A stretch of 64,000 bases of DNA from Fuerstiella marisgermanici. GTDB taxonomy: Bacteria; Planctomycetota; Planctomycetia; Planctomycetales; Planctomycetaceae. The stretch is taken from positions 2,046,001-2,110,000 of the forward strand of contig NZ_CP017641.1 of NCBI RefSeq assembly GCF_001983935.1. The letters run 5' to 3'. Below are positions 1-64,000 of the stretch, in pieces. A program made the position numbers and the translations under genes. Under the pieces are notes generated by a model. The model saw nothing but the letters and a program-made list of their open reading frames with translations. It was not told the origin of the DNA and searched no databases. Position 1 is the stretch's first letter. Each line of letters opens with the position of its first letter.

Positions 1-649
1 GCAACTCGTAATTGAGCAGCGAAAAGAGGTTGTTAAACGCCTCTTCAGAGTACGTTTCCGCGCGTTGGGTGATGCGATCCAGTCGATCAAGCACCGGTGA
101 TCCGCCACTGAGTGCGGTCGGTGTATCGCTGGAGTCGCGTGATGGCCTGGCGGCCTTCCCTGCACCCGCATTACCGGGCTTCAATTCACGCGATTGGTCT
201 TCGCGCTTCAACGGTACTATGCCGCCATCCGACTTCCCAGAGTCGTCTGCACTCCTTGCCTTTTCAGCTTGTACGTGCATACTCGTTTCGTCGTGATTGG
301 ACGTCACGTCGAACAAGAACAGCTGGGATCTCACTGGTTGCTTCATTGGCATCATGTGTAGCGCGATCGTGGCCTTCGACCCCGGGTCTCCGAGCTTCGC
401 TCGCCAAAACGCGAAACTCAGTGTTGCCTTTAGCAGGTCCGAATGCCTGGGCAGATACCGAGAAAACATGCATTTCGGGGCTCAATACCATTCACGGTTT
501 GGGCGGCCAGCCCAGTCCATTCGTCCTCACTACCTTTCTGTGTACGCTTCAACGCAACTGTTACCAGTGACGCTGCAACACTCGATACCGGGCCTCAGGC
601 TAAGAGTTACCCGGACGGGATTCGCACCCGCTTGTCAATAAACCATTTC
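1..649. other. No supported gene; left-edge accessory DNA
   Basis: I see no credible gene here. Open frames of 75-150 codons exist on both strands, but they overlap one another, have no ribosome binding site and show no family motif. The stretch leads directly into the intron-like hairpin at 683-715, so it may be decayed group II intron or other mobile DNA. That is inference from position only. No remnant of a reverse transcriptase motif is visible. Confidence 0.4.
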
Positions 650-720
650 CAGTTCGCTCCGGACCCGCATGTCAGGTGGTGTGGGGAGGGTCACCGGAAA
701 CGGTGGCTCTTACCCGATTT
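650..720 (+). other. Group II intron 3' end-like hairpin (domain VI geometry), copy 1
   Basis: Positions 683-696 pair with 701-715 around a GAAA tetraloop (697-700). One unpaired A (712) lies on the 3' arm, six bases before a GAT/ATTT end. A GNRA-capped stem with a single bulged A a few bases from the end is the layout of group II intron domain VI with its branch point. The preceding bases (about 655-682) occupy the domain V position but pair poorly. A second copy of the same hairpin lies at 6446-7779. No intron-encoded protein is present, so this would be a fragment or an ORF-less intron end. An unrelated structured repeat is the alternative. Confidence 0.4.
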
Positions 721-976
721 CTGCCGTGTCCTTGTTAGCTGACTTCAAATCGAAACTGCGCGTTTGAACTTCCGTAAGTTTAGTGGGCGCTTGTTAAGGT
801 TGTTTGAGACAGGCATTCTGTCTCGGGAAAATGGTGTGTGAGGATTTGCCTTCGTCGGAGCCGGTCGTCGGTTCGTTCATACTTGCCACGAATCGATGAC
901 CGAGCGGAGAGGAAGGCAAATCCGGCTCCTTGCTTTTGTTGGTGAGGTTCGAGGGAACTTCACCAACTTAAAACGG
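721..976. other. Non-coding stretch with two inverted repeats
   Basis: No gene is visible. Two inverted repeats are. A 7-bp palindrome (GAGACAG at 806-812, CTGTCTC at 818-824) could form a short hairpin. A perfect 12-bp inverted repeat (842-853 and 912-923) encloses 58 bases. Both lie beyond the stop codon of the minus-strand IS3 OrfB fragment that ends at 977, so they are probably the distal non-coding end of that IS3 element or its terminator. I could not fix the IS3 terminal repeat here. Confidence 0.35.
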
Positions 977-1042
977 CTATCCCTGCTGCTCGAACTGTTC
1001 CGGATTCATTCCATCAAGAGCTGAATGGCGTCGCACTCGGTT
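977..1042 (-). pseudogene. C-terminal fragment of IS3-family OrfB transposase
   Basis: Read on the minus strand from 1042, the frame gives N-R-V-R-R-H-S-A-L-D-G-M-N-P-E-Q-F-E-Q-Q-G and then TAG at 977-979. This is the typical end of an IS3-family OrfB (Y-N-x-x-R-x-H-S-x-L-G/D...P-x-x-F/Y-E). It is the missing tail of the OrfB at 3681-4409, whose reading breaks off after R-Q-Y-N. The Asn codon is present on both sides (1040-1042 and 3681-3683). The two pieces were separated by insertion of the serine-recombinase element that lies between them. Confidence 0.75.
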
Positions 1043-1047
1043 ATACA
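1037..1047 (+). other. Left junction (attL-like) of the serine-recombinase element
   Basis: The IS3 OrfB reading is intact up to the Asn codon at 1040-1042 (GTT on the plus strand) and unrelated sequence begins after it. The right junction also carries GTT (3681-3683). Left flank ACTCG-GTT and right flank GTT-GTACTGACG rejoin into an uninterrupted OrfB codon series. The shared core is 3 bp at most; serine recombinases commonly exchange at a 2-bp core, so the exact crossover within GTT cannot be told. Confidence 0.55.
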
Positions 1048-1080
1048 ACCTCACGTACCGATAGCCATGTTACCGAGGCA

Positions 1081-1419
1081 GTAGTTCGGTATCGATGGCA
1101 CCCTTGGTTTGATCAGCCCGTCACGATTGATCGAGCGATCGTACGTCGTGATCGCGGAGCTGTCTATTTGTGTCGTCCTGCCGACGTGACGGACGGAAAG
1201 TTTCGTGAAGTTCCGCAGTGGATGTTGAATCAGTCTGTATGCTGCGTCATGCAGCTACGCGACGAACCCTGCGTTTCAATATCAGCACTATTGAATCTTT
1301 CAGCACTGCTGCGGGACGCCACAGCGGGCGATGAGTTTCTGATAGATGTTCAGCATTTCCAATCTTCTCAGGGAGATGCTGATGCCACAACCCAGAACGA
1401 AACCGACAACACAGCTTGA
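1081..1419 (+). CDS. Small conserved protein upstream of a large serine recombinase; 5' end unresolved
   Basis: The frame reads R-Y-R-W-H-P-W-F early, then R-E-V-P-Q-W-M-L and a C-terminal block S-I-S-A-L-L-N-L-S-A-L-L. I recognise this pattern from small uncharacterised proteins that accompany large serine recombinases in mobile elements, but I cannot name a function. The frame is open from 946, yet contains no ATG or GTG after the element boundary at about 1043; the first conventional alternative is TTG at 1168, which would remove the R-Y-R-W-H-P block. I give 1081 as the start of recognisable homology, not as a proven initiation codon. The gene overlaps the next one by 38 bases. Confidence 0.55.
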   Translation, partial: VVRYRWHPWFDQPVTIDRAIVRRDRGAVYLCRPADVTDGKFREVPQWMLNQSVCCVMQLRDEPCVSISALLNLSALLRDATAGDEFLIDVQHFQSSQGDADATTQNETDNTA

Positions 1420-1561
1420 TCTGTTTGAAGTGAGTCCGCCCCGGCCGCGATGGAGTGATCTGCCCAGCGAGACTCGGGAAGAAGCGACCCGATATCTGGC
1501 GGAACTCGTTCGTCATCATGCTGAAAATCTCAACAGCGGAAAGGAGTCCGAAGATGAGTGA
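1382..1561 (+). CDS. 59-residue protein preceding serine recombinase
   Basis: This short charged protein begins M-P-Q-P-R-T-K-P and contains L-D-L-F-E-V followed by R-W-S-D-L-P, then a helical stretch ending in acidic residues. GGGAG at 1371-1375 has good spacing to the ATG at 1382 (a second in-frame ATG at 1376 is too close). The stop codon (1559-1561) overlaps the recombinase start (1554) by 8 bases, so the two are probably translationally coupled. Similar short L-D-L-F proteins sit directly before recombinases in other elements. Function unknown. Confidence 0.65.
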   Translation: MPQPRTKPTTQLDLFEVSPPRPRWSDLPSETREEATRYLAELVRHHAENLNSGKESEDE

Positions 1562-3647
1562 AAAGATTGAAGCCATCCATCTTCAGCGGAAAGCCGTTCT
1601 TTACATTCGTCAGTCGTCGCCGTTTCAGGTGCTTCACAACGAAGAAAGCCGCAGGCTGCAGTATGCCATGCAGCAACGGATGCGTTCACTGGGATGGAAA
1701 GACATTGAAGTCATCGATGAAGATCTGGGGCGCAGCGCGTCCGGCAGCGTTGTTCGATCGGGATTTGAACGCATGGTCGCCGATGTGTGCCTCGGGAAGA
1801 TCGGGGCCGTTGCTGCACGAGAGGTGTCGCGGTTTGCTCGCAACAGTCGTGAATGGCAGCAACTGGTTGAAGTGTGTCGAGTCGTGGACACGTTATTGAT
1901 CGATCAGGAAACGGTCTACGCTCCTCGCCGGAGCAATGACCGACTGTTGCTGGGACTGAAAGGAAGTTTGAACGAATACGAGCTGGACCTCCTTCGTCAG
2001 CGATCCGTAGAAGCTCGGCGTGAAAAGGCGCGCCGAGGAGAACTGATCATTTCGGCACCGGTCGGATATCTGAAAACGGGAACGACTCGAGGCAAAGATC
2101 AGCGCATTGAGAAAGACCCGAATACTCGCGTGCAACAGATGATCAATCTGGTGTTTCGCAAGTGCTTCGAACTGGGGAGTGCACGGCAAGCTTTGATGTG
2201 GCTTCTGGAAGAAGATCTGCAGATGCCGACACGAGACAAAGCCGGAGTCCTGAAGTGGAAGCGTCCGACATACGGGATGGTGTACCAGATCCTGACTCAT
2301 CCGGTGTACGGTGGGGCGTATGCGTATGGCCGAACCGAACATCAGCCATCGTATGAAGGTGGATTCGTTGATTCAAAAACACGGCGGCGCAGTCGCGAAG
2401 AATGGATCGCATTGATTCCCGAACATCACGAAGGCTATGTATCGTGGGAGGAGTTCGAACGATTGCAGGATTTGATTTCGTCAAACAATCTGCGTTCCGG
2501 GCGAGGCGCTGCTCGAAAAGGTTCGGCACTGTTGTCGGGAATGCTGGGCTGTCAGCAATGTGGACGGCGACTGGCCGTCGCGTACAGCGGAGTCGGAGCG
2601 AAAGTGCCACGTTACTGCTGCCACCGAGGGTATCTGGACAATGGCGAAGCCAAGTGCATCGCATTCGGTGCCACGTCCGTTGACATCGCCGTTGCAGAAC
2701 AGATATTCCGTGTTGTTGCTCCTGCCGCTCAAGAGGCCGCCATGCTCGCTCACCAGAAAACAACCGAACGTGACAACGAAATCCTTCAGGCACTGGAAGG
2801 GGAACTTAAGTCTGCTCGTTATGAAGCATCGCGTGCACAACGTCAATTCGATGCAGCTGACCCGGAAAATCGACTTGTCACCGAGGAACTGGAACGAAGA
2901 TGGAATGCGTCGATGCAACACGTCAGCGACGTCGAAGCACGGATCGATCAGCAGCGAAATGACAGATCTTCAATCGACGATCCTGATTTGCAGGGTCTGA
3001 TGGCAGTCGTGGCTGACCTTGACGCAGTCTGGAACAATCCTGATGCTGACATTCGAATCAAGAAACGCATCGTTCGGACTCTGATCCGCGATATCGTTGC
3101 GGATGTCGACAACGACGTGAGCGAAGTCATTCTTACAATCCACTGGGTTGGTGGTGTGCATACCGAACTGCGACTTCCCCGCCGTCGTCGCGGAAAATCG
3201 ACAGCCACGACAGCCACGACAGCCACGTCAGCAGAGGCCGTCGATGCTGTCCGGTCACTCGCACGAATCTGTTCCGACGATCTCATCGCCGGACTGCTCA
3301 ACCGCAACGGGTTACCAACGGGACGAGGAAACCGGTGGACTCGAGAGCGGGTCACATCGATGCGGAACTACCACAAGATTGCCCGCTGGACTGCACAGGC
3401 TCAATCTGATCAAGGCTGGATGAACCTAACCGACAGCGCAAAACATCTTGGCATCAGCACGCGGACACTCAGACTGGCGATTGAACGAGCCGATATCAAA
3501 GGTCAACACCCGCTTCCGGACGGACCGTGGATCATCAATCGCAGCGAACTGGAGACGCCAGCGGCAAAGGCCGTTGTCCGGAAGGCAAAAACTCGAAACC
3601 GCAACCCCGCGGTACCAGATCCCAAACAGCAATCCCTTGAGTTTTAA
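1554..3647 (+). CDS. Large serine recombinase of the mobile element
   Basis: This 697-residue site-specific recombinase is predicted to cut and religate element ends through a phosphoserine intermediate. The catalytic domain starts with A-V-L-Y-I-R-Q-S-S (nucleophile about Ser21) and continues with R-E-V-S-R-F-A-R-N-S. A recombinase domain follows (R-R-E-K-A-R-R-G-E-L through about residue 330), then a zinc ribbon (C-Q-Q-C-G, later Y-C-C-H and K-C), a coiled coil and a C-terminal helix-turn-helix (W-M-N-L-T-D-S-A-K-H-L-G-I-S). AAGGAG at 1541-1546 supports ATG 1554. All catalytic motifs are intact, so it may be active. A low-complexity A-T-T-A-T-T repeat lies near residue 550. Confidence 0.9.
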   Translation: MSEKIEAIHLQRKAVLYIRQSSPFQVLHNEESRRLQYAMQQRMRSLGWKDIEVIDEDLGRSASGSVVRSGFERMVADVCLGKIGAVAAREVSRFARNSREWQQLVEVCRVVDTLLIDQETVYAPRRSNDRLLLGLKGSLNEYELDLLRQRSVEARREKARRGELIISAPVGYLKTGTTRGKDQRIEKDPNTRVQQMINLVFRKCFELGSARQALMWLLEEDLQMPTRDKAGVLKWKRPTYGMVYQILTHPVYGGAYAYGRTEHQPSYEGGFVDSKTRRRSREEWIALIPEHHEGYVSWEEFERLQDLISSNNLRSGRGAARKGSALLSGMLGCQQCGRRLAVAYSGVGAKVPRYCCHRGYLDNGEAKCIAFGATSVDIAVAEQIFRVVAPAAQEAAMLAHQKTTERDNEILQALEGELKSARYEASRAQRQFDAADPENRLVTEELERRWNASMQHVSDVEARIDQQRNDRSSIDDPDLQGLMAVVADLDAVWNNPDADIRIKKRIVRTLIRDIVADVDNDVSEVILTIHWVGGVHTELRLPRRRRGKSTATTATTATSAEAVDAVRSLARICSDDLIAGLLNRNGLPTGRGNRWTRERVTSMRNYHKIARWTAQAQSDQGWMNLTDSAKHLGISTRTLRLAIERADIKGQHPLPDGPWIINRSELETPAAKAVVRKAKTRNRNPAVPDPKQQSLEF

Positions 3648-3677
3648 CTCAAATAGAACAAAGGTGCATAATGAAAC

Positions 3678-3688
3678 ACAGTTGTACT
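3678..3688 (+). other. Right junction (attR-like) of the serine-recombinase element
   Basis: From the plus strand, GTT at 3681-3683 and GTA at 3684-3686 encode, on the minus strand, the Tyr-Asn of IS3 OrfB. Left of 3681 the minus-strand frame runs on as unrelated residues (C-V-S-L-C...) into the tail of the recombinase element, only 33 bases after the recombinase stop codon. See the matching left junction at 1040-1042. Confidence 0.55.
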
Positions 3689-4409
3689 GACGTTGAAAGT
3701 TCTTCGTCATCTGTACGGCATCGCGAACACTTTCAAACTCTTCCACGTTCAGAAATTCATCGCGAAGCTTCGAATTGAAACTCTCGGAATACCCGTTCTG
3801 CCACGGCGATCCCGGCTCGACGTACAGCGCCGAGACGCCTGTTTTGTTCAGCCATTTACCAATCGCCTTCGCGATAAACTCTGGGCCGTTGTCGCTGCGA
3901 ATGTGATTGGGCACACCGCGAGCAGCGATCAATTCACACAGCGTGTCGATCACGTCGTCGGCTTTGATACTGCGAGAAACTTTCAACGCAACGCACTCCC
4001 GAGTGAATTCGTCAACAACGGTCAGCCACTTCAACTGAGTTCCATTCGTTGTGTAGTCAAACACAAAATCCCACGCCCATACGTCGTTCTTTCCCCGCGA
4101 TCGGTGAACATGACAAGCGTTTTTGCTGCCGCCAGTGCCACGCCGCTTCTTCGTTCGTCGACGAACTTTCAACCCTTCGCGACGCCAAAGACGATACACT
4201 CGCTTCCTATTCACCACGAATTCTTCGCGACGAAGTAAACGACAGATACGCCGATAACCAAATCGCGGATGTTCGCGAACCAGTTCCAGCATCCGCTTTA
4301 CCAGTGCCGCTTCGTCATCCCGAACAACGGGTTCACGACGATGAACCGAACGATGCTGACCAACCGTTCGGCACGCGTGACGTTCCGAAACAGCGAACTT
4401 CTCCTGCAC
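3681..4409 (-). pseudogene. IS3-family transposase OrfB (DDE integrase), C-terminally interrupted
   Basis: The piece has the HTH_21 region (H-P-R-F-G-Y-R-R-I-C-R-L-L) and an rve integrase core: W-A-W-D-F-V (first Asp), R-S-D-N-G-P-E-F (second Asp) and a C-terminal Glu in N-G-Y-S-E-S-F-N-S-K-L-R-D-E. Reading is colinear with the family until R-Q-Y-N, after which the recombinase element begins. The open frame continues artificially to 3426 inside the recombinase gene. The missing 21 residues are at 977-1042. Translation would need frameshifting from OrfA, as usual in IS3 elements. Confidence 0.85.
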
Positions 4410-4441
4410 ATGTTTGACGGCCTCGCGTTTCCGAGAGACCG

Positions 4442-4726
4442 TCAGAAGTTTCCCTCCGCGATCTCCTTCAACATCGCCTTGTCGAGTTCCGCTTCCGCAA
4501 GCAGCTTCTTCAGCCGAGCGTTCTCAACTTCCAGCTCCTTCAGACGCTTCGCTTCCTCCGCCTTCATCCCGCCATACTGCTGACGCCAGCGATGATACGT
4601 CGCTTCACTGACAGCCAGCGATTGAACAACTTCACCGAGCGACTTGCCGCTCGTCAGCATCGCGTCCGCATCGCGAAGCTTCCGAACAATCTATTCCGGA
4701 GTGTGACGTTTACGTTTCTTCGACAT
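4442..4726 (-). pseudogene. IS3-family OrfA with premature amber codon
   Basis: From ATG at 4724-4726 the frame reads M-S-K-K-R-K-R-H-T-P-E, then TAG (4691-4693), then I-V-R-K-L-R-D-A-D and the OrfA helix-turn-helix and leucine-zipper region ending A-E-G-N-F. Relatives typically have Gln at this position (E-Q-I-V), so one C-to-T change (CAG to TAG) explains the stop. An internal ATG at 4660 could give only a truncated protein. AGGAG lies just upstream of the original start. The downstream frame is OrfB. Confidence 0.8.
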
Positions 4727-4843
4727 TCTGAGTCTCCTGAGAATTATTTCGTCAGTAGACTCTCATAGTGATGGACCTGTTCAAGGGGAGCATGCCACAC
4801 AGACGGCTTGAGCTCAAGCAACACACGGGTCACCTTACCCCGA

Positions 4844-6396
4844 AGTGTGTGCATCTGGAAAGTAGGTGGGAAGTTGCGAATAATGGAGCAGTGGCGTGAG
4901 CCGATATGATTTCCCAGGGAGGGTGCAGCGATGCGAGAGTTGCCGACGATTGAATTGACAGAGGAGCAGGCGGACGAAGCGGAACGAATTCGCGATATTC
5001 TGGCGGCCAAGTCGGCCGTGGTGGTGGACTATATTTCCAGGCTGCTGGCGAGCCGGGCAAATCGAGAATTGTTCGGGGAGACCGAATTCCTGATCCGTGA
5101 TGCCGTGCATCAGCTGGGGGCTGAAGGTTTTGATGCCGCTCTTACTGAGCGGAAACTGTGTTCGCCTGTTCGCAAATTTGCGAAAGCGGGTACCAAGGTT
5201 CGAGTATCGTCTGCCCGGAGTGCGAAGGCGATGCTAGATTCGTGAACTATCGGCCCTGCCACGTCACGACTTTGCTGGGTTCGGCGATCTATGAGCGAGC
5301 GTATTATCACTGCTTGGCCTGCCATCACGGCCACCTTCCCACGGACATGGACTTCCGCATCGCCGATCATCAGACCGTTGGTGCGAGCGAAGTGATTTCC
5401 TTGATGGGACTTCTCGAACCGTTCGAGGAAGGAGCTCGCAAAACGCTTCCTCGCCTGACGGGAATGAATGTTTCGGCATCCACCGTTCAACGCACCACCG
5501 AAGCGGTCGGCGCGGATGTAGCCGAGCGTCGCGATTGTGGAGAGACGTTTGCGGACGACGAAGTCTGGGACTGGCATCGTGACGCAACGGGCCGCAAAGT
5601 CGCATACGTTGAACTGGATGCCACCGGTGTGCGACAACAGGGGCCGCATGCCGAACGCGCGGAAGGCCGCATGCCGTGGGTCGGCGTGGTTTTCAATCCG
5701 CTGCCGATGAATCCGCACCGGCGTGACCGGCGCCGACGTCATTGTGCAGAATCTCGCGGTGTGTCGGGTTTGATGAGTCTCGAAGAAATCGGCCAGCAGT
5801 TGCGAAACGAATGTCGGTCGGTCGGACTGAAACATGCCGACGTTGTGATTGGTTTGTCTGATGGAGGCAACGGTCTGGAAAATTGTCTGACCAACGTGGT
5901 AAGCGGAATGGCGAGAGAAGTCGTGTTCATTCTGGACTTCTGGCATGCCTCCGAACACCTTCAGGAGTTTGCCAACATCTTCGTTTCCGACGAAACCATG
6001 CGTCACAACCAGGTGGAACTGTGGTGCCAGCATCTCAAAGAACATGGTGGGCTGTCACTGATCCGGCAGTTGCAGAGTCTGGATCTGACGGATCGTTTAC
6101 CGCCCGTGACCGAGCAGCACCAATTGCTGCTCAACTATCTGCGTTCCAATCAGCATCGCATGGACTACCCGGATTACATTCGCAATGGCTGGCAGATTGG
6201 TTCGGGAAAAGTGGAATCCTCGTGCAAGAACATCGTCGGAGCCCGCCTGAAATGTTCCGGCATGCGCTGGCGACCCTACGGAACCACGCCCCTTTGCCAG
6301 CTCAGAGCACTCTACAAAAGCGAACCCAAAATCTGGACACTCTACTGGCAAGCCTACGCCAAAACATAATCCACCTACTTTTCGGATGCACACACT
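4844..6396 (+). mobile_element. ISKra4-family insertion sequence
   Basis: The ends are 26-bp inverted repeats starting AGTGTGTGCATC at 4844 and (complement) at 6396, both continuing to AAAGTAGGTGG with two or three mismatches. Flanks are ACCCCGA on the left and ACCCCAA on the right, a probable 7-bp target duplication with one change. The element is 1553 bp and encodes one transposase in two overlapping frames. It lies a few bases upstream of the group II intron-like 3' end, so removing it joins ...CACCTTACCCC to AAATCGAGGAACTGCC. Confidence 0.8.
4931..6369 (+). pseudogene. ISKra4-family transposase in two frames (frameshifted)
   Basis: The N-terminal part (4931-5245) starts M-R-E-L-P-T-I-E-L-T-E-E-Q with a GGGAGG ribosome site and contains F-L-I-R-D-A-V-H-Q-L-G. 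The remainder (to 6369) is in the -1 frame: V-C-P-E-C zinc ribbon, Y-R-P-C, Y-E-R-A-Y-Y-H-C, D-A-T-G-V, H-A-S-E-H-L and the family's C-terminal I-G-S-G-K-V-E-S-S-C-K...G-A-R-L-K-C-S-G-M-R-W. Homology crosses frames near 5187 (K-A-G / Y-Q-G-S-S). An AAATTTG heptamer occurs at 5174-5180 but in the wrong register for canonical -1 slippage. It may be programmed frameshifting or simple decay; I lean to decay. Confidence 0.75.
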
Positions 6397-6460
6397 ACCC
6401 CAAATCGAGGAACTGCCTGATGCAGACGCACATGCGAGGTGGTGCGGGGAGGGTTACCGG

Positions 6461-7751
6461 CAGGGCCAGCGCGCACTTTGGGCAATTTAGGCTGGCGCGA
6501 CAAGTGAGTATTGGTTAGTCTTTTCGTGTCGTAACATCGGACTTCACGAGGAGAGGACAAGAGATGTCGACAGTTGAACTGGCGGTCACCCAGGAGCTGA
6601 CAGGAAACATTGTTCATTACTTTGATCAACTGAAAGACCCGCGTTCCAACATCAATCGTCTGCATCTGCTTGGTGATGTGATTGTGATCGCCATTTGCGG
6701 AGTGCTGGCCAACGCCGACGGCCCCAGTGCGATTGCGGAATGGGCGCGACTGAATGCCGATGGCCTGCAGAAACACCTGGCACTTCCGCATGGCATTCCG
6801 AAAAAAGATACGTACCGGCGCGTCCTTTCTCTCCTGAAGCCGAACGACTTTCAAGCGTGCTTCGTGCAATGGATTGAATCGCTGGAAGGACTTTCCGACG
6901 AACAGAAAGAAGGCTACAGAAAACAGATTGCGATTGATGGCAAAGCACTCCGTCGATCACATGACAAAAAGAATGGGCTGGGTGCGTTGTTCATCGTGAG
7001 TGCGTGGGCTTCTGATCAGGGGATTTCTCTGGGACAGGTGGCGACGGAAGAGAAGTCGAACGAGATCACCGCGATCCCGAAATTACTGAACGAAATCAAT
7101 ATCGATGAGGCGATCATTACGATTGACGCAGCGGGTTGTCAAAAAAACATTGCGCAGCAGATCGTGTCTGGCAATGCAGACTATGTGTTAGCCCTGAAAG
7201 GCAACCAACCGAAACTCTATGAGGTCGTGCAGAAGTTTTTTCTCGATCACCTGGAGGATGACTTCGCTCGCTGTCCCGTCAGTCGCTATGAAGAAACAGA
7301 GAAGGGACACGGTCGGCAGGAACAGAGAATCTACTATCAGGCGACCGTGCCTGTCGATTTTGACGTGGGCCACAAATGGGCCGGACTCAAGACCATCGGA
7401 ACGGCGATCCGAATGTACGAGCAGGACGGCATTCATCATTCTGACGTTCGCTACTACATCAGCAGTCTGCGTCGCAAAGGCGAGCTGTTCGCAACAACGG
7501 TTCGTGGTCACTGGGCCATAGAAAACACGCTGCACTGGAGTCTCGACATGACCTACCGCGAGGATGAGAGTCGAGTCCGAAACCGAATCTTCGCGAACAA
7601 TTTGTCATGGCTCAGACGACTCACACTCAGCCTCATCAAGAAACATCCTGGCAAACAAAGCAACGTCATGAAAAGAAGAATGGCCGGATGGAACATTGAC
7701 TATTTGATGCAAATCCTTACCGGCAAAACAACTTAGTATGCGCTGGCCCTG
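6461..7751 (+). mobile_element. Complete ISAs1-family insertion sequence
   Basis: The element is 1291 bp. The left end reads CAGGGCCAGCGC; the right end, reversed, reads the same 12 bases, and the next four differ at two positions. The target duplication GGGTTACCGG is perfect and 10 bp long (6451-6460 and 7752-7761), within the 8-10 bp known for this family. It contains one intact transposase gene, so it looks recent and potentially active. It landed in the apical loop of the intron-like hairpin. Confidence 0.92.
6564..7736 (+). CDS. ISAs1-family transposase
   Basis: This full-length 390-residue DDE transposase has the N-terminal associated domain (Y-F-D-Q-L-K-D-P-R-S), then A-I-D-G-K-A-L-R-R-S (first Asp), I-T-I-D-A-A-G-C-Q (second Asp), a K-G-N-Q-P strand motif and the C-terminal H-W-A-I-E-N-T-L-H-W (Glu) with Y-R-E-D-E-S-R. 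GAGGAGAGG lies just upstream of ATG 6564. The frame is uninterrupted and fills the element. A second, more diverged and truncated relative lies at 9838-10851 on the other strand. Confidence 0.93.
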   Translation: MSTVELAVTQELTGNIVHYFDQLKDPRSNINRLHLLGDVIVIAICGVLANADGPSAIAEWARLNADGLQKHLALPHGIPKKDTYRRVLSLLKPNDFQACFVQWIESLEGLSDEQKEGYRKQIAIDGKALRRSHDKKNGLGALFIVSAWASDQGISLGQVATEEKSNEITAIPKLLNEINIDEAIITIDAAGCQKNIAQQIVSGNADYVLALKGNQPKLYEVVQKFFLDHLEDDFARCPVSRYEETEKGHGRQEQRIYYQATVPVDFDVGHKWAGLKTIGTAIRMYEQDGIHHSDVRYYISSLRRKGELFATTVRGHWAIENTLHWSLDMTYREDESRVRNRIFANNLSWLRRLTLSLIKKHPGKQSNVMKRRMAGWNIDYLMQILTGKTT

Positions 7752-7782
7752 GGGTTACCGGCGACGGTGCCACTCACCCGAA

Positions 7783-8499
7783 TTATGTGGCGCTGTTAAG
7801 GTATCGTGATATCTGGTTGCTGACTGAACTGTAATGGTCAGAACGGACACCATTGCCCGACGCCCAACCATTGCAACCTAGAATACATTGATCACGTGCC
7901 ACAGACAATTGGGGCCAATATTTAAACTGTGGGTCGAGATCGAAGAGTAACTTGAAAGCAAAGCCAGGAATTGACATACAGATCGGAATTGATGGTGGAG
8001 ACGATTGGACACAGACACGGATCAATTGGTCAACAATGAAGATCTGCTGTCTAGGCAAAAAACCCTCGAACGTTCGCATGACGCAAAATGCGACAATTCC
8101 ATTTTCGACCTGGAAGAAGGACGCTAGTTGCCGAATCAGTTCAACCTTGCGATGGCAGTCATCGCGAATTGCCTTGACAACAGTGGTGGCCGCGCCGGCT
8201 ACAGCGGTAGTGAATCCTTCGGTCAATTCGGTGTGTCGTGAGTGCCCCCATTTCGCGAGGACTTGAAAGGCGGCATCGGTGTGTTTGTCGGTGACTCTGC
8301 GAAAGTACTGAATGTGGGATGGTCGCTGCCACAGCCGGATCAATTCGTCGTCTGACGCCGTCTTAGCGGCGGCCAGAAAGTTTGACGAATTGACTGGAGG
8401 ATCAAGCAAGGTTCTGCCACATAACGACCTGCGTAACCCAGAGGTGGCGGGCGGCGTGAAAATTTGGAATCGGCCCGACCACAACTCGGGTTGACACAA
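7783..8499 (-). CDS. Uncharacterised protein (weak gene call)
   Basis: I do not recognise this 238-residue frame. Its central part (A-I-R-D-D-C-H-R-K-V-E-L-I-R-Q-L-A-S-F-F followed by F-E-G-F-L-P-R-Q-Q-I-F-I-V-D-Q) looks protein-like. The first ~18 residues lie inside the diverged repeat 8446-8855 and the start codon is a poorly supported GTG, so the true start may be further in. No ribosome binding site is evident. It sits between an ISAs1 insertion and the repeat, so it may be a truncated resident gene whose C-terminal end was cut at the intron/IS boundary. Confidence 0.3.
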   Translation of the reverse strand: MCQPELWSGRFQIFTPPATSGLRRSLCGRTLLDPPVNSSNFLAAAKTASDDELIRLWQRPSHIQYFRRVTDKHTDAAFQVLAKWGHSRHTELTEGFTTAVAGAATTVVKAIRDDCHRKVELIRQLASFFQVENGIVAFCVMRTFEGFLPRQQIFIVDQLIRVCVQSSPPSIPICMSIPGFAFKLLFDLDPQFKYWPQLSVARDQCILGCNGWASGNGVRSDHYSSVSNQISRYLNSAT

Positions 8500-8855
8500 T
8501 GGTTAATTGGTTGTGCAGAGCCGCAGTCATTGGCGACGCATGCACGCCCTTAAGTTTAGTGGGCCGCGACCTTAATGGAAGCCCCGAATTTCAACTGTCG
8601 GGAAGCGGGAGTTCCGGGAATCTGAAGAAACGCGAAGGCGAGGACCGTAGCAATTCATCCGTCACTCGCAGGCAGCGCCAACCGGCCACCGTAACCAAAT
8701 GAAACCGCAGCATTATTTCCGATGAATCATTGGCTCCAGATAAGCACACCAACTCCGGTTTCGCCAGCCACCCAAACTCCGCAGCCCATCAGCCGAGCAG
8801 CCACGTACAAACAACTGGGCGATGCTCCGACAGCACGGAATGCCCCCGACATCGT
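8446..8855. repeat. Diverged ~400-bp direct repeat, copy A
   Basis: The segment aligns colinearly with 9268-9671. Shared blocks include GGCCCGACCAC-ACTCGGGTTGA near the start, GCGAGGACCGTAGCAATTCA (8638-8657) and CCATCAGCCGAGCAGC toward the end. Identity is roughly 75-80% by eye with small indels. Neither copy has a conserved open frame, so this is a non-coding or degenerate repeat. Together the copies bracket the small membrane-protein gene at 8942-9193. Confidence 0.8.
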
Positions 8856-8941
8856 GCTACGATCGTAAGGCAACAGCTGTTATAGAACGCTGGCGGTGAG
8901 CTGCAAGAAACCCCGTTTAAGGAGCGGTATTGCCAAACCAT

Positions 8942-9193
8942 CTACTCGCGATTCGGGTTCCGGGTATTGCTTTCAATGCGCACGAGCATGCCCACGTTCC
9001 AGGTCAATAGTGCGACGGCGAGGACGAGCAAAACACCAAAGAACAACTCCGTCTCAGTCAACGGCAGCGCTGCCAACTTAAGAAATCCCAACGCAAGCAT
9101 GAGGATAGACACACACCAGCTTGCCAGCTGGCCCATTCCCGCATCGAAGCGGTCTGAACTGAGTCTGCGGCCGAGTGGCTGTGTAATACGCAT
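8942..9193 (-). CDS. Small two-helix membrane protein
   Basis: This 83-residue protein has two hydrophobic segments (about residues 23-45 and 48-70: L-A-S-W-C-V-S-I-L-M-L-A-L-G-F and F-F-G-V-L-L-V-L-A-V-A-L-L) separated by a short acidic turn, with a basic N terminus. AAAGGAG on the minus strand sits 6 bases before the ATG at 9191-9193, a strong initiation signal. It is probably an inner-membrane protein of unknown function. It is the only well-supported resident gene between the two ~400-bp direct repeats and could have been carried with them. Confidence 0.7.
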   Translation of the reverse strand: MRITQPLGRRLSSDRFDAGMGQLASWCVSILMLALGFLKLAALPLTETELFFGVLLVLAVALLTWNVGMLVRIESNTRNPNRE

Positions 9194-9267
9194 GGCGAAT
9201 CTCCTTTGCTAATGTCCACCTGTCCAACCAGCAAACAGCCCGACGAACGACCTGCTTAGTCCGCGTG

Positions 9268-9671
9268 CGGCGAGCGGCTCGAAAACTTGAAGACGGCCCG
9301 ACCACGACTCGGGTTGATGCAACGGCTAATTGGTTCTCCTGCGTTGCCGCCAGTGGCACCGCAGGGACGCCTTTAATTTTACATGGCGGCGGCCTGAATG
9401 GAAGCCCTAAGATTCGCCGCCCCGGAAGCTCCGGGAATTTCGAGAAACGTGAAGGCGAGGACCGTAGCAATTCATCCGTGACTTGCAGGCAGCGCCAACT
9501 GGCCTCCGTAGCCAAATAGAACCGCAGCAATATTTCCGATGACACATTCGCTCAGGACGAACATGCCCACTCCGTTTTCGTGAGCGACCAAAACTCCGCC
9601 AGCCATCAGCCGAGCAGCGACGCAGAAACAACAGAGATGCTCCGACAGCTCGGAACAAATGCCGACGTTTT
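9268..9671. repeat. Diverged ~400-bp direct repeat, copy B
   Basis: This is the partner of 8446-8855. It includes a hairpin at about 9340-9366 (CTGCGTTGCC pairing with GGCACCGCAG) that copy A has lost, and the same GCGAGGACCGTAGCAATTCA block (9454-9473). Its left edge aligns from GCGAGCGGCTCGAAAA and its right edge ends near CGGAACAAATGCCGAC. Confidence 0.8.
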
Positions 9672-9817
9672 GACAATTCACGACCCGCACCACCGGGCGG
9701 CGGGATTTGACGTTGATTCAAAAAGGCGCTGGCCACCGCCGCTCCCATACATGCGTTGGTTCTGTCGAATCGATTCTCGACTCGCCAGCGGGGCGATGAT
9801 CGCATATCACCGCTTGC

Positions 9818-10905
9818 CAGGGGGATTGCACGCTAAGTCATTTGCCGAACAGGACTTTCGCGAGGTATGTCTCATCCCAGGCAGCGTTGAGTCTTTTGTT
9901 TTTGATCCCCACCCTGGCTGTGGATTCGTTTTTCAGGAGACTCAACGCCGTGCGGCGAAGGATGCTGAAGTTCATGTCTGCGTGGCGTTTACGGATCCTC
10001 GATTGATCTTCCTGGAAAGTGACGTCCAGTTGCCAATGCAAATTGTTCTCGACACCCCAATGGCTCCGCACAGCTTCGGCGAAACGACGGCCGGAGACAT
10101 AACGGCTTAAAATGTAATAGCGGATGCCGATGCACATTTTGCCGTCGCGGAGAGTGTTGTTGATCGCGATCCCGATCGCCTTCAGGTTCTTCCAGCGATG
10201 TGCGTCCGGAAGATCCTCCGGCGCACGACAGATCAGATACTGTCGCAAATCTTCGCGGCCGCCGGTGTTTTCTTTCGTTTCAAATCGTCGCACCGGACAG
10301 CGTGCAAAGTCATCTTCCAAATGGTCGGCGAAGAACGCGACAAGACCTGCGTGTAGCGTGGGCTGATTGCCTTTCGCGGCAAGACAATAGTCCGCCTCTG
10401 CGTCGACAATCTTCGACGCGATTTCCGTTTGGCAACCCATGGCGTCAATCGTCACTAAAGCACCGGAAACCTCGATCAATTCCAGCAGTTTGGGAATCGC
10501 CGTAATCTCATTACTCTTCGCATCGACGACGACTTGCCCGAGACTGATATGATTGGCTGTGGCCCATGCACTGACCATGTGGATGGCCGACTTGCCACTG
10601 GCTTTGTCATAGCTGCGACGGAGTGTCTTACCATCGATCGCGATGATTTGTCCGTCACTGATTTTCTGCAGAGAAGTGATCCAATTCAGTAAGCACTTTT
10701 CAAATTCTGCAGGACGAATCAGAGCGAGGATGGCGTTGAAACGATCGTGCGACGGAATCCCTGCGGACAGATCGAGATACTTCGCAAACCAATCTCGTTT
10801 CGTTCTGCCAAACTTCGCAATCGCGACAAAATCATCCGCGCCACTGATCACAGCACAGACTGCAATGAACAGAATATTTTGAAGCGGATAGACAGGCTCA
10901 CCGCG
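9818..10905 (-). mobile_element. Truncated ISAs1-family element
   Basis: The 3' end of the element is recognisable: CAGGGGGATTGCACGC at 9818 starts 20 bases from the transposase stop codon and looks like an ISAs1 terminal repeat. No matching inverted copy occurs beyond the transposase 5' end, so the upstream end has been lost, with homology fading near 10890-10905. It is clearly a different lineage from the complete element at 6461-7751. Confidence 0.65.
9838..10851 (-). pseudogene. ISAs1-family transposase, 5'-truncated
   Basis: 337 residues from a GTG at 10851 carry the whole DDE core: A-I-D-G-K-T-L-R-R-S, V-T-I-D-A-M-G-C-Q, A-K-G-N-Q-P and H-W-G-V-E-N-N-L-H-W with F-Q-E-D-Q-S-R. The same frame continues upstream as P-R-R-G-E-P-V-Y-P-L-Q-N-I-L-F-I-A-V-C-A-V, which is the family's N-terminal helix, but then runs into unrelated sequence without any start codon. 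The natural start is therefore missing. A shortened protein from the GTG is possible but probably inactive. Confidence 0.7.
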
Positions 10906-11037
10906 CCTTGGCGAACGTGAATCTATGCACTGTGTCTGCCGAAATGGTGAAACAAATGCTGGTCGCCGAATGTAAGTACCGCCAAACCATCGGCTACGAT
11001 TCGCACTCCGCCATGGCGGTTTGCTAAAGTGTCGCGA

Positions 11038-12057
11038 TCACCAGTCCGATAGCTCTTCGCCGCCATCAATCGACAATAACGCTCGCAGGACGCGGGCGTC
11101 GGTCGATTCGCTGACGAAACGCACTGAACCGTCAGCCAGCGCGACTTGTGCTCCGTCGCTGTGATACGAAGACGCCAAGCTATCTGACCGACCCGGCTGC
11201 GGACCGGGGCCGTTGATGTCCATCGTTGCGGTGCTCACAGGCTGATCGCGAGGTTCCGTCCAGATGACGTTGCTGCCGCACGCTTCCAGCACCATCAGTG
11301 AGTTTGAACTGCCGTCTTTGATCGCCGAGATCGGAATTCCGTCCGGCCCGTTGAACGCGGTGCCGGGGCCAGTCGGCGCGAGATAGGACGTGAGAAATCG
11401 GCCCTGCGGATCCACGGAATCCGGTCGACTTGGGCAAATGAAGGTCTGGCATTCTTCCTTCTGAATGGGCCGATTGACGTCAGAATCCCAAGTGGCATGC
11501 TGGTCATATTTGTCTTCCAGATGTGCCTCATCGTGAATCTGGCTTAGCAATAGGACACGCCACGAAATGGGCGGATCTCCCCCCGCCGCTGCGGGGAAAT
11601 GTTTGTGTGCGTCGTGGTAGTTGTGGAATCCGAGTGCAATCTGCTTGAGATTGTTTTTGCACTGCGTTCGCCGGGAGGCTTCATGAGCTCCTTCGTTGGT
11701 TGCAATTGTCAAACCAACAATTGTGACCAGAAGGGTCGCCCAGCCACCGATAGCGCCGACGACCACACCTTTGCCGTACCCACGCTCTCGATAGACGGCT
11801 CTGATATGAAGGCACACGGACGACGGCAAAGCAATCAGCAGGAACGCGAATGTGAAATTGTCGATTCTTATTGCGCCAACGGGGGATAAGGTCATGACCA
11901 CGATTATAAGGAACACCCCGGTGACCACAGCGAACGTGAATTCCCAGAGCACGGCCCAACCTGCCCGAAAAATCGCGATCGATACGGCGATGGTAATCGC
12001 GAACAAGAACAGAAGCAGTGGCCACCAGTTGGTCTGGTCGGGAGGAAATTCATACAT
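11038..12057 (-). CDS. DUF1559-family protein with an N-terminal membrane bundle
   Basis: Residues 130-339 form a DUF1559 domain, a family hugely expanded in planctomycetes: [19 protein letters not shown] at the start, F-I-C-P-S-R in the middle and [17 protein letters not shown] at the end. Relatives normally begin with one type IV pilin-like helix. This one instead begins with about four transmembrane helices (residues 12-125). GAGGGGAGAGG lies before ATG 12057. The function of the family is unknown; a cell-surface or pilin-like role is usually assumed. Confidence 0.85.
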
Positions 12058-12110
12058 ACGGCCTCTCCCCTCAAAGTTACCCTGTTCGAAATTGACGCAT
12101 TTCCAGCCTT

Positions 12111-12279
12111 ATAGCCGTCATCGCTCCGCGTGATGAGCCACCAGTTTGCGGCCGCGACAAATCGGGGCACGAGCATCGAAATATTCGAATGCCACGAAGC
12201 CGCCGTATAACCGGACCACCGTCGTTATAGAATCACTCTCCCATCTGCGCCGCTCATCACGCGGAGCGATGATGGCTAC
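12111..12279. repeat. Palindromic-ended mini-element, intergenic copy (169 bp)
   Basis: The element has 28-bp inverted arms: 12111-12138 (ATCGCTCCGCGTGATGAGC core) and 12252-12279 (GCTCATCACGCGGAGCGAT core), matching at 26 of 28 positions. The interior (about 113 bp) has no gene. It begins 11 bases beyond the stop codon of the giant gene that ends at 12291. The same arms bound a 180-bp insert inside that gene (17154-17333), but the interiors differ. It looks like a non-autonomous, MITE-like or palindromic repeat with no transposase of its own in the window. Confidence 0.85.
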
Positions 12280-12290
12280 TTTGAAATGCG

Positions 12291-15200
12291 TCACTCCGGC
12301 GGCAACAGTCGAATTGCCTTCAGATCGAGCAACGCCGCCGGTGGTTTTTCCGGAGCGGTCACGATGATTTGCCTGCGGCCGCCGCCCAGATCCAGCTTGC
12401 CGGCCGTCCATGTTCGATAATCGTCCCATGTGCCTGTGCCGGGGATTCGAGCGGTCAATAGCCGAGTGCCGGTCGACAGTTTCAATAACCCACCCGCCGT
12501 TCCGTTGTCGCAGGCGTAGTCGACTTCTACCGTCCAGTAGCCGCCGCGCGGTACGTCAATCGTCCAGACGGCATAATCGTCCGTCGACGCCCACCAGCCC
12601 AGATTTTGATGCTTACTTTCGAAGACAAGATTCGGGCCATGAATTTCTGCGGCGCTGGCCGGTAGAAGAATCGTGCCATCGTCGCTCGCCCTGACCAATC
12701 GCGGCTCATTTCCTGCGAAGCGTTTCCATGTGGTGCCTGCCGACTGTACAAAAGCAATCACGTCCGCCAATTGTTGAGGCGTCAGATCCTTTTCCAAACC
12801 TTCCGGCATCAGCGACTTGTTGCTGCACACCAGTTCGTCCAGTTCCGTTCGCGGTACGGATTGTTCTTTGCCGTCGCTACCCAGCAACGTGATGCTGTTT
12901 CCGGTTTCATTCAACAGCATACCGCTGAACGTTCGTCCTTCTGTCGTGACGGCGATGTAACTGAAGAATTTTGATTCGACTGCTTTGTTGGGATCCAGGA
13001 TTGCCGTGAGCATGGCGTCGGTCGAACGATCTTTCAGTGCGGTTAGGTCGGCTCCTACCTGCTTGCCGACTTCACCAATTTTATGACACGTCGCACAACG
13101 TTTCTCGAAGACGGCCTTACCTGCGTCCGCGTCTGATTTCAGACCGGCAATATTAGCCCTCAGACTTTCAACGAGTGTCGTTCGAGCAGAAGGCGTTGTT
13201 GTGCCGAACAGCTTTTGAGCGTGCTCGCGGATTGTGGCATCTTTATGAGCCAGCAGCCGTTGCCGATATGCGGCGTCCACATCTGAAACCGTTAGTTCTC
13301 CGGATTCAATCGCCTTCAGCAGTGTCATCGTGCGCTCGCTTCGGCTCAACATGGCTTCCACCGCTGTGCCTCGGACAGACGGCGTCAAACTTCGCCACCG
13401 GGGAGCCAATTCCTGCCACAGGTGATCTGAATTCACGGCCGCCAAAACTCGAATAGCGGCCTGCTGCACGTCCGGCGGTGTGTCGGGGGAAAACAGGCCA
13501 AGAAGTGTTTGTTGCGTGTCTTGATTCAGGTTTCCACTAACTTCCATGAAGTTCAACGCGGCCAATCGCGTTCGAATGTCTTCGTCCGGTGAAACTGACA
13601 ACTCGCTGGCGAACTGCCTCGCATTCTTCCACGCTACCAGCGTGGATTTCGATTGCGAAACCAGTTCCGTGAGCTTTGGGTTGCGGCGAATCTGTGTGGA
13701 AACGCCGACAGCAGATTCCCACATATCCGGCGACCGGTTCTGTTTGCCTTCTGTCATCCTTTTCAGCAAAGCTTCAAACGCAGTCACGACCGCCGGGCCT
13801 TTTTCGAAAGCTGCCGCCATGCGCAGCACGTCACCATAGATAAGGGCAGAGACGGGCTCGTCCGATTTGCTGAGTGAAATCAGCAGTCCAACGACGTTTT
13901 CATCATTGGTCGACGAATACACGGCGTCCCTGATATGAGTGTTACTACCGTGCCGGGTTAGTAGTGACGCCAGTGTCGCTTTGGAAGCGTCTGCAAACCG
14001 ATCGGAAGCTCCCATCACGAGGGCGAGTTGCTGTTGAACGATTGGAGATGGGTCGTACAGCATTGCAAGTAGCACATTAGACAACTTTTCGTCTTCGTCA
14101 CGGAGTCGTGATTCGAACCGAAGCACCTGCCGTCGCACTTCCGGATGGGGATCGTCTCGCAGACCAACAAGCGTTTCTGCCAGTTGGATACTTTGCGTGT
14201 GCGTTCGCTCTACATTCGCCATCGCGGCGATCGCCTGAACGCGAACGGCAGCAGATTCGTGCGTTGCCATCAGAGTCAACAGCTCCTTCGGTGGAAAGTC
14301 GCCGCCACGATGAGCCAGCAACCGTTGAGCCGTATCGCGCCACCAGCCGTTGAGGCTGGCGATGCGTTCTGCCAGTTCTTTGGTGGTGATCTCGGACGCG
14401 GGTTTGTTAAACCAGTCCCGCAGCTCCGGAACAGCCGTGGCTACTTTGTCGCTCGATGTCGCTGAGTCGTGCAATTGATTCTCATTCACAGCTTCGGCTT
14501 CAAACCCGCAACAGGAAGCGGCTTCGTGATCCGAAGCAAACGCACGAGTCACAGCAACCTCTCGACTCGGAGAGTTCGAGCTACGAGCCCGCACGTTCGA
14601 CGTCCTCGGCGATTTGACAACATCGCGCGACATCCCGTGTGGCCACGCCACCGCCTGCCGGGGCTGCCCCGCTGTGACCCTGTAAATCCTGCCACGGTCG
14701 TCGCCCGCTCGCAAATTCATTTTTCGCTGGTACTCATCGGGAATCCACTGAGGATGCTCAATCACCTGACGGTACATGTCGGCGATGTAGATCGCTCCGT
14801 CCGGGCCGGTGCGGACCATGACTGGCCGAGTCCAGTTGTCACTGCTGGCGAAGAATTCTGATTTCTGCTCGTCTCTCGCTCGACGACCTTTGAAGGTCAC
14901 TCCGTCGCGTTCCAGCACCAGTCGGCTTACAAGATTATGCACCGGTTCGCAGGTGAACGCGTTGCCGTAAAATTCTTCGCCCAACAGGTGATCGCGGTAG
15001 ATGGATGTGCTGCAGGCCGACGTAAACCGGTTGGCCGCATGAAAGTCGTTAAAGCGAGCCATCGTTTTGCTGGTTGGGAACACGGGAGCGGCTCCGGGGA
15101 CCTCGGCAACCTGAGCCCTTGTTTGAAGTCCGGTGGCGTGTGGGTTTCGGCTCAGGTAGCGGTCTTCCAAAACGTAATGCCAAATCGGATTGCTGTTATT

Positions 15201-18200
15201 GTTGCCGAACCAGTTGCCGAAGTCGTCGCGGTTGCGGCCGAACTGAGTCTGCCCGCTGAGTAATTCAATGGCTCCGGTATCCGGATGAATCCGCAGGTCA
15301 CGCCCTCGAATATTGACCGGATCTCTTGAGACTACCGACTTTTCACTCACAGTGGCAACGGCTTTAATTTCGCCACCGCTATCCCCATTGGCCAGGTACA
15401 ACCATCCATCAAGCCCCCAGCGCATTCCGTTCACTCGATGCTGCTGGTTGCCTTCAGTGAATCCGGTGAACAGAACTTTGCGAACGTCGGCGACGAAGTC
15501 TCCGTCGGTGTCTTCTGCGTAGATGATGTCCGGCGCCGCCGTGATGATCCAGCCGTTGCGCCACGGATGAATGCCGGTAGGGAAGTTCAGGTCATCCAGA
15601 AACGTAACAGCTTCATCGTAGCGCCCATCGTTATCGGCGTCAGTCAGAACCCGAACGCGTCCATTCACGCCCCCGGACGCCCGCACATCCAACTTCCTCG
15701 GCGATTCGGCTCCCTCCCGCGCCGTCCCGTGTTGCCCCGCCACCGCCCGCCGGGGCTGCCCGGCACCACTGGGGTAGCCGCCCATTTCGATGACCCACAT
15801 TCGTCCCTGGAAGTCCCAGTCGAAGGCGACGGGGTCATGTATCAGCGGTTCTGCCACTACCAGTTCGGCCTTCATGCCGGGCCGGACGGTGATGCAGCTG
15901 AGCGAATCTTCCGGCGACTTTGGCCCGGGGAAAGTTGCCTGCAGTTCATCGGAATAGAATTCGTGTGGAAGCAGCTTCTGTACGGCATCGCAAATGAGAT
16001 CCTCGGCTTCCGGTGCCAGTCGCGTTGGGTGAGCGTAGTACACCATTGACCGGTCTGCCTCATAACCGCCTTCTCGCAAGATCCGTTTGCTGGCGATGTA
16101 GCAGGGGACGTCGTTGGTATATGCGTTCAGCCACAGACGTTGGTCGTCGAACATGCTGTTGAGCCGAATGGAATAATCGACCACCACTTCGCCGCCCAGA
16201 AACACCATTGCCAGATCCTCGCCGAAGCACCAGGTTTGCACGGGATAGTTCGGTACCGTGGTGGGAATGTCTTCGCCGTTGTCGAGCATCTTCAGGAACT
16301 TCTTCGCGAGGTGTCCTGTGTGACTGTCGTCCTTCGCCTGAGCTTCCCAGGCCGCTCGATCAGGCAACGGACCGAGCGGCAGGTTAATGCGGGCGATGTC
16401 GCAAGTGATGCTGGGATCGATGGGGGTGAGGAACGCCGAGTCGTCGACATCCGCATTCGGCTTTCCATCTTCCGCTTTACCCAACAATCGTTTCACTTCA
16501 TCTGCAACGGCACGCCCATGTTGTTTTGCCTGTTCGTGAGTCCCTCTGGGAGACGGGTTTGCGTCGGCTCCGCAGCCAATGGCGATCAAGGCGACGGATC
16601 CGGGGTTGTCGGCTTCGATCATGTCGGCCGCAAAGCCGGGCCAGTCGCCGCTGATTTGATTGAACGCACCGGTTTCTGTTGTCGCATGGCACGCGTAATT
16701 TGCGAGCACCGCAATCAATTTGCCGTTCGCATCATGAGCAGCCAGCACCGGGAACTGATGATCCACAGGGCCATCGGGAGTTTCTCCGAACCCCTGCCAT
16801 GTGCCGTTATTCAGGACTCGGCGATTGATGGCGAAGCCGAGTTTTCCTCGACCAACGGAAAGGTTGCCGGGCTTGCGTGCTTCAATCGCCTTGTCGACGA
16901 CTGAGACGAGATGTTCGACTAACTCGGCTTCATACTTTGCAAGGTGAGCCGCGTGGTCTTCCGGCAGGTTGGGCAGAATATTCGGCGCAAAGTCACGCAG
17001 CCACGGGCCGGAATGCGTGTGGGTGGATGAGACTGCAAATCGTTCGCGTGAGATATTGTGTTTAGCAGCGATCTTGCCGAAAGCCGCTTCAACAATCTCT
17101 TGTGGCACACCGCAGTTATCGACGGTGATGAGGATCGCCAGCGGCTGTTCGTAGTAGCCATCATCGCTCCGCGTGATGAGCCCCGCAGCACGGTCTTTCT
17201 GATTAAAACGAGCCATCGTTTGGATGTCAGTGTGCTGAAAACTGCGGCTTCCGACGCCGGAGATCCGGACGTCGCTGCCGCTGGTTCGCGATCGGCCACT
17301 GCGCGGCTCGTCACGCGGAGCGATGACGGCTACATTCTTCCCGCCGATCACCAGCGCCCGAGCATGAATCTTCGCGGCCACGCCTTCGGATTCCGTCGCT
17401 CGATTCCCGTAGCCGGTGAGACGGACGGGGTAGTCCGGCGTGATGTCGACAACGGCGGCACCGATGGGTGTAGGCCAGAACGAGCGAACCGAGTCGTTGC
17501 CGGAACGGCGGTCGCCAGCTTCCGACTCTCGAAGCTCTTTCGGGGTGTCAGGGCTTTCGTCGGTTCGCGCTGTTCCGGCGGGAGCGGCGACCTTGTTCCG
17601 GCCTACGTTCGCGGCCGGAATGTCGTCAAACGAAACACGATGAATCAAGTCCGGCAGGTGAGCCGTGTCTTCGTTCTGCCAGCAGAGGTGGCGGTTGTGG
17701 ATGAAGAAACCGTTGTCCGAACCATCGTCCCGCTTCAATGGCAGCAACATCGGGGAAGTACCGTGGGCCAGCACGTCGCGAACATTCTTAGGTAATGAAC
17801 GCACGTCTGATGGGTTGGAATGTTGTTTAAGGTGTGCCGCGTGACTGGCGGAGTCTCGCAAGTCCGACTTCGCCTGCCGCAGCGACTTTCCATTGGTCAG
17901 ACTTTGGTTCAGCCTCTCCGCGGCCTCCCGGAACGTTAGAAACTTCAACTTCTTTCCATGCTTTTGCACCGCGTGGTCGATCAGTTCAACAACCTGTTCC
18001 GCCGTGATCCAGCCGTGCGGGTGGAAGACCAGATTGAAGACTCCCTGTTTGTGCACGGTGATGTCCAGAGCCGCCTTCCAGTCTTCGACGGTGAGTGGAT
18101 TGTTGACGCCGTGCAGGTGTTGAGCGGACCAATCGCTGGGTGCCACACAGGGGAATTGCCAGCAGGTGTTATTAATGACGTACGGGTACGGGTAGTTTTT

Positions 18201-18941
18201 GATGTAGTTCACGAAGTTGGTGTGAACGACCTCACCGCGTTTCAGGTGGCGGACCTTGTACTTCCAGAAGCGTTCGTTGCCATCTTTGTCCAGCACAAGT
18301 TCACGCGGAATCGATTCGTCGTCCGATGTGAAGAAATTCATCACGGACGAATCGATCTGCAGGTAGTGTCCTTCCGACGTTGTGCGCGGAAAGATCTCAG
18401 AATAGAACCGTGGACTGACCGTGTTCAGCGAATCGCAACACGGCGTGCGGAAGGCGACGGGCTTGTTGCCCGGAATCTTGTTCAGTAGATCGATGCAGCG
18501 GTCGTATGTAGACTTGGCTTTGTCGATGTCTCCTCCCTGCAGCAGCGGGCAGGGGTGGTCGACCGTGTGGCATTCAATGCTGAGCCCTTCTTCCAGCCAA
18601 CTTTGCAATTGAGGATCATCGGGCTTCACGTCGCACGTCATGATGCTTACGGGAGCCCGACCGTCGATCTGCTTCAGACGATTCAGGATTGGCCGCAGGT
18701 ACTGTTCGTACTTAGCGGTGTCTCGCATGTCGTCGATGGCGAGAACGACAACACAGTCTACGCCTTCTTCACCCACCCATTGCGGCGTGATCAGTTTTGG
18801 AAAGTCCTTGTGCGGCTGCCAAGGATTGCATTCGTCCAGGTAGGCGAGATCGTTGGCATCGTCGGCAAGTACCACACTGATTTCGGGTACGGAGTGGCTA
18901 AGGACGAATACAAGGAGGGGAAGGACGGTCCAACGAATCAT
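12291..18941 (-). CDS. Giant secreted deacetylase / ceramidase-like / PVC-type dehydrogenase-cytochrome fusion
   Basis: The protein has 2216 residues and a signal peptide (1-26). In order it contains: a polysaccharide deacetylase-like region (about 40-380); a neutral ceramidase-like domain (about 494-1000; V-S-S-T-H-T-H-S-G-P near 642, but G-C-G-A-D-A-N-P where true ceramidases have the G-D-V-S-P nucleophile, so activity is uncertain); a PVC-type membrane-bound dehydrogenase beta-propeller (about 1010-1480); HEAT-like repeats; a haem site C-A-T-C-H (about 1949); and a C-terminal carbohydrate-binding-like sandwich. It presumably acts outside the cytoplasm on glycan or lipid substrates. The frame is interrupted by in-frame repeat inserts at residues ~537-596, ~1057-1090 and ~1417-1452. 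Function is inferred from domains only. Confidence 0.85.
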   Translation of the reverse strand: MIRWTVLPLLVFVLSHSVPEISVVLADDANDLAYLDECNPWQPHKDFPKLITPQWVGEEGVDCVVVLAIDDMRDTAKYEQYLRPILNRLKQIDGRAPVSIMTCDVKPDDPQLQSWLEEGLSIECHTVDHPCPLLQGGDIDKAKSTYDRCIDLLNKIPGNKPVAFRTPCCDSLNTVSPRFYSEIFPRTTSEGHYLQIDSSVMNFFTSDDESIPRELVLDKDGNERFWKYKVRHLKRGEVVHTNFVNYIKNYPYPYVINNTCWQFPCVAPSDWSAQHLHGVNNPLTVEDWKAALDITVHKQGVFNLVFHPHGWITAEQVVELIDHAVQKHGKKLKFLTFREAAERLNQSLTNGKSLRQAKSDLRDSASHAAHLKQHSNPSDVRSLPKNVRDVLAHGTSPMLLPLKRDDGSDNGFFIHNRHLCWQNEDTAHLPDLIHRVSFDDIPAANVGRNKVAAPAGTARTDESPDTPKELRESEAGDRRSGNDSVRSFWPTPIGAAVVDITPDYPVRLTGYGNRATESEGVAAKIHARALVIGGKNVAVIAPRDEPRSGRSRTSGSDVRISGVGSRSFQHTDIQTMARFNQKDRAAGLITRSDDGYYEQPLAILITVDNCGVPQEIVEAAFGKIAAKHNISRERFAVSSTHTHSGPWLRDFAPNILPNLPEDHAAHLAKYEAELVEHLVSVVDKAIEARKPGNLSVGRGKLGFAINRRVLNNGTWQGFGETPDGPVDHQFPVLAAHDANGKLIAVLANYACHATTETGAFNQISGDWPGFAADMIEADNPGSVALIAIGCGADANPSPRGTHEQAKQHGRAVADEVKRLLGKAEDGKPNADVDDSAFLTPIDPSITCDIARINLPLGPLPDRAAWEAQAKDDSHTGHLAKKFLKMLDNGEDIPTTVPNYPVQTWCFGEDLAMVFLGGEVVVDYSIRLNSMFDDQRLWLNAYTNDVPCYIASKRILREGGYEADRSMVYYAHPTRLAPEAEDLICDAVQKLLPHEFYSDELQATFPGPKSPEDSLSCITVRPGMKAELVVAEPLIHDPVAFDWDFQGRMWVIEMGGYPSGAGQPRRAVAGQHGTAREGAESPRKLDVRASGGVNGRVRVLTDADNDGRYDEAVTFLDDLNFPTGIHPWRNGWIITAAPDIIYAEDTDGDFVADVRKVLFTGFTEGNQQHRVNGMRWGLDGWLYLANGDSGGEIKAVATVSEKSVVSRDPVNIRGRDLRIHPDTGAIELLSGQTQFGRNRDDFGNWFGNNNSNPIWHYVLEDRYLSRNPHATGLQTRAQVAEVPGAAPVFPTSKTMARFNDFHAANRFTSACSTSIYRDHLLGEEFYGNAFTCEPVHNLVSRLVLERDGVTFKGRRARDEQKSEFFASSDNWTRPVMVRTGPDGAIYIADMYRQVIEHPQWIPDEYQRKMNLRAGDDRGRIYRVTAGQPRQAVAWPHGMSRDVVKSPRTSNVRARSSNSPSREVAVTRAFASDHEAASCCGFEAEAVNENQLHDSATSSDKVATAVPELRDWFNKPASEITTKELAERIASLNGWWRDTAQRLLAHRGGDFPPKELLTLMATHESAAVRVQAIAAMANVERTHTQSIQLAETLVGLRDDPHPEVRRQVLRFESRLRDEDEKLSNVLLAMLYDPSPIVQQQLALVMGASDRFADASKATLASLLTRHGSNTHIRDAVYSSTNDENVVGLLISLSKSDEPVSALIYGDVLRMAAAFEKGPAVVTAFEALLKRMTEGKQNRSPDMWESAVGVSTQIRRNPKLTELVSQSKSTLVAWKNARQFASELSVSPDEDIRTRLAALNFMEVSGNLNQDTQQTLLGLFSPDTPPDVQQAAIRVLAAVNSDHLWQELAPRWRSLTPSVRGTAVEAMLSRSERTMTLLKAIESGELTVSDVDAAYRQRLLAHKDATIREHAQKLFGTTTPSARTTLVESLRANIAGLKSDADAGKAVFEKRCATCHKIGEVGKQVGADLTALKDRSTDAMLTAILDPNKAVESKFFSYIAVTTEGRTFSGMLLNETGNSITLLGSDGKEQSVPRTELDELVCSNKSLMPEGLEKDLTPQQLADVIAFVQSAGTTWKRFAGNEPRLVRASDDGTILLPASAAEIHGPNLVFESKHQNLGWWASTDDYAVWTIDVPRGGYWTVEVDYACDNGTAGGLLKLSTGTRLLTARIPGTGTWDDYRTWTAGKLDLGGGRRQIIVTAPEKPPAALLDLKAIRLLPPE
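14586..14690. repeat. GC-rich intragenic repeat, copy 1
   Basis: This block within the giant gene matches 15672-15770. Shared stretches on the plus strand are TCCTCGGCGATT, a block around ATCCCGTGT and CGCCACCGCC, then GCCGGGGCTGCCC. In the protein it reads G-Q-P-R-Q-A-V-A-W-P-H-G...K-S-P-R-T-S-N-V-R-A and interrupts the dehydrogenase domain right after Y-R-V-T-A, near its C-terminal edge. The residues that follow (to about 14470) are also low-complexity and may belong to a longer insert. Confidence 0.75.
15672..15770. repeat. GC-rich intragenic repeat, copy 2
   Basis: This is the second copy of the block at 14586-14690, translated as G-Q-P-R-R-A-V-A-G-Q-H-G...E-S-P-R-K-L-D-V-R-A. It splits the dehydrogenase propeller between E-M-G-G-Y-P and G-R-V-R-V-L, a junction that is continuous in related proteins. 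Both copies keep the same orientation and reading frame. Confidence 0.75.
17154..17333. repeat. Palindromic-ended mini-element inserted in frame (180 bp)
   Basis: 28-bp inverted arms at 17154-17181 and 17306-17333 match each other and the arms of 12111-12279 with only two or three differences. Length is 180 bp, exactly 60 codons, and the whole element is open in the host frame. It translates to A-V-I-A-P-R-D-E-P-R-S ... L-I-T-R-S-D-D-G-Y, lying between A-L-V-I-G-G-K-N and Q-P-L-A-I-L-I-T-V-D-N of the ceramidase-like domain, a junction expected to be continuous. The in-frame persistence resembles Rickettsia palindromic elements, but the sequence is unrelated to any I know. Confidence 0.85.
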
Positions 18942-19152
18942 CGCAGTGACTCCGGGGGCAGCGAAAGGAGGCGGAAGGAGCCATCGACTTTAATCAACCG
19001 CCGCGCAATTTCCAACTTGCAATCCGGCAGCGGCCTGGCGAGTCGTCGTACGTGGGAAGTCAGACAACATCCACAACAAACACGGTTCGTTCGATTGCGG
19101 AGTTCCGTCGCAGCTACAACAATCGGACACACGAAACTTCAGGAGCAGCCCA

Positions 19153-20505
19153 ATGACAATCTGGCGACTCACACTTCAGGAAATACGACACCGAAAACTC
19201 GGCTTCCTTCTAGCCGTGCTGACCGTGGCCGCAGCGACCGCCTGTTTGGTTGGTGCTCGCACACTGCTGCGTGTGAATTCCGTCGTGTCCGCGGAGCTCT
19301 ACGAAGCTCAGGAAGAAAAATTGCAGCAATCGCTGGACGAAAAGCGAGAGCGCGTTCACCAGGCGGGAGCCGAGCTGCAGGACGCCATGCGCAAACAAAT
19401 GCTGGGCCTGGGCTTCAATATTCTGATTCTTCCGGAAGATCAATCACGATCAGAACTGCTGCTGAACGGAATGACGGCCACGATGCCCGAATCCTACGTC
19501 GACAAACTGGCTCAATCCAAAATTGTGACCGTCAACCACCTGCTGCCGAGTGTCACCAAACGCATCACGTGGCCGGAACGCGATAAGGAAGTGATTTTGA
19601 TTGGAACTCGCGGTGAAGTGCCAATCCAACATCGCGGCCTGAAGAAAGAACTTCTTGAAGAAGTGGCCGAAGGCAAAATGGTGATCGGCTATTCCATTCA
19701 AAAGGACCTTAATTTAAAGGTGGGTGACACGGTGAAATTCATGGAGCAGGATTTCACGATTTCAGAAGCTCACGCAGAACGCGGGTCGACGGACGATGTC
19801 ACGGTCTGGATCAACCTAAAACAAGCTCAGGAATTGCTGGGCATGCAAAATCTGATTAACGCCATTTTGGCTTTGGAATGCGATTGCGTGGGCGACCGCA
19901 TTTCTGCCGTTCGCGAAGAAATTTCCGCCATCCTGCCTGGCACTCAAGTGATTGAAAAATATTCGCAGGCACTTACTCGAGCCGAAGCGCGAGCCAAAGC
20001 GAAAGAAGTGGCCGAAGTCGCATTGGCTCACGAGGAAGCGACAGGCGCCGCAATGCTGCAGGAACAGGCGTCAAACCGAGCGGCGTTGCAGAATCGTCAA
20101 AGCGAATTTGCCGCCGTGCTGGTGCCGCTGGTGTTGGCTGCGTCCGCGATTGTTATTTTTCTGCTGGCACTCGTGAACGCGAAGCAGCGCAGCGAAGAAA
20201 TCGGGATTCTGCGAGCGATCGGTTTGAAAGCCCGGCAAATTATTATCGTCTTTCTGTCAAAGGCCCTGATCATCGGAGTGCTGGGCGGATTGCTGGGCGT
20301 GGCATTGGGGTTCTGGGTCGGATATTCGTTGCCGCAGACCAGCGGCATCGACATTCAGGTGTCTCAATTGTTTGACAGCGGTCGCTTAAAAACCACGCTG
20401 CTTGGCGCTCCGCTGCTGGCGCTACTGCTTTCGTCATTGGCAAGTTGGATTCCCGCGTTGCTGGCTGCGAGTAAAGATCCAGCCATCATTCTGCAGGGAG
20501 AATAA
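19153..20505 (+). CDS. FtsX/MacB-type ABC transporter permease with coiled-coil region
   Basis: 450 residues. One N-terminal transmembrane helix (about 18-40) is followed by a large periplasmic part with coiled coils (about 48-80 and 270-335), then three C-terminal helices with the FtsX signature (S-E-E-I-G-I-L-R-A-I-G-L-K). This is the permease layout of LolCE/MacB-type mechanotransmission transporters. GGAGCAGCCC precedes ATG 19153. The ATPase gene follows after 2 bases, so the two form one transporter. The substrate is not indicated. The long alanine/glutamate-rich coiled coil next to the first helix is unusual for LolC and more like MacB-type permeases that touch periplasmic partners. Confidence 0.88.
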   Translation: MTIWRLTLQEIRHRKLGFLLAVLTVAAATACLVGARTLLRVNSVVSAELYEAQEEKLQQSLDEKRERVHQAGAELQDAMRKQMLGLGFNILILPEDQSRSELLLNGMTATMPESYVDKLAQSKIVTVNHLLPSVTKRITWPERDKEVILIGTRGEVPIQHRGLKKELLEEVAEGKMVIGYSIQKDLNLKVGDTVKFMEQDFTISEAHAERGSTDDVTVWINLKQAQELLGMQNLINAILALECDCVGDRISAVREEISAILPGTQVIEKYSQALTRAEARAKAKEVAEVALAHEEATGAAMLQEQASNRAALQNRQSEFAAVLVPLVLAASAIVIFLLALVNAKQRSEEIGILRAIGLKARQIIIVFLSKALIIGVLGGLLGVALGFWVGYSLPQTSGIDIQVSQLFDSGRLKTTLLGAPLLALLLSSLASWIPALLAASKDPAIILQGE

Positions 20506-20507
20506 AT

Positions 20508-21173
20508 ATGCTGCAAATCGACAACGTCACAAAAACCTACTCTCATTCACAAGGTCCGGTCCGTGCTGTGGGTGATGTTTCATTGACCGTCAACGCCGGA
20601 GCCTTCGTTGCGGTTCAAGGGCCCAGCGGCTGCGGCAAGTCGACGTTGTTGCTGATGGCAGGCGGTCTGCTGAGGCCGGACGGCGGCGCGGTGAATGTCG
20701 ACAGTACGGACCCCTATGGATTGAAGCCGGATGTGCGGGCTGAATTCCGAGCTCGCCGAATTGGCTTCGTCTTTCAACAGTTCCATTTGGTCCCTTACCT
20801 GACCATTCGCGAAAACATACTGGCTCCCGGCATGGCGATCGCAACGCCGGATGCTGAAACTCGCAGCCGGGCCGACGAACTTATCGAACGGTTCGGCCTT
20901 GCCGACCGACAGCACCATGTGCCTGGAAAACTAAGCAGCGGCGAACGTCAACGCACGGCTCTTGCTCGAGCTCTCTTGAATCGGCCGTCGCTGCTGTTGG
21001 CGGACGAACCAACCGGGAATCTGGACCACGACAACGCAGATATCGTGCTGAACGATTTGAAGGATTTCGCGAAGGAAGGCGGAGCCGTGTTGCTGGTGAC
21101 TCATGATGATCGAGCCGTCAGTTATGCGGATTCGGTCGTACGAATGCAGGCAGGAAAGATTATTCGTGACTGA
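20508..21173 (+). CDS. ABC transporter ATP-binding protein (LolD/MacB type)
   Basis: 221 residues with all nucleotide-binding motifs: Walker A G-P-S-G-C-G-K-S-T, Q-loop F-Q-Q-F-H-L-V-P, signature L-S-S-G-E-R-Q-R (with S-S-G-E rather than S-G-G-E), Walker B L-L-L-A-D-E-P-T-G-N-L-D and switch His in V-T-H-D. GGGAG precedes ATG 20508. It pairs with the FtsX-like permease immediately upstream. Its last codons overlap the GTG start of the phosphoesterase gene by 8 bases, giving a three-gene coupled operon. Confidence 0.95.
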   Translation: MLQIDNVTKTYSHSQGPVRAVGDVSLTVNAGAFVAVQGPSGCGKSTLLLMAGGLLRPDGGAVNVDSTDPYGLKPDVRAEFRARRIGFVFQQFHLVPYLTIRENILAPGMAIATPDAETRSRADELIERFGLADRQHHVPGKLSSGERQRTALARALLNRPSLLLADEPTGNLDHDNADIVLNDLKDFAKEGGAVLLVTHDDRAVSYADSVVRMQAGKIIRD

Positions 21174-22023
21174 GCGGCTGCATCGAATTCTACACCTTTC
21201 TGACCTGCACTTTGGCCCGCCGTATTCTCAAGTCGTGGGCGAAGCTGTTTTGGCGATCGCACCGAAGCTGGGTGCCGACGCGATTGTCGTCAGTGGCGAC
21301 TTCACTCAACGCGCCAAACGTGAACAGTTTCAGGCGGCTCGCGAATTCGTGGATCAGCTTCCGGACGTGCCGCGGCTGTACATTCCCGGCAATCATGACG
21401 TGCCGCTGTATCGAGTGAAAGAACGCTGGCGTGATCCGCTCGGATTGTACAAGGAGCATATCTGCCCGGATCTGAATCCAGTGCTGTCGTTGAAACACGC
21501 GTTGCTGGTCGGTTTAGATTCCACCGCACCGCATCGGGCGATTTCGAATGGCCGTATTCACCAATGGCAGATCGACGCGACTCGAAAGATCTTCGCAGAA
21601 GCCCCGCCCAACGTGGCAAAAATTGTGGTGGCTCATCACCACTTTGTTCCGGCCCCGGATTACCTCAAAGACAGCGCGATGCCTCAGGCCAAACGAGCGA
21701 TCGCGGCTTTTGTGGAAGACGACGTCGACATGATCATGGGCGGGCATTTGCATCGAGCGTACATCGGAAACACGCTGGACGTTTATCCCGGCGCTCATCC
21801 GGAACGCGGTATCGTGGTGGTTCAGTCCGGCACCAGCACGTCTCGCCGAGGGCGCGGCCGCGAACGTGAAAAGAACACCTTCAACGTAATTGACCTGGCC
21901 GCCGACAGCATGACCATCACACACTATATGTACTTCCAGGCCGAAGCCACCTTCGTCCCCTTCAGCCAACACGTCTTTCCGGTCGGTACGCACCGACTGG
22001 CGATTGGCGTGGAGGGCGGTTGA
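21166..22023 (+). CDS. Calcineurin-like metallophosphoesterase
   Basis: 285 residues from GTG 21166, chosen because AGGAAAG lies upstream and the start overlaps the preceding stop, so coupling is likely. The di-metal site is complete: H-L-S-D-L-H-F-G, S-G-D-F-T-Q, G-N-H-D-V-P, A-H-H-H-F and G-G-H-L-H-R. There is no signal peptide, so it is cytoplasmic. The family includes 3',5'-cAMP phosphodiesterases and lipid A-pathway hydrolases; the substrate cannot be assigned. Operon membership with a lipoprotein-type ABC transporter hints at an envelope-linked role. Confidence 0.9.
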   Translation: MTERLHRILHLSDLHFGPPYSQVVGEAVLAIAPKLGADAIVVSGDFTQRAKREQFQAAREFVDQLPDVPRLYIPGNHDVPLYRVKERWRDPLGLYKEHICPDLNPVLSLKHALLVGLDSTAPHRAISNGRIHQWQIDATRKIFAEAPPNVAKIVVAHHHFVPAPDYLKDSAMPQAKRAIAAFVEDDVDMIMGGHLHRAYIGNTLDVYPGAHPERGIVVVQSGTSTSRRGRGREREKNTFNVIDLAADSMTITHYMYFQAEATFVPFSQHVFPVGTHRLAIGVEGG

Positions 22024-22113
22024 GCGGGGTGGTGGCTGAAGCGCCGGCGTTGCTTCCGTTGGGCGCTTGGTGTGAGGTGGAAAGGTGATTGTGTAGGCGC
22101 AGACGTCAGCCGA

Positions 22114-22890
22114 TCACTTGGCGATGCTGTCAGAGACATCAGGCCGTATAACTCGCAGGTCTTCGTCTTTGACAAGCCAATCCAGCATTCGTTGATACGA
22201 CATGGCGTTCTTAAAGATCCCGCTGTGATCGGCGCCCTCCCAAACGGTTTCAACCACGTCGACCTTGAACCGCTTTGCGGACGTGACAGTCTCCTGCTGC
22301 TCCTTCCGCATGTAGTCTTTCGCTCCAACAAATACCCAGACTTTAATTTTTGGATAGTGCCGCAACGACCACGGATGACATACACCGGCGATGACCACGC
22401 ACTTGGTAAATAATTTATCCTCGAATGAAGGGAGTTCCCATGCACCGGATCCCCCATGGCTAAAGCCGATTACTGATCGTCGATCTTCGTCGATTCGGTA
22501 ATCCTTGCCCATTCTTCGCACTACATCGCCCAGCTGTAGCCAGTTCCAGTTCGTATAGCGATCGCCGTACTTCGAGGGTGGGCAGATCGGCGCCACCACA
22601 ATTGCAGGCAGGCTGGCAAGTCCGCGAATCGACGCTTTCAGTGACTCAAGCTTCGGGTTCCCGCCGCCATGCAAAAACATGACCAACGGCCACCGTCGGT
22701 TATCGTTGGCTTCGTATTCGTCGGGCACGCTGATCAGGCAGCGGTATTGCGAGGTCTCGGTGAAGGTCCGTTCAACGACAAGCTCACGAAATTCTGCTTC
22801 GCTGGCTCGAACTTTACCAACGCAAATCAGAACAAACAGTGCAGTTGCGAAGGTTCCAGAGCGACCGAATCGGAAACGGGAATCTGTCAT
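22114..22890 (-). CDS. Secreted alpha/beta hydrolase (esterase-like)
   Basis: 258 residues with an N-terminal signal region (F-A-T-A-L-F-V-L-I-C-V-G-K-V-R-A). Motifs are an oxyanion strand M-F-L-H-G-G-G, nucleophile elbow G-F-S-H-G-G, and a late His in A-D-H-S-G-I. This resembles the polyhydroxybutyrate-depolymerase/dienelactone-hydrolase-like esterases common in planctomycetes. It is transcribed toward the ABC operon (convergent). About 90 bases separate the two stop codons and I see no strong terminator there. Confidence 0.8.
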   Translation of the reverse strand: MTDSRFRFGRSGTFATALFVLICVGKVRASEAEFRELVVERTFTETSQYRCLISVPDEYEANDNRRWPLVMFLHGGGNPKLESLKASIRGLASLPAIVVAPICPPSKYGDRYTNWNWLQLGDVVRRMGKDYRIDEDRRSVIGFSHGGSGAWELPSFEDKLFTKCVVIAGVCHPWSLRHYPKIKVWVFVGAKDYMRKEQQETVTSAKRFKVDVVETVWEGADHSGIFKNAMSYQRMLDWLVKDEDLRVIRPDVSDSIAK

Positions 22891-23014
22891 TGCCTAAGGC
22901 CTCATCAGGAAGGTTACGTTCAGATGCCGGCGGTGCGGCGCTTACCGCGCTGCGGCTAATGACATGGGTGTTTAAATTGTCGAGGCCCACCAGGCTTTGC
23001 GATTAGTGAGCCGG

Positions 23015-23653
23015 CTACATCACCTGGTTGGTAGCGTGCGACGGAGCGTCCATCGCGTCTGCGATTGCGTAGAAGCTTTTCGCACTGCGGCACCGCGGCA
23101 TTGCGAACCATTGTTTACCTACCTGCGCAACGACAATCCTTGTTTGGTATTCACGACCGTCGTAGCCCTCCGCAGCGACGTCTACACTCATGAATTCCTT
23201 GCCGTAATAAGTGCCTAACATTTCAAACTGCAGTGCCGCGACCTGTTTGTCTTCGGGATCGAAGGAGACCGTTTTGATTACGCGAACGGGCTTCTTGTGG
23301 TTAATCCCGTTCCGTGCTTCACGCATATCGTAAAATGTAAATCGCTCATCGCCGTGACTGAATTCCGTGACGTGGCAGGATTCCGCAAATTTATTGAGAG
23401 TAGCAATGGGACCATCGCACACGCCGAGAAGCAGATGCTGAACGAAGTGCTTCGGCGATCCTGTGGCAACACCGCGAAACAGAACTTTTGCAGCGTCTTC
23501 GGGGCTGGCTGCGCCTTCGCGATGAAACTCAAATGGATCAATTTTCTGAATTTTGCTTTCAGACTGCGAATCGAATCCGTACGTGATCGCGGTAACGACA
23601 CCCGCGACGATGAAAGTTGCAGCAACGGCAATTGAGCGTCTATTCATGGTCAT
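23015..23653 (-). CDS. Uncharacterised exported or anchored protein
   Basis: 212 residues. The N terminus (M-T-M-N-R-R-S-I-A-V-A-A-T-F-I-V-A-G-V-V-T-A) is a signal or anchor helix. The body shows no motif I can name; the fold may be a lumazine-binding/NTF2-like domain (regular helices, then strands with F-T-F-Y-D-M and K-Q-V-A-A-L-Q-F), which is only an impression. Two ATGs six bases apart can start it. The 220 bases upstream hold nothing recognisable. Confidence 0.7.
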   Translation of the reverse strand: MTMNRRSIAVAATFIVAGVVTAITYGFDSQSESKIQKIDPFEFHREGAASPEDAAKVLFRGVATGSPKHFVQHLLLGVCDGPIATLNKFAESCHVTEFSHGDERFTFYDMREARNGINHKKPVRVIKTVSFDPEDKQVAALQFEMLGTYYGKEFMSVDVAAEGYDGREYQTRIVVAQVGKQWFAMPRCRSAKSFYAIADAMDAPSHATNQVM

Positions 23654-23876
23654 GGTCTCCGGCGATAAAGCTGTCCCGAAACGTTCTTGCTACCCCGCGC
23701 GCTGTTAAGTCAGCCTTGACTGAAGTGAACCTGGTCCTGCGTTACAGTTCCCTACGTGGGTGCCACCAGAATACCAATCCGCCACCGCAAACCATAGTCG
23801 CGTTCGCTCGCCAACGCCGCCATCTACCAGACAAGCCTGAAAACCGCGTTTCCATCCTCGCACGCTCGTGCCGAGC

Positions 23877-25547
23877 TTATTCGCGAAGAGCTTGCTCAGT
23901 CGCCGCGAGAAGTTTCGAATAGTAAGACTTGGCACGTTCTAAACGTTCGCGGATCGAACGACTGCGAAGGTCGCTTCCCTCAGAAAATTCCTCTTCGATC
24001 ACGGCGATAGCCTCAAGCTGTTTTCTTACGATCCGTGAACTCTTCTGAGGCGACCAGGTGGGCTCGTCATTAACAACAACGTAAACAGGCGACGTGTGAG
24101 CGACCGCTCCGTTTGCACAGCGAGTGCTGAGCGCCAACCACGTGCTGCGAGAAATGTCGACCTCAACTTCCAGAGTAAGTTCGTTGGAGTGACTGTCATT
24201 TCTGTGCACTTCCTGCAGTACTCCATCGTTGCCGACCAGTTCAAGCACTTCGGGCAGCCCAACTTTTTCATGGCCCCACGCTCGAGCACGCACTTTCACC
24301 TTGCTCTTGCCGTCCGCTTTGATTTCCGTTCCGGGCAATTGGCCATCGACCGTAAATTCCAGCGCCGGCCCATTGCTGACAAACGAGTGTCCCGCTTTGA
24401 GTCCGGCGAACCAGCGATCCAGGTCAAGAGTCTCGCCGGTATGGACGTAGGTTCGCGCTTCGCCCAGCGTCGATCCCCAGGGCACGTCGCTTCCTGCTGC
24501 TGCGGCCAGACGAAAGCCGAGGTTCAGGTAGTCGTAATAGTCCAGCGTGTTGATGCGGCTAAATTGCAGCAACTCGACGAAGTCAATTCCTTCTGTGGTG
24601 ACGTACCACGGGAAGCCTCGCGGCAAGTCGCAGCCGTTCCATGAAAAGTGAGCGAACCCTACGACGGCATCCGGCTGAGCGTGAAGTCGCTGGAATGCCA
24701 GGTCGTAAAGGTCATAGGTGGCCACATCTCTCGCCATGGCGGAGGTGTTCAGTCCGATGATGTGCCCGAAGGTGCTGCGCGGTTCTTCCTGCCCGCTGAC
24801 AAGGCAATAGTCTCCGCGTCGTTCGCGAAATTTCGTGCCGAACCCGAGCTGTTTAAAATCGGTCCCGCGATGGTGTCCCATTTCAAGAACATTAACGACA
24901 TGCAGGTCCTCAGCTTCAGCATAGCGCAGTAAGAAGTCGCGGTACGTTTTCTTCGTCGTGGGATGATGCACGTGAACGTCGCCGGAATACCAGCCCTTCG
25001 CGGGCAAGTCGACCCAGCGTTCGAGTTTCAACGCGTGCTGCTGATCTTCAGAAGTAACAGTGAAGGTCTTTGTTACCGGGATGTATTCCATGCCCCGTGC
25101 TGCTGAAATCTGGTAGCGACCTGGATTTAGCTTGATCGAAAAAGCAGGCTGCGTTTGGTACGCCACAGGCTCAAGCCAGAAAGGTAGCGAAGGAAGTTCT
25201 TCGTAAACAAAACTGCGGTCGTTGTTATCTCCCTTGCCTAACGTCTTCCTTGCCGGGCCAATCCAGTCTGGGTTGGCCGCTTCATATTCAACGCCGCGAT
25301 AGAATTCGTTTGTCTGGCTCACTCGCTGCATGATGCGGCCATCTGGCGGTAACCGCACCGAGTTGTCTTGCAGGCTGCGAATGCAAACCATGGCGGGCAC
25401 AGGCTTGCCCGACGGACCATCCAACAGCTTGAAACGGACCGTGGCCTGCGGTTCAGCGGCGTACGTCGTTTGCCCGACGGCTGAATGCGCCATAACCCAG
25501 CCAGCCAGAATGCAGGCCAATAGCGTAAGTCGATGTCGTGAAGCCAT
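23877..25547 (-). CDS. CehA/McbA-like secreted metallohydrolase (PHP fold)
   Basis: 556 residues. Start ATG 25547 is chosen over an upstream ATG because GAGGTG lies 6 bases before it and a signal peptide follows (L-T-L-L-A-C-I-L-A-G-W-V-M-A). An N-terminal beta domain is followed by W-Y-S-G-D-V-H-V-H-H (metal ligands) and E-M-G-H-H-R, with G-F-A-H-F-S-W-N and A-A-G-S-D-V further on, all typical of the PHP-type CehA/McbA family. Known members hydrolyse esters such as carbaryl, but most planctomycete copies have unknown substrates. A C-terminal beta-sandwich follows. Confidence 0.8.
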   Translation of the reverse strand: MASRHRLTLLACILAGWVMAHSAVGQTTYAAEPQATVRFKLLDGPSGKPVPAMVCIRSLQDNSVRLPPDGRIMQRVSQTNEFYRGVEYEAANPDWIGPARKTLGKGDNNDRSFVYEELPSLPFWLEPVAYQTQPAFSIKLNPGRYQISAARGMEYIPVTKTFTVTSEDQQHALKLERWVDLPAKGWYSGDVHVHHPTTKKTYRDFLLRYAEAEDLHVVNVLEMGHHRGTDFKQLGFGTKFRERRGDYCLVSGQEEPRSTFGHIIGLNTSAMARDVATYDLYDLAFQRLHAQPDAVVGFAHFSWNGCDLPRGFPWYVTTEGIDFVELLQFSRINTLDYYDYLNLGFRLAAAAGSDVPWGSTLGEARTYVHTGETLDLDRWFAGLKAGHSFVSNGPALEFTVDGQLPGTEIKADGKSKVKVRARAWGHEKVGLPEVLELVGNDGVLQEVHRNDSHSNELTLEVEVDISRSTWLALSTRCANGAVAHTSPVYVVVNDEPTWSPQKSSRIVRKQLEAIAVIEEEFSEGSDLRSRSIRERLERAKSYYSKLLAATEQALRE

Positions 25548-25779
25548 TGGATCACCTCGTGAGATTGTGGGGCACCATTCACCGTTTTGGTTCCTGGCGA
25601 TCCAGTATGGCCCGTCACGATGTGTTGTCAATTGCCGCGCACATCAAGCGGGGTCTTCAGGGCAGCCCTCATCAGATACGGCGATGTTTGGCACAGTGAT
25701 CGACAACGGACGGATGAACGACAAGGCTGAAACACCGTTGACCGATGCTCTGTCACCCTCTGGCCGCTTCTATCGGCCA

Positions 25780-26346
25780 CTATTCTCGCGCGGCTTCTTG
25801 CAGTAGGTGTCGCACGGCTCGGCCACTGATGGTTTCTTTTTCCAACAGCTCGTTTGCGATCATCGCGATGGCTCGCCTGTTTACTTGGCCGTTCAGCAGA
25901 TGCTCAGTCTTGTCCAGCAGGCGCTGTGCTCGTCGCTGCAGTTGGCGTTCACGAGGAGTTCGAGTGCTCAGCACGCGCTTCACTGCTTGTAGATCCTGAG
26001 CTGCACCAGCTTCGCAATATCGTTGAGTGTAGTGGCTTTCTCCCACCATTCCGGCGAGCAGGATTAGAACCTCATCTTCTACGTGATCCTGCGATGGCCG
26101 GGATCGTCCCTTTTGCATCTTGCACGCTCCCAGGCGAAAGCCTCCGGTTTGAAGCTGAGCGGGAGACACCGTGACCTTTTCAACCAGTCGTCCCAAAACG
26201 TACGCCATCACCGCATGACCGGCTTCATGGTAAGCGGTGGCGATCTGCGATGGACTCGCGGCATTCTGTGAGCTGCCGTCGGATGAATTCTCGGTCATTG
26301 CGGCCGCACGACTTCTTGCTGTCTTCAATGAACAATCGAGCTGCAT
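25780..26346 (-). CDS. Stand-alone M41 (FtsH-type) peptidase domain
   Basis: 188 residues that correspond only to the zinc-peptidase part of FtsH: A-Y-H-E-A-G-H-A-V (zinc motif H-E-x-x-H), then G-A-A-Q-D-L-Q-A-V, whose Asp matches the third metal ligand of FtsH. There is no AAA+ ATPase and no transmembrane segment. The start could be ATG 26298 (M-T-E-N-S-S), since the first 16 residues look unrelated. Proteins with such an isolated domain occur in planctomycetes; without an unfoldase it may cleave unstructured or small targets (inference). Confidence 0.85.
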   Translation of the reverse strand: MQLDCSLKTARSRAAAMTENSSDGSSQNAASPSQIATAYHEAGHAVMAYVLGRLVEKVTVSPAQLQTGGFRLGACKMQKGRSRPSQDHVEDEVLILLAGMVGESHYTQRYCEAGAAQDLQAVKRVLSTRTPRERQLQRRAQRLLDKTEHLLNGQVNRRAIAMIANELLEKETISGRAVRHLLQEAARE

Positions 26347-26802
26347 TCTCGATAACGCAGTTCCGTTCGTCCGGCTAAGCGGCCGTGGAGAATGCGAGCT
26401 GTAGGCCGGATTCAGCGAAGCGCAGCTCCGGCATTGGCTATCCCGCTGTCAAACCTTAGACGCCTACTCTTATTCCGGCACCCCGCACACAGCCAGCGAG
26501 AACCAAGATATCAACCAACAGGTTTGCCAGCAATCATTCCGTCCGCCACAAGAAGCTGGCCGCAATAACGCAGATCGCGACCTATCCACCGAGCAACGCG
26601 ACAACCCCGCGAGAACTAAACCGCAGGCGAATTGCTGCTGTCGTGAACCGGCCTGTCGCGGCATGCCGTTCAGTCGCCGAGGTTCAACCGTGCCGGGCAC
26701 GCATTTTCGAGTTGAACGACCCGCAACTTCGCCTTCTGGCGCGTAAGGATACGCACCTTCCGGATTCACCAAATCTTTTGGAACCGACAGTCCGACTGCT
26801 GA
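26347..26802. other. Intergenic region with a short palindromic repeat
   Basis: No gene is supported. At 26412-26439, GCCGGA and TCCGGC flank AGCGAAGCGCAG and can form a hairpin. A looser version occurs at 41298-41325 (GGCCGG...CTAAGCGCAGCGAAGG), so this may be a dispersed REP-like repeat. The rest shows nothing. Confidence 0.4.
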
Positions 26803-27438
26803 TTAACGGTGCAGTGAAAAGTGGATCCCGGATCCTCGGTGATGGTGGTGCCGGGGGCCGTGGTAGTACGGGCGACGCGGCGGATAGTAGTAGCGTGGTG
26901 CGACGTACTTCTCGACAACGATCGGCGGTGCCGACTGGTACACGCGGACTGGTGCAGCGGGCGCTGCAGTCACGGTAACTGGTCGCTGCATCGCGGCAAT
27001 CACGTGCTGGCTGACGCCGTTTTCGTGCAAAGCAATAACGTCCGGAACTCGAAGCTCCTGCCGAACACCATTAGCCTGAATGTGGCTGATGATGACCGAA
27101 TCGCTAAGACCTCGTTGAGACATCATGATGACGTCCTGAGGTGTCACGCTTCGGGAAATCGCCATTTGCTGTTGTTGTTGCTGCTGGTACTGGTACGCTC
27201 GCGCTTCGGCCATCTGCCGATCACGGGCATTCCCCAGGGCCGCTCCTGACATAAGTCCCACAGCGCCGCCGATCAGAGCACCTGCCAGCGGTTCGTCATT
27301 GTGCTCGCCGATCGCAACACCAGCTGCGGCACCGGCCAATCCTCCGAGGACCGAACCCCGCTGGGTATTGTATTGAGCAGATGCGGTCTGCTGAAACACA
27401 GTGGTCACCATGACCGCAACAAACAGATAACGTGACAT
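26803..27438 (-). CDS. Glycine-zipper exported protein with His-rich tail
   Basis: 211 residues from ATG 27438 (GGAG 8 bases upstream), with a signal peptide ending near S-A-Q. A glycine zipper (G-G-L-A-G-A-A-A-G-V-A-I-G and G-A-L-I-G-G-A-V-G-L-M-S-G-A-A-L-G) suggests membrane insertion. A poly-Gln run of seven follows, then a small domain resembling short C-terminal-domain repeats (Q-D-V-I-M-M-S-Q-R-G-L-S-D-S-V-I). The tail is rich in Pro, Tyr and His (R-R-P-Y-Y-H-G-P-R-H-H-H-H). Similar proteins are common in planctomycetes; the role is unknown, perhaps envelope structure or metal binding. Confidence 0.8.
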   Translation of the reverse strand: MSRYLFVAVMVTTVFQQTASAQYNTQRGSVLGGLAGAAAGVAIGEHNDEPLAGALIGGAVGLMSGAALGNARDRQMAEARAYQYQQQQQQQMAISRSVTPQDVIMMSQRGLSDSVIISHIQANGVRQELRVPDVIALHENGVSQHVIAAMQRPVTVTAAPAAPVRVYQSAPPIVVEKYVAPRYYYPPRRPYYHGPRHHHHRGSGIHFSLHR

Positions 27439-28081
27439 TTGGCTTTCTCCATCGTGGGATCCGTCCCGCCAGGCCGAAAACGGCAAGGGTGAGGAAATTA
27501 CGGATTACAGCAATTATCGTCAACCCGGATCCTCTGAATGAGCGGACATGAAACAATTCGCTCGCCAGCAAATTCCAGCCGTTTCAAAGCTGATTTCTAC
27601 CTGCCTTCGTGCCCAGACACGATACGTAAAGACCTGTAATTGGCCGAGTCCACCTCCCGGCCTTTGTCGGAAATTGCAGTCATCGCGGCAGGCCCGATTA
27701 AGCCGTGCCGGGACCGGTCCAGCCGGGACATCGCGACGCGCTGCGGCAAAAATGGCAGGCTTGCGGTCGAGAGCGGAGATGTCACGTCGATATTTCGCGA
27801 GATGGGCGAGTTTTGGTAGACCGGATTGTTGCGGCGGCGTTTGGAAGGATTAACAAAACGGACTCACCCAATCCGGGCCGCGCCGAACCCGACGGGAACA
27901 ATCGAGGATTCACCTTGGAAGCCACGCAGACCAGGATGCAGCCGCGTTGATGACGGCTCGCTTCACTTGAGGGGCATCAACTCATTCGATTTTGAAGACT
28001 GAATCGCGACGAACGTGGGATTGTGCTGGCCTTGGTTTCAAGGCGGACCTGAGAGCTGCCCGCATTCTTTGTAGCGTTTCG
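27439..28081. other. Intergenic region, about 640 bp
   Basis: No gene is supported. The open frames present on both strands are short, lack ribosome sites and match no family I know. The left part must hold the promoter of the minus-strand gene starting at 27438; I could not pick a convincing -35/-10 pair. Confidence 0.35.
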
Positions 28082-28579
28082 CTAAGCATCGGCTTGTCGT
28101 TGTAACGCCTGAGACAGCTTAGCTTCAACCAGAAGGTCCTTTGCGGAAAACACCATTGATCCAATGTACGTGTCTTCGTTCATGTAGTCATCATAGACGC
28201 AACATTGAACCCGGTAGTCTTTGTAGTCATCGGTGAGCAATCTGCGGATAGCGGTAAGGAATTCCGGAGTGCAATGTTTGGTTGTGAGTTCCAGGTGTCG
28301 AGTATGGTCCGGCCACCAATCGTCGCCGATGAATGGGGCGTGTTCGTCGACTGAATCAAAGACACGCTCAGCTTCGCGGCGAATGAGATGAATTAGGAAT
28401 TCATCTTTCTTTACGTACGCTGCCTCGTCGTCGTCGCTGGTGAACTCCGCAATCAATGCTCGTCGGCGGAATAGCTCATCAAACTGTTCTGGCGACACGA
28501 CCTGTGCGTTCGAAAGAAACCTGGACAGTGCATGATGCATGGAAACCACAATCACTTGGCCAAAGCTGACCAGTGCCAA
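28082..28579 (-). CDS. Uncharacterised acidic protein
   Basis: 165 residues, acidic, no signal peptide after the likely start. Two starts are possible: 28579 (M-A-L-V-S-F) or 28540 (M-H-H-A-L-S). Features include S-P-E-Q-F-D-E-L-F-R-R-R, D-D-W-W-P-D-H-T and a Tyr-rich C-terminal section D-Y-K-D-Y-R-V-Q-C-C-V-Y-D-D-Y. It looks like a compact cytoplasmic alpha/beta protein, similar in style to SMI1/immunity-like families, but I recognise no family. A DinB-like gene lies upstream on the same strand, about 50 bases away. Confidence 0.6.
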   Translation of the reverse strand: MALVSFGQVIVVSMHHALSRFLSNAQVVSPEQFDELFRRRALIAEFTSDDDEAAYVKKDEFLIHLIRREAERVFDSVDEHAPFIGDDWWPDHTRHLELTTKHCTPEFLTAIRRLLTDDYKDYRVQCCVYDDYMNEDTYIGSMVFSAKDLLVEAKLSQALQRQADA

Positions 28580-28633
28580 AACACTCGCATCCCAATTCGG
28601 CTCACCGCCTGCTATCCGCCGTTCCGAATATGC

Positions 28634-29134
28634 TTAGAACAGCGGACCGTGGCCGCGGGACCGACGGCAGGCCGAAAGTTGAGCTAAGTGGAATCCGAAA
28701 TGATTCGTCAGCAGCAGCGTAATCATGTCGCCGATGGTCTCAATGCTGGTGCCGGGAAAAATTTCCACGCCGTGCGGTTCGTCCATCCTGCGTGAGTCAC
28801 TGCATTTCGCCGCAAGATCACGCAAACCAGCGTAAGCAGTCTCAATGGCGGTCGTCAGGGTGGAGATTGTAAACCTGGCATCTCCGTCAACTAAGCCGGA
28901 AGGATCGTCGGACGAACCGGGGCCGAAAAGTTGAAGCCAGCCTGGATGGAAAACGTCTCCACCAAGAAGCTGTTGACCAAATTCGCCCGTGACGGCAAGG
29001 TGGCCAAGTATCCAGACCGGAGGATGGTTGTGGCCCGGGCATCGTTCGTATAGCGAACCATCATCCAGGTCGCCAACCGTCTTGAGCAACAGGTTGACCT
29101 GAAAAGCATTAATCTTAAGTGCGGAATCAAACAT
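28634..29134 (-). CDS. DinB-family protein
   Basis: 166 residues with the DinB/YfiT four-helix layout: H-N-H-P-P-V-W-I-L-G-H-L-A-V-T-G-E at the end of helix 2 and L-L-T-N-H-F-G-F-H-L-A-Q-L in the last helix. The conserved His residues would bind a divalent metal. DinB-like enzymes are often thiol-dependent (bacillithiol or mycothiol) transferases, but many are uncharacterised. The start ATG at 29134 has no clear ribosome site. Confidence 0.8.
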   Translation of the reverse strand: MFDSALKINAFQVNLLLKTVGDLDDGSLYERCPGHNHPPVWILGHLAVTGEFGQQLLGGDVFHPGWLQLFGPGSSDDPSGLVDGDARFTISTLTTAIETAYAGLRDLAAKCSDSRRMDEPHGVEIFPGTSIETIGDMITLLLTNHFGFHLAQLSACRRSRGHGPLF

Positions 29135-29476
29135 AAGCGTTTAGCATCAATGAATTAAAATCGGATAGTCGCTGCCAGCGCAGAATCAGACAGATACACT
29201 TCACACGCCAACTCGCATTGAAGGAACGACCGGTGCACTGAAATGTTATCCAACTTTTTTTGTGATGACGGCGAGAGGCAATTCTCCAGACGCACTTTAC
29301 CGCAAAAACCCCAGTATGGAAGCCGAATCAGTAAGTCCTTCGCAGTGGACTCGATGTGGCCGCCAAGGCGGCCAATTCAAGCGAATAGCGGTCTGGCTTA
29401 GACTGAAAAGTCGCGATTGGTTCCGTCCAGTTCGCTGGTTGTACTGGCGTTGTAGGAAACCAAACTACGGCGCTGA
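29135..29476. other. Intergenic region
   Basis: Nothing supported on either strand. A 72-codon frame on the plus strand (29262-29480) has no ribosome site and no homology I recognise. Confidence 0.35.
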
Positions 29477-29689
29477 TTAATGCTCAAGCTTGTACTGGCG
29501 GGCAGCCATAACCGCCTCTTGCAGGTCAAAAGATGAGTCGTCCGGGAAGTACTGAATCTGCTCGAGGCCGCACACCGGAAGTGCAATAGCGGGCTTAGCA
29601 GGATAGCGATTATCGTAGCGACAAATGAAACCGATGCACGTGGTAAGGCTCACCAACGACAAGGCGACTGCAATCAGACGAGAGCACAT
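29477..29689 (-). CDS. Small exported protein
   Basis: 70 residues with a good signal peptide (L-I-A-V-A-L-S-L-V-S-L-T-T-C-I-G-F-I-C) and a short mature part with P-V-C-G-L-E-Q-I. GGAG is 8 bases before the ATG. The T-T-C near residue 18 could act as an imperfect lipobox. I do not recognise the family. It could be a peptide of a larger unknown system or a chance frame; the signal peptide and ribosome site argue for a gene. Confidence 0.5.
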   Translation of the reverse strand: MCSRLIAVALSLVSLTTCIGFICRYDNRYPAKPAIALPVCGLEQIQYFPDDSSFDLQEAVMAARQYKLEH

Positions 29690-30018
29690 TGTTGGATCTC
29701 CGCGTGAACGCCGCTGTGTGCGATTTTCCGGAAGAAGTTGCCGTAAGGCATTGGGTGCTTGGACGAGAGTTTAGTGTGTCAGCATGGAACAGAGCAATCA
29801 CACGTTTAGGCCACTTAGAATGCGGCGTCAATGTTATTCAGCATGTGATTGTCCCAGCCTGGTCAGTGCCATTCACCAGTGATTCAGGTCAGGCGATGGT
29901 TTTCGTGCTTATGCAATAGCACGTGACCAACCGGGCATGCCCGTTCTCACGGCGGTCGGCGTTACAGATCCTTTACCGGAATCGCAGCCAGTGGTGCGAG
30001 CCCCGAAAAGCTGCGGGG
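29690..30018. other. Intergenic region with a small hairpin
   Basis: No gene is supported. CCCCG and CGGGG at about 30002-30018 can pair just past the stop codon of the YitT-like gene (minus strand), but no T-run follows, so a terminator is doubtful. Confidence 0.35.
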
Positions 30019-30993
30019 TTAGCCAATTGGGGCGATGAAGTATCGGCTGGAGACGCCTTCGATGTCATGATAGTAGTAGAAGCACTCGGGGTCGGCGTCT
30101 TGCACGGCGGCGATCATTTGCGGCAGTTCTTCCTGAGTAATAATCGTCCTGACAACGGAGAACGCATCCCCGCTTCGACCGCCGGTACCCTGGTGCGTGG
30201 TGAAGGTGCGATGTTCTGATGTTGACGCGATTGCACTGCCAACTTTTTTGTCTTGGCGGGTGATGACTGCCAGCATCGTAATCTTGAACTTGCGGTACAG
30301 GTTGTTTAACACCTCGGCTGAGGCAAAGATGTAGATGCACGTGTACATCAGGGTGTTGACGACCGATTCAAATTGTCCGTTTTTGGCGAGATCCATGGTC
30401 AGACCAAAGGCTGTAGAGACAATTGAGGCGATGATGGCGATTGACCCAACCGGTTTCAGATACTTGGTTGCAAAGTAAGCTCCCAGAATGTCTTCATCTC
30501 CGGTGGAACCTCGGTTCTTGAAGGCCAGTGCTTTGGCGGCGCCGGCAAGGATTCCGCCGAAGAGGACTAAGATGATTCGTTCGTTTTGGGGCTCCGGTTG
30601 AGCGAATCGCAGTTCCGGCAGGACGACGAGTGCCACCACAACCGTGCTCACCACGACGAGTGACCGTTTGGCGAACAGGCGGCTGACGCACGTAAATGCG
30701 AAGAACAGCAAGCCCGTTTGAAACAACACATAGAGGCCGATAAACAGCCAATAGCTTTCAAAGTAGTAGGAAAGGGCTGTCGCGATACCTTCCGTTCCGG
30801 TCAGAATGACCTTGGAGGGCAGGACGAAATACTTCAAAGCAACCGCGTACATCAGGCCAGCGACTATGATTAGACTGTAGTCGACAAATACCTGACGCAC
30901 GGTTGATCCATCCTTGAAGGTCGTTGACGCACGCCGTTGTTCGAATCCGCCAGTCGGCGGGCTAATGTGCGAGTCTGAGCTGTTTCCGCCCAA
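30019..30993 (-). CDS. YitT-family membrane protein
   Basis: About 324 residues. Five or six transmembrane helices (about residues 38-215) include the family's glycine-rich segment L-F-G-G-I-L-A-G-A-A-K-A-L-A-F and N-R-G-S-T-G-D-E-D-I-L-G. A C-terminal DUF2179-like domain follows (V-V-R-T-I-I-T-Q-E-E-L-P-Q-M). The start is unsure: 30993 is a TTG, and a GTG lies in S-T-V-R-Q-V-F before the first helix. YitT proteins are widespread, with no settled transport substrate. Confidence 0.82.
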   Translation of the reverse strand: MGGNSSDSHISPPTGGFEQRRASTTFKDGSTVRQVFVDYSLIIVAGLMYAVALKYFVLPSKVILTGTEGIATALSYYFESYWLFIGLYVLFQTGLLFFAFTCVSRLFAKRSLVVVSTVVVALVVLPELRFAQPEPQNERIILVLFGGILAGAAKALAFKNRGSTGDEDILGAYFATKYLKPVGSIAIIASIVSTAFGLTMDLAKNGQFESVVNTLMYTCIYIFASAEVLNNLYRKFKITMLAVITRQDKKVGSAIASTSEHRTFTTHQGTGGRSGDAFSVVRTIITQEELPQMIAAVQDADPECFYYYHDIEGVSSRYFIAPIG

Positions 30994-31200
30994 ATCTATT
31001 CTGGTCAGAGAACCGCTGCAAGCGTGCAGTGATCCTGGATTCGCTGCAGTTTGATTTGGGGGATTTCAGTTTGGGAGGCCCAACGAGCGGGCTCATTTGT
31101 GTGCAAGCTAACGAAAAATCCAGTCGCTTCTCGCTCGTTGTCTGATGCTATTCGCCGTCGGTACTTTGTGGCGCATGCGAGCGGGCGGCCGTGCCTCCGT

Positions 31201-31635
31201 TCAGTGACCTTCGGCCATTGGGGTTTTATTTGTCGAACCAAACCTGCCGCCGATGTACGCCATCGGCAGGTAGGCGCCAATCAGGTCCAAAGCGGCGAAC
31301 CATATTGGGCCGCCGATCTTGGCCACCATCGCGATGCCGCCCATGAGGAACATCACACCAATGACGATTGCCAACTTCATTTGATGACTGGCTGCCAGCT
31401 TTGCGGCGACGAATGCCCCGGTGAGAGTGCCCAATGCGTGAGCCAGCCAGGGAGGCACAAAATTGGCCGGCTTGAGCAGCAAAAGGTTTCCGGCGAGTTT
31501 ATCCATGTCGGACAGATCAACGCCTTCAGGAGGCGGAATCAGCATCGGTCCGACGGTGACGATCGACATGTTGACAATGCTGCCGATCACGAGGCCGGCG
31601 CTGACTGCAAGTGAGTTTCTGACAATCGGGGACAT
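31201..31635 (-). CDS. Small polytopic membrane protein
   Basis: 144 residues from ATG 31635 (M-S-P-I-V-R-N; GGAAAG upstream), preferred over an upstream start at 31677. Four hydrophobic segments: S-A-G-L-V-I-G-S-I-V-N-M near the N terminus, A-L-G-T-L-T-G-A-F-V-A, I-G-V-M-F-L-M-G-G-I-A and W-F-A-A-L-D-L-I-G-A-Y-L. It resembles small uncharacterised integral membrane proteins found in many Gram-negatives, with no assigned function. Confidence 0.72.
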   Translation of the reverse strand: MSPIVRNSLAVSAGLVIGSIVNMSIVTVGPMLIPPPEGVDLSDMDKLAGNLLLLKPANFVPPWLAHALGTLTGAFVAAKLAASHQMKLAIVIGVMFLMGGIAMVAKIGGPIWFAALDLIGAYLPMAYIGGRFGSTNKTPMAEGH

Positions 31636-31931
31636 CGTTCGTACTTTCCGCTGAAGCACTGGAGCGGGCGACCTCATTACGTACCTTCATTCCCATGCTA
31701 ACTTCGCAGCGTATCAGAATACAGCGAGTGATTTCTGTGTGACGACGCCCCCGTTTCGCTGGTGGACAGTGTTGCTCCGCCTGTTCGACGACGCTAGCAT
31801 CCATTCACACCGTGGCCAACTGTGGCCCGGTGCGCGTTGAGGTTAGGAGCGTCCTTGTCATGAGCGGCGATTTTAGCTTGCCGGGCGTCTACGTTCGCAG
31901 CTGATCGAGAGATGGACTACGTAGTGAATGA

Positions 31932-32609
31932 ATGCCGAGTCTGACGGTTGAAAACTATTTGAAAGCCGCGCTGCAACTGGAGTTGAAGTCGGGGCAGTCG
32001 CGCGTATCGCCCGGCGCATTGTCGGCTCGGCTGAAGGTTTCGCCGGGGACCGTCACCAGCATGCTGAAGACACTGTCCGAATCGGGACTCGCCAATTATG
32101 TGCCGTACGAAGGCGTGGAACTCACGTCTTCCGGTCGCAAGCTGGCCATGCGAATGCTGCGACGACACCGGCTGATTGAGCTGTTTTTGCACAGCACTCT
32201 GAACCTGACCTGGGATCAGGTCCATGAAGAAGCAGAAGAGCTGGAACATGCCGTCAGTGAGTTCCTGATTGATCGCATTGACGACTTTTTGGAACACCCC
32301 GAAACTGATCCTCACGGTTCGCCTATTCCCGCAGCCGATGGACAAATGAGGGGCGACTTTTCGGGAACCGTTCCGTTGGACCAATGCAAAGTGGGAAGTG
32401 ATGTGCGCTTCGTTCGCGTCGTCAATCAGCAGCCCGATTTTCTGCGGTATCTCTCAGAATCCGGATTTGAACTCGGGGCAGTTGGCCGGATCGTTGAGAA
32501 CAGCGAAGATGCGGGCGTTGTGCGGTCGGACATCGACGGCGTGCAGTTCACCGTCGGGTTGAACGCGGCCCAAACGATCCGAGTCGAACCTGTTGCTTCT
32601 TCACTTTGA
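31932..32609 (+). CDS. DtxR/MntR-family metal-dependent regulator
   Basis: 225 residues. The N-terminal winged helix (V-E-N-Y-L-K-A-A-L-Q-L, then V-S-P-G-T-V-T-S-M-L-K-T-L as recognition helix) is followed by the dimerisation and metal domain (R-H-R-L-I-E-L-F-L and H-E-E-A-E-E-L-E-H-A-V-S, then H-P-E-T-D-P-H-G) and an SH3-like FeoA-type C terminus. Members sense Fe(II) or Mn(II) and repress uptake genes, or activate efflux. It is followed 12 bases later by purB, an unusual partner; co-transcription may be incidental. Confidence 0.9.
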   Translation: MPSLTVENYLKAALQLELKSGQSRVSPGALSARLKVSPGTVTSMLKTLSESGLANYVPYEGVELTSSGRKLAMRMLRRHRLIELFLHSTLNLTWDQVHEEAEELEHAVSEFLIDRIDDFLEHPETDPHGSPIPAADGQMRGDFSGTVPLDQCKVGSDVRFVRVVNQQPDFLRYLSESGFELGAVGRIVENSEDAGVVRSDIDGVQFTVGLNAAQTIRVEPVASSL

Positions 32610-32621
32610 AAGTCTCTTCAC

Positions 32622-34052
32622 GTGTCTCACGACATCTACGAAAATCCACTGATCACACGGTACGCGTCTCGCGAAATGGCGGGCATCTGGTCGGCTCAGA
32701 AAAAACATTCCACGTGGCGGCGGCTATGGATCGCGCTGGCTGAATCTCAACAGGAACTTGGCCTGCCCATTACCGACGAACAGCTTTCAGAAATGCAGGC
32801 CACGGTCGACGACATCGACTTCACTCTGGCCGCAAAGTTCGAGCTGGAACGCCGGCACGACGTTATGGCTCATGTTGAGACGTGGGCGACGCAGTGCCCG
32901 AAGGCGAAGCCAATCATTCATCTGGGTGCAACCAGTTGTTATGTGACAGACAATTCTGAGCTGATTCAGATCAAAGAAAGCCTGCTGGTCGTACGGCGTC
33001 GGCTGGTTCAGGTGATCGACCAGTTGGCGAAGTTTGTGGTGGAATACCGCGATTTGCCGTGTTTGGGCTTCACACATTTGCAGGCCGCTCAGCCAACAAC
33101 CGTCGGCAAACGAGCGACTTTGTGGTGCTGGGACCTGCTGTTGGACCTGGAAGAGCTGGAACACCGCATCGACACGATTCGCTTTCGGGGCGTGAAAGGG
33201 ACGACGGGAACTCAAGCGACATTCCTGAGTCTGTTTGAAGGCGACCACGGTAAAGTTGAGCAGCTCGATCAGCTGGTGACTCAGAAGATGGGCTTCACGG
33301 ATCGCCACGCGGTGACGGGGCAAACGTATTCGCGCAAGTTCGATTCGCAGGTGATGGCGACGTTGAACGGGCTGGCCCAATCGTGTCACAAAGTGGGCAG
33401 CGACATTCGGATTCTGCAGCACAAGAAAGAACTGGAAGAACCATTCGAGAAGAAGCAAATCGGTTCGTCGGCGATGGCCTACAAACGCAACCCAATGCGA
33501 AGCGAACGGCTGTGTGCGTTGTCGCGGTTTGCCATGAGTCTGCAGGCGGGCACGGACAACACAATGGCGACTCAGTGGATGGAACGCACGTTGGACGACA
33601 GCGCCATTCGTCGGCTTGCTGTGCCACAAGCGTTTCTGGCGATAGATGCGTGTCTGATTTTGTACCGCAACATCACGGACGGTATGGTTGTGTACCCGAA
33701 GACGATTGAGAAGCACCTCAATGAGGAACTTCCTTTCATGGCCACGGAAGAGATTCTAATGGCGGGCGTGCGAGCCGGTGGCGATCGACAGGATCTTCAC
33801 GAAGTGATTCGAGTCCACAGCCAGGCAGCGGCCGCGGAAGTCAAGCAGAACGCATTGCCGAACGACCTGATTGAGCGGCTTCAGAAAGACGAAGCCTTCG
33901 CCGGAATCGATCTGGCGGGAACGCTGGACGCGAAGAAGTACATCGGCCGTGCTCCTGAACAGGTTGATGCATTCATCGCCGAACAGGTTGAACCAGTCCG
34001 AGCTCGCTACGCTGAAGACCTTGCCGGGGCTGCGGAAGCTGTGCGCGTGTGA
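32622..34052 (+). CDS. purB: Adenylosuccinate lyase
   Basis: 476 residues from GTG 32622, 12 bases after the regulator's stop. It cleaves succinyl-AMP to AMP and also SAICAR to AICAR in purine biosynthesis. The fumarase/aspartase superfamily signature is clear: [11 protein letters not shown] (signature loop Ser), with [12 protein letters not shown] and [14 protein letters not shown]. Length fits the eukaryote-like branch of PurB. A C-terminal adenylosuccinate-lyase domain is present to residue ~470. Confidence 0.95.
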
Positions 34053-34086
34053 TGCCATCGAAACGATTATAGCCGAAGTGCTCGTT

Positions 34087-34608
34087 TCACGATTCTTCAT
34101 CAACCGCATATCTGGTGTATAGAACGGGGATAAGGAACGCGGCGCTCGCCGACAGGAAGCAGCCGCACCATAGCGCCCAACATACCCCGAGGTATCCGGT
34201 CATCGCCGGATTAGAGACCTTTAGCAAGAGAGGATAGGATAAGGAAACGCTCATACCGGCGAACATCATGCCTGCGTAGCACCTGCCAACAAGAATCGAC
34301 TTTGTCACGCAGAACGCGGCCGGTGTACTTAAGAACGCAAAGAGGAAGGCCACGTAAATCAGCGAGGACAGCGAATGAAGAATGCCTCGTCTGTTCCCTG
34401 TTCCTGTTAGCGGAGTGATCTCTGAAAAGGAAACCAGACCAGTGATCGGGAGCGTGAGTGACAACACTATAAGGATCCACGCCAGGATCAGACAACCACC
34501 ACTAATGCGGCGCATGGTCGATCGATGACGGTCTCTCGCTAGATCGAAGTGCAGCATCTCCGGCGGTTCTGACATCCGGAACGCTGGTCTTTCTGATTCA
34601 TCTGTCAT
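34087..34608 (-). CDS. Uncharacterised four-helix membrane protein
   Basis: 173 residues from ATG 34608 (M-T-D-E-S-E-R-P); an upstream start at 34677 would overlap the kdsA start region. A soluble acidic N terminus is followed by four hydrophobic helices (G-G-C-L-I-L-A-W-I-L-I-V-L-S near the start, A-L-W-C-G-C-F-L-S-A-S-A-A-F near the end). I do not recognise the family. It is convergent with purB and divergent from kdsA, leaving about 60 bases between the two start codons for both promoters. Confidence 0.6.
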   Translation of the reverse strand: MTDESERPAFRMSEPPEMLHFDLARDRHRSTMRRISGGCLILAWILIVLSLTLPITGLVSFSEITPLTGTGNRRGILHSLSSLIYVAFLFAFLSTPAAFCVTKSILVGRCYAGMMFAGMSVSLSYPLLLKVSNPAMTGYLGVCWALWCGCFLSASAAFLIPVLYTRYAVDEES

Positions 34609-34670
34609 AGCGTGCGGCCATATTGGAAAACAAGTGATACCAAGGAAACTTACGCTACGGATTGCTTCTG

Positions 34671-35507
34671 ATGACAAACGAGATTGTTGAGATTGACGGA
34701 TACAAAGTTGGGACTGGTCGGCCGTTGCTGCTGATCGCAGGGCCGTGTGTCATGGAGTCGGAATCCATGATCATGCAGGTGGCTGAACACCTAGCGGCGC
34801 TGCGAGACAAGCTGAACCTTCAGATTGTCTTTAAATCGAGTTTCGACAAGGCCAACCGCACCAGTGTCGACAGCTATCGCGGGCCCGGGCTGGACGACGG
34901 CATGAAACTGTTGGAGAAGGTCAAGCAAGCCACTGGGCTGCCGACCACGACCGACATTCACGAAGCCGCCCACGCGGCTCCGTGTGCTGAAGTGTGCTCA
35001 ATTCTGCAGATTCCCGCGTTTCTGGCTCGTCAAACCGACCTGCTGGTGGCGGCTGCCGACGCTGCGGTCGCCCGAAATATCTGCGTGAATGTCAAAAAAC
35101 CTCAGTTTGTTGCCCCCGAAGACACGGTCCACGCCGTAAAGAAATGTGAAGCTCGTGGTCTGCAGAAAGTGATGCTCACAGAACGCGGCACGGTCTTTGG
35201 GTACGGTCGGCTGGTCAACGACTTTCGTTGCGTCCCGATTATGAAGTCCTTCGGGGTCCCCGTGGTCTTCGACGCGACTCACAGCGTCCAAACTCCCGGT
35301 GGAGCCACAACCGGTGGTCAGCGAGAAATGGTGGCCCCGCTGGCTCGAGCCGCTGTGGCGATTGGTTGCGATGCCGTTTTCTTTGAAACTCACCCCGACC
35401 CGGACAATGCGAAAAGTGACGGACCAAACATGGTGCCGCTACAGGAATTCGAAAAACTGGTACAGCAACTGACCACGCTTCGCGAAACAATTAACACTCT
35501 CGGTTAG
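34671..35507 (+). CDS. kdsA: 3-deoxy-8-phosphooctulonate synthase (Kdo-8-P synthase)
   Basis: 278 residues. It condenses phosphoenolpyruvate with arabinose 5-phosphate to give Kdo-8-phosphate for LPS core synthesis. It has the DAHP-synthase-like fold with family motifs [34 protein letters not shown] and [16 protein letters not shown] near residue 20 keeps the Cys that marks the metal-dependent class. ATG 34671 is preferred over TTG 34662. Its presence supports a Gram-negative, Kdo-containing envelope. Confidence 0.95.
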
Positions 35508-35673
35508 CGTTCGCAATAATTCAGCCGAGCGAACACTTTTGTGGGTATCCCGCCGTTCGAGCGGAACCTGCGAGTTCGACAAAGCCGTGGCGAGCGCAGA
35601 CACGGCTGAAGTTCTGTTGGCCATCCCCGAATTATCACAGCCTTTCTACTCGCCCAAACGGATCAAACCAACC

Positions 35674-37452
35674 GTGAGTACTCGATTCTACAGACCGATT
35701 TCTGCTGTTTTCTGCGTGCTGCTGACGACTGTTTTCCTGTCCGGCTGCAACAACAATCGCGAAGAAGATGCAACAGTCGCGGGCAGCGGCAAGGGCAACG
35801 CTGCCGCGCCTAATCAGGAAACGGAAGGCGAAAAGTGCCGCAACAAACTGGCCGGTGCGATTCGGCGAGTCGGCCCGGAAGCACTTTCTGTTCAGGCCAA
35901 TCCAGAACGGTCCATCAACGGGCTGAACGCCTGGATTGCATCCTGTGCCGCGGATGAAATGTCGGCTCTGGAAATCAGTGACGCAACACTCAAGATGGTG
36001 GATTCCAACCCTCGCGTCACAGCCGGACGTTTCACGGCTAACGACGCGTGGTATATCCGCGACAGTTTGTTGCTGCGAGATCTGACGTCCGCTGTGTGGG
36101 AACGAACAGATTCTGATGACAAGCAAGCGGCCGGGAAAGACGCCTTGCGTGTCATCCGACTCTTTCAATGGCTGGTGCGAAATGTGAGCCTGCTGCCGGA
36201 TGGCGCCGACCGCGTGCCGCTGGGGCCGTTCGACGTCCTGCTTACCGGTCGCGGTACGCCTCAGGACCGGGCCTGGATTTTTGTGGAAGCGTTGCGGCAG
36301 CAGTACATTCATTCCGCGTTTATCGTGTCGACCGAAGCGGAACCGGAAGAAGGTGGTGACCTGCTGGCGACAGCAGAATGGCTGGTGGTCGTGCAGTTGG
36401 AAGACGGCAGCATGCTGTTCGATCCGACGGTCGGCGTCGCTGTTCCTTCTGGCGAAAACCTTAACCTGAAAGCTCCAGCACCAGCCTCCGTAGCCGCACT
36501 TGCCGAGCATCCTCGGTGGAAGTCTGTTTCCGTTCGCCTTGTCGCGCAACTGGCGACGTTCGCTCCGCGTATGCTTGTGTTGCAGAACCAGTTGGCGGCT
36601 GAAGATTCGGCCGTTCTGTATGAAGAACTGACTGGCGGTATTTCGGATACGACGCCACTGATCGACCTTGCCGTCGCTGCCGGCGACGGGGTATGGACTG
36701 CGAAAGATGTGTCGATCTGGGCCTATCCGGAAGAGCAGGTTGTCGCGGCGGCGTCGCTTTCGGAAGGGCAGTTGCTTGCTTACACCAATCTGCTGAGACC
36801 GTTTGACGCTCCGTTTGAACGGGCCATTCAATCGTCCAGAAATTTGGAAGATATTCCCGCCGTTCCCCGAAACCTGAGTGATGAAGAACGCAAGCAAATG
36901 GTGGAGGAACGCATTATGAAAGCCTACGAAGTGTTTTCGGCGGACCAGTCCAGCGAGAACATGTTCGGCACCCCGTCGCGCCGATTATTGAAGGCTCGCA
37001 TCAGTCAGATTATGGGCCACACCGACACGAGTGTCATTCAGCAGCTTCAGCAAATTCGAATCACCAGCATGCAGGATTCGTTTCAGATTGCGGTGCCGGA
37101 AGCGGTCCGCGAGCAGGTGCCTGGCATGCCGAAAATTATGACGATTCCGTTTCCGCCACTGGTTCGCGAGGTCAACCAATCGTCGACCGGTGATTCATTG
37201 TACTGGACGGCCATGTGCCAGATGGATCGAGGCGAAGTGGGGGCATCAATCACCACTTTGGCAAACTATCGCCGCCAGTATCCGGATGGAAAATGGAAGT
37301 ACCCATCCATGGTAAGTCACGCCGAAGCACTGCTGCAGCAGGAACGAACTGAAGACGCCATCGCGATGCTGCAACAGGCCAATCAGGACGACAACCCGGA
37401 AAAGCAACGAGTCGCTCTGATGTTGGATGCACTACAAGCGTCTGATGAATAG
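35674..37452 (+). CDS. Large lipoprotein, transglutaminase-like/TPR-like
   Basis: 592 residues from GTG 35674, chosen because a lipoprotein signal follows at once (V-F-C-V-L-L-T-T-V-F-L-S-G-C, lipobox L-S-G-C). A longer open frame to 35539 adds unrelated residues. The mature part begins low-complexity, then a helical globular region with F-Q-W-L-V-R-N-V and D-R-A-W-I-F-V-E-A-L-R-Q-Q. Those blocks resemble a degenerate transglutaminase-like domain of planctomycete lipoproteins (inference). A C-terminal TPR-like section (Y-W-T-A-M-C-Q-M-D-R-G) closes it. Function unknown; envelope-located. Confidence 0.75.
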   Translation: MSTRFYRPISAVFCVLLTTVFLSGCNNNREEDATVAGSGKGNAAAPNQETEGEKCRNKLAGAIRRVGPEALSVQANPERSINGLNAWIASCAADEMSALEISDATLKMVDSNPRVTAGRFTANDAWYIRDSLLLRDLTSAVWERTDSDDKQAAGKDALRVIRLFQWLVRNVSLLPDGADRVPLGPFDVLLTGRGTPQDRAWIFVEALRQQYIHSAFIVSTEAEPEEGGDLLATAEWLVVVQLEDGSMLFDPTVGVAVPSGENLNLKAPAPASVAALAEHPRWKSVSVRLVAQLATFAPRMLVLQNQLAAEDSAVLYEELTGGISDTTPLIDLAVAAGDGVWTAKDVSIWAYPEEQVVAAASLSEGQLLAYTNLLRPFDAPFERAIQSSRNLEDIPAVPRNLSDEERKQMVEERIMKAYEVFSADQSSENMFGTPSRRLLKARISQIMGHTDTSVIQQLQQIRITSMQDSFQIAVPEAVREQVPGMPKIMTIPFPPLVREVNQSSTGDSLYWTAMCQMDRGEVGASITTLANYRRQYPDGKWKYPSMVSHAEALLQQERTEDAIAMLQQANQDDNPEKQRVALMLDALQASDE

Positions 37453-37802
37453 TGGGCTGCGATGCTGCCAGAGCTCCGTGTAAGCCGCTTGGCGCTGTTA
37501 CCTGCCGCAGATTGGAATATGTCCCAACCAAAGACAGGCAGCGCTGACGAGCCAATAGTGACGCCCCGCGAACAATCCCAGACCGTCCAGTTCTTTCGAC
37601 CGGCGGCATGTTGGGGCGGATAGCATCGCTGATGCACCGCTTGAATGTCAGAGGGCTCTGGAGGTCGCCCGCCTAGTTTCGCTGCACCGATCGTGCCGCG
37701 TCCAGCAGAGCGGCGAAGATGCAAAACGGGTAGCTCGGGAGCTGCAGTCGATCACCGGGAGCAGAATCTTGCTACGGATTCGGTTGTGGCCTGAAAAAAG
37801 AA
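37453..37802. other. Intergenic region
   Basis: No gene is supported; the overlapping short frames on the minus strand have no ribosome site. The region separates two convergent genes and ends in the terminator at 37803-37830. Confidence 0.4.
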
Positions 37803-37830
37803 AAGCCCGGCTTTAGACAAAGCCGGGCTT
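37803..37830 (-). terminator. Rho-independent terminator (bidirectional, better on minus strand)
   Basis: AAGCCCGGCTTT (37803-37814) and AAAGCCGGGCTT (37819-37830) form a perfect 12-bp stem with a 4-base loop. On the minus strand the stem is followed by TTCTTTTTTC, a good U-run, serving the gene at 37888-38283 whose stop lies 57 bases upstream. On the plus strand it is followed by CTTTTATG, a weaker U-run, which could also end the convergent lipoprotein gene's transcript. Confidence 0.9.
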
Positions 37831-37887
37831 CTTTTATGTCCTCAACCGCCTGAAGCTGGCTGAGAAATTGGATTACGAAAACCCAAT

Positions 37888-38283
37888 TTAGTTCGCTTTC
37901 TTATCGTCACCAGGCAGCTCACCGGCTTTGATCAGATCGCCGAAGGTCTTGCCTTCTGTAGCGCTCTTTTCCTTTTCAGCCTTCTCAAGAGCTTCCTTGA
38001 TCTTATCTTCGTCGGTCTGATTTTTCTTGCCGAGGTTCTTACCGACAGCCACGCCGTAATTGTTGCGGGCCTTCTTCTTTTCTTTGGCATCCTTTGGATG
38101 GCAAACGGTGCAGCTAAGCTTACCGTTGTCACCACCGTGCTTTTTGGCCAGATCCGGATACGTCTTGGTCATAACCGCAGCGTACTTCGGTCGAGCTGAC
38201 GCTTCCTCACTGGTCAAAGCGAGAATTGAAAAGACACAGGTACCAGCGATCAGGAATCGACCGAGGGTTTTCAGACTACGCAT
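37888..38283 (-). CDS. Small secreted single-haem CxxCH protein
   Basis: 131 residues with a signal peptide ending in A-S-A. One haem-attachment site, C-T-V-C-H, lies in G-K-L-S-C-T-V-C-H-P-K-D. The rest is very rich in Lys and Glu (K-E-K-K-K-A-R-N-N-Y-G-V-A-V-G-K-N-L), typical of a small family that I associate with planctomycetes. It may be a periplasmic electron carrier or cytochrome-like scaffold. GGAGGC precedes ATG 38283 and a strong terminator follows, so it is probably a well-expressed single-gene unit. Confidence 0.82.
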   Translation of the reverse strand: MRSLKTLGRFLIAGTCVFSILALTSEEASARPKYAAVMTKTYPDLAKKHGGDNGKLSCTVCHPKDAKEKKKARNNYGVAVGKNLGKKNQTDEDKIKEALEKAEKEKSATEGKTFGDLIKAGELPGDDKKAN

Positions 38284-38606
38284 TCAATTGCCTCCAAAGT
38301 TCAAAATTTTGACGTTAAGGTCACCACGGAGCAGGCGACACTGCCATTCTTCGGCCAATCGGCCTCTTGATCAATGCCAAATCTACTCGATATTGCAGCA
38401 CTATCTCACAGGACGCGCAATTCGTTGTCAAGTGACAGCAGCTCTCAGCCTACGCATTCCGCCTGATGTGAATCCTCTACCATTAGGGCACTTTCCGTTT
38501 TGTCGTGGACGATTCGGGCTCTTGGAAAACAGCCTTCATCGTCCGAGCCGCTTACCGCGCGGCCACAAGTCAGCTAGATTCGCTGTCGTGCCAGCTCTGG
38601 CGACGT
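38284..38606. other. Intergenic region
   Basis: Nothing coding is supported. The segment just upstream of 38283 should hold the promoter of the CxxCH gene; I could not identify a convincing -35/-10. It has no evident repeat. Confidence 0.35.
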
Positions 38607-39620
38607 TCAGGGCTGTTTTCGTTCGACCACATACTGACGATGACGTTCGGCTGACGTGGGCTTGCGTATGCTAAACGGCGGCCGTCGCGAGAACTCAGCC
38701 TGAACCGCTTCGGCTCGCCCGGCGTTGTAAGCGTCTAAATGAGCGTGAAGCAGGTATCGCAGGACCAGCGGGTTTTGCCGGTTGATCACATAGTGCTGTT
38801 GCATGGCGAAGGAGGCGCCCATCCAACCATCCTGCCGTACATGCCAGAACGTCGGATAGTGCGGGTTGTCCGGGTGATCGAAATAGGTGATGCCTTCCGT
38901 AACCACGTGTCTATCGGAGCCCGATCCGACTCCGACGGGGCCACTGTAATCCATCCATCTGGCCTGCTTTCCGAAAACGTTTTCTTCACCAGAACGGCCT
39001 TCACTGTCTGTAATCCGGCCTCCACCAAAAAACGATGACAGCGTTTTCGAAACTCGCACAGCCAGCAGCCCGAAATTCGTCTTGTTTAGCGTCACAGTAT
39101 CGAGTCCCGGACCAGGCCGCAGCGTGAGTTGCAGCTCAAGGACGTGTTCTTTTTCGTTCACAGGCCTTAGAGCTGCAACCAGATCCTGTTCCATCAGTTC
39201 GTTGTCGCTTTCGTCGAACCAGCCCAGGGCACACGCCATCACGGCTTCTTCCTGACCATCGCGGTAGGCGTACCAATGCTTCTGGCGGATTTGAGCCTTC
39301 GTCGAATCGGACCAGAAGTCGACGTCGTTGATTTTCTGAGACGCAAACCAGACGGATCGATGGTGGTCGTGGTTCTCAGCGCCCGGATGCCCCATGCGAG
39401 TCAGCGATATGCCGGACGGTCCCGTGAAGGGATAGAAAAACGGACGCGGGTACTTTTTGTCAAAGTGCCAACTCAGTTTTTGCACACCGTCGACGCGAAG
39501 CGAGACCTGATGATCGGGCAACGGAATCACTTCGCATCGCTGGAGCTTAAATTCGTCGGCGTGGGAGCATTCGCAATAGGCTATCGATGTCAGAATCAAG
39601 AGTGATCGCCACAGGTTCAT
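38607..39620 (-). CDS. PmoA-like (DUF6807) secreted protein
   Basis: 337 residues with a signal peptide (L-L-I-L-T-S-I-A-Y-C-E-C-S-H-A). Family blocks: P-R-P-F-F-Y-P-F-T-G-P-S-G-I-S-L-T-R, H-P-G-A-E-N-H-D-H-H-R-S-V-W-F and Y-F-D-H-P-D-N-P-H-Y-P. Such methane-oxygenase-PmoA-named proteins are secreted beta-sandwich proteins of unknown role, common near sugar-acting enzymes in planctomycetes; they are not particulate methane monooxygenase. Start ATG 39620 overlaps the FHA gene's stop (ATGA), so the two form an operon. Confidence 0.85.
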   Translation of the reverse strand: MNLWRSLLILTSIAYCECSHADEFKLQRCEVIPLPDHQVSLRVDGVQKLSWHFDKKYPRPFFYPFTGPSGISLTRMGHPGAENHDHHRSVWFASQKINDVDFWSDSTKAQIRQKHWYAYRDGQEEAVMACALGWFDESDNELMEQDLVAALRPVNEKEHVLELQLTLRPGPGLDTVTLNKTNFGLLAVRVSKTLSSFFGGGRITDSEGRSGEENVFGKQARWMDYSGPVGVGSGSDRHVVTEGITYFDHPDNPHYPTFWHVRQDGWMGASFAMQQHYVINRQNPLVLRYLLHAHLDAYNAGRAEAVQAEFSRRPPFSIRKPTSAERHRQYVVERKQP

Positions 39621-39985
39621 GCTTCGTCCTCTTCCGGCAGAGCCGGTATTTCTCGCGTTGTTTGTTCGCTGAATTCTTCAGTTTGTGAGGCGAGCACTTC
39701 GACCGCAATTTCGGTGTCGCCCAGAAAAATACGGTCACCTGTTTGCAGCACGTGGCACGTAATGTCGTGGCCGTTCACGATGGTGAGATTGGTGGAATCC
39801 ATGTCGTGAATTTCGAATTGCCCAAAGTCGTTCAGGCGAATTTCGGAATGCTGGCGACTAAGCAATTCGTCCTGGATAGTGATGTCCACCTGTTTACTGC
39901 GGCCAAGCACGACGGGCAACTGATCGCCGGTCAACTCCACACGGGAGTTTGCCAGCGCGGGTGAAGTCAGGACGAGTTTCTTCAC
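39617..39985 (-). CDS. FHA-domain protein
   Basis: 122 residues. Residues 25-95 form a forkhead-associated phosphothreonine-binding domain: V-V-L-G-R-S-K-Q-V-D-I-T-I, S-R-Q-H-S-E-I-R, D-M-D-S-T-N-L-T-I-V-N-G. The usual Arg and Ser-x-x-His contacts are present. The C-terminal tail is acidic. There is no kinase in the neighbourhood. It is cytoplasmic and translationally coupled to a secreted PmoA-like protein, so the pairing is puzzling. Confidence 0.9.
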   Translation of the reverse strand: MKKLVLTSPALANSRVELTGDQLPVVLGRSKQVDITIQDELLSRQHSEIRLNDFGQFEIHDMDSTNLTIVNGHDITCHVLQTGDRIFLGDTEIAVEVLASQTEEFSEQTTREIPALPEEDEA

Positions 39986-40250
39986 GAGCGTTTCCCTTTT
40001 TAATCAATCAAGAAGCGGCCGGCATCGTTTTGTAGCCGATAGGCGAGCGATGCGTTCCGGAAACGATTTGTTGCACATCCCTGGTGCAAACCCGCCATAC
40101 ACAAACCATGCATCAACCGTCTACGCGGTGTAACCGGACGTAGGGTTTCCCAGAATAACCACCTTCATCCGTGCGTCTTGCGCGTTCGTCGAAATGGTGA
40201 ACTAAGTTTACATACATTCGAATGCTTAGGTTTCTGCGAACGCAACTGCG

Positions 40251-41264
40251 ATGACGACGGATATTTCCGACACACTGCCACCAAATGCAACTGCCCCGGA
40301 TTCGCCGGGAAGAGTGACAGCTGCGCAGCGTTTCGCGGAATGCATTATGCAACGTCTGGACGCACTCGACCAGCGTCTGGATACCCTCGCCCCCGCAAAC
40401 GCACCGAGCAACGACGCTGGCTCTGCGGAAGCCACCGACCTGACGCCAATTCGGCAAGTTCTTGAGCAACAGTCGGCGGCAATTACATGCATCGCCAGTT
40501 CTGTCGCCGAACTTAAGAACAGCCTTGCGTCTGGAAACGCCAGCGGCTCAAAAGAACCGGACGTTGCCCCCGCGGAAGCGGAACCAGAAGACGAGAACGC
40601 TGCATCGGCTGATGAGGCTGCCCCGGCGGAAGTGGCGGACGCGTGGTCGCAAATTCGTCAGGCATTCTTGACGGAAGAAGCGGAACCGTCGTCGACGGCA
40701 GAAAGCACTTCGTCTGACGGTGCGGAGGCTGACGCGAATGAAGGCGATGAGCCGCCGCCGCAGCCTGCCGTTAGCTCGCCTACCGCTGAAGCCGCTGTGA
40801 CGGTGGAAAAATGTGAGATTCCGGCGGAGCAGATACCTCGTCCCGTTGACTGCGCAAAACTGTCGAACGAACAGTTAATCGCAGCAGTCCATGAACGCGA
40901 TGAATTTGCGACGCTGTTGATGCACCGCCTGCAGGCTCGCCTGCTGCGAGCTCAACCTCTGACATCTGATCAGCTCGCCGAGATGGCCGAAACGCTGCCG
41001 GACGATCTGCAGACTCGAGTTATCAGCACGCTCAAGCTTATGGACACCCAGGCACGCCTGGGAGAACTTGAGCTATCGCTGGAACGAGCTCAACTCGCAA
41101 GAAAGAAGTCGGCTCTACAAACAGCCCACGAAAAACTAGCGGCCTCAGCACGCGTGATTGGGCTTACGCTTAATGACGACGGAAACGTGGTTGGCGAAGT
41201 CAACGTCGCCGCCAAAGGCACGCGCGGCAGGCAATGGCTGGGCGCCATGGGCTTTGGAAACTAG
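40251..41264 (+). CDS. Acidic coiled-coil protein, unknown
   Basis: 337 residues, no signal peptide. It starts with a short helical part (A-E-C-I-M-Q-R-L-D-A-L-D-Q-R-L-D-T-L, coiled coil), continues with a long Ala/Glu/Asp/Pro-rich linker (about residues 100-190), and ends in a helical coiled-coil block with L-Q-A-R-L-L-R-A-Q-P-L and L-G-E-L-E-L-S-L-E-R-A-Q-L-A-R-K-K. Low-complexity linker between coiled coils suggests a scaffold or cytoskeletal-like protein. I recognise no family. There is no clear ribosome site before the ATG. Confidence 0.7.
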   Translation: MTTDISDTLPPNATAPDSPGRVTAAQRFAECIMQRLDALDQRLDTLAPANAPSNDAGSAEATDLTPIRQVLEQQSAAITCIASSVAELKNSLASGNASGSKEPDVAPAEAEPEDENAASADEAAPAEVADAWSQIRQAFLTEEAEPSSTAESTSSDGAEADANEGDEPPPQPAVSSPTAEAAVTVEKCEIPAEQIPRPVDCAKLSNEQLIAAVHERDEFATLLMHRLQARLLRAQPLTSDQLAEMAETLPDDLQTRVISTLKLMDTQARLGELELSLERAQLARKKSALQTAHEKLAASARVIGLTLNDDGNVVGEVNVAAKGTRGRQWLGAMGFGN

Positions 41265-41404
41265 ACCACTCCACGCCAAAATGGGAGCACGGTTCCTTCA
41301 AGTGTGGCCGGGATTGGACTAAGCGCAGCGAAGGAAACCACGGGGTTCCCCTGCGACAGCCACGAAAGACCGTCGCAGGGTTTGGGCTTCATCCACAAGT
41401 GCTG

Positions 41405-44074
41405 TTATTTCGCAAACACTTCGTGTTGAGCATCGCCGCCGCTGATGACGTAGGCGACCAAATTCAGGATCTCGTCTTTCGTCATGCGATTGAACAGGCC
41501 CTCGGGCATTGGTGACGTCTTCGACACGATGAGTTCGTCAATTGTCTTGCGGTCGATACTCACACGTTTATTGGGGTCTGTGAGGTCGGTGTTCAGCGTA
41601 AGCTGGTCGCCGCTGAGATTGACCACCACGCCTGTGTGAGTCAGGCCGGCCTCTGTGACGACGGTGATGGCCGAAAACTGTTCGTTAATCACCTTGCTGG
41701 GATTCAGCACCTGATCCAGCAGGTCGTGCGGTGAATAGCGACGACCGGCAGAAGTCAGGTCCGGTCCTGTCATGCCACCTTGATTCTGGAAGCGGTGGCA
41801 GGCATAACAACCGGACGCCGCGAACATCTTTTGGCCATTCGCGTGGTCGCGTTTCGTCAATTCTGATTTTGCGGCAGCGGACAGTTCGTCGAGTGTCCAC
41901 TTGGTTTCGCTGCGTCCGGCAAAAACTTCGCCAAGGTGTTCAAGGGCGGACTTTTTCTCCGGCTTCTTCGCCAGCAGCGCGGCCATTGACGATTTCTCGG
42001 CGGGCGTCAGTGAGGCGACAGCGTCGTTGCGGATGAATTCGATGAACTTTTCAAAGCTCGCTCCGCCGCGATAGTTGGCCGCTTTCAGGAACCATTCGAA
42101 GTACGAAGTTCGTAGTTCGGGCGTCCAGCCTGCCGTCAGCATGCGAATGGATCGAGCGTACTGCATCTGTTCTTCCTGCGTGGGAGCAGTGTTGATCAGT
42201 GCGATGGCCTTGGCGGCGACGGTCGGGGACTGCAGCCAGCCGAGTGTTTCGCACAGCAGCCAGTTGACCTCGGGCGACTGTGAAGGAAACAACGGATCGA
42301 AACGTTCAATTAGTTTGGCAACCGTCGCGTCGTCGGGCCGACCAAATCGATTCAGGATAATCTGGGTGGCTCGTTGAAGAGTGAGTTGCTGCGGTTCGGC
42401 AAGCTTCTGAGCATCGATTGCAATCACGGCGTCCAGAAGTTTACTTCGGATCGCCGCGTCAACAGGCGGCGTTTCCGGCTTACGGTGCTGAGGACAAACG
42501 CCTGTCACGCGAGCCAAAGCCAGGAGTGCTTCGACCTGTTTTGCCGGATCGGATTCCGTCAGCGCCTTGTCGGCCCATTCGGCTGTGGGCTGGTGTTCAA
42601 CGGCGGTGCGAGCGGCAAAGCGGATGAATCGATCGTCGTCCGCAAGATACGGCCACGCGGTTTGAATCGCTTTCGGATTCTGATGACCGTGGAACTGCTC
42701 CAGCATGTGTCGGGTGTCGCGAGCCTTGTTTTCTTTCGCAACGTACTGCACAGGAGCGGTCGATTCGTCACCGACGTATGTCACTCGATACAGCCCCGAT
42801 TGCACACGGCGGCCACCGATCGTGAAATACATCGCACCGTCGGTCGGGTGGATAATCGCGTCTGTGATCGGCAATGGTGCACCGGTGACAAATTCTTCTT
42901 TCGTCGCGGTATAGGTCGCTCCGTCGGGTTCCAAATGAACGGCGTACAGCTTGCCCCAACTCCAGTCCAACGAGTACAGCGCGTTTTGATACTTGGCTGG
43001 GAACTTCGCGCCGTATCCGAATGTCATGCCGGTTGGAGAACCCGGACCGATGTCCAGAACGGGTGGAAGGTTGTCGGCGTAAAAGGGCATCCGCTTGCCG
43101 GCACCGTTTCGCCAGCCGAATTCGGCGCCGCTGGTCACGTGGCAAATTCGGGTCGGTCGGTACCATGGCGTGTTGAAATCGTATTCCATGTCCGCGTCAT
43201 AGGTGAACAGTTCGCCGTCGCGGTTGACGGCGGCGTCAAAGATGTTGCGGAAGCCGGATGCAACTGCTTCAAACTTCTGACCGTCCGGTGTGACGCGATA
43301 GATGATTCCCCCCGGCGCCAACACGCCTCGATTATGGCCGCGACCATCAGGCATACTCGGCAGCAAGTGGTCTTCACCCCAAACCTGCCGCACGGGCGAC
43401 GTGTCGGCCAGTGGCGGCGGAGTCGTGTTGTTGCCGGTGACGAGGTAGAAGGCTTCGCCGTCGGGAGTTGGCACCAACGCGTGTACGCCGTGATCGCTTC
43501 TGGAATCGACCTTGTGCAGCAGTTCGACTTTGTCCAACTGATCATCACCGTTGCTGTCGGTGATGCGGTACATCCCGGATGAAATTTTTTGCTCGTAGTC
43601 ATTCACACCCACGTACAGAGCATCAAAGGCCCAGATCATTCCGTTGACGCCTCGAATGTTGGCCGGCACCTGCTCAACGTCTGCCCCGCTGACAGCTTCA
43701 CCAGGGGCTGGCGGAGTGATCCGATACAGGCCACCAAACTGATCGCTAACCAGCAATCGGCCCTTGTTGTCCGTGCAAAGATTGACCCATGAACCCTGCT
43801 CCTGCCCCGGTACAGAATAAAGCAGTTCGACCTGGAACCCTTTGGCCGCTGAAATGCGATCGATTGGCGTGGCTTTATTGCCGCCAATGGCCGCACCAGC
43901 TGGCGGTTTAATCTGCGGAGTCGCAGGTGGCTGGTTCGCTTTTTGAGCCGCGCGAGCACGCTGTTTTCGCTCCTTTCTGGCATTCTGAGCGGACGCTTCA
44001 GGCGACAAACAGACGCAACACAATGCGATGGAAAGGGCCAGGCAGGCCGTGGTAAACCAAGACAAACTTTTCAT
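41405..44074 (-). CDS. PVC-type haem-binding membrane-bound dehydrogenase
   Basis: 889 residues with a signal peptide (C-L-A-L-S-I-A-L-C-C-V-C-L-S-P-E-A-S-A). A basic low-complexity segment follows, then a beta-propeller (about 70-430; D-N-K-G-R-L-L-V-S-D-Q, G-L-Y-R-I-T-P, R-I-C-H-V-T-S-G-A-E-F-G-W-R), HEAT-like helices (about 440-720) and a c-type cytochrome domain with C-Y-A-C-H (about residue 758) and P-D-L-T-S-A-G-R-R-Y-S. The family is a planctomycete/verrucomicrobial specialty, probably oxidising sugars or alcohols outside the cytoplasm. It is the smaller sibling of the fused domains in the giant protein at 12291-18941. Confidence 0.9.
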   Translation of the reverse strand: MKSLSWFTTACLALSIALCCVCLSPEASAQNARKERKQRARAAQKANQPPATPQIKPPAGAAIGGNKATPIDRISAAKGFQVELLYSVPGQEQGSWVNLCTDNKGRLLVSDQFGGLYRITPPAPGEAVSGADVEQVPANIRGVNGMIWAFDALYVGVNDYEQKISSGMYRITDSNGDDQLDKVELLHKVDSRSDHGVHALVPTPDGEAFYLVTGNNTTPPPLADTSPVRQVWGEDHLLPSMPDGRGHNRGVLAPGGIIYRVTPDGQKFEAVASGFRNIFDAAVNRDGELFTYDADMEYDFNTPWYRPTRICHVTSGAEFGWRNGAGKRMPFYADNLPPVLDIGPGSPTGMTFGYGAKFPAKYQNALYSLDWSWGKLYAVHLEPDGATYTATKEEFVTGAPLPITDAIIHPTDGAMYFTIGGRRVQSGLYRVTYVGDESTAPVQYVAKENKARDTRHMLEQFHGHQNPKAIQTAWPYLADDDRFIRFAARTAVEHQPTAEWADKALTESDPAKQVEALLALARVTGVCPQHRKPETPPVDAAIRSKLLDAVIAIDAQKLAEPQQLTLQRATQIILNRFGRPDDATVAKLIERFDPLFPSQSPEVNWLLCETLGWLQSPTVAAKAIALINTAPTQEEQMQYARSIRMLTAGWTPELRTSYFEWFLKAANYRGGASFEKFIEFIRNDAVASLTPAEKSSMAALLAKKPEKKSALEHLGEVFAGRSETKWTLDELSAAAKSELTKRDHANGQKMFAASGCYACHRFQNQGGMTGPDLTSAGRRYSPHDLLDQVLNPSKVINEQFSAITVVTEAGLTHTGVVVNLSGDQLTLNTDLTDPNKRVSIDRKTIDELIVSKTSPMPEGLFNRMTKDEILNLVAYVISGGDAQHEVFAK

Positions 44075-44317
44075 TTTTACCTGTTCAAAACAACGGAGTT
44101 GCGCGGGGAGTATTTCCGTAGAACCCCAGCTGTTTTGGCGTTAGTCACGGTTGCGAACGAACCTGGCCAATGCCAAAACGGCTGGAAAACTATGGGCCAC
44201 TTCAGATGGCTGAAGCGTTTGAAATTTGCTTCAGAATTGTAACACGAACAAACGGGATTCAACAAACCGCTGATCGGGCGATTTCCTTGTTGGCCATCGC
44301 CGGCTTTCGTCGTGACG

Positions 44318-44953
44318 TCAATCCTGTCGCAGCAAACGCACGGCTCGATCGACATACACGAGGCCACTCCAGATGGTCACAATCACAGCGGACCACAGCA
44401 GGACATCTCGTGCAGGAGCCAGCCATGGCCAATGCAGATCGGGATTCAGTGACAGCAGACTGGCGGTGACGGCCACGCATTGCAGCATCATTTTGGCTTT
44501 GCCGGTAAAGCTGGCCGAAAAGTCTTTGCCCTGTTGTTCAAGGAAGCCACGCAGGCTGGAAACGAACATCTCACGGCCGATCACAGCGATCACCATCCAG
44601 GCATTGACGCCGGATTCGATCGTATGGCCATCGTGCATGGCACCATTCTTCGCCAGCAAAAACAGAAACGTGCCGCCGACGATAATCTTGTCGACGAATG
44701 GGTCGAGAATTCGGCCCAGCGTTGTGACCTGCCCGTATTTGCGAGCCAGGTAGCCGTCCAGCCAGTCGGTGGCGGCGGCGAAAACGAACAGGGCTGCCGA
44801 CGCCACCCAGTAGCCGCCGATGTCGATCAGAGCGAACAGGACGATCGACAGCACAAGGCGCGAGACCGTGATCAGGTTCGGAAGGTTCAGCGATTCGCGT
44901 CCCAGCGTGGCGGGCGGGCGAGAAGCTGCGTTCGGTTGTTCCGATTCGGTCAT
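44318..44953 (-). CDS. pgsA: CDP-diacylglycerol--glycerol-3-phosphate 3-phosphatidyltransferase
   Basis: 211 residues from ATG 44953. An upstream open frame is an artefact of overlap with rimO. It makes phosphatidylglycerophosphate from CDP-diacylglycerol and glycerol-3-phosphate at the inner membrane. The CDP-alcohol phosphotransferase motif is complete: D-W-L-D-G-Y-L-A-R...G-R-I-L-D-P-F-V-D-K. Several hydrophobic helices are present. The start lies 10 bases after the rimO stop codon, so the two are co-transcribed. Confidence 0.9.
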   Translation of the reverse strand: MTESEQPNAASRPPATLGRESLNLPNLITVSRLVLSIVLFALIDIGGYWVASAALFVFAAATDWLDGYLARKYGQVTTLGRILDPFVDKIIVGGTFLFLLAKNGAMHDGHTIESGVNAWMVIAVIGREMFVSSLRGFLEQQGKDFSASFTGKAKMMLQCVAVTASLLSLNPDLHWPWLAPARDVLLWSAVIVTIWSGLVYVDRAVRLLRQD

Positions 44954-44963
44954 GCTAATGGGG

Positions 44964-46388
44964 TTACTCAACAATCTCCGCAACAGAAGCCACGCCAACC
45001 AGATCGTAGTCCTCCTGCCGCACGATCTCAACGGGCACCATACTGCCAATTTCGAGGTTATCGCCCGACACAAACACGTTCGAATCGATTTCCGGAGCGT
45101 CTGCGAACGAACGGCCAAGGTAAACGCCTTCCTCAACCTGTTCGTCGATGATGACGTCCAGTTCGTAGCCGATCAGCGACTTCGCGTGTTCGAAGGCAAT
45201 CTCCTGCTGGATCTGCATCAATTCGTCGCGACGAGCTTCCTTGACTTCTTCGGGAAGGTGGCCATCCAGTTTTGTCGCCGGAGTGCCCGGTTCAACAGAA
45301 TACGTGAACACGCCCATGCGTTCAAAACGCGTATCGACGACGAAGTCTCTCAGTTCCTGAAACTGTTCGTCGGTTTCGCCCGGGAAGCCGGCGATGAACG
45401 TTGTCCGCAGCACGAGGTTGGGAACTCGTTCACGCAGCTTGCCGACCAGTTCTCGAGTTTGCTCCGCGTTGACGCGACGCTGCATCCGTTTTAACACTGC
45501 TGAATTGATGTGCTGCAGCGGCATATCCAGATACGGCAGCACTTTTGCAGAACCGGCGATCTGGTCGATTAGTTGATCCGTGAAGTGGACGGGATACAGA
45601 TACATCAGCCGAATCCAGTCGATGCCTTCCACCTGTTCAAGTTGCTGCAGCAATTCGACCAGCCGCACTTCGCCGTACAGATCCTTGCCGTAGTAGGTGG
45701 TGTCCTGAGCGACAATGATGAGTTCTCGAACGCCGTCTGCCGCGAGTTCCTTCGCTTCTTCGATCACCATTTCGATCGGCTTGGTCACGTGCTTGCCGCG
45801 CATCATCGGGATGGAGCAGAACGTGCACGTGCGGTCGCAGCCTTCGGAGATTTTCAGATACGCAAAGTGCTGTGGCGTGATCCGCAACCGAGCGCGATCA
45901 TCCATTGCTTTAATCGGCGCGGGGCGGAAGAGTTCTCGCTGTTCGGCCGCTCCGCCGACTAATCGATCAGCCACGCGGTTGATTTCGTCGCGTCCGAAAA
46001 CGCCGACGACGTGATCGATTTCGGGCATCTCGTTGATAAGCCCGCCTTCTTCCAGCCGTTGAGGCAGGCAGCCCGCCACGATCACGCCTTTGGTCTTGCC
46101 GCTGCGTTTCAGGTCCAGCATTTCCTGAATGACGGCCTTCGATTCCGCTCGCGAGCTTTCAATAAAGCCGCACGTGTTGACGATCACGAAGTCTGAATCT
46201 GACGGATCGGTTACCAGTGAATAGCCGTCCTGAGCCAGCGTGCCCAGCATTTTTTCGCTGTCGACCAGATTCTTCGGGCAGCCAAGACTGACAAAGGCGT
46301 AGCGTCCTTTGGCCGGGCCAGTGGCGTCGGGCACGTCGAGCTGCGGCGCTGCCGGTGGATCGGGATCGATGATAGGAAGTGGATTCAT
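44964..46388 (-). CDS. rimO: Ribosomal protein S12 methylthiotransferase
   Basis: 474 residues. It adds a methylthio group to an Asp of ribosomal protein S12. An N-terminal UPF0004 domain (S-L-G-C-P-K-N-L-V-D-S-E, N-T-C-G-F-I, G-C-L-P-Q-R: three cluster-binding Cys) is followed by the radical-SAM site C-D-R-T-C-T-F-C and a C-terminal TRAM domain. S-L-G-C-P-K-N and the short M-P-L-Q-H motif distinguish RimO from MiaB. The N-terminal 28 residues are a Pro-rich extension. It is paired with pgsA. Confidence 0.95.
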   Translation of the reverse strand: MNPLPIIDPDPPAAPQLDVPDATGPAKGRYAFVSLGCPKNLVDSEKMLGTLAQDGYSLVTDPSDSDFVIVNTCGFIESSRAESKAVIQEMLDLKRSGKTKGVIVAGCLPQRLEEGGLINEMPEIDHVVGVFGRDEINRVADRLVGGAAEQRELFRPAPIKAMDDRARLRITPQHFAYLKISEGCDRTCTFCSIPMMRGKHVTKPIEMVIEEAKELAADGVRELIIVAQDTTYYGKDLYGEVRLVELLQQLEQVEGIDWIRLMYLYPVHFTDQLIDQIAGSAKVLPYLDMPLQHINSAVLKRMQRRVNAEQTRELVGKLRERVPNLVLRTTFIAGFPGETDEQFQELRDFVVDTRFERMGVFTYSVEPGTPATKLDGHLPEEVKEARRDELMQIQQEIAFEHAKSLIGYELDVIIDEQVEEGVYLGRSFADAPEIDSNVFVSGDNLEIGSMVPVEIVRQEDYDLVGVASVAEIVE

Positions 46389-46886
46389 GGCAGGTTTTTA
46401 GCCTTGTTCCTGTTCGTTAGGTGGCCGACACGTCTCACAGGTCGACAGATTCAATCGTCCGGATCAAAAAGTTGCTGTTGCTGAACCCGCGCCACGTCGT
46501 CGTTGCCAATTATCCGTGACCAGGCCAGCGATTCAGTTTGCAATGTTACCTGTTTTGCCACTGCTAACGTCGTCCGCCCAGCGGCTGTTCAGGGGGCTCC
46601 TACCCGGACGGAACGGCCACGCACGACGGTGAAACACGACTGGTTAGGCAGCCCCGCATCATACGAACGGGCGCGTGGGAATCCAGTACTGACAGTGTAG
46701 CTGTCCCGTCGCCGACGCACAAAACGCTTCGTCGCCGATTTTGAAAACGCTCAGAACCCTCCACCACTTGGTGGTGCTTTTCCGAATTCCGGCATTAGAG
46801 CCCTTGGCTGGAGACTTTGCGGGCCTCAAGCTGGCGATTTCGAGCCAACTCGCTGAATTCGCCCGCAGCGGTTTGTCGCCCGCCGG
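46389..46886. other. Intergenic region, about 500 bp
   Basis: No gene is supported. A small hairpin with stem CCACC/GGTGG (46761-46774) is followed on the plus strand by TGCTTTTCC, and lies about 110 bases beyond the stop of the convergent minus-strand ACT gene. It is at best a weak terminator for plus-strand transcription. No other structure seen. Confidence 0.35.
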
Positions 46887-47429
46887 TCACGCACCTGCGG
46901 TGTCACCGGCTGCAGCCGCGCTGCTGAAATCGATCATCAGGTCTGAGGCGAGATTTTCGAGTTCAGTTTGCAGGACGCCCGTGTCCAGTTCCGCCGGAAG
47001 CCGGATCCGAACGGTCGCTCGAAAAATGGGACCGCCACTGTGCGGCGCGTCGGAACATTCAGTCGTCAATTCTTCGACGTTGACATTGTGAGCAACCAGC
47101 ACCTGTGTCACTTCTCGCACGATCCCAGGGCGATCGTTTCCGACGACACTAAGTTGCCAAATCGGGGCAGAATTACTGGCCGGGCGCGCGGACGAATCGA
47201 CTTCTGTGACGACCTTTAATCCGTGAGCCTTCAGGTTCTGCAAACCGTCGGCCATTGCGGCGACATCTGCATCGGCGACGTCCAGAAGAATGATCCCCGC
47301 AAACTGGCCAGCCAAATGAGACATGCGACTTTCAAGCCAGTTGCCGCCATGTTGTCGCACAACGTCTGACACGGCCCCGACCAGCCCTGGGCGGTCTGGT
47401 CCAATTACAGTCACAACCAACGACGGCAT
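46887..47429 (-). CDS. Two-ACT-domain protein (GcvR-like)
   Basis: 180 residues made of two ACT domains: V-T-V-I-G-P-D-R-P-G-L-V-G-A-V-S at the start and L-S-V-V-G-N-D-R-P-G-I-V-R-E-V-T near residue 95, each with the G-x-D-R-P-G ligand loop. The architecture equals that of GcvR, the glycine-responsive antagonist of GcvA, but no gcv genes are nearby, so I leave the gene unnamed. It has no DNA-binding domain. It is divergent from the kinase gene at 47649. Confidence 0.85.
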   Translation of the reverse strand: MPSLVVTVIGPDRPGLVGAVSDVVRQHGGNWLESRMSHLAGQFAGIILLDVADADVAAMADGLQNLKAHGLKVVTEVDSSARPASNSAPIWQLSVVGNDRPGIVREVTQVLVAHNVNVEELTTECSDAPHSGGPIFRATVRIRLPAELDTGVLQTELENLASDLMIDFSSAAAAGDTAGA

Positions 47430-47648
47430 CGCTTTGTCTTTCTATTCTGTGAGTCTGTTTAATCAACGACGTTCTTCGCAAAACCTTCGACCCGCTCGCA
47501 CACGTTCCGTTCAACGGCGGACGGCTGGCTTTTTTGCTGAAGCGAAGAATCCTGTGTTTTGCCTGGTGTTTGGGTGTGCGCGCTCGCAGTTGGCTGTAAT
47601 ACTTGCCCGCCACGCCAACCAACTGCGAATTTTGGAAACGTCAATCTG

Positions 47649-48269
47649 ATGGGCAGCGACAACAGATATCCCTGCGTTCTTTTGTTCGGACCACCGGGCG
47701 TCGGCAAGGGAACTCAGGGGAAAATTCTGGCCAACATACCCGGCTTTTTTCATCTCTCTGTGGGCGACGTCTTTCGATCGATTGATATCGGATCGCCCAA
47801 CGGGAAGGAAGTCTACAACTATCTGTCGCGCGGGGAACTAGTGCCGGATGAATTGACGATCAAGATCTGGAAAAAAGCAGTGGGAGCCTACGAGGCTCTG
47901 TCATGGTACAAACCGCGCGAAGACCTGCTGGTGCTGGACGGCATGCCGCGCAACCTGGCTCAAGTCGACATTGTCAAAGAATACCTGAACATCTACAAAA
48001 TCATCTACCTCGAGTGCAGTGACGAGGAAGACATGATCCACCGAATTCGTCGTCGTGCGATCCGGGAAAACCGAGCCGATGACGCGAACGAAGACGTGAT
48101 CCGTCATCGCTTTCAACTTTACCAGCAGGTGACTCGCCCCGTTCTGGACAGATACGATCCGTCGATGATCGAGCGAATCGACTGTAATGGATCCCCGGCC
48201 GAAGTGCTGCGTTCTATTTTGGACTGCACAATTCCTGTCCAGAACGAACACTTCCGCAGCAATATGTAA
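47649..48269 (+). CDS. Adenylate kinase-like nucleoside monophosphate kinase
   Basis: 206 residues from ATG 47649. P-loop G-P-P-G-V-G-K-G-T-Q-G-K, then F-H-L-S-V-G-D-V-F-R-S (nucleotide-binding segment), V-L-D-G-M-P-R-N (D-G-F/M-P-R motif) and R-R-R-A-I-R-E-N-R-A-D-D (lid Arg residues). The short lid marks the adenylate-kinase family. Met replaces the usual Phe in D-G-F-P-R, so specificity may differ from classical Adk. rodA follows 12 bases later. Confidence 0.85.
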   Translation: MGSDNRYPCVLLFGPPGVGKGTQGKILANIPGFFHLSVGDVFRSIDIGSPNGKEVYNYLSRGELVPDELTIKIWKKAVGAYEALSWYKPREDLLVLDGMPRNLAQVDIVKEYLNIYKIIYLECSDEEDMIHRIRRRAIRENRADDANEDVIRHRFQLYQQVTRPVLDRYDPSMIERIDCNGSPAEVLRSILDCTIPVQNEHFRSNM

Positions 48270-48281
48270 GCGTGGCTCATT

Positions 48282-49409
48282 GTGTGGGAATGGATTCGAA
48301 AGCTGCCGCTCACAATTCTGATCCCGTGCATGCTGATCTCCATGATCGGGCTGGCGGGGCTGAATCGAGCCGACCAGTTGTACGGTCCGTCAAAGTTGTT
48401 CGAACGGCAATTGATCTGGCTGACGCTTTCATGGACGGCCATGCTGCTGGCGACGTCGGTGCCGTATCGATCGCTAAAGCACTTTAGTCCGTGGCTTTAT
48501 CTGGGAAGTCTGGTTCTGCTGACGGTGGTCCTGTTCATGCCCGCCGTCAACGGTTCGCGCCGCTGGATTCCTTTGGGGCTGTTTGATTTTCAGCCCAGCG
48601 AACCTGCACGCTTAGCCTTCATTCTGGCACTCGCTCACTACCTGATGTACCGGCAGACGCAACGAACGGTGCGCGGGCTCATTCCGCCGTTTGTGATCAC
48701 CGTATTTCCGCTGATGCTGATTCTGCGAGAGCCCGACCTGGGCACGGCGATGCTGTTTCTGCCCGTGCTGTACACGATGCTGTTTGCAGCGGGAGCTAAG
48801 CCTGTCCATTTAATCACGGCCGCTTTGGTCGGCGTTGCGTTACTGCCTGTACTGTGGGGGCAAATCAATGACGAACAGCGTTCCCGAGTGCAGATGGTGT
48901 TTAATCAGGTAGACGGTGGTGCGACGCCGCACGATGACGGCTTTCACCTGCATCAATCCAAGCAGGTTTTGTCGCTGGGCGGATTGTGGGGAAGTGTGTC
49001 CCGCGACGAACCGATCATCGACGATCCGTCTGCCTACATTCTGCCCGCCGCTCGCACAGACTTCATCCTGTGCCTGATTGGCGAGCGTTACGGAATCTTT
49101 GGCTGCGCAGCTCTGCTTCTGCTTTATGCGATGATTGTGGTCACGGGGCTACGAGCGGCCGCGAAGACGCGCGAACCGTTTGGCCGGCTGGTCGCGGCTG
49201 GTATCGTGGCCATGCTGGCAACTCAGGCGTTGATCAACATGAGCATGACTGTGGGCCTGATGCCGATCACGGGCATTACGTTGCCGATGTGCAGCTACGG
49301 CGGCAGTAGCTTGCTTTCCACCTGTTTCGCCATGGGCCTGCTGATGAACATCGCCATGCGACCGGGCTACGAGGTCGCGGGCTCACCCGAATGGGAACGG
49401 CGTGCATAG
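48282..49409 (+). CDS. RodA/FtsW-family SEDS peptidoglycan polymerase
   Basis: 375 residues from GTG 48282, 12 bases after the kinase gene. About ten transmembrane helices with SEDS motifs: V-N-G-S-R-R-W-I-P-L-G near residue 88, Q-P-S-E-P-A-R-L (family norm Q-P-S-E-x-x-K), R-E-P-D-L-G-T-A, D-F-I-L-C-L-I-G-E-R-Y-G and the C-terminal P-I-T-G-I-T-L-P-M-C-S-Y-G-G-S-S. Arg replaces the usual Lys of Q-P-S-E-x-x-K. RodA-type members polymerise glycan strands for elongation. Notable because planctomycetes lack FtsZ. RodA versus FtsW is not decided by sequence alone; RodA is more likely. Confidence 0.88.
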   Translation: MWEWIRKLPLTILIPCMLISMIGLAGLNRADQLYGPSKLFERQLIWLTLSWTAMLLATSVPYRSLKHFSPWLYLGSLVLLTVVLFMPAVNGSRRWIPLGLFDFQPSEPARLAFILALAHYLMYRQTQRTVRGLIPPFVITVFPLMLILREPDLGTAMLFLPVLYTMLFAAGAKPVHLITAALVGVALLPVLWGQINDEQRSRVQMVFNQVDGGATPHDDGFHLHQSKQVLSLGGLWGSVSRDEPIIDDPSAYILPAARTDFILCLIGERYGIFGCAALLLLYAMIVVTGLRAAAKTREPFGRLVAAGIVAMLATQALINMSMTVGLMPITGITLPMCSYGGSSLLSTCFAMGLLMNIAMRPGYEVAGSPEWERRA

Positions 49410-49806
49410 CGATTCAGGCGACAAAATGAGGTCGGGGCTACCGCTCTGACGTCCTCGATTTAGCCGCTGGCCCTGCGGCAGGATCTGCCGGTGCTGGTCA
49501 GGCGCGCGAAACATTCGCCGATCGCGACTTCGCGCCGCATCCAATCAACGCAACAGCCTCATGGATGCGGGGTTCGCATCTTGACCGATTTTCGCCCTGA
49601 AGACACATTCACTAAGCGTGAACTGATGTGTTGTGTGCTGCTGGCTCTGCCAGTGCCGCTTTGGCGTGGAAAACTCTGGCAGAGCCAGTGGCACACATCG
49701 ATAGCTAACAGCCAAGGCATCAGGTTCAGGCGAATTCAGGCGTACCGTGGCAGTGTCTTCCACCAGCGCGCTGCGTCGTGGTGTGTTTCGCAACAAGAGG
49801 TGCCCA
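49410..49806. other. Intergenic region holding a large palindrome
   Basis: No gene is supported. It contains the 22-bp inverted repeat described separately (49632-49697). The last part carries the ribosome site AAGAGG of the gene starting at 49807. Confidence 0.5.
49632..49697. repeat. 22-bp inverted repeat (REP-like palindrome)
   Basis: 49632-49653 and 49676-49697 are inverted copies (20 of 22 positions) around a 22-base spacer; the arms centre on CTGGCTCTGCCAG and CTGGCAGAGCCAG, each nearly self-palindromic. It would fold into a long hairpin in RNA or DNA, but it lacks a U-run, so it is more like an interspersed REP/MITE-type palindrome than a terminator. Confidence 0.75.
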
Positions 49807-50325
49807 ATGTTTCTAATCGTTAGACCGATTCGGCTCGCCCTAAAAGCGTTGATCGCTGAATCCACGCCGCGCCAACTGGCGCTGGGATTTGCGTTTGGCG
49901 TGTTGATTGGGTTGGTGCCGAAGGGCAATCTTCTGGCGTTGGTACTGGGCGTCGTGCTGGCAGCGTCGCGAGCCAATCTGGGCGTGGCGGCTGGAACCAT
50001 TCTGGCCTTCAGCTTCCTTTCGCCGTACTTCGACGGGGTGTCCGACGCGGTCGGTGGCTGGCTGCTAAGCCGTCCGGCTCTGCAACACATGTGGACCGAA
50101 CTTTACAACATGCCGCTGATGCCGTGGACGTCGTTCTACAACTCGATCGTGCTGGGAAGTTTCGTGATTGGGTTGGTGCTGCTGTATCCGGCTTACCGGT
50201 TATCGATCCCGATGTTTGAAAAGTATTCGGCACGCCTGACCGTCTGGGCTAAGAAATTCTGGCTGACTCGAGTCCTGCTGGGAGTCGAATGGGCCGATCG
50301 CCTGGGCACAACTCGTTCTGTTTAG
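49807..50325 (+). CDS. TIGR03546/DUF2062-like membrane protein
   Basis: 172 residues from ATG 49807 (AAGAGG upstream), preferred over a start at 49747. R-Q-L-A-L-G-F-A-F-G-V-L-I-G-L-V-P-K-G-N-L-L is the family's glycine-rich first helix. Two or three more helices follow, with F-L-S-P-Y-F-D and the Y-N-S-I-V-L-G-S-F-V-I-G segment. It is known to sit beside TIGR03545 genes, exactly as here (the partner begins 44 bases on). A membrane-envelope partnership is implied; biochemical function unknown. Confidence 0.82.
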   Translation: MFLIVRPIRLALKALIAESTPRQLALGFAFGVLIGLVPKGNLLALVLGVVLAASRANLGVAAGTILAFSFLSPYFDGVSDAVGGWLLSRPALQHMWTELYNMPLMPWTSFYNSIVLGSFVIGLVLLYPAYRLSIPMFEKYSARLTVWAKKFWLTRVLLGVEWADRLGTTRSV

Positions 50326-50368
50326 GTACTGGCGTCAACCGGATTTCTTGTAGTACACGGAAGTATTC

Positions 50369-52267
50369 ATGCGCTGGACTTATCTGATACCTCGACTGAT
50401 TATTCTTGGCATCATCTGGGCGTTTATGGCGTTCGGATTTGATCCGTTGCTTCGCTATTCGGCCGTGCAAACCGCTCAGTCGATCACTGGAGCGAAAGCC
50501 GACGTGCCGAGTCTGCAAACCGGGTTCTTTCCACCCAGGATGTTTGTGAATTCTGTCGCACTGGCCAGCCGGACAAAGCCGGGGACGAACCTTGTCGAAT
50601 TCGATGAAATGCGGCTTCAAATGGCAGGAGACCCGTTGCTGCGGAAGTCGTTTGTTGTGGACGAAGCCGTCGTCACCGGAGTCCGATTCGGGACTTCGCG
50701 GAACGACAACGGGCAGCTTGAAGTAGAGGAAGATGCTGAACCGGCCGGTCCGATTATCCCGCCGTGGCTGTCCGATAAAATGAAAAACATCGGCGACGAA
50801 TGGGTTGAGAACTTCACACAGCAGGCCAAGCAACAACTCGACCCGAACCGACTTGAGTCGTACCGCGTTGGCAACGAACTGTACATCAAATGGGACGGTC
50901 GTTTTAAAGAAATGAACGTCCGCCTCGATACGTCTCGCGCGCAGCTGGAAGCACTGAAGCGACAAATTGACGACGCCAAAAAAGGCGAAACGATTGAACA
51001 GGTCGAAAAGTATCTGCAGATCGCTCAGCAGTCAGACCTCTTGTTGCGTGACACCCGCGGCCTGCTGACTCAGTTCAAGACGAACGTGCCACGCGAACTG
51101 CAACAGGACTTTGCAAGACTCGACCAGGCTCAGAAAAATGACCGAGCTACAGCGGCTGAAGCAATTCAGATGCTTAAGCCGGATTCTCGGCAGATTACAG
51201 AATCGCTGATCGGCGAAGAAATGTACCTGCAATTGCAGACGCTGCTCACATGGGTCGAAACTCTGCGGGGATATCAGGAGGACCTGAAGGCTCCGGAAGC
51301 GCCGGAACGCAGCCGCGGTCGTGACTTCGAATTCCCGTTGTATAATCCTACTCCCGGTATGCTGTGCCGTCGGATGTCGATCGACGGTGAATTCATGCTA
51401 AGTGATATCCCCACGCCGTTTTCTGCCACTCTGACCGACGTGACCAGCGACCCCCAAATGCACGGCCGTCCTGCGTTGTTGCGAGTCACAACAGAAGGCG
51501 AATCACCGGTCGATCTGGTGGTGCGCCACGATGCGACGGGTGACATCACCACTACCGACCTCGGCGTCAATTACACTGATCGCGTGCCGCAACAATTGTC
51601 AGCGGGCAAGCCGGATCGCGATCACGTGACTGCCAGCATCGACAACATGCGCTGGGTTGCTCGGCTAACGCTGGTCGAAGACGGGATTACCGGCCGCATT
51701 GACGTCACGTCCGACTTTGGACAGCCTCAGGTGCGAGTCCAGAATCGCTACGCCGCGTCGCTGGCGGGAATGGCCGAACAAACATTGGCGGGCATTTCCA
51801 CCGTGAATGCAACTCTGCAGATCAACGGCACGATCAGGAACCCTCAGATCGACATTTCGTCGAACCTGGGCGAGCAAATGGCGGCTGGATTTGAAACGGC
51901 GTTCGCGTCTTTCGTGCCATTGATGAAACAACAGCTAACGGCAGAACTGAATACGTTTGTTGACAAACAACGCCAGGAATTCATCGCAAAGTATCAGGGC
52001 AAAGCGTCGGAACTTCTGGCCGACTACGAAAATGTAATCAGCGGCCTGAACCAGGCAAACGAATTGGCCAGCGCCTTTCGGTCCGGAAACCTGCAACCGG
52101 ACGCCGTGTTTAAGTTCGCGTCTGATAATGGAATGCTGAAGGAGAAGGACCAGCAAAAGGTTGAGGAATACCGCAGCAAGACAGACGACGTGCTGAATGG
52201 CCTGCGGAATCCACAGCAGACACTTCAGGACAAGCTGCCAGGCCTGCTGAAGAAGAAGCTGTTTTGA
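50369..52267 (+). CDS. TIGR03545-family envelope protein (AsmA-like)
   Basis: 632 residues with one N-terminal transmembrane helix (L-I-P-R-L-I-I-L-G-I-I-W-A-F-M-A-F-G). A long beta-rich part recalls AsmA-like bridge proteins (L-L-R-K-S-F-V-V-D-E-A-V-V-T-G-V-R-F-G). An amphipathic coiled-coil block follows (about residues 185-300), and a C-terminal section Q-M-A-A-G-F-E-T-A-F. It is probably anchored in the inner membrane with the bulk in the periplasm. It pairs with the preceding TIGR03546 gene. A lipid-transport or envelope-assembly role is inference by analogy with AsmA proteins. Confidence 0.85.
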   Translation: MRWTYLIPRLIILGIIWAFMAFGFDPLLRYSAVQTAQSITGAKADVPSLQTGFFPPRMFVNSVALASRTKPGTNLVEFDEMRLQMAGDPLLRKSFVVDEAVVTGVRFGTSRNDNGQLEVEEDAEPAGPIIPPWLSDKMKNIGDEWVENFTQQAKQQLDPNRLESYRVGNELYIKWDGRFKEMNVRLDTSRAQLEALKRQIDDAKKGETIEQVEKYLQIAQQSDLLLRDTRGLLTQFKTNVPRELQQDFARLDQAQKNDRATAAEAIQMLKPDSRQITESLIGEEMYLQLQTLLTWVETLRGYQEDLKAPEAPERSRGRDFEFPLYNPTPGMLCRRMSIDGEFMLSDIPTPFSATLTDVTSDPQMHGRPALLRVTTEGESPVDLVVRHDATGDITTTDLGVNYTDRVPQQLSAGKPDRDHVTASIDNMRWVARLTLVEDGITGRIDVTSDFGQPQVRVQNRYAASLAGMAEQTLAGISTVNATLQINGTIRNPQIDISSNLGEQMAAGFETAFASFVPLMKQQLTAELNTFVDKQRQEFIAKYQGKASELLADYENVISGLNQANELASAFRSGNLQPDAVFKFASDNGMLKEKDQQKVEEYRSKTDDVLNGLRNPQQTLQDKLPGLLKKKLF

Positions 52268-52412
52268 TTGCGTTTTGAGCCATGAGCGCAGGGTGCGGCG
52301 ACATTTCTTGAGCCCGTCGCACCTGCTTGCCGGCTGGGTGGTTTGCCGGTTCGTGCGAAGTCCGAGCCCTTCCGTTTTGATATCGCCAGACCGACAAGCC
52401 ACGCTTTCGCAG

Positions 52413-55400
52413 TTACGAACCAGACCTGCGGTGGAATGCGTTGGCAGACGGGAAGATGTAGTTGGTCGAAGATTCCTGCGACATCTGGAACGCTCGACCG
52501 CGCTTGTGCGATTGGAAACCGTTCCATTCCTGCACGACCTCCGTCAAGTCGTCGAACTGCTGATTTGACGCGTTGCCCTGATCGTCCGAGCCGATAGCAT
52601 CCTCGCCGTCAGCACCCTGCGACGTTGTATCCAGGATTTCGCCAGTGGCCCCGGCGAATGCATCGAATCCCTGAGCGTCCTCAGCGGCGATCCCGTTGGG
52701 GCCATCCTGAGGCGTCGGCGTCGGTTGCGGATTGGGCGAAGGCAACGGACCGGGCAGCGACTGCACCAGCAGCGCGGGCCGACTGTTCGCATCGGTCGCT
52801 TCAGACGACGCAAAGACGTATTCTGAGTACTCGCCACTTGTGACTACCAGCGCCAGGCCGTGGTTTGCCAGGCGACCGTCGAGCCATGCATTGACGGCGG
52901 CCGTCACATCGAACTTCGCCGTGCCGTCGGCTGGATCTGATCCGTCCAGCTTTAGCGTGGTGATCAGACCGTTCGCTCCGTTTCCAAAATCGAAGTCGGT
53001 GACTAGCTGGCCACCGCCTTCAGACTGCCATGTGGCTCCGCCGTCGGCCACAGACCAGTTGTCGCTGCCAGCTCCTTCCTGCCACGGGGCAGCAACCGCA
53101 AACACGGCAATTTCCATCGCGGAATCGCTATACAGGTGGGCGAGCTGCTGAAGCTGCAGCGTGGCCGCGTGAACGTTGTCACCGTTAAGTGATGACGTAT
53201 CAAACTTCAGCAACGCAGTGCGCTGTCCTCCATCGGCGGAATAGAATGCGAGCGTTTCAGCTCCACCCAGATTGGCGGACGCGTTTTCCATGCTGGTCAG
53301 CATCGTGTCGGCAGTTGCCTCCAGACGCTCAACCGCGTCGCTGATCGGATTGGAAACATCATTGCCGCTATCATCGTTGCCTGATTCAGCCGCTTCGCCG
53401 AATTCGTTGGTAACGTCCGTCGGAGGCACATCGTTTGGATCGTCGTTCGGCGATTCTTCGATAACAACGTCATCCACCGGTAATTCAGTTTCGCCTTCGA
53501 TTGAGCCGGACGAGCTTGAGTTTTCTTCGGGCGACGTAACAGCCGGCGTGGTTCCGCCAGTTGTCGGCGGTTCAGCCGGGGTAACGGGATCGGACGGCGT
53601 TGTTCCATCGGTCGGTGACTGTGGAGTATTTGCTTCAGGCGGTTCCGGATCGACTGTCGGCTCGACGGGATCGACTTCGACCACTGGTGGAGGCTCAACA
53701 GCCGGCGGCGGTTCCACCACAGGTGGCGGATCAACAACGGAGGGCGTTTCCACAACCGGTGGAGGTGCTGTCGGGCGTGACGGATCAGCCGACAGGATCA
53801 GCCGGTTGCCGGTCCCCGTGGTGACACTGACGTTTGTCAGCGTGAGTAGACCATCGGCGTCTACGGTGACCTGGCCCTGTTCCAGAATTGCGCCGCTTGA
53901 GTTATCAACATTTTGCCAACTGACAACATCACCGGGGTTTACGCGGAAGTTTTGGAAATTGCGTGGCGTGATGTCTGCCGTTTGAATGCTCGTCGTCGAC
54001 CGGACACTAATTTCGTAGTGGTCCGCCGTATCCAACGCGCTGGTGTGAAACGGATTAGTCGGCGTCGCCCAGTCGATCGTCTGGTTGTAGTAATCCGTCC
54101 CGCCCTGAGTTGGCGTGGGAGTGCCGGAATCTGTGGCGTTCGAAATTGCCAGATGGCTGTCGTTGCCGCTGAAGTACCAGGCATTGAGATTGCCATTGGC
54201 ATCGCTAAACAGCGTTTTCGGCAGAAAGTCGAAGCCCATCCATGTGTGGTCCCAGTCGCCACGTTGTTCGGCTGAATAGCCAACGTCCGCCGCGTCAACG
54301 GCCGCCATAAACGGCTGTCCCTGAGTTTCCCACGGGATCGCGGTGTCCGCTTTGCCATGCCCGAAGTTGAAGAACGACATTTCCAGACCGCGAAGCCGGA
54401 CAATCTGTTCGCCGTGATCCATCCAGTCCCACACGCCGGTTGGATCAGAACCGCCAACTCCATACTGAGCGATCGGTCCCGCATATTTGCCGTTGTTGAC
54501 GACCTGAAGGTTGGACTCTTGACTGCCCCAAAGCTGTACGAATTCATCCTGAAACGCGGCACTGGCTGCGTAGTCTGTCATACCTTCGCTGGCATAAATC
54601 GACGCGAAGACATCGCCGTACCGGATCCCCATCGCCAGAGCGGCCGACGCGCCCATCGAATGGCCGAAGGCGTTAATGCGAGATGTGTCGATCGTGATGG
54701 CGTCGTTGGCAATGACTTCATCGATCGCTTTCAACACGCGTTGTTCGGTGAAGTTTTCGATCGTTCCGCTGGTCGGAATTGGTCCGTCTGTATCGTAGTT
54801 ATGATCGGCTGCGAAACCGTACCACCATGTATGCACGGTGCCTCTGTCGAGACCCGGGTCATCGACGAACAGCTGAATCACATCCCAGCCGAATTCTGAT
54901 TCTGGAATTAGACGATGCCCTTCCGTGTATGCATGCATCTCAACTCGTAATTCATACCGCTGCGAAGGATCGTAGTTCTGCGGCAGAGCAACTGAGTAAT
55001 CGTAGGCGTAGCCCTGGAAAGTCGGATTCCAGTCTTTGTAGTCCATAAACTGAGTGAACACGAGACTCTTGCCGCCGTTGAAAGACGACACCAGAATCGG
55101 CGACGTTTCCGCAACTGATTCCTGCACGGCGGCGGCCAGTTGATCGCCGGACGAACTCAAACTTTGTTCGTTGCCGTTCACCACCAGCGTGACGGCATAA
55201 AAGGCGTCGCCGCTTTCGCCATCCTGAGTCGTGTAGACAAACAGTCCAGTGTCGTCGCTAAGGGCCGAGCCGAGGTCCTCGATCACAAAATTCTGCGGCG
55301 CACCGTTGCCGGCAAGTTGGTGAAACGAGGTGTCATCGTCCAGCGGGCCCCATCGTCCTGTCAGCAGCTCGGCCTGATCGATATTGTCTTCCGTGATGGC

Positions 55401-55583
55401 TTCGGTGTGCCGGTAGACGTGATATTCCTCGCCGGCCAGTGTCGTGTCTTCCTGCCAGGTGAGGAACGTTTGCCCGTCTTTGTGAACCGCTTCCAGATCG
55501 GTGACGCCCGCCGACATCAGGACCAGAGGTTCCAGGGTTTCGATGCTGCTGATTAGCCGGTCACTCTTGCGTGGAACTTGCAT
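52413..55583 (-). CDS. LEPR-XLL secreted esterase with DNRLRE domain
   Basis: 1056 residues. The N terminus has the LEPR-XLL export/anchor tag (I-E-T-L-E-P-L-V-L-M-S-A, residues 14-25) found on large planctomycete surface proteins. A fibronectin-like segment is followed by an alpha/beta-hydrolase domain (about 155-480) with nucleophile elbow F-G-H-S-M-G-A (Ser 309). A Pro/Val/Glu-rich linker (about 600-700: P-P-P-V-V-E repeats) joins a DNRLRE domain (about 745-940) starting T-A-D-T-M-L and with L-L-K-F-D-T-S-S-L. It is probably a cell-surface or secreted esterase; the polymer substrate is unknown. Confidence 0.85.
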   Translation of the reverse strand: MQVPRKSDRLISSIETLEPLVLMSAGVTDLEAVHKDGQTFLTWQEDTTLAGEEYHVYRHTEAITEDNIDQAELLTGRWGPLDDDTSFHQLAGNGAPQNFVIEDLGSALSDDTGLFVYTTQDGESGDAFYAVTLVVNGNEQSLSSSGDQLAAAVQESVAETSPILVSSFNGGKSLVFTQFMDYKDWNPTFQGYAYDYSVALPQNYDPSQRYELRVEMHAYTEGHRLIPESEFGWDVIQLFVDDPGLDRGTVHTWWYGFAADHNYDTDGPIPTSGTIENFTEQRVLKAIDEVIANDAITIDTSRINAFGHSMGASAALAMGIRYGDVFASIYASEGMTDYAASAAFQDEFVQLWGSQESNLQVVNNGKYAGPIAQYGVGGSDPTGVWDWMDHGEQIVRLRGLEMSFFNFGHGKADTAIPWETQGQPFMAAVDAADVGYSAEQRGDWDHTWMGFDFLPKTLFSDANGNLNAWYFSGNDSHLAISNATDSGTPTPTQGGTDYYNQTIDWATPTNPFHTSALDTADHYEISVRSTTSIQTADITPRNFQNFRVNPGDVVSWQNVDNSSGAILEQGQVTVDADGLLTLTNVSVTTGTGNRLILSADPSRPTAPPPVVETPSVVDPPPVVEPPPAVEPPPVVEVDPVEPTVDPEPPEANTPQSPTDGTTPSDPVTPAEPPTTGGTTPAVTSPEENSSSSGSIEGETELPVDDVVIEESPNDDPNDVPPTDVTNEFGEAAESGNDDSGNDVSNPISDAVERLEATADTMLTSMENASANLGGAETLAFYSADGGQRTALLKFDTSSLNGDNVHAATLQLQQLAHLYSDSAMEIAVFAVAAPWQEGAGSDNWSVADGGATWQSEGGGQLVTDFDFGNGANGLITTLKLDGSDPADGTAKFDVTAAVNAWLDGRLANHGLALVVTSGEYSEYVFASSEATDANSRPALLVQSLPGPLPSPNPQPTPTPQDGPNGIAAEDAQGFDAFAGATGEILDTTSQGADGEDAIGSDDQGNASNQQFDDLTEVVQEWNGFQSHKRGRAFQMSQESSTNYIFPSANAFHRRSGS

Positions 55584-55889
55584 GCGGAAAACTCGTGATT
55601 TTAATGGAACGTTTTGTTCTCATAAAAATACACGGCTTCGCGTTTTTCTGGCGTCGTGCTGGCAAAAATCGACCGCGATCGGCCACTCTTTCGAGTCGCC
55701 TGACAGTTTTGAAGGCATGTTGCATTTTTGCAACATCGAAAGTTAGGACACTGGCAAGACTGACGGTCGGTAACGGTTTTGCAACGTCAACAGCGTTCCA
55801 CGCTGACTTGCGGCCGCGGACATCGGTTTTTGTCCTACGTCGGCCGGTTCCCACGAGCCCAAACCGTCCACAACAAAATGCAAATTGCT
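55584..55889. other. Intergenic region (promoter side of the LEPR-XLL gene)
   Basis: No gene is supported. The left part is locally AT-rich (ATGGAACGTTTTGTTCTCATAAAAAT near 55605-55630 on the plus strand, read as fragments), consistent with a promoter for the minus-strand gene starting at 55583, but I cannot mark a definite -35/-10. Confidence 0.35.
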
Positions 55890-58800
55890 CTAGTCCTTGT
55901 CGTAAACCATATCCTTGTTCACCGCCTCTCCGGCTTTCAGCAATGCCGGATTGATCACCACATGCTTAATGCGGTCTCGTTTCCATGTGTAGCTTAGATG
56001 CACCATTCCATCTTCCGTCTGAATCATTGCCGGATAGCTGAATTCAGCGCCCTCCTCGTTTTCCAGCAGTCCCGCCTTATGCCACGTTTGGCCATCGTCG
56101 GAAATCGCCAGGTTCAACAGACCACGACGGCCCCAGCCGGTTTTGCCGGAACCAAGATGGTTGTAAATCAGCAGATGTCGACCATCCTTAAGCGTGACCG
56201 CATCGATTCCGGAATTCGGATTCGGCAAATTGGTGGCCTCCATCTTCGACCACGTCTTTCCGCCATCTGTCGATGAACTTGTCGAAACGACGCCTTCTTT
56301 TGTGCGGCTTAGAGCTTCCAGTCGACCGTCGGCGTGTTGCAACAATGTCGGCTGGATGGCATTGAATTCGCTCGCCTGATTGATCGGCCCGACGCGCTTC
56401 CAAACGCCACTCGGCTCACCGTTGACCAGCGAAATCGATTCGAAGTGAACTCGCCAACCATCGTGCTCTGTCGACGAACCGCATAACAGGGTCTTCCCGT
56501 CTGGCATCAGAATCGGCTTACAACGCACCGGTCCGTCAATCGCTTCGGGCAGACGCCGCTGTTCAACAAACGTTCGGCCTCGGTCATAGCTGACCATTAT
56601 TTCGCCCCACCACGAATGCGGCTTTGGACCCACCTTAAAAAACAGCAGTGTCGGTGCGTCGCCGGGGGGCTGATACAAAACGGGATTCCAACAGGGATAA
56701 CGCAGCCCGTCGTGTTGCACGCCGTCTGCCACCTGCTGCGGTCTGGTCCAATTGGCACCGTCGTGGTAACTGGTCCAAATGCCAACGTCCGTCGTGCCTT
56801 CCTTGGTTCCGCCAAACCATGCGGTCACGAGCCCACGGCTTGTCTTGCAAATCGTTGACGCATGACATTCTTTGAAGGGCGCTTTGCTGAACACGAATTC
56901 TTCCATCACAAGTCCCGGAAAACGAGGCGCCGATGACTTCTTTGCCGGGCTTGCGGTCACCTGTTCATCTGAAAATGAAACGCAGTCAGCGTGAGCAATA
57001 TGATAGATGCGGCCGTTTTCGCTACCGACCAACAGGTCTGGTTTGCCATCGCCGTTGAAGTCGCACACGGCAGGGCTTGACGTGTGACCGGCCACGTTGC
57101 GTTTCGCGAGGTTGCCGACCTGCTTCAGGACGATCTTGCCATCGCGATCCTCGCAGTTGCGGTACCACGTCGCGTTTTCAGAATTGACCAGAACGTCAAG
57201 GCGTCGATCGCCGTCCCAGTCCACGACCGCCAGTTTCATCCGACCGGAACTGCCACACGACTTGGCATTCAACTGCACTGGCTTGTTCTGTTCGTCGACG
57301 AAAATTCGTTCAGCTTTTCCGCCAGCCGATCGCAGTGTCAGATATCCCTGCTGATCCAATAGCACAAGGTCGAGCTTTTCGTCCGCATCAAAATCGATTG
57401 CGACCGGCGTCGTTCGCCATTGAGTCAACGATGAAGGTGATTCGGTTTGCCACCAATACCATTCCGGCGGCTGTTCTTTCTGGCCGGTGTCGAAGTCAGT
57501 ATGGGTCAGAATACCGGAATCATTGGTCAACAGACCAAGTCGTGACAGGATCGAATTGTAGACGATGTCGCCGTCTCCATCGCCGTCCCAATCAGCGACA
57601 GACAACGTGGTGTAGCCCCACTTTGCTTCGCACGGCCCCTGAATCGAACCGCTCGACCCCGCCATCAAGCGAAACGGCTTAATGTTGCCTTCTGCATTTT
57701 TTTCGTTCAGCAGTTTCACCGCCGCCCACTTGGGCAGGCTGCCCTTGCCTTCGCCGAGGTTTTCGAACAAGCCAATGGAGCCGGCCGTGTTGCCGCACAG
57801 AATGTCTTCGTCGCCATCGTTGTCCCAGTCGTACGCAAATGGCGTCGCCAGAGCACCAAACTTCAGCGTGTCGGCTTCCTGCTGAAAGTACTGCGGCGCC
57901 TTGAACACTGGCTGCCGATTTCGCATTTGCCCCGTGTTTTCCACAAGTGCCACGCGACCGTCTTCGTCACCGACAATCAGGTCATAGTCGCCGTCGCCGT
58001 CCCAATCGAACGCCGTTGGCGTGATCATTTGAAGGTTCATCACCAGGGGATCGCCACTGATGTCGTTTAACTTTTGGCCGGTGGCGTATTGCGGCTGCGT
58101 CCGAGTTCCCTGGTTTTCGAAGTAGGTGAAACCGTCCAGAAATTCGCCACACAGCAGGTCGAGATCACCGTCGCCATCGAAGTCAGCAAAGTTGGGGCTG
58201 GGCCAGCCATACACGTCGATTTCGCCGCCACCCGCGTGAATCTTTTGTGGCGTTGCAGAATACTTCGGCGCGGCGTCGCTGCCATCGTTGGAGATCAGAT
58301 AGACATAGCCGTGCAGCGGACCGTTGCGCCAGTTTCCGTTTTTGTCGAAGGCGTGATCCCAGACGTATTCGGTCCAGTCGCCCGTTCCAACGACAAGGTC
58401 GTGATCGCCGTCGCCATCGTAATCGACGTACCGCCACATATTTCCTCGTACTCGGTTTTCATGGACGTTGGATCGACCATAGATCTTTTGCGGCTTCGTG
58501 AAATCGAACTTGCCGGATTCGGAGTCTCTGGGAAATTCAAAGCCGGGCTTCAGAATCCGTGGTTGGCCATCAATTTCACTGATCTGATAGTTGTGACCAG
58601 CCGGCCCCACGTGCACGCCCGCTTTGAACACGGGCATTGTGTTTGAAGGATCCTGAGTCGGGTTTTCGAAGTAGTACACGCCCTGAGTTTGTTTGTCGGG
58701 ACACGCAACCAGCAGGTCGACATCGCCGTCGTTGTCATAGTCGATCGGCATCGGCCATGCCCAAAGCCCGACTCCCAAATCCACCACCAAACCTGGGTTA

Positions 58801-58904
58801 TTGTAAGGCAGCGGTTGAAGCTTGTGTTCCGCTTCGTCGGCAATCGCGGTGAAAGGAGCAACCAACACTGTCAACAACAGCAGCGACAATCTACTTGCGG
58901 GCAT
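55890..58904 (-). CDS. FG-GAP repeat protein fused to a sialidase-like propeller
   Basis: 1004 residues with a signal peptide (L-L-L-L-T-V-L-V-A-P-F-T-A-I-A-D). Residues 35-660 hold FG-GAP/VCBS calcium-binding repeats (D-Y-D-N-D-G-D-V-D-L-L, D-Y-D-G-D-G-D-H-D-L-V, D-F-D-G-D-G-D-L-D-L-L, D-W-D-G-D-G-D-Y-D-L-I), a beta-propeller. Residues 665-1000 match an exo-alpha-sialidase-like domain (C-H-A-S-T-I-C, T-A-W-F-G-G-T-K-E-G, S-Y-D-R-G-R-T-F, D-G-G-K-T-W-S Asp-box-like). It probably binds and hydrolyses glycans outside the cell; true sialidase activity is not shown. The two-propeller fusion is unusual. Confidence 0.87.
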   Translation of the reverse strand: MPASRLSLLLLTVLVAPFTAIADEAEHKLQPLPYNNPGLVVDLGVGLWAWPMPIDYDNDGDVDLLVACPDKQTQGVYYFENPTQDPSNTMPVFKAGVHVGPAGHNYQISEIDGQPRILKPGFEFPRDSESGKFDFTKPQKIYGRSNVHENRVRGNMWRYVDYDGDGDHDLVVGTGDWTEYVWDHAFDKNGNWRNGPLHGYVYLISNDGSDAAPKYSATPQKIHAGGGEIDVYGWPSPNFADFDGDGDLDLLCGEFLDGFTYFENQGTRTQPQYATGQKLNDISGDPLVMNLQMITPTAFDWDGDGDYDLIVGDEDGRVALVENTGQMRNRQPVFKAPQYFQQEADTLKFGALATPFAYDWDNDGDEDILCGNTAGSIGLFENLGEGKGSLPKWAAVKLLNEKNAEGNIKPFRLMAGSSGSIQGPCEAKWGYTTLSVADWDGDGDGDIVYNSILSRLGLLTNDSGILTHTDFDTGQKEQPPEWYWWQTESPSSLTQWRTTPVAIDFDADEKLDLVLLDQQGYLTLRSAGGKAERIFVDEQNKPVQLNAKSCGSSGRMKLAVVDWDGDRRLDVLVNSENATWYRNCEDRDGKIVLKQVGNLAKRNVAGHTSSPAVCDFNGDGKPDLLVGSENGRIYHIAHADCVSFSDEQVTASPAKKSSAPRFPGLVMEEFVFSKAPFKECHASTICKTSRGLVTAWFGGTKEGTTDVGIWTSYHDGANWTRPQQVADGVQHDGLRYPCWNPVLYQPPGDAPTLLFFKVGPKPHSWWGEIMVSYDRGRTFVEQRRLPEAIDGPVRCKPILMPDGKTLLCGSSTEHDGWRVHFESISLVNGEPSGVWKRVGPINQASEFNAIQPTLLQHADGRLEALSRTKEGVVSTSSSTDGGKTWSKMEATNLPNPNSGIDAVTLKDGRHLLIYNHLGSGKTGWGRRGLLNLAISDDGQTWHKAGLLENEEGAEFSYPAMIQTEDGMVHLSYTWKRDRIKHVVINPALLKAGEAVNKDMVYDKD

Positions 58905-59001
58905 TTCCGAAAGTTCCGTAAGTTAAGGGCAGGTAAAACGAAGCGGGCATCGTAGCCAGTTTGCACAATGTGACCAACCGTGCCGCACAACAAGTCAGCG
59001 G

Positions 59002-60387
59002 TCACTTCACACGGCGTTGAATTTTTCTGCGGCCACGATTCATGTGCTGCAGAGCTTCCATTTCGGTGGCCTGTCCCGAGTCACCGCACTGCTGCATCCA
59101 TTGTTCCAGCTTTGATCGCAGTTCGGCTTTGACGTCGGCAAATTGTCCGTCATCTGCGATGTTGTGAAGTTCCAGCGGGTCATTGACGACGTCATACAAT
59201 TCCACTTCAGGTCGAAACTGGTAGCGTTTCACTTTTGCAGCGGCGTCTTCATTTCCGGTGTTCGCCAGCTTCTTCCAGCTTTGAAATTCCGGAGACGTGG
59301 TGCAGGCATTTTGAAACTTCACATCAGGCGTCAGGTTCCAAATGTATTTGAATTTCTCTGACCGTATGGAACGAATGCCGTAGTGATCTGAACCGGAATT
59401 GATGCCGCGAGTCGTCATGATTCCGAAGACGTGCGATTTGTGATCCTGTTGTCCGGCTAACACGGGCAGAAGGCTTTTTCCCTGCAACGCCGCATCCGGC
59501 TTGCCGCCTGCAACTTCCACAAAGGTTGGCAGCAGATCAACGTATTCAATCATCGCAGGATTCACCGACCCTGGTTTAATTCGGCCGGGCCAGCGAGCGA
59601 TCAGAGCCGATTGCAGCCCGTTGTCGTAGCAAGTCCACTTCGCAAACGGCATCGAACTGCCCTGCTCACTGACCACAACCACCAGCGTGTTGTCGGCCAG
59701 TCGATGCTTTTCCAGCAGCTGCAACGCTTTACCCACCTGGCTGTCGTAGTAAGTGATTTCCGCCATATATCGCGACATGCCGTCGCGGGTTTCGGGAGTA
59801 TCCACGAAGTGCGGTGGCAGCGTAATTTTCTCGGGCGGGTATCGCGATGGATCGCCTTGATTCCATGGCGTGTGAGGTTCGTTGGAACACAGCAGCAGGC
59901 AAAACGGTGTCTTCGATTTCGCACTGTCGCCCAGAAACGCATCAACTTTGTCGAATTGAGGGTTCTTCGGGCCCGGGATCTTTTCCCAGTCGAACACGCT
60001 GTTCGGCGCGACATGAGTTTTGCCGCTTTGAGCGACTCGGTAGCCCAGCTTCGACAGGTACTGCACGACGCTTTTCGTCCCGTCCGGCACAAACGTATGG
60101 TTGGGGTACGCTCCGCTGGTGACGGGATACAGCCCGGTGTAAATATTGTGCCGAGTTGGCGAGCACATTGGCGCCGATTGAAAGCACCGCGTGAAGCGCA
60201 TGCCTTCCGTCGCCAGCTTGTCGATGTTCGGCGTATGCGCTTGGCCGCCATAACAACCGATGTCCCGGAACGTGCAGTCATCCGCGATCATAAAAAGGAT
60301 GTTCGGCTTGTCGCTGGCGGAGCACGTCGCAGCAGAACACACCAGATGAAGGCAATGAAGGACGGCCGCTGCATTAAAGTGCCTCAT
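59002..60387 (-). CDS. Secreted sulfatase (CSPTR type)
   Basis: 461 residues from ATG 60387; an in-frame GTG at 60402 is the alternative. Signal peptide, then P-N-I-L-F-M-I-A-D-D (metal-binding Asp pair) and C-S-P-T-R, whose Cys becomes the formylglycine nucleophile. Later H-T-P-W and the C-terminal H-N-I-A are typical. It hydrolyses sulfate esters, probably of algal or other sulfated glycans. It fits the sulfatase-rich habit of marine planctomycetes. The maturation enzyme FGE is not in this window. The gene lies between the FG-GAP/sialidase gene and a DUF502 gene on the same strand. Confidence 0.9.
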   Translation of the reverse strand: MRHFNAAAVLHCLHLVCSAATCSASDKPNILFMIADDCTFRDIGCYGGQAHTPNIDKLATEGMRFTRCFQSAPMCSPTRHNIYTGLYPVTSGAYPNHTFVPDGTKSVVQYLSKLGYRVAQSGKTHVAPNSVFDWEKIPGPKNPQFDKVDAFLGDSAKSKTPFCLLLCSNEPHTPWNQGDPSRYPPEKITLPPHFVDTPETRDGMSRYMAEITYYDSQVGKALQLLEKHRLADNTLVVVVSEQGSSMPFAKWTCYDNGLQSALIARWPGRIKPGSVNPAMIEYVDLLPTFVEVAGGKPDAALQGKSLLPVLAGQQDHKSHVFGIMTTRGINSGSDHYGIRSIRSEKFKYIWNLTPDVKFQNACTTSPEFQSWKKLANTGNEDAAAKVKRYQFRPEVELYDVVNDPLELHNIADDGQFADVKAELRSKLEQWMQQCGDSGQATEMEALQHMNRGRRKIQRRVK

Positions 60388-60465
60388 TCGCCTCGCCCTC
60401 ACTTATCGAATTCCCTGATTGAACGATCGATGATACCGAACGCCAACGAATTCGGAAGTGACGCA

Positions 60466-61113
60466 CTACTGAGCCGTTGCGCCTGGCTCAGAACTCGTCA
60501 AGCCTCCACCGGTCGTCGGTAATGCCGGCCCCAGGTCGCGGCCGAGTTGTTCCAGGTGTCCGACCACGTCGTTAAACGGCACGTTCAGTCGTTCAACTTT
60601 GTCGGCCGAAACAATGCCGACCGTTCCAATCCACGTGTCCGGTGCACCCGGAAAGAAAACCACCACGGAGTTGTCCGGCGTTCTGCTGGATTCGAATGCG
60701 ATCCGCTGACATTCCGGTGTTTGCACGAGCACAGGCGTCAGTGATGGCACATCTCGAGTTCCACCGATGTTGCCGGCCAGCAGGTCTTTGTAGATGGCAT
60801 ACTTCGGGAAGAATGTCGTCAGGTATTTCTCAACAAACTGCGCTGCCTTACGCCCAATGGCTCGGTGAGCCATCAGTCCGGCTGCAAAACAGGCCAGCAG
60901 CAAAGCCGCGACGGCGACAGCAAACAGCCCCGCGATTCCAGCAGCGGTGCTGACCGGAATCCATTCTTTGACGGGATCGTAGAGCACGACCACAAAGCTG
61001 TAGACATAGCCGAGCAGGCCGACCACGACCGCCAGCGGCAGAATAAACAGCACTCCCCCCAACGCCGTTGCGCGGAAGAAGCCTATGGAACGTTCAATGT
61101 GTTTTTTTACCAT
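60466..61113 (-). CDS. DUF502 family membrane protein
   Basis: 215 residues from ATG 61113 (M-V-K-K-H-I-E). Two strong transmembrane helices (A-L-G-G-V-L-F-I-L-P-L-A-V-V-V-G-L-L-G-Y and A-G-L-F-A-V-A-V-A-A-L-L-L-A-C-F-A) precede a cytoplasmic/periplasmic domain with the family-typical P-G-A-P-D-T-W-I-G-T-V-G-I-V. Unknown function, often near envelope genes. It sits between two sulfatases and on the same strand, so it may be co-transcribed. Confidence 0.85.
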   Translation of the reverse strand: MVKKHIERSIGFFRATALGGVLFILPLAVVVGLLGYVYSFVVVLYDPVKEWIPVSTAAGIAGLFAVAVAALLLACFAAGLMAHRAIGRKAAQFVEKYLTTFFPKYAIYKDLLAGNIGGTRDVPSLTPVLVQTPECQRIAFESSRTPDNSVVVFFPGAPDTWIGTVGIVSADKVERLNVPFNDVVGHLEQLGRDLGPALPTTGGGLTSSEPGATAQ

Positions 61114-61152
61114 CGATCGCTTTCCGACAGCTAACAACTGCTGGCATTCGGA

Positions 61153-62607
61153 CTATTTGTTGACTGTTGCTCGCCGTGCGTTCATTTCCGTCAGGCGTTG
61201 TTCGAGTTCCATGGCCATCCGCGCGGCGACGTCTGGGAAACGGTGACTTACGTCGTGTTGCTCGCCGGTATCCGTTGAAAGATCATACAACTCAAGGCGA
61301 TTACCTTCGGCGAAGTTTATGATTTTGAAGTTCGAACGCCGCAAAGCCGATTGAGGTTTTGTTTTGCTCACCGCAAAATCGTTGATGCCAATTTCTTCAA
61401 CCGCTTTTGAATACGTCGATTCCGGATGGTAGTACGGGAAATGCCAGAGGAGACTGCGATCCGGTGACCAGTTAAGATCGCCGAATGCCGGACGGATGCT
61501 GATACCGTCAACATTCGTCGCTTTGCCACCCGCAATGTCAACAAACGTCGGCAGAAGATCGTAGCCAATGACCGGCGTGTCGTTTGTTGTTGCGGGCGAG
61601 ATTTGTCCGGGCCAGCGAATGATAAACGGGACTCGAATGCCGCCTTCGTACAGGTTCCATTTCGAACCTCGCAGCGGCGCATTGGCACAGTATTCCGGGT
61701 GCCCGCCATTGTCAGAAATGAACACGACCAGCGTGTCATTCATTAGCTGTGCGTCGTCGATGGCTTTCAGAACCGTGCCGACATGATGGTCGAGTGTTTC
61801 CACGAAGGCCGCGTATTCCAGTCGCTTTTTTCGGTTTGGCGAGTCGGCCGGAATTCGATCTTGATACTGCTCGACCAACCAACGACAACGATTCCTGACC
61901 GGCGTGTGAACATAAAACGACGACATCATCAGGAAGAACGGCTTGCGGTGCGAACTCCGGATAAAGTCGGCCGCGCGATTGACCATTGAATCTTCCGGAA
62001 ACTGACCGTCCGGCAAATCCGATGGCGCGGGGTTCTTCTTCCATGCATACGGATGATCGCCAAAGTCTTCTTGAGCAACCTGAAAGCCCTGATTGGGCGG
62101 CCCGAACTGCGGATGCCACCCGAGATAGCGTTGGAAATGTTGGCTCACATGCCACTTGCCGAAGAAAGCCGTTTCATAGTTTAAGGTAGCCAGCCTTTCC
62201 GCGACTGTTATTTCCGCCAGCGGCAGGTTCAACGTATATGGCGGCGCGGCCAGCGGTTGAGGTGCATCTAGCTTTTGGGGACTCGCTTCCGCTTTTGTGA
62301 CGAATTCAAACTGCAGCCGAGCAGGCGTGCGACCGGTCAAAATGCTGGCTCGCGCGGCGGAACAAATGGGCGCAGGTGAGTAGCCGTGTGTAAACCGCAT
62401 GCCTTCCGATGCCAATCGGTCGATGTGTGGCGTGCGATGCCAGGGGTGGCCATAGCAGCCGACGTCTGACCAGCCAAGGTCATCCGCCAGAATCAACACA
62501 ATGTTGGGTTGTGCTGCGTCGCTGGACGGGACCGTAAAGACAGTCAGAGCGATGGCGAAGCAGCAACATAATAACAGGACAGCGCCGGGGGCAGAAAGGT
62601 AACTCAT
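61153..62607 (-). CDS. Secreted sulfatase (CSAAR type)
   Basis: 484 residues with a signal peptide containing a Cys-rich stretch (L-L-L-C-C-C-F-A-I-A-L). P-N-I-V-L-I-L-A-D-D-L-G-W-S-D-V and I-C-S-A-A-R-A-S-I-L-T-G-R-T mark the metal site and the formylglycine motif. C-S-A-A-R keeps Cys and Arg and has Ala at the third position, where CxPxR or CxAxR are both known to be modified. E-T-A-F-F-G-K-W-H and F-I-S-D-N-G-G-H-P-E-Y are further family blocks. It probably desulfates glycans. Confidence 0.92.
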   Translation of the reverse strand: MSYLSAPGAVLLLCCCFAIALTVFTVPSSDAAQPNIVLILADDLGWSDVGCYGHPWHRTPHIDRLASEGMRFTHGYSPAPICSAARASILTGRTPARLQFEFVTKAEASPQKLDAPQPLAAPPYTLNLPLAEITVAERLATLNYETAFFGKWHVSQHFQRYLGWHPQFGPPNQGFQVAQEDFGDHPYAWKKNPAPSDLPDGQFPEDSMVNRAADFIRSSHRKPFFLMMSSFYVHTPVRNRCRWLVEQYQDRIPADSPNRKKRLEYAAFVETLDHHVGTVLKAIDDAQLMNDTLVVFISDNGGHPEYCANAPLRGSKWNLYEGGIRVPFIIRWPGQISPATTNDTPVIGYDLLPTFVDIAGGKATNVDGISIRPAFGDLNWSPDRSLLWHFPYYHPESTYSKAVEEIGINDFAVSKTKPQSALRRSNFKIINFAEGNRLELYDLSTDTGEQHDVSHRFPDVAARMAMELEQRLTEMNARRATVNK

Positions 62608-62706
62608 AGTGGCCTTCGGTTCAGACGTTCATTCGAAAGCGAGATTGTTTTCGTCGCCAACGTTATTAGTCAGCGATGAAGCATCGCAGATTGAAGGCTG
62701 GCGTGA

Positions 62707-63939
62707 TTACTCGTCCGGCCAACCTGGAAGTTCAAACTTCTTGACGGTGTTGGCCGTGTGCTCGCCGTAGTGCCGAATCATTTGCCGCAGCAATGCTTTC
62801 AACGTTGGCCAGCTGCTGCCTGGTGCTTTCTTGTTCAATTCGAGCCCATCTAACAAGTAGGCAAATCGGCGAGTGAAGTCGCTGACTCGCTGCATTTGTC
62901 GAGCTTCTTCTTTGCCGTCCCAGTCCGGATGAGCGAATTCATAATCTGGTGGCATCTGTTTGGGGTTCAGATCCATCACGGGAATGGCGGGGGCAATCGC
63001 GTGAAAGATCTGCGAAAAGAACAGCAACTGGCGCCCCATCATGTGCTCGCAATTCCAACGAGGCGTGTGAGTGCCATTGGCAGGTTTGAAGTTGAGCTGC
63101 TTTACTGACAACTTGCTGAAGACCTTCTGCGAATCACTGCACGATTTTTCCATGGCAGCGAACAGTTCGGTCAGCTCATCATTCATCTGCCACGGCTCCG
63201 TCGACAGCGTGACAACAATCGGCTTTGGCGTCTCGGCAAGTGTCGACGAAACGGCCAGCGTGTTGTGGTTAGTTTCGACGACCTTCGCCGTGGCACCGAT
63301 TAGTTCTCGAAATTTTTCGAGTTTCAGCTCCACGTCATCAGTGACCGGGTTCAGCAAAACGACCTTTGGCTGAATTGCGGCGATGAACCCCGAAAGTTGG
63401 CTCTGCTGCAATTGCTTGCCATCAGAAACGGACAGGATCAGCACGTCGGCATCCTTCAGGGCTTCGCCTTTCAGACCTTTTGCTTGCTGCATGGCATCGA
63501 CCGGCACGAATGCAATCAGCACACCGTCGACGGAGATCCTCAAGCAGGCAGCCGTTTGGCGAGGACCGACCGACTTTACTCGCAGTGCATTCTCACCAGG
63601 TTTCGCCTGCCTGCCATCCGCTGTGGGCTGCAACCGATCGGCTTCGGCTGCAGAGATCCAAAGGGCTTTGGCAGCGTTGGGCGGCCGGTACAGGACGTGG
63701 TCGAGGTCGTCACTCGTGGCCACGTGTTGATCGGCTGGGCGAGGCAGCCGTTCTTCGGTGTCTGCTGCAGCGTTGATCGCAAGCTGCAGCCCCCAATGCG
63801 TTTCGATGGAGACGGCTCCACCGGGCCAGCGGCGAAGTGCCAGAGGTTCGCCGTCTGACGCGTGCGTCGCGCCTGGCAAAACAATGGCGGCCAGCAACAG
63901 GCCGACAAGTGCACCAGATCGTTGACGCGGCAGAAACAT
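62707..63939 (-). CDS. Degenerate metallo-beta-lactamase-like / DinB fusion, exported
   Basis: 410 residues with a signal peptide (G-L-L-L-A-A-I-V-L-P-G-A-T-H-A). Residues 30-230 look like a metallo-beta-lactamase fold without the H-x-H-x-D-H site (strands G-G-A-V-S-I-E-T-H-W-G, D-A-D-V-L-I-L-S-V-S-D-G). Residues 245-405 form a DinB-like four-helix bundle (W-N-C-E-H-M-M-G-R, R-H-Y-G-E-H-T). Both N- and C-terminal His of DinB are kept. A DinB-family domain in an exported protein is unexpected, as DinB proteins are normally cytoplasmic. Both domain assignments are by motif; the first is tentative. Confidence 0.7.
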   Translation of the reverse strand: MFLPRQRSGALVGLLLAAIVLPGATHASDGEPLALRRWPGGAVSIETHWGLQLAINAAADTEERLPRPADQHVATSDDLDHVLYRPPNAAKALWISAAEADRLQPTADGRQAKPGENALRVKSVGPRQTAACLRISVDGVLIAFVPVDAMQQAKGLKGEALKDADVLILSVSDGKQLQQSQLSGFIAAIQPKVVLLNPVTDDVELKLEKFRELIGATAKVVETNHNTLAVSSTLAETPKPIVVTLSTEPWQMNDELTELFAAMEKSCSDSQKVFSKLSVKQLNFKPANGTHTPRWNCEHMMGRQLLFFSQIFHAIAPAIPVMDLNPKQMPPDYEFAHPDWDGKEEARQMQRVSDFTRRFAYLLDGLELNKKAPGSSWPTLKALLRQMIRHYGEHTANTVKKFELPGWPDE

Positions 63940-64000
63940 GGCTGAACTCCGAATTCGGACCGTTGCGAAACAGGAAGTACTGCCCCGCAGCGTACACCGA

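Follow-up and report, generated by a model that had tools for sequence, protein, structure and literature searches.

An in-frame insert in a ceramidase-domain gene of Fuerstiella marisgermanici is very probably a REPIN made of two facing GTAG-tagged hairpins

The 60-codon insert present in a 2216-residue protein of Fuerstiella marisgermanici is very probably a REPIN, consisting of two facing REP hairpins that each carry a GTAG tag, and belonging to the non-autonomous elements of the kind thought to be moved by a RAYT transposase. The DNA under study, hereafter the window, was the whole stretch of 64,000 nucleotides corresponding to positions 2,046,001 to 2,110,000 of contig NZ_CP017641.1. An earlier note on this DNA had suggested that a mobile palindromic element is tolerated here within a coding sequence. 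This proposal was right in kind: orthologues lack the insert, and the element is present in multiple copies. The following features of the window are referred to below.

12291..18941, minus strand: host gene, an open reading frame of 2216 amino acids in which Pfam detects polysaccharide deacetylase-like, Ceramidase_alk, DUF7133, HEAT and cytochrome c domains
17154..17333, minus strand: REPIN, an in-frame 60-codon insert (180 bp) in the host gene, delimited by its arms and reading frame and missing from homologues
17154..17186, plus strand: REP arm with the GTAG tag at 17154 and the hairpin inward, from repeat comparison and fold
17301..17333, minus strand: REP arm facing the first arm, from repeat comparison and fold
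17264..17269, no strand assigned: TCCGGA motif in the spacer of the in-gene REPIN, about 63 nt inward of an outer end
12111..12279, no strand assigned: second REPIN, of 169 bp, located between genes and 11 nt beyond the host stop codon, with ATAG rather than GTAG as its left tag

As claimed in the earlier note, the 180-bp insert is bounded by inverted arms (17154-17188 and 17299-17333; 35 nt, 91% complementary) and is free of stop codons on the host strand, where it encodes residues 537-596 (VAVIAPRDEP...RSDDGY). The second copy does lie just past the host stop codon, and its inverted arms, at 12112-12138 and 12252-12278, are 96% complementary over 27 nt. The 19-nt core of the arm was matched four times in the window, for 0.03 matches expected from shuffles. 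The insert had also been described as a basic loop, which holds only mildly (10 K/R versus 7 D/E, counted by hand on the translation).

The insert is located in the ceramidase domain, between GGKN and EQPLAILITVDN, and the Pfam Ceramidase_alk match starts right after it (residues 601-780, from profile position 51). The solved structures nearest to this domain by sequence are those of the neutral ceramidases 2zws and 4wgk. Homologues display an empty site at this position (GGEP-ERPLSIL, GGNT-EQPLAIL and similar sequences), corresponding to a short turn or to small loops, including short loops of their own in three homologues (L323, L324 and L325). Twenty-nine homologues were aligned with the host domain, and the insert was present in none of the 25 that were readable at the site, the four rows left out (L326, L333, L340 and L343) being misaligned there. 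Included in the 25 are the six closely matching relatives from the same genus (G001, G002, G004, G005, G006 and G007). A BLASTP check returned both flanks with the insert missing for 20 of the 29 homologues (one of them, L335, through a wrong second piece) and left the remaining nine unclassed under its rule. The presence of the same 60 residues in orthologues had been set beforehand as a possible refutation of a mobile element; homologues without these residues were found and the claim stands.

The comparison with homologues also bears on the possibility that the element is the same REPIN but that its host is a silent or decaying gene, which would make the open frame irrelevant to any protein. 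In favor of this explanation, the gene contains other lineage-specific in-frame inserts. However, all 2216 codons are open, and the product is 60-65% identical to those of five same-genus relatives over 2023-2049 aligned positions. In addition, the invariant residues of a 14-sequence alignment, including H154 and H156 of THTHSG, are kept in the window copy. A silent or decaying host gene is thus unlikely.

Additional repeats were observed in the host gene and elsewhere in the window. Two sequences in frame in the host gene, 14587-14672 and 15679-15764, are 81% identical over 86 nt, and their arm, GCCGGGCAGCCCCGGCGGGCGGTGGC, occurs at five further places in the genome. This repeat looks like another palindromic repeat family, devoid of the GTAG tag. 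The host gene also contains a 34-residue in-frame insert, PAGTARTDESPDTPKELRESEAGDRRSGNDSVRS (17481-17582), which is missing from at least four of the five same-genus relatives and whose DNA weakly matches one other place in the genome (79% over some 50 nt). The neighboring stretches 8423-8815 and 9246-9632 are repeats of one another, spaced 817-823 nt apart and 72-83% identical; they are followed by a transposase-like open reading frame (9838-10851).

In order to define the family to which the in-gene element belongs, the 8,920,478-base contig (8.92 Mb) was searched for the 19-nt core with at most two mismatches. Twenty matches were obtained, and none with the reversed pattern. Two of these matches (L019 and L020) were not REPs once the whole arm was read. 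The remaining 18 arms are distributed among 12 loci: six clean doublets, two doublets in which the second arm has decayed (L006, 189 bp, and L016, 179 bp), and four loci with no detectable second arm (L001, L009, L010 and L015). The doublets of this genome span 168-189 bp. Two facing REPs therefore form a unit present in multiple copies, the copy number being low here. Confinement of the arms to the two places of the window had been named beforehand as a possible refutation; they occur instead at these 12 loci and in other genomes.

An exact TCCGGA motif was present in six of the eight two-armed copies of the genome, some 63-66 nt inward of an outer end, as compared to a mean of 0.23 and a maximum of 4 of the eight in 2000 mononucleotide shuffles. 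In other genomes, the spacers of doublets of this REP differ from the own-genome spacer. The earlier view that the interiors of the element are free is thus true only in part. The one-armed copy at L001 (around 1494; G000:C1:1480023) shares the start of its spacer and its outer flank with the 12111 element, a sequence similarity which suggests that the two derive from a duplicated locus. Beyond about 30 nt of spacer, the sequence of L001 differs and resembles, by eye, part of a transposase gene.

An individual arm is a REP hairpin that bears a GTAG tag, GTAGCCRTCATCGCTCCGCGTGAYGAGC, and two facing arms constitute the REPIN. Folding of the arm as DNA revealed that its inner part, CGTCA-T-CGC-TCC-GCG-TGACG, forms a bulged hairpin after the tag, i.e. 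the GTAG (GTRG) tag is located 5' of an imperfect hairpin. The stability of the single-arm folds was not striking in comparison to shuffles (z of -1.3 and -1.5). Among 278 arms, the first three positions of the tag were occupied by G in 266, T in 271, and A in 264. An A-rich run, CAAA or CAAC, precedes the tag in most of 232 flanks and is weaker in the in-gene copy.

Variation between the arms was used to assess the pairing, with the limitation that the arms, taken from all collected loci, are related by descent and that the counts are not independent. The R-Y pair of the stem was A-T in 163 of the 278 distinct arms, G-C in 103, G-T in 5, and another combination in 7. In 35 of 111 distinct doublets, the two arms differed at this pair (A-T versus G-C), and the arms were identical in just 24. 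Sister forms of the REP differ on both sides of the tip (CGC/GCG, CTT/AAG, CTC/GAG, CTG/CAG) but share the outer stem and TCC loop, the tip being paired in 223 of 237 matches to a loose pattern. Compensating changes that preserve the hairpin therefore occur within a single arm, both at the R-Y pair and at the tip. Because the arms of a doublet can differ at the R-Y pair and yet each remain paired, the pairing is, judging from these related sequences, preserved within each arm and not between arms, as in a REP.

These observations can be set against the behavior of a MITE mobilized by a classical DDE transposase, an element with terminal inverted repeats moved by a cut-and-paste enzyme. The long terminal inverted repeats, the length of the doublets and the dispersion of the copies would fit such an element. 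In contrast, the pairing is kept within the arms rather than between them, and these arms border genes for Y1/HUH transposases (below). Target-site duplications were not found either: direct duplications of at least 4 nt were present at the ends of none of the eight two-armed copies, and a duplication of 3 nt at the ends of one of the eight. A DDE-dependent MITE is accordingly very improbable.

The REP was detected within three mismatches in four of 58 genomes, comprising the genome of the window and its relatives (G000, its congener G005, G021 and G033). None of the 58 contained the reversed pattern. A wider scan of named genomes revealed at least 118 stretches containing the REP. The sources among the matches listed include MAGs titled Schlesneria, Planctomyces, other Planctomycetes, Candidatus Kuenenia and Verrucomicrobia, these names being the titles given by the depositors. 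At one locus (L159; G021:C221:6169-6370), six REP-like units form a direct tandem array with a period of 35 nt.

The earlier note had called for a search for a transposase with matching ends. In G033, whose contigs belong to a record titled Planctomycetaceae bacterium AM_0621, the gene for a 220-residue protein, P0001, is located between two doublets of the window's REP family. P0001 scored 26.6 bits against Pfam Y1_Tnp, above the cut-off of 23, and 53.5 bits against the NCBIfam model for REP-associated tyrosine transposases, below the cut-off of 80. A search with P0001 gave a match at E ≤1e-10 in 20 of 23 genomes. The window's REP, with at most four substitutions, adjoins the RAYT gene in five of 30 loci homologous to P0001, all in other genomes. 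It is found on both sides of the gene at L289, L290, L291 and L298 and on one side at L309, where the RAYT gene contains an internal stop codon. All four RAYTs that are at least 68% identical to P0001 among the matches listed (G033, G070:C27, G060:C272 and G071:C435) are flanked by the REP. The five loci belong to other Planctomycetota and to one Verrucomicrobia MAG, L298 originating from a MAG titled Prosthecobacter debontii.

The flanks of the other 25 RAYT loci were scanned for hairpins. At least two different GTAG or GTGG hairpins, such as GTAGCCCTGTCGCTCCGCGACAGG and GTAGCCTTCTCGCTCCGCGAGAAG, were present at 15 loci, and none were found at 10, in a scan that is blind to bulged hairpins and whose counts are not backed by a shuffle control. 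Linkage was also sought among PF01797 matches. None was found in the window's genome, and the search was negative in the 23 REP-bearing genomes (of which G066 duplicates G033) except for two loci, which were set aside: L238 has REPs immediately beyond the stop codon of a RAYT-like gene whose HUH motif is altered, and L197 contains a REP with four substitutions near an IS200-like gene. The occurrence of PF01797 in all 23 REP-bearing genomes is weak evidence because this family is common.

No RAYT gene was found beside the window's REP in the genome of the window, which thus appears to lack a cognate RAYT. The nearest homologue of P0001 in this genome (6879831-6880465) is split over two frames and is flanked by a sister REP, GTAGCCATCACTTTCCAAGTGATG. 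The next homologue (5089368-5089970; 45% identity) has an open frame and is associated with GTGG hairpins of another type. The missing RAYT bears on the activity of the element rather than on its membership of the family, because orphan REPs are known for strains lacking RAYTs, according to passages of Di Nocera (2013; PMC3733652). The frame-broken RAYT (L300 1315-2298; G000:C1 near 6.88 Mb) adjoins purL. Several further Y1 transposase genes of the genome (L023-L029) have flanking repeats of their own, for example TCGTTTAACCCGCAGCCGAAGGCGCAGGCG on both sides at L029. From their sequences, several REP/RAYT-like systems seem to coexist in this genome.

Three of the 12 loci of the window's genome are in frame in conserved genes, encoding the ceramidase fusion, a sulfatase and a helicase. 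The sulfatase copy is located at the SGSH_C domain of a sulfatase-DUF7133 protein. Eight of 19 relatives have a match to this protein; six of them match both sides without the insert (G001, G002, G007, G010, G011 and G038) and two align with the upstream part only. The helicase copy lies between the winged-helix and MrfA zinc-binding matches. All seven relatives of the genus match both sides, and the match coordinates show that over the query they are shorter by about 23 to 66 codons; the linker is variable among them, and G001 offers no clean empty site. A doublet of a sister type is also in frame in purL of the same genome (TIGR01736 above cut-off; L400 around 1470-1524).

In other genomes, the at least 118 loci contain 130 elements, of which 112 among the matches listed are located between genes, while 12 span a gene end and 6 fall within genes, as determined with a crude codon-score gene caller and for loci that share contigs. 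The element is thus mainly extragenic. Three of the six calls inside genes are distrusted: L095 and L102 look spurious, and L138 is probably ahead of the true start. The other three are located in the MetH activation domain (L113; TIGR02082 above cut-off), between a protein kinase match and an LRR region (L105), and just after the signal peptide of an outer-membrane efflux-type lipoprotein, named by eye only (L140). Comparing 3 of 12 loci in the window's genome with 6 called (3 trusted) of 130 elements elsewhere would be unfair, the mismatch limits having differed between the two sets.

The location of these copies is relevant to a further alternative, according to which the insert is an RPE-like element unrelated to RAYTs and selected for translatability. 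The element is palindromic and in frame in several proteins, as RPEs are in the description given in part of PMC3733652. The linkage to RAYTs in other genomes and the intergenic location of most elements of these genomes argue against this explanation, to which we give hardly any credence.

An intact REP on the coding strand is open in the phase that reads VAVIAPRDEP and contains TAG or TGA in the other phases. Loss of the bulged T or changes in the tip open a second phase (SHHSPSDE, SHHAPRDA), as in L016, L113 and purL. Sharing of a phase by several copies is no evidence of selection for coding, because frame-breaking copies would be lost. An in-frame bias of the copies cannot be claimed. A broader and speculative proposal, which we consider rather doubtful, is that new protein segments repeatedly arise from REPINs in some planctomycetes. 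Copies in an open phase would survive in loops and linkers of core enzymes, where they would be retained and reshaped, as might be the case for the ceramidase fusion, the sulfatase, the helicase and PurL, and for MetH elsewhere. If so, a selfish DNA element would regularly supply protein linkers.

RAYTs are described as recognizing GTAG-tagged hairpins in single-stranded DNA. For the REPIN of the window, we propose that a RAYT, i.e. an HUH/Y1 tyrosine transposase, recognized the element and moved it as single-stranded DNA. A copy would have inserted into the host gene in the phase GTA GCC GTC ..., which is stop-free for an intact REP. The host frame would have remained open because this phase lacks stop codons and 180 bp is a multiple of three. 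The extra residues would plausibly be tolerated at the ceramidase site because a short turn or small loops occupy this position in homologues. The active RAYT may have been lost from the genome after the insertion.

Two expectations of the earlier note were not borne out, namely that Rickettsia palindromic elements are the closest known parallel and that no similar planctomycete family has been described. REPINs were defined by Bertels and Rainey (2011; PMC3116915, as excerpted), and passages of Di Nocera (2013; PMC3733652) report GTAG REPs in Planctomycetes and Verrucomicrobia, including R. baltica and O. terrae, the latter being the richest in GTAG REPs. The same passages describe head-to-head dimers, RAYT genes flanked by GTAG REPs, and REPs inside open reading frames, also in the PVC group, and mention 24 published GTAG families. 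In the part available, PMC6006769 classifies these transposases and assigns one class mainly to Planctomycetes. A text search of the literature with part of the REP sequence found no paper, which proves little. The element falls within the GTAG kind at large and may coincide with one of the 24 families of the cited passages of PMC3733652.

These cases leave the held view of REPINs unchanged. They link a planctomycete repeat that had been anonymous to the family of its transposase across the PVC group, and they provide homologue-checked examples of conserved enzyme genes that contain a "repetitive extragenic palindrome". RAYTs with matched and diverged REP hairpins are material for testing recognition rules.

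With RPEs, as described in the passages of PMC3733652, the element shares palindromic inserts kept in frame in proteins; it differs from them, in a comparison made by description only, in that a RAYT flanked by the element is present in relatives. The likeness to the GTAG REP/REPIN systems with RAYTs of these passages extends to the GTAG tag, the imperfect hairpin, the head-to-head doublets, the REP-flanked RAYT, the mostly intergenic location with some copies in open reading frames, and the Planctomycetes and Verrucomicrobia as hosts. The differences are the longer doublets (168-189 bp, whereas most dimer spacers of the cited passages are 20-100 bp), the fixed spacer motif and the size of the in-frame inserts, which exceeds the usual 20-30 residues. 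The element is a new planctomycete REPIN of the already known GTAG kind; its assignment to a transposase is clear, and several of its copies are in frame.
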